From assembly GCA_023246135.1 (NCBI GenBank), contig JAHFJB010000002.1, positions 1-11,851 on the forward strand: DNA of 11,851 nucleotides, written 5' to 3'. Made by a program: the position numbers and the translations under genes. Under the pieces are notes generated by a model, which did not search any database, was not told the DNA's origin, and saw only the letters and a program-made list of their open reading frames with translations. The stretch is from Candidatus Parcubacteria bacterium (GTDB taxonomy: Bacteria > Patescibacteriota > Patescibacteriia > UBA1558 > GWA2-36-10). Shown one piece after another: positions 1 through 11,851 of the stretch (the stretch's first letter is position 1; each line of letters begins with the position of its first letter).

Positions 1-160
1 GGGGGTTGTCGCCTTCAGCAGCGTATCTGGCTAGATGCTCATCCATTTCGCTAGGTGTTAGAAATTCATCTTCCGGCATGTCTAGAAGCTCGTCGTTGCT
101 ATATTGTTGCCTTCTGCGATGCAATTCGGCATCCTCGCTTTCAAAGGAATTTTTATCCAT
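1..160 (-). CDS. Unidentified acidic protein, N-terminal part only
   Basis: An open frame begins with ATG at 160-158 and stays open for 53 codons until the left edge of the window, so the C-terminus is not seen. The visible part begins MDKNSFESEDAELHRRR and continues with many Asp and Glu residues, including the stretch DELLDMPEDEF. It has no signal peptide, membrane segment or motif I recognise. The start lies only 4 nt after the stop of the S41 peptidase gene, so the two are probably co-transcribed. No Shine-Dalgarno is seen, as for most genes here. Codon use looks ordinary for the window. It is called coding because of the tight spacing, the uninterrupted frame and the biased charged composition. 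The function is unknown. Confidence 0.6.
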   Translation of the reverse strand, partial: MDKNSFESEDAELHRRRQQYSNDELLDMPEDEFLTPSEMDEHLARYAAEGDNP

Positions 161-164
161 ATGT

Positions 165-1739
165 TTATTTTAATAAAGTTTTAGCCTGTTGCAATTGCCA
201 ATCGTAATTGTCTTTATTATCAACTATATAATCCGGCGTAATACCTTTACCCTCTACTGAAGTGCCAGTCGGATCAAACCATTCAAAAATGGTATACTTA
301 ATAGCCGAGCCATCAACAAATTGTTCTAGGGTTTGCCCCGTGCCTTTGCCAAAGCTTTGGTGGCCAACTATTTTGAGATTATTCTGGTGAGCCTTGAGCG
401 CTAGCGTAAATATCTCTGAAGCCGAGGCTGTGCCTTCATTGACGAGTATTACAGTGGGAATACTCATAGTTTCAGGACCTTGGCTATTATAGTCCATTAC
501 TTTGTCGGGGTAGTTTTCTTCTAAAAGTAGTTCATTGGCAGGCAGCCAAAAGTCAGCCAAGTTAAGGGCAGAGCTGGTGTAGCCGCCCGGATTGTTGCGC
601 AGATCCACTATAATGCCGCGAGTATTGCTATCAATTAACTGTTTCTGTAAGCTGGAAAATAATTGAGGCACATCTTGGCTAAAGATGTTTATTTTAAAAT
701 AAACAATGTTGTTATCCAAAATTTTTCCAGTAACACTAGGGATAGATATTTTTTCTCTGATAATTTCTACTGTCCAAGTCTTGTCGGTGCTGGGACGATA
801 TATTTCTAATTTAACACTAGTGTCTTGCGGGCCTCTGATTAACCTGAGGCTGGTTTCCATAGAATAGCCTTTGATGATGGTGTCATTGACTTTGAGTATT
901 TGGTCGCCGGGCTGGAGATCAGCTCTATAAGCTGGCGAATTTTCTAAGGGGCTAACGATAAATAATTGACCATCCTTGCTATCCACAACAGCGCCAATAC
1001 CTTCAACGGAGCTGTCTAGCCAATTATCAAATTCAGTTTTTCCTTGCGGCGTAAAAAATTCTGTATAAGGATCGCTTAGTGAGCTAGCCATACCCTTGAG
1101 TGACCCATAAAATAAATCGCTGTCTTTGATCTCATCTCTTTTATAATAATTGTCTTTGAGAATGCTCTTTAGAGTATCGTAGGTAGAAAAATCAATTTGT
1201 GGATTAGTATCACTCGTCATAAAATTGAAATTTTGAGTTATTGGTATGGCGGTTAGTTTTTCTGGACTAATATCTAGGCCAAGTTTTTGTAAAGTAGCTA
1301 AGCCGTCTCGGCCATCGCTAATAGCATAGCGCAGGTTATCCAGTGGATTGACATACCAAGCTTGGCCGCCGGCTTCAGTTTGGATTAAGAAATGTCCGCG
1401 CATTTTGTAAGTAAAATTATAATCAGCTGGACTGCTTGTGTTGGTAGGGATTTTGTTTAAATCTTTGTTACTGATATCTTGGCCAAATTGGTCCAAAAGT
1501 AAAGACACACTGACGCCACTCTTGAGTAAATAGCGCTCTTGAGAGGCTGGTTCTAAGTACCAATAGTTTTTGCCAAAATGATTGTCCTCTATCAAAATGC
1601 TGCCAGCATAACGATCTTTGACTTCTTGGGCGTTGGGCCCAAACACAATGGTAATGGCTTGGACGCTAGTTGAAACCCAGCTTAATCCAGCTATGATTAG
1701 TGATAGAAATAGTAGTTTTTTCATATATTTACTTTGCAT
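165..1739 (-). CDS. Exported S41-family (CtpA-like) C-terminal processing peptidase with tandem N-terminal WY-type repeats
   Basis: This is a serine protease of the tail-specific/C-terminal processing family, expected to act outside the cytoplasmic membrane. Residues 6-28 look like a signal peptide (MKKLLFLSLIIAGLSWVSTSVQA without the first five residues of the frame). ATG at 1724 is therefore an alternative start to ATG at 1739; neither has a Shine-Dalgarno. Residues 44-98 and 113-166 are two copies of a unit of about 55 residues. A helical segment follows (about 184-240), then a PDZ domain (about 244-316) and the S41 catalytic domain (about 330-510). The catalytic pair is visible as Ser439 in GTASASEI and Lys465 in FGKGT, spaced as in Prc/CtpA. 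The conserved DLRNNPGG is at 379-386. The start follows the glycosyltransferase stop after 3 nt, giving TAATAAATG, so translation is probably coupled. Substrates are unknown. Confidence 0.93.
   Translation of the reverse strand: MQSKYMKKLLFLSLIIAGLSWVSTSVQAITIVFGPNAQEVKDRYAGSILIEDNHFGKNYWYLEPASQERYLLKSGVSVSLLLDQFGQDISNKDLNKIPTNTSSPADYNFTYKMRGHFLIQTEAGGQAWYVNPLDNLRYAISDGRDGLATLQKLGLDISPEKLTAIPITQNFNFMTSDTNPQIDFSTYDTLKSILKDNYYKRDEIKDSDLFYGSLKGMASSLSDPYTEFFTPQGKTEFDNWLDSSVEGIGAVVDSKDGQLFIVSPLENSPAYRADLQPGDQILKVNDTIIKGYSMETSLRLIRGPQDTSVKLEIYRPSTDKTWTVEIIREKISIPSVTGKILDNNIVYFKINIFSQDVPQLFSSLQKQLIDSNTRGIIVDLRNNPGGYTSSALNLADFWLPANELLLEENYPDKVMDYNSQGPETMSIPTVILVNEGTASASEIFTLALKAHQNNLKIVGHQSFGKGTGQTLEQFVDGSAIKYTIFEWFDPTGTSVEGKGITPDYIVDNKDNYDWQLQQAKTLLK
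1242..1610 (-). repeat. Two copies of a WY-type repeat within the S41 peptidase
   Basis: Residues 44-98 (nucleotides 1446-1610) and 113-166 (1242-1403) share one pattern: a Gly followed by a hydrophobic strand, Glu, then Tyr/Ala-Trp-Tyr, a Pro two residues later, an Arg-Tyr pair, a Leu-rich helix, then G-x-DIS and finally L-x-x-IP. The copies are diverged, so this is an old protein-level duplication, not a DNA repeat. From memory, similar units occur in many exported patescibacterial proteins, where they probably bind a wall or surface component. That role is inferred. Confidence 0.7.
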
Positions 1740-1742
1740 TTA

Positions 1743-3257
1743 TTAATCAATTTTTTTCTTTTCTGTTACCCAAAAACCTAGATATTTGCCGATCATTAGT
1801 CGTGTCTGGCCGTCTATGGCTGGTATAGATCCAAAAATAATCATAGTGACTGGAAATATAAACCATTGAAATAGCATTAGCCCGTAGGCAAAAATTCGGT
1901 TGTAAAACTTTTTGTTAAATTTTTGTGGCAGAGGCGGTAGAATAACCACACTCATAATAGCAATTAAGAATATGCCTATCAGACCAAAACGCATTAAAGC
2001 TTCTAACATAAGTGGCGTATTTTGGGCAATGACACTGGAAAGATTTTGTTTTTCAGCTAGCCACAAGGGCAAACGGCCCATGATCAGGACTATGATAGGC
2101 GCTGTGGCCCAAGTATAGACGCCCTCAGTTTGATTCCAAGTATAAATCCATTTTTTACTGGTGGGAATTTTTTTGTTGTTGTGAAAATGCCAGACCATAT
2201 ATGGGAAATGCTCTACGCCCCAAGCCCAGCGGCGCATTTGCCTATATTGGTTTTTGAGGCTGCGCCACAAGTTGCCAACATAGACAGTATTCATGGAAAC
2301 CGGTATATGCATAGGCTCAACTTTGTAGTCGCCGTCATAACGCAAAAAGCACTGCAGAAATATGCGTGAGTCTTCGGTGACTATATTGTTTTGCCAAAAG
2401 CCGATATCAACCAAGGCTTGCCAACTCATACTGTGTGAAGAAAAAGTAAAGAGCCTATCAGGCCGAGCCAAGTCGGTCAAGAGCCAAAAAGTGGTGGAGT
2501 TAGCCACAACGCGGGTGATAATATCTGATTCCCAGACATTGTTGTGATAGAAAGCCATAGGCTGGAAGCTGACTCGATAAGGATTGGGATGGCTTAAAAA
2601 GCGATTGGTCAAATAGGCAAAATAATCTGGATGAGAAATAGTATCAATATCAAAAGTGGAGACAATGATTTTTTTGTAATCAAGGCCAATGGCGTCAATA
2701 TATTTTTTAGCTTCATAGCCAGCATGATATAGATTGGATCCTTTGCCTTTAACTTCGCCGACTAGGTCATCAGGATGGATAGTCACTAATATCTTGTAAA
2801 AGGTATTTGGATACTTGGCGAGTATTTGGTCAGCTACTTTTTGAAAATGTTCTTGGTAGCGCCCTTCGCCCGCTAAGACCAAAATCATTTTTTTCTGGTC
2901 ATATTTGGCGTGAGCCAAATTGGAAAAAGTCGTGTCCACTACTTCTAGCGGTTCGCCGGCTGTTGGTAAAAAAATTATGTGATAATAATCAGGCCAATTG
3001 GGCTGGTGATTTTTTAAATACTCATACCAATCAATTTTAGATGCCCGACGATACTGGCACCATGACATAATCAAAAAAATCAGCATGTAAGTGAGTCGCA
3101 ATACAAAGTAGATGTCATAAATTATGATAAAATAAATGCCAGCCAGAGGGCTGATAAATGACAGAGTGATGGCTATCAAAAATGTTAACCAAACCAAAGC
3201 TCCAGGCAAGATTTCTAGAAAACGATAATAGTAGTAATTTTTTTGTTCGGTTGTCAT
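1743..3257 (-). CDS. Membrane-bound family 2 glycosyltransferase, processive type
   Basis: The protein should transfer sugars from an activated donor at the cytoplasmic face of the membrane. Two hydrophobic segments lie at about 15-65. The GT-A catalytic domain runs from about 90 to 345 and has the motifs of cellulose-synthase-like enzymes: a first Asp region (about 163-164), the metal-binding D203-I-D205, the catalytic-base region T294-E-D296, and Q340-M-R-R-W344, which matches QxxRW. About three more membrane segments follow (about 380-400, 418-442 and 456-480). The QxxRW motif and the membrane topology point to polysaccharide or glycolipid synthesis, but donor and product cannot be read from the sequence. 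A promoter lies just upstream (3313-3341), and the S41 peptidase gene follows after 3 nt, so the pair probably forms a cell-envelope operon with the partial gene beyond. Confidence 0.88.
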   Translation of the reverse strand: MTTEQKNYYYYRFLEILPGALVWLTFLIAITLSFISPLAGIYFIIIYDIYFVLRLTYMLIFLIMSWCQYRRASKIDWYEYLKNHQPNWPDYYHIIFLPTAGEPLEVVDTTFSNLAHAKYDQKKMILVLAGEGRYQEHFQKVADQILAKYPNTFYKILVTIHPDDLVGEVKGKGSNLYHAGYEAKKYIDAIGLDYKKIIVSTFDIDTISHPDYFAYLTNRFLSHPNPYRVSFQPMAFYHNNVWESDIITRVVANSTTFWLLTDLARPDRLFTFSSHSMSWQALVDIGFWQNNIVTEDSRIFLQCFLRYDGDYKVEPMHIPVSMNTVYVGNLWRSLKNQYRQMRRWAWGVEHFPYMVWHFHNNKKIPTSKKWIYTWNQTEGVYTWATAPIIVLIMGRLPLWLAEKQNLSSVIAQNTPLMLEALMRFGLIGIFLIAIMSVVILPPLPQKFNKKFYNRIFAYGLMLFQWFIFPVTMIIFGSIPAIDGQTRLMIGKYLGFWVTEKKKID

Positions 3258-3312
3258 TTTTTGGCTAATATTAGGTAAATTGTCTATATCTAAAGCATTT
3301 TAGAGTAGATAT

Positions 3313-3341
3313 AATTTAGCAGAAAACAGGCTTTTTTTCAA
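3313..3341 (-). promoter_or_regulatory. Probable sigma-70-type promoter for the glycosyltransferase/peptidase genes
   Basis: On the minus strand TTGAAA (3336-3341) is followed after exactly 17 nt by TAAATT (3313-3318). The -35 box matches consensus at 5 of 6 positions and the -10 box at 4 of 6. It lies in the only sizeable gap between the MTH1-like gene and the glycosyltransferase gene, about 56 nt before the latter's ATG. I see no convincing terminator in this gap, so read-through from the alaS operon is also possible. Confidence 0.5.
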
Positions 3342-3797
3342 CTATAGTTCTTTTAAATCGTATTCCACTATTTTATCATGTTTATCCCATATAAAATGAC
3401 CATTGAATTTTTTGTCATTTAAAAGTAAGGGCCACCAATGAATATCGCTGACCCACATTTTATTATATGGCATTTTATCTATGCTAAACCATTCTGGTCG
3501 CATTTCTTCACTCTCCTCTATTTCACCAGAAAAATCAGTGGTCTTAAATATATGTACCTCAAAGATATCTTTTTTTCCGGTCCAAGAAAAATTTAATACA
3601 CCAAGTTCTACTAAATTTTTTACAGTTAAGCCACACTCTTCAAAAATTTCACGCTCGGCTGTTTCTTCAATGGTTTCTCCTTTTTCTACTTTACCGCCAA
3701 AACCATTGTAACGGCCAATGCCCATTCCTTGTTTTTTGTAACCCAAAAGGACTTCGTCATCTTTTATTAGATAAGCTAAAGTCATTAGTTGCTTCAT
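3342..3797 (-). CDS. MTH1 (NUDT1)-type Nudix hydrolase, probable oxidised-purine nucleoside triphosphatase
   Basis: The enzyme is expected to hydrolyse damaged purine nucleoside triphosphates such as 8-oxo-dGTP to monophosphates, keeping them out of DNA. The Nudix box is intact: G35, E41, R49-E50, E53-E54 and G56. The similarity to human MTH1, recalled from memory, runs over the whole chain. GRYNGFGGKVEKGETIE (29-45) matches GRWNGFGGKVQEGETIE, EMRPEWF (98-104) matches EMRPCWF, and the C-terminus ending in YDLKEL resembles the MTH1 end. Asn31 corresponds to the base-binding Asn33, Trp115 to Trp117 and Asp118 to Asp120, but Ser117 replaces Asp119. The length (151) is close to MTH1 (156). Start ATG 3797 is preceded by a weak AGAAG. 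It is the last gene of the alaS-secA cluster, 62 nt after another Nudix gene. Confidence 0.85.
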   Translation of the reverse strand: MKQLMTLAYLIKDDEVLLGYKKQGMGIGRYNGFGGKVEKGETIEETAEREIFEECGLTVKNLVELGVLNFSWTGKKDIFEVHIFKTTDFSGEIEESEEMRPEWFSIDKMPYNKMWVSDIHWWPLLLNDKKFNGHFIWDKHDKIVEYDLKEL

Positions 3798-3859
3798 ATT
3801 TCTTCTAAGGGATAAATATCAATTGCTGGCTCCTCATAAGGTGTATCGTTTTGACAAAT

Positions 3860-4285
3860 TTAGACATTTATTAAATTTTTATCTAATAATTCTTTAAAAT
3901 AAATATCAATGTCATCACGCTTTTTTATTTCTTCAATAGTCTGCCAATTATAATCATCATGTTCCACCGGATCTAAGTGTATTTCACCAGCCACTTCGCC
4001 AATGTAAGTTAGGCGGACAACATGCCGGCCGGCAATTCTCAAAATATCCTGAGCACCAACCAGTCTAGGTTCACCTACTAGATCCAAATCAGTTTCTTCT
4101 TTAATTTCTCTTCGGAGATTATCCATGAGCGTATCGCCGGGGTTGATGCGACCACCAACAATATCCCAGCGTGTCTTGGTGACTTCTGGGTATTTCTCCA
4201 AAGAGCGGCGGATAAGTAAATACTTACCTTCCTTGTTTCTCAAAAGGGCTTTGACCCCGACTTGTAGAGTTAAAGTTTTTTCCAT
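3860..4285 (-). CDS. Nudix hydrolase, substrate unknown
   Basis: A single-domain Nudix protein of 141 residues that should cleave a nucleoside diphosphate linked to another moiety. The Nudix box spans about 45-67. G45 is followed by D51 where Glu is usual, then R59-E60, and E63-E64 are kept as metal ligands. The final Gly of the box is replaced by D66. The strand GVKALLRNKEGKYLLIRRS (10-28) is a typical Nudix beginning. The start is 4 nt after the cupin stop, so the two genes are probably coupled. After the TAA stop the same frame stays open for 21 more codons and closes at a TGA that overlaps the ATG of the next Nudix gene. This may be a remnant of a longer C-terminus. The substrate cannot be deduced. 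Confidence 0.85.
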   Translation of the reverse strand: MEKTLTLQVGVKALLRNKEGKYLLIRRSLEKYPEVTKTRWDIVGGRINPGDTLMDNLRREIKEETDLDLVGEPRLVGAQDILRIAGRHVVRLTYIGEVAGEIHLDPVEHDDYNWQTIEEIKKRDDIDIYFKELLDKNLINV

Positions 4286-4289
4286 GATT

Positions 4290-4685
4290 TTATTTTACAC
4301 CGTGTCCAAACTCTTCGTCCTCGTCATCGGCTTGAGCATCAGCCGGAGTTTTATGAATGCGACCGTCAATATGATTGGCTGGAGCATAAATAGTATAGAC
4401 TTTTAGCACTTCTGTACCAGTGTTGATAAAATTGTGGGCAGTGCCTGGAGTAACTACAACTATATCGCCGGCATTAACCGTTGATTCTTGGCCATTTAGT
4501 ACAGCCTTGGCTGTGCCAGACATAAAAAATAAGGCTTGCTCTACATTGTCGTGAGTTTCTAGGCCGATTTCCTCGCCCGGTTTAATATCCATAAGCACCA
4601 GCTGACTTTTTTTGCCAGTAAACAGAACGGTACGAAAATTGGTGTTGTTTTTGGTACTTTCTAAAATGTTTGTTTGGTATGACAT
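4290..4685 (-). CDS. Small single-domain cupin protein
   Basis: The 131-residue protein has the two cupin motifs on one beta-barrel. Motif 1 is near PGEEIGLETHDNVEQ (36-50), with His45, Glu49 and Gln50 but Glu43 in place of the usual first His. Motif 2 is GDIVVVTPGTAHNFIN (73-88), with His84. The metal site is therefore partly altered, and the protein could be an enzyme or a small-molecule-binding protein. The tail (about 110-131) is strongly acidic (DDEDEEF). It lies 24 nt after secA and 4 nt before a Nudix gene, so it is probably expressed with both. No specific reaction can be named; cupins of this size have very diverse roles. Confidence 0.8.
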   Translation of the reverse strand: MSYQTNILESTKNNTNFRTVLFTGKKSQLVLMDIKPGEEIGLETHDNVEQALFFMSGTAKAVLNGQESTVNAGDIVVVTPGTAHNFINTGTEVLKVYTIYAPANHIDGRIHKTPADAQADDEDEEFGHGVK

Positions 4686-4709
4686 ATTTTTGTTGGTTAA
4701 TTTATTTTA

Positions 4710-7466
4710 TTACGCCCCATGGCACTTCTTATATTTTTTACCACTACCACAATAACACAAATCATTGCGACCAATCTTATGGCCGGCTTGGTCAGTTGGT
4801 TTGGACGGCAAAATTTGAGATTTATCTCTATCCTCTACTTCTTTTTGAAAGGGCTTAAAACCGGCTTTTTGCTCAGCAAAATGCTTTTGATCTTGAGCCG
4901 TAGGCTGTTTGGCTACGCCCGTGCTCCTAGATAAGCTGATTTTGTATATAGAGTAGACTATTTGCTTGCGGATGGAATCTAGAAGATTATTAAATAAGCC
5001 GTAGGATTCTCGCTTGTATTCTACCAGTGGATCACGCTGGCCATAGCCCTGCAGGCCAATACCCGTACGCAATTTGTCCATGGCAGTTAGATGCTCTACC
5101 CACAAAGTATCAATGCTTTTGAGAACTATAGCGCGTTCAATTAACTCCATAGGCTTCCAGGTCGGATCAGGCAGATCAACATTGGTGTTTATTTCTTCAG
5201 TCAGAGCCAAGTATCTGGTTTTGGCTAGGTTACTAAGATGCTCAATAATTTTGTCGCGGACATCATGAGAATTTCTAGATTGGGCATCTTTTAGAAGTTC
5301 GGTGACAGCGTCTTCTTCGCTAGGATTTATAGGAAAAATTGATTTAATAGTTTCAATTATTTCTTTGGGGCTAAAATCACCATGATTTTTTTCCGCCAAA
5401 GTATGGAAAGAAACAACGTTCTCAATTTCTTCATAAATATAATCCAAAACGATGTCTTGTGAGGTTTTTTCGGCCATTTTGTCTTTGTCGGAGAATATCT
5501 CTAGGAGATTCTGTCGAGTGCGATAGACGACTTGACGGTGCTTATTAATAACATCATCATATTCTACCAAATGTTTGCGGATATCAAAGTTGTGGCCTTC
5601 AACTTTTTTCTGGGCCGATTCAATAGAGTTTGATATCATCTTGTTTTCAATGACCACATCTTCTGGTATGCCCAATTTTTCCATAATGGCTTTGAGTCGG
5701 TCCGAACCAAAGATGCGCATCAAGTCATCTTCCATGGAAATATAAAACTGTGATGAACCAGCATCGCCCTGACGGCCGGCTCGGCCTCGGAGTTGATTAT
5801 CAATGCGTCTAGATTCATGGCGCTCTGTTCCTAAGACATGTAAACCGCCTAAGGACTTTATTTCTTCATGCAATGTTTTATCAAAGGGCGAACCGCCTAA
5901 GATAATATCCACACCACGGCCGGCCATATTGGTAGCTACAGTGACAGCGCCACGGCGTCCGGCTTGGGCAATGATTTCCGCTTCCTTTTCATGGAATTTG
6001 GCATTTAGAAGTTGATGCGGCACGCCGGCTTTGTTTAGGTATTCACTCAATTCTTCATTTTTTTCAATGGAAATAGTACCGACCAAAACTGGTTGGCCTT
6101 TTTTGTGAAGCTCATCTATTTCTTTGACAATGGCGCGCAATTTGCCACGGCGAGTTTTGTAAATGCGGTCCTTGAGGTCAGCTCGGACAAAAGCTTTGTT
6201 AGTAGGAATAACGGTCACATCTAAGCTATAGATTTTAGCCATTTCCTCGGCTTCAGTAGCAGCGGTACCGGTCATACCAGATAATTTTTTGTACATTCTA
6301 AAATAATTCTGGAAAGTAATAGTTGCCAGAGTCATGCTTTCGCGTTGGACTTCTACACCTTCTTTGGCTTCAATGGCTTGGTGTAGGCCCTCGCTATAGC
6401 GGCGGCCAGGCATCATCCGGCCAGTAAATTCGTCAATGATCATAACTTCATTGTCTTTGACCACGTAATCTCTGTCTTTGAGGTATAGTGTCTTAGCACG
6501 CAGAGCTTGCTCTAAATGATGGACAGTCTCAATACCATGGCTCTCATAGATATTATCTACGCCAAGGGCTTTTTCCATTTTCTGTATACCCTCTTCAGTC
6601 AGGGTGCAGGCTCTCATTTTCTCGTCAATATTGTAGTCAGTATTTTCTACCAATCCTTGAACCAATTGGGAAAATTGTATATATTTGCTGGTAGACTCCT
6701 CTGCGGCTGAGGAAATAATCAGCGGCGTTCTGGCTTCATCAATTAAAATACTATCCACTTCATCAACAATGGCATAGTGCAGTCCACGCTGAACTTGCTG
6801 TTTGAAGTCTTGAACCATATTATCTCGGAGATAGTCAAAACCAAATTCGTTGTTAGTGCCATAAGTGATGTCAGCTTGGTAGGCTTCTTGACGGGTAACT
6901 GGCTTTAAATAATCCATCACCACTTTGACACCTTGATCGCGGGCCTTATCTTCGTCACTAGAGGTATGGGTCGGATCATAAACAAAAGAAGCATCGTGTT
7001 GTATAGTGCCAACACTTAGTCCTAAGAAATTGTAAATTTGTCCCATCCAAACAGCATCACGTTTGGCTAGATAATCGTTGACAGTGACTACATGCACGCC
7101 TTTACCCTCTAAGGCATTAAGATAAATGGGTAAGGTAGAAGTCAAAGTTTTGCCTTCACCGGTTTTCATTTCAGCAATTTGGCCGTGATGTAGCACAATG
7201 CCGCCCATGAGCTGAACATCAAAATGGCGTTGATTCAAAGTGCGCTTAGCTGCTTCTCTAATTAAACCAAAAGCTGGTGCCAAGACATCATCTAGATTCT
7301 TGCCAGCTTGGACCTCAGCCTTAAGTGCTAAACTTTTATCTTTCAAAGCTGTATCAGAAAGTTTTTCCAAATCAGACTCTAGTGTATTGATTTGTTCAAC
7401 TAGAGGCTTTAAGCTATCGACATATTTCTGGTTAGCATCACCAAAGATTTTCTGTAATATTCCCAT
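4710..7466 (-). CDS. secA: SecA, preprotein translocase ATPase
   Basis: SecA is the motor that drives unfolded preproteins through SecYEG. Visible features in order: N-terminal helix (MGILQKIFGD), Walker A TGEGKT at 102-107, the conserved TYGTNNEFGFDYLRDNM (201-217), Walker B with DEVDS (235-239), the motif DEARTPLII, the second nucleotide-binding domain with ATNMAGRGVDI and QLRGRAGRQGD, and the helical scaffold and wing regions. At the C-terminus a zinc-binding tail reads CYCGSGKKYKKCH. The length (918) is normal for a full SecA. Between about 155 and 192 it carries roughly 30 residues more than the E. coli protein as I recall it. Start ATG 7466 has no Shine-Dalgarno. The gene follows hpf by 21 nt, an order also seen in Firmicutes. 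Confidence 0.98.
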   Translation of the reverse strand: MGILQKIFGDANQKYVDSLKPLVEQINTLESDLEKLSDTALKDKSLALKAEVQAGKNLDDVLAPAFGLIREAAKRTLNQRHFDVQLMGGIVLHHGQIAEMKTGEGKTLTSTLPIYLNALEGKGVHVVTVNDYLAKRDAVWMGQIYNFLGLSVGTIQHDASFVYDPTHTSSDEDKARDQGVKVVMDYLKPVTRQEAYQADITYGTNNEFGFDYLRDNMVQDFKQQVQRGLHYAIVDEVDSILIDEARTPLIISSAAEESTSKYIQFSQLVQGLVENTDYNIDEKMRACTLTEEGIQKMEKALGVDNIYESHGIETVHHLEQALRAKTLYLKDRDYVVKDNEVMIIDEFTGRMMPGRRYSEGLHQAIEAKEGVEVQRESMTLATITFQNYFRMYKKLSGMTGTAATEAEEMAKIYSLDVTVIPTNKAFVRADLKDRIYKTRRGKLRAIVKEIDELHKKGQPVLVGTISIEKNEELSEYLNKAGVPHQLLNAKFHEKEAEIIAQAGRRGAVTVATNMAGRGVDIILGGSPFDKTLHEEIKSLGGLHVLGTERHESRRIDNQLRGRAGRQGDAGSSQFYISMEDDLMRIFGSDRLKAIMEKLGIPEDVVIENKMISNSIESAQKKVEGHNFDIRKHLVEYDDVINKHRQVVYRTRQNLLEIFSDKDKMAEKTSQDIVLDYIYEEIENVVSFHTLAEKNHGDFSPKEIIETIKSIFPINPSEEDAVTELLKDAQSRNSHDVRDKIIEHLSNLAKTRYLALTEEINTNVDLPDPTWKPMELIERAIVLKSIDTLWVEHLTAMDKLRTGIGLQGYGQRDPLVEYKRESYGLFNNLLDSIRKQIVYSIYKISLSRSTGVAKQPTAQDQKHFAEQKAGFKPFQKEVEDRDKSQILPSKPTDQAGHKIGRNDLCYCGSGKKYKKCHGA

Positions 7467-7487
7467 TATTTTAATTTAATATAATAG

Positions 7488-7844
7488 TTATTCTTTTCTC
7501 CAAAATTTTAATGACTTGATGATTTTTGAACCGCGGCGCACTTTGGTGCTATATTTTTCTTTATTTTTGATTATCTGCCGGGCCAACTTGCTTTCGGCTA
7601 AATCTACAGCGGCTCGGGCATCGATATTGGTCTCTCTGGCCATGATTGGCTTCTGATGGGCAAAGCTAACATGGACTTCTACAGTAAAGACTTCGCCTTT
7701 ATTATGATGTTGGTCGCGGATTAACTCTACTTTTATATCACTAATATCTTCTTGGTATTTATCCAAAGAAGAAAATTTTTCTTCCAAATATTTTCTAAAG
7801 GGATCAGTTAAATCAAAGTTGCGATTGTAAATTTTGATTTCCAT
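7488..7844 (-). CDS. hpf: Ribosome hibernation promoting factor, short HPF/RaiA type
   Basis: A 118-residue member of the HPF/YfiA (RaiA) family, which binds the small ribosomal subunit near the decoding centre and stops translation in resting cells. The chain shows the family's beta-alpha-beta-beta-beta-alpha pattern: strand MEIKIYNRNF, helix about 14-27 (FRKYLEEKFSSLDKY), strands near 35-42 and 52-60, then the helix DARAAVDLAESKLARQI (75-91). The C-terminus is basic (KVRRGSKIIKSLKFWRK), as expected for rRNA binding. The additional dimerisation domain of long HPF is absent. It lies between alaS (24 nt upstream) and secA (21 nt downstream). No Shine-Dalgarno precedes ATG 7844; the upstream bases are A-rich. 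Confidence 0.92.
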   Translation of the reverse strand: MEIKIYNRNFDLTDPFRKYLEEKFSSLDKYQEDISDIKVELIRDQHHNKGEVFTVEVHVSFAHQKPIMARETNIDARAAVDLAESKLARQIIKNKEKYSTKVRRGSKIIKSLKFWRKE

Positions 7845-7868
7845 ATTTTTTTTGGCTAATTTTAATTA

Positions 7869-9617
7869 TTATTTTTCTAAAATAGCTTTTATGCGGCGGA
7901 CGCCAGCTGATGAGGATTCTTCTTTGCTTATTTTGAAGTGTCCTAATTCACTAGTATTATCAACGTGTGGACCACCGCAAATCTCTTTAGAGAAATCACC
8001 CATAGTATAAACCCTTACCTTTTCTCCATATTTATGCTCAAAAGAGCCTAAAGCGCCATATTTTTTGGCTTCAGCCAAGGTCATTTCCTGCCAAGTGACT
8101 GGCAGTTTTTTATCAATTTGCTCATTGACTATGTCTTCTGCTAGTTTGATCTGCTCAGGTGTTAATTTGTCTGGATAAGCAAAATCAAAGCGAATTCGTT
8201 CTTCATTGATATTACTGCCCTTTTGCTCTACGCCATCGCCCAAGACCATTCTTAAGGCTTGGAGCATCAAATGGGCAGCCGTATGGTGTCTTTTGGTGTT
8301 ATCTTTGTCATCAGCTAGACCGCCCTTAAACATGCCGGCTGAAGCTGTGCGAGATAGGTCTTGATGTTTTTGAAATTCAGCTTGGTATTTTTCTTTACTT
8401 AAATTAAGTCCGGCTTCTTGGGCTAGTTCCAAGGTTATTTCTAAAGGAAATCCATAACTAGTATATAGATCAAAGGCGGTTTTTTCATTCAATTTTTTAG
8501 AAGCAACAAGTTTTTCAAATTGTTTCAAACCTTTACTTAGGGTATTTCTAAATTTATTTTCTTCTTTGATTAATTCTTCCAAAATAAATTTTTCATTTTT
8601 TTCTAATTCAGGATAATCAGTTTTATAATCTTTAATAATTACTTCAGCCAACTGGCTAGTAAAATTTTGCTCTAAGCCCAGAGCTTTGCCAAAGCGAATG
8701 GCCCGTCTGATAATACGGCGCAAAACATAGCCCTGATCTTTGTTGGATGGTGTAATGCCCTTACGATCACCTGACATAAACACGGCAGTTCTGATATGAT
8801 CAGCTATAATGCGAAAAGATTTTTTATCAGTTTCATATTTTTTACCTGATAGTTTTTCAATGGCTTTGATAATCGGCTGAAACAATTCAGTTAAATAATT
8901 ATCATCATAGCCATTGAGGACTGCTAGGGTTCTTTCCAAACCCATACCGGTATCGATGTTTTTTTGTTTTAAAGACTCAAATTGTCCAGTGGCAGTTTTG
9001 TTGTATTGCATTAAGACATCATTCCAAATCTCTACCCATTGATTGTCTTCTGGGTCAAACTTGGCTGGAGCCGCGGCATTACCAGTCCAATAAAACATTT
9101 CCGTATCTGGTCCACACGGCCCAGTGGTGCCAGCTGGTCCCCACCAATTGTCAGTTATTTTGGCAATGCGTTCTGGTTTAACGCCAAGAGCTAGCCAATA
9201 TTTTTCTGATTGGGCATCATAATCTGGTAAATTTTCATTGCCGCCAAAAATGCTAACAGCAATTTTTTCTTTATCTAATCTTAAAATTTTTGTTAAGAAT
9301 TCCCAGGAATATTCAATGGCTTCTTTTTTAAAATAGTTTCCCAAAGACCAGTTTCCCAACATCTCAAAAAAAGTATGATGGACATTATCCCCCACCTCAT
9401 CGATATCGCTAGTCCTGACGCATTTTTGCACACTGACCAGCCTTTGACCATGGGGATGCTTTTCGCCCAGTAGATATGGCACCAAGGGATGCATGCCGGC
9501 TGTAGTAAACAAGACAGTTGGGTCATTGTCTGGAATCAAAGATGCGGCTGATATCAGCTCGTGTCCTTGGCTTTGAAAATATTGAAAAAATTTGTTTTTT
9601 AAATCTTTAGCTGTCAT
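7869..9617 (-). CDS. alaS: Alanyl-tRNA synthetase, short form lacking the linker barrel and C-Ala domain
   Basis: The enzyme attaches alanine to tRNA-Ala. Class II signatures are visible: motif 2 around VQKCVRTSDIDEV and HHTFFEMLGNWS (63-91), and motif 3 around GMGLERTL (224-231). The tRNA-recognition helical region follows (about 260-420). An editing domain with H445-TAA-H449 and C547-GGP-H551 ends the protein at 582. E. coli AlaRS has about 876 residues. Missing here are the beta-barrel between catalytic and editing domains (which carries a YxESGGQxGD-type motif) and the whole C-terminal C-Ala domain. The chain passes from GMFKGGLADD (428-437) almost directly into RHHTAAHL. The end looks natural (RRIKAILEK then TAA). 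It is the first gene of the operon, with a near-perfect promoter at 9665-9693 and a leader of about 40 nt without Shine-Dalgarno. Confidence 0.96.
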   Translation of the reverse strand: MTAKDLKNKFFQYFQSQGHELISAASLIPDNDPTVLFTTAGMHPLVPYLLGEKHPHGQRLVSVQKCVRTSDIDEVGDNVHHTFFEMLGNWSLGNYFKKEAIEYSWEFLTKILRLDKEKIAVSIFGGNENLPDYDAQSEKYWLALGVKPERIAKITDNWWGPAGTTGPCGPDTEMFYWTGNAAAPAKFDPEDNQWVEIWNDVLMQYNKTATGQFESLKQKNIDTGMGLERTLAVLNGYDDNYLTELFQPIIKAIEKLSGKKYETDKKSFRIIADHIRTAVFMSGDRKGITPSNKDQGYVLRRIIRRAIRFGKALGLEQNFTSQLAEVIIKDYKTDYPELEKNEKFILEELIKEENKFRNTLSKGLKQFEKLVASKKLNEKTAFDLYTSYGFPLEITLELAQEAGLNLSKEKYQAEFQKHQDLSRTASAGMFKGGLADDKDNTKRHHTAAHLMLQALRMVLGDGVEQKGSNINEERIRFDFAYPDKLTPEQIKLAEDIVNEQIDKKLPVTWQEMTLAEAKKYGALGSFEHKYGEKVRVYTMGDFSKEICGGPHVDNTSELGHFKISKEESSSAGVRRIKAILEK

Positions 9618-9626
9618 GGCTTTTAG

Positions 9627-9655
9627 CTTAAAAAACCATTATTTAAGCAATGGTT
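9627..9655 (-). promoter_or_regulatory. Possible pseudoknot/attenuator in the alaS leader
   Basis: In the minus-strand leader AACCATT (9655-9649) pairs with AATGGTT (9640-9634), followed by TTTT, which resembles a weak intrinsic terminator. The 8-nt loop GCTTAAAT contains GCTTAAA, complementary to TTTAAGC (9633-9627) just downstream. The two 7-bp pairings could coexist as an H-type pseudoknot or exclude one another. The element ends about 9 nt before the alaS ATG. A regulatory role is inferred from position only. Confidence 0.4.
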
Positions 9656-9664
9656 ATCCCCTCA

Positions 9665-9693
9665 ATTATACGAAATTTGGGCTAAATAGTCAA
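9665..9693 (-). promoter_or_regulatory. Strong sigma-70-type promoter of the alaS operon
   Basis: On the minus strand TTGACT (9688-9693) is followed after 17 nt by TATAAT (9665-9670). The boxes match 5/6 and 6/6 with ideal spacing. The expected transcript start is near 9658, giving a leader of about 40 nt. It is back to back with the plus-strand promoter at 9703-9732, with 9 bp between the two -35 boxes. Confidence 0.85.
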
Positions 9694-9702
9694 TATTTTG
9701 AT

Positions 9703-9732
9703 TTGACAAAAATCAGGCATATTTGCTATATT
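9703..9732 (+). promoter_or_regulatory. Strong promoter of the orphan small gene, with extended -10
   Basis: TTGACA (9703-9708) matches consensus perfectly. After 18 nt comes TATATT (9727-9732, 5/6), preceded by TGC, which gives a TGn extended -10. The expected transcript start is near 9739. The orientation fits the gene at 9801-10121 with its Shine-Dalgarno and terminator. Confidence 0.85.
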
Positions 9733-9741
9733 TTGGGCGAC

Positions 9742-9767
9742 AGCAGGGCTTGCCAGCTCTGGCTGCT
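9742..9767 (+). promoter_or_regulatory. Stem-loop at the 5' end of the orphan gene's mRNA
   Basis: GCCA (9752-9755) and TGGC (9760-9763) enclose a 4-nt loop. AGCA (9742-9745) can pair with TGCT (9764-9767) outside a 6-nt bulge. The hairpin would sit almost at the transcript's 5' end, about 20 nt before the Shine-Dalgarno. It may protect the mRNA or tune translation. The stems are short, so this is a suggestion only. Confidence 0.3.
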
Positions 9768-9786
9768 ATGGGGGACAAAAGGTTCA

Positions 9787-9792
9787 AGGAGG
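9787..9792 (+). promoter_or_regulatory. Full Shine-Dalgarno AGGAGG of the orphan gene
   Basis: AGGAGG lies 8 nt before ATG 9801 and decides this start over in-frame upstream candidates such as ATG 9768, which has no ribosome binding site. It is the only complete Shine-Dalgarno I find before any gene in the window. Confidence 0.85.
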
Positions 9793-9800
9793 ACCTCAGG

Positions 9801-10121
9801 ATGAAGCTTCTTATCATTGGTGAAGACGAGGCCAACTATGGCCACATCTGCCTCAGGCTTCCTGGTCATCAACTCACTTTCTGTGATACGGTGGCCACGG
9901 CTCTTGTGGTAGAAACTCCTCTCGTTTCCTTCGATCGTGTTTTCGTCATAGTCGAAGGCAATTTCCGTGAATCTGTCCGTGTTCTTTCCGAGCATTTCAG
10001 TCGCCTCGACCTCTTACACCACTACTATGAGAACGTGAGTTTTCTTCCTCGTTCTCCGATGTATTGGCCAATAGAGGTCAACAAGTCAGTAGCTGGACGG
10101 GCTACAATGCGAAAGATTTAG
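9801..10121 (+). CDS. Orphan 106-residue protein, possibly receiver-like fold, function unknown
   Basis: The protein begins MKLLIIGEDEANYG and ends with VAGRATMRKI. I recognise no family. The pattern hydrophobic strand (2-6), acidic residues (GEDE), helix, strand (HQLTF), helix, strand (DRVFVIVEG) and helix (RESVRVLSEHF) resembles a small alpha/beta fold such as a degenerate response-regulator receiver, but this is only a guess from the order of elements. It has no signal peptide or membrane segment. It is the only plus-strand gene here and has its own near-perfect promoter, AGGAGG and a strong terminator. Codons differ from its neighbours: Leu is mostly CTT/CTC and Arg mostly CGT/CGC. Base composition is also higher in GC (34 of 60 in 9841-9900, against 22 of 60 in 9181-9240 within alaS). 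Recent transfer or very high expression are both possible. Confidence 0.75.
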   Translation: MKLLIIGEDEANYGHICLRLPGHQLTFCDTVATALVVETPLVSFDRVFVIVEGNFRESVRVLSEHFSRLDLLHHYYENVSFLPRSPMYWPIEVNKSVAGRATMRKI

Positions 10122-10134
10122 GAATCAGGGGCGC

Positions 10135-10181
10135 CTGCCTCGAGTCACATGGTCCGCGGGACCGACTCGAGGCAGTTTTTT
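10135..10181 (+). terminator. Strong rho-independent terminator of the orphan gene
   Basis: CTGCCTCGAGTC (10135-10146) pairs perfectly over 12 bp with GACTCGAGGCAG (10164-10175). Inside, GGTCC (10151-10155) and GGACC (10159-10163) add 5 bp around a GCG loop, with ACAT as a one-sided bulge. TTTTTT (10176-10181) follows directly. It starts 13 nt after the stop codon. Confidence 0.93.
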
Positions 10182-10184
10182 GTT

Positions 10185-10445
10185 TTATTAAAAAAAGCGA
10201 AACCGGTTGACTCAATAGCCAACCGGTGTTGCAAATTTGTGGAGGTGGGTCGTCCCCCGCTACCGCTGTTCCGCTTGAGACTCGTGCTCCTGTGCAAGTC
10301 TCTCTTGATCTATGTCCACTTTAGGACAACCCACCTCTCTAATATTGATAGGGCCGAAACCAAGCGTCCACCCACTCGCCAGTGTTGGATTTTCACGCCC
10401 GGATCGGCCCCCATCATTTGCAAAGGCAAGAACCGTAGTTACTAA
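10185..10445 (-). ncRNA. Candidate structured non-coding RNA, no known family recognised
   Basis: This stretch of about 250 nt has a promoter (10449-10477), a terminator (10190-10227) and no convincing frame on its strand. Its ends pair: ATTTGCAA at 10229-10236 with its complement at 10416-10423 (8 bp). Inside are two arms. Arm A closes with 7 bp (10351-10357 with 10404-10410), then 4 bp (10364-10367 with 10395-10398) and a CACT/AGTG hairpin (10373-10384). Arm B closes with 14 bp (10242-10255 with 10324-10337), where the one non-Watson-Crick position is G-U if the minus strand is the RNA but C-A if the plus strand is. Inside arm B is a hairpin with 6 bp plus 3 bp around a 2-nt bulge (10277-10302). 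It lacks the signatures I know for RNase P, tmRNA and SRP RNA. Confidence 0.65.
10190..10227 (-). terminator. Probable terminator of the candidate ncRNA
   Basis: ACCGGTTG (10220-10227 on the minus strand) pairs perfectly over 8 bp with CAACCGGT (10209-10202) around a 10-nt loop. On the minus strand TTCGC separates the stem from a run of seven T (10196-10190). The U-tract is 5 nt from the stem, which is slightly far, so it may be weaker than its plus-strand partner. Confidence 0.65.
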
Positions 10446-10448
10446 TAT

Positions 10449-10477
10449 ATACTAAAACAAGCTTGACAGTTCGTCAA
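10449..10477 (-). promoter_or_regulatory. Probable promoter of the candidate ncRNA
   Basis: On the minus strand TTGACG (10472-10477, 5/6) is followed after 17 nt by TAGTAT (10449-10454, 4/6). The -35 box overlaps the TGA stop of the TIM-barrel gene. The expected start of transcription is near 10442, shortly before the self-complementary region begins. The AT-rich TATATA next to the -10 leaves the exact box uncertain. Confidence 0.5.
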
Positions 10478-11145
10478 TCGGCCAATAATTTTTCTATATA
10501 TTCTTTAGCAGCTAATTGCTGGCTTATATTATTTATGAGTTCTAGAGCCATGATTGGAGCTAGATATTTTTTGTATTTAAGCAGGTAATCAAAATCACTC
10601 AAGTCACTATAAAAATGTTCACAATATTCGCCCTTGAGATTGACTTGGTTTTTTACAGCGCTGATATGCCCACAGCCAATATGCACTTGATCCACTAGTC
10701 CCATAGTATGATCGTATAAGTTATGTTCAACCAATCTATTGTTTTCCAAATGAGAAAAGTCTAAACAAAGCCCGGCAAATTCATTAATTTCTTCTATAGT
10801 CAAAGGTAAGGTAGTATTTTCTACGTATATTAAATTTTTATATTTGTTTAAGTCGTGTTGAAGCGGAAATTCTCTCAAACTATGAATATTAAATAATTTG
10901 GTTTTATAATTTTTTATAAAATATTCCATTTCTTCTAGAGTGACATCTGAACCTAAGTGTATAAAAGGAATAGATTTTACGGAGGTTTTTTTTAGAAGTT
11001 CATAAAGCTCAGGCCGCTTGTCAGCTTTAAGGCCAGTCAAAAAAAGGCAAACTTCAGTTAATTTTAAATCAGTCACTTCTTGAATTTTGAATTGCCAGGC
11101 TGCTCCCCAAGTAGTAGTGATGGTTGGCAATATTTTTATATTCAT
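10474..11145 (-). CDS. Endonuclease IV/xylose-isomerase-like TIM-barrel protein, function unknown
   Basis: The strand ends carry polar residues in the order typical of the xylose-isomerase-like (AP endonuclease 2) superfamily: His63 (IPFIHLG), His88 (FNIHSL), Glu109 (IYVENT), Asp129 and His132 (LDFSH), His155 (QVHIGCGH) and Glu202 (MALELI). The D-x-x-H pair and these Glu residues correspond to metal ligands of endonuclease IV (E145, D179, H182, H216, E261, from memory). The D-x-H pair that completes the third metal site there is not obvious here. At 223 residues it is shorter than endonuclease IV (about 280). It could be an isomerase, epimerase or hydrolase acting on a sugar or nucleic acid. 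It starts 18 nt after the upstream gene's stop, so both are probably in one operon. No Shine-Dalgarno is present. Confidence 0.65.
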   Translation of the reverse strand: MNIKILPTITTTWGAAWQFKIQEVTDLKLTEVCLFLTGLKADKRPELYELLKKTSVKSIPFIHLGSDVTLEEMEYFIKNYKTKLFNIHSLREFPLQHDLNKYKNLIYVENTTLPLTIEEINEFAGLCLDFSHLENNRLVEHNLYDHTMGLVDQVHIGCGHISAVKNQVNLKGEYCEHFYSDLSDFDYLLKYKKYLAPIMALELINNISQQLAAKEYIEKLLAD

Positions 11146-11163
11146 AAATTAGTTAATTTTAAA

Positions 11164-11851
11164 CTATTTAACCATTTTTATTGTCCCGTCTTTAGTATAG
11201 ACTGTCACATACGTAAAATTGGCAGAATTAAAATCATCAGGGTTAGATGATTCATAAGATAATTCCACTGTAATACAAGTTGGGCAAATATCAGTATTTA
11301 TATTGGTGATAGTTAGATTATAACCCCTATTATTGACATATTCATCACTGTTTAGAACATATTTTTTTGCTAATTGGGTAGCTTTGTCAACCTCATTGCC
11401 CTGGCTAATGGTAGTGTTTTGACTATCAAGTATTTTTTCTTGATTAGATCCAGAGCTGCTGCTTGGGCAAGATTCTTCCCAAGTTCTTAGGCATTTATTC
11501 TTAGATTCGCACCAGCTATACCCAGCGGCTATAAGGCAATTATGCTCATCTTTTTGACCACCGATAAGCTCCGGAGAAAAACTACATTGTATTCTTAGAT
11601 CAAAAGTCTTAGGGTTTGGTACTTCGCCTAAAGACGATCCTTCCCAAGTCAAACAGACAATGTTGTCTTTTCTATAGCCGGCAGTACTGCCGACCTTATC
11701 AGCAAAAATATTAAAAGGGTCACTGCTAAAATTTTGTTTCTCTAAAAAACTTTTGATTTTGTCCAGATGCCGGCCAGATAATTGGATAGCGTCAATGTTA
11801 TAACCAATAAGCTCAATCTGCCCATCAACACTTTTGCCCTTACTGCTGTAC
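11164..11851 (-). CDS. Cysteine-containing, probably exported protein, C-terminal 228 residues
   Basis: The frame is open from the right window edge to TAG at 11164-11166, so the N-terminus is outside. A TTG at 11652 is internal, since coding continues upstream (RKDNIVCLTWEG). Three parts can be seen. The first contains IELIGYNIDAI and ends near VCLTWEG. The second is a compact cysteine motif: C, then AAGYSWC, then NKCL, then W-E-E-x-C, probably two disulfides. The third, after a Ser-rich linker, is an alpha/beta part with CPTC and ends in VTVYTKDGTIKMVK. From memory, the cysteine motif recurs in exported or lipoproteins of patescibacteria and archaea. Paired cysteines and a low-complexity linker fit a location outside the cytoplasm. 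The function is unknown. Confidence 0.7.
   Translation of the reverse strand, partial: YSSKGKSVDGQIELIGYNIDAIQLSGRHLDKIKSFLEKQNFSSDPFNIFADKVGSTAGYRKDNIVCLTWEGSSLGEVPNPKTFDLRIQCSFSPELIGGQKDEHNCLIAAGYSWCESKNKCLRTWEESCPSSSSGSNQEKILDSQNTTISQGNEVDKATQLAKKYVLNSDEYVNNRGYNLTITNINTDICPTCITVELSYESSNPDDFNSANFTYVTVYTKDGTIKMVK

Follow-up and report, generated by a model that had tools for sequence, protein, structure and literature searches.

PMC6429828 describes raised G+C against an AT-rich background as a mark of genes for structured non-coding RNAs. The orphan ncRNA candidates from searches of GC-rich intergenic regions (GC-IGR) presented there resemble the locus studied here in several ways, being long GC-rich intergenic blocks of AT-rich small genomes with a stable predicted fold and no known family. 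Units of the type reported here differ from the candidates presented there in having their own promoter and terminator instead of being leaders, and in recurring at alaS across a family of CPR bacteria, mostly without being alignable between genera. 6S RNA (RF00013) is likewise free-standing and similar in size to the RNA described below, but it is a single long hairpin with a central bubble, whereas a three-way junction with two large hairpins is predicted for the latter. In E. coli, alaS autoregulates at a palindrome in its promoter. A recurrent spacer motif is also present in the alaS promoter of the family relatives considered here, whereas the RNA unit lies upstream of that promoter and is separate from it.

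In this work we analysed a window (the whole stretch of 11,851 nucleotides) from a Candidatus Parcubacteria genome. The novel finding, obtained by prediction from sequence, is that this site upstream of alaS frequently holds an autonomous structured RNA in genomes of the same family; in a limited look at open-access titles and abstract openings, no account of such RNAs in CPR bacteria was found. As for the block of the window in which this RNA is encoded, the reading that we favour, with a confidence a little above even, is that it holds two independent lineage-specific genes that share only their site, one for a trans-acting, protein-bound structured RNA and the other for an unrelated small protein.

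Composition and neighbours of the block

The block at 9740-10440 has a G+C content of 0.512 (51%), against 0.387 (39%) in the rest of the window. The initial annotation had described it as a GC-rich island flanked by AT-rich sequence, and its counts were reproduced exactly, with 34 of 60 G+C at 10201-10260 and 22 of 60 both at 9181-9240 and at 10501-10560. The source genome is a draft of 592 kb, 65% complete, and the G+C of the block is reached by 2.6% of 1,914 overlapping 700-bp windows from it, drawn from 20 sampled contigs (at least one with a run of N) together with the rest of the window. Further GC-rich stretches occur in the same genome (L059, about 3245-3710, 3735-4480 and 6965-7207), none with an Rfam match and at least two beginning with a TTGACA-type promoter.

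The block sits between alaS (7869-9617, minus strand; 582 aa), which served as synteny anchor and has matches in 27 of 28 genomes, mostly full length, and a gene of 223 aa (10474-11145, minus strand) without a significant family in profile searches. The alaS promoter found by the promoter scan, TTGACT-17-TATAAT (9665-9693, minus strand), stands back to back with that of the orphan small-protein gene. Beyond the 223-aa gene lies a lipoprotein-like gene (11164-11850, minus strand), which by eye resembles the gene found between two alaS-upstream RNA units in G003 and G014; it carries a YSWCESK-type Cys motif. Within the block, two complete convergent units, each with a promoter and a terminator, had been proposed, and both are present, their transcription being predicted. 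Neither product had been assigned to a known family, and neither was matched in the protein, RNA and covariance-model collections searched. Promoter-like sites found by the scan number five (1.5 +/- 1.3 in shuffles) and terminators one (0.8 +/- 0.8 in shuffles), a count that omits the plus-strand terminator at 10135-10181, whose loop is longer than the scan permits.

The predicted structured RNA gene

The predicted structured RNA, of about 250 nt, occupies 10190-10442 on the minus strand, its start being placed from the -10 box. The promoter, TTGACG-17-TAGTAT (10449-10477, minus strand), is weak, with 9 of 12 matches, and its -35 element overlaps the stop codon of the upstream 223-aa gene; an intrinsic terminator was located by the terminator scan at 10202-10227 on the same strand. 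The predicted fold has an energy of -104 kcal/mol and a z score of -5.62, none of 200 shuffles being equally stable, and it consists of a closing helix (10416-10423 with 10229-10236), hairpin 1 (10347-10415) and hairpin 2 (10242-10337), joined in a three-way junction. Pair probabilities in the long stem of hairpin 2 are at least 0.96; in places within hairpin 1 the pairing is less certain.

A scan of the whole window against 4227 Rfam families gave no match to the RNA at gathering score, and when the block was searched at E values up to 10, four matches were obtained, with E of 4-8, all far below gathering score and none of them to 6S RNA. Membership in a known RNA family was therefore rejected, with Rfam empty at gathering score and nothing near it at E 10. 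The comparison of the block with related genomes by BLASTN, which the initial annotation had recommended, left the RNA unmatched in 52 other genomes, and a covariance model built on it (R1), run with stricter filters across the genomes of the class, matched 1 of 285 genomes, namely the window's own, and none of the 284 others.

Predicted structured RNAs upstream of alaS in related genomes

By eye, many genomes of the family show upstream of alaS, on the alaS strand, a sigma-70-type promoter, then a stretch with a long closing stem that is GC-rich in most cases, and then a terminator; 16 of these RNAs, chosen by eye, have predicted folds with z from -3.3 to -7.7. For an automatic screen, a unit was defined as a promoter, a non-coding transcript with fold z <= -3 and a terminator, lying no more than 1.5 kb upstream of alaS. 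Those 1.5 kb were present in 18 of 21 family genomes, G015 (95 bases) having been dropped and G009 and G018 standing outside the 18 with short weak alaS matches only. Autonomous structured non-coding units were found in 9 of the 18 genomes, including that of the window, whose RNA has all the elements of the definition. The same screen gave 0 of 18 downstream of alaS, and 8 of 576 on 1.5-kb tiles from five family genomes, one of these 8 tiles being itself an alaS-upstream site. The resulting Fisher values are 2e-11 against 7 of 575 tiles and 5e-4 against the downstream regions. Because most tiles are coding, the enrichment was recounted on gaps of at least 400 bases, and units were present in 9 of 13 alaS-upstream gaps versus 6 of 148 others (Fisher 2e-8), or in 8 of 12 when the window was left out (Fisher 1e-7), three gaps having been excluded beforehand (two upstream of alaS and one downstream gap of L138, a coarse cut). 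Among the units listed by the screen, 19 of 20 are on the alaS strand, the exception being that of G012.

The screens use promoter and terminator rules of our own definition, which miss the candidate seen by eye in G006 (promoter rule) and terminators with long loops, and their z values, each based on 20-60 shuffles, differ from run to run. The G016 RNA was dropped on account of an ORF covering more than 60% of its length, though its fold z is -5.7 to -9.0. Since this RNA fails the ORF rule and the G006 candidate fails the promoter rule, the value of 9 of 18 may be conservative. In 5 of the 18 genomes (G001, G007, G008, G011 and G017), other genes lie directly before alaS and no unit was counted. 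By these predictions, the region before alaS is a hot spot, across the family, for structured RNAs with promoters and terminators of their own. An Rfam scan of 15 alaS loci returned one tRNA and nothing else.

Relatedness of the alaS-upstream RNAs

Judged by sequence and predicted pairing, RNAs from the same genus are clearly related. Six directed comparisons were made, covering three sister pairs, and each kept more base pairs than any of 60 shuffles (from G002 to G013, for instance, 63 of 105 pairs were kept against 29.4 +/- 8.4 in shuffles), and the identity of same-genus RNAs, 0.44-0.62, also exceeded all 60 shuffles. The alaS identity is 0.70 for G002 and G013 and 0.83 for G003 and G014; the RNAs of the former pair are alignable, whereas those of the window and G002, whose alaS identity is 0.73, are not clearly so. 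Compensatory changes were dropped as evidence for conserved structure, given that both-side pair changes in the sister pairs were at shuffle level when the structure was taken from one sequence and the second was shuffled. Counts of both-side changes based on a consensus (11, 2 and 5 in the sister pairs) do not discriminate either, because pairs from different genera gave as many, with 20 for the window and G019b and 13 for G004b and G016a.

One link across genera is likely from these comparisons, that of the G010 RNA with the G003/G014 RNA. From G010a to G003b, 28 of 41 pairs were kept, a level that none of 60 shuffles reached, and from G010a to G014b 1 of 60 did so; a covariance model made from G003 and G014 (R3) found, besides its parents, the first of the RNAs upstream of alaS in G010, with 22 bits and E about 1e-5. 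Applied to whole genomes, R3 gave short or weak matches in G003 (C7), G018, G010 (C8), G022, G031 and G025, the alaS site of G010 not being listed. The covariance model R2, from a sister genus, matched only its two parents among 34 genomes, and in 18 loci its other matches were weak, the best, at a terminator end, having an E of 0.018. Beyond the one likely link, homology of these RNAs across the whole family is not supported by R2 or R3.

The window RNA itself was unmatched by R2 and R3, both being models from sister genera. When its pairs were traced in the RNAs of eight relatives, 31-35 of 78 were kept with five two-hairpin RNAs, as many as in 3-24 of 60 shuffles. Hints that are weak at best came from the two-hairpin RNAs of G002, G013, G004 and G016, with 3-15 of 60 shuffles as good; G019, G003, G010 and G006 gave no hint, and with three RNAs the values fell below the shuffled means. 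Common descent of the window RNA with other alaS-upstream RNAs is supported neither by sequence nor by covariance models. Either sequence change in these RNAs is very rapid or new RNAs are repeatedly gained at the site, and a site at which RNA sequences turn over between genera offers a test case for the rate at which a non-coding gene becomes unrecognizable or is replaced.

The predicted orphan small-protein gene

The second unit of the block starts on the plus strand with the promoter TTGACA-18-TATATT (9703-9732; 11 of 12 matches), which has a TG before the second hexamer. It continues with a Shine-Dalgarno (SD) sequence, AGGAGG (9787-9792, plus strand), located 8 nt before the ATG, and with the 106-aa ORF P0001 (9801-10121, plus strand; ATG at 9801, stop at 10121), and it is closed by an intrinsic terminator (10135-10181, plus strand; -29.7 kcal/mol) formed by a perfect 12-bp stem, an inner 5-bp stem and T6. 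An ORF of at least 106 aa on either strand was obtained in 18 of 500 shuffles, so that length alone is weak evidence. The codon composition is gene-like (GC1/2/3 0.59/0.36/0.49), and the in-frame codon score is the highest of the three plus-strand frames. Because two antisense frames score higher, the case for coding rests mainly on the nested order of promoter, SD, ATG, stop and terminator, which as a sequence argument for a gene is stronger than ORF length.

The homologue search that had been recommended for the 106-residue protein left P0001 without relatives in the collections searched. Nothing above chance was obtained in Pfam, NCBIfam, PHROGs or PDB sequences; outside its own genome, a search of 52 related genomes at E 0.01 found no match, and the same holds for the 35 same-order genomes among them at E 0.5, for 84,980 species in a peptide-seeded search, and for viral contigs and phages. 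The single-sequence AlphaFold model has a mean pLDDT of 37.6, too low to use. The strand pattern of P0001 and of P0002, an orphan ORF of G016, resembles that of response-regulator receiver domains, the likeness being seen by eye in the N-terminal strand (KLLIIG in P0001, KVVVAG in P0002), but hhalign against a five-sequence receiver alignment gave probabilities of 0.3% and 0.1% and Pfam gave no match. With no profile match and no support from hhalign, the identification of P0001 as a receiver domain was dropped.

Autonomous small genes are found elsewhere in the family. In 400 kb of G016, 10 small-ORF units (L036-L053) each have their own promoter, SD and terminator, and 9 of the 10 have a G+C of 0.48-0.61 in a genome of 0.36; the sole match elsewhere in the compared DNA for any of them is that of a 70-aa protein, in G019. 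There are five such genes in 200 kb of G006, four in 120 kb of G010 and none in 80 kb of G012, and outside the family G027 and G040 have four each in 140 kb, near genome composition. None was counted in 111 kb of the window's own genome, where the gene of the window is missed by the terminator rule. The predicted gene of P0001 fits a class of GC-rich, autonomous, orphan small genes found in several family genomes. The 70-aa protein is 40% identical between the two same-genus genomes (L049, 1442-1654, minus strand; L101, 4432-4641), its gene lying upstream of alaS by about 5 kb in L049 and by 1.2 kb in L101. An autonomous 82-aa ORF of G006 (L123, 16490-16738, minus strand) shares 46% identity with a match in the genome of the window (L069, 2736-2509).

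Proposed role of the RNA and alternative explanations

We hypothesize that the window encodes a free-standing structured non-coding RNA of about 250 nt, which would be transcribed toward alaS and end at a terminator of its own, at the alaS-upstream position where genomes of this CPR family appear to carry such RNAs repeatedly. It may act in trans, bound by a protein as a scaffold or decoy, and not by pairing with messages. This mode of action is suggested because nearly all bases are helical in the predicted fold, and protein binding is preferred because exposed SD or anti-SD loops are no more than weakly over-represented. The small-protein gene, with what would be its own promoter, a strong ribosome-binding site and a terminator, is probably not functionally tied to the RNA. 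Points against this reading include that no model links the window RNA to other genomes, that the RNA promoter has 9 of 12 matches, and that autonomous small ORFs also occur outside the family and were counted neither in 80 kb of G012 nor in 111 kb of the window's own genome. More tentatively, and at a low level of confidence, the upstream flank of alaS may be an old RNA locus that has stayed in position, with a product that kept its architecture and role and was almost free to vary in sequence. The product would then be a regulatory RNA that binds protein, possibly RNA polymerase or AlaRS itself, and that either stands in for the 6S RNA, which was not detected, or couples growth to the capacity for translation. 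The recurrence beside one synthetase gene yields a defined set of RNAs for expression and pull-down.

That the RNA upstream of alaS in the family is a housekeeping RNA in diverged form, whether 6S-like or of another universal type, is doubtful. A length of about 250 nt, an own promoter and terminator and a recurrent position would suit such an RNA, and the 6S covariance model matched 0 of 19 genomes of the order, in a search of limited reach whose control matched only 5 of 14 genomes. Nevertheless, the predicted architectures vary from genus to genus, pairs of adjacent RNAs of this kind are present upstream of alaS in several genomes, RNase P RNA and tmRNA of the window's genome are located elsewhere than in the block, and neither the Rfam scan at gathering score nor the predicted three-way junction favours it. 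6S RNA as such was rejected, the RF00013 model having no match to the window RNA at gathering score, nor in the block at E up to 10, and the predicted fold being a closing helix with two hairpins.

The suggestion of the initial annotation that both genes belong to a cassette that is mobile or was gained recently is doubtful in equal measure. The compositional contrast of the block and the lack of homologues in relatives would agree with it, as would the fact that inspection by eye of the sequence before alaS in relatives showed neither the 223-aa gene nor the block; yet no direct or inverted repeats bound the block, and at this site the relatives have RNA units of their own, each with a promoter and a terminator. 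No copies of the block were found in its own genome (draft, 65% complete) or in phages, plasmids or viral contigs, one of the latter searches having used a single exact 22-base string. The composition of the block does not require horizontal gain, because high G+C marks structured RNA genes according to PMC6429828. With the repeat, phage, plasmid and viral-contig searches all empty, the cassette was not retained.

It is improbable that the RNA is a base-pairing regulatory sRNA that would present exposed AGGAG or CCUCC loops to ribosome-binding sites or to the 16S tail. In its predicted fold the window RNA does expose an AGGAG in an apical loop, and CCUCC is open in G003b, G004b and G019b, but in 28 RNAs the motifs are barely above shuffles (CCTCC 14 against 10.0 +/- 3.0, AGGAG 10 against 6.3 +/- 2.5, CTCCT 14 against 8.1 +/- 2.8). 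Loops with SD or anti-SD motifs, weakly over-represented as they are, were rejected as the basis of function.

It had also been suggested that the two products may work together, and a single system of RNA and orphan protein, either an RNP or a pair resembling a toxin-antitoxin, is quite improbable. The genes are adjacent and convergent, and antisense orphan ORFs lie between the RNA and alaS in the window's genome (G000), in G016 (P0002) and, by eye, in G002; against this, six genomes with the RNA (G003, G004, G010, G013, G014 and G019) have no such orphan there, by eye. The co-occurrence of protein and RNA is thus not that of a strict pair, with three genomes on one side and six on the other. 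P0001 and P0002 share only a low-scoring match of 20 residues, and P0002 had no match in 19 genomes, G016 not being among them. Pairing of the RNA with the orphan message was rejected, the predicted duplex (-138, against -143 +/- 8 for shuffles) being no better than shuffles. The locus also differs from type III toxin-antitoxin systems in that its units are convergent and in that the block has no tandem repeats of the kind seen in type III antitoxin RNA.

The last alternative, a GC-rich spacer with a spurious promoter and hairpins, would account for the weak RNA promoter, the terminator count near expectation and an ORF length reached in shuffles, but it is highly improbable given the fold stability (z -5.6, 0 of 200 shuffles) and the repeated presence of similar units at the orthologous site.

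Other observations at alaS loci

Two RNAs flank a lipoprotein-like gene both in L006 (408-580 and 1225-1412) and in L014 (245-492 and 1215-1412). By eye, in both genomes one RNA has AGGAGGC and the other GCCUCCU, a complementarity of seven bases by which they could pair. Directly before alaS of G013 there is a tRNA-like gene (L010, 3462-3536, minus strand), called as tRNA-Cys with the unusual anticodon ACA; between it and the terminator lies a further structured stretch. An alaS promoter of the form TTGACT(A/T)TT is seen by eye at the equivalent place in 13 of 18 family genomes, and several of these promoters have a possible operator in the spacer, a GGCC- or GCCC-like motif with AAATTT after it. 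In the window the alaS promoter and leader occupy 9618-9693 (minus strand). In G000, G016, G019, G020 and G012, the alaS leader shows by eye a small hairpin and then a T run before the start codon, an arrangement that resembles an attenuator.
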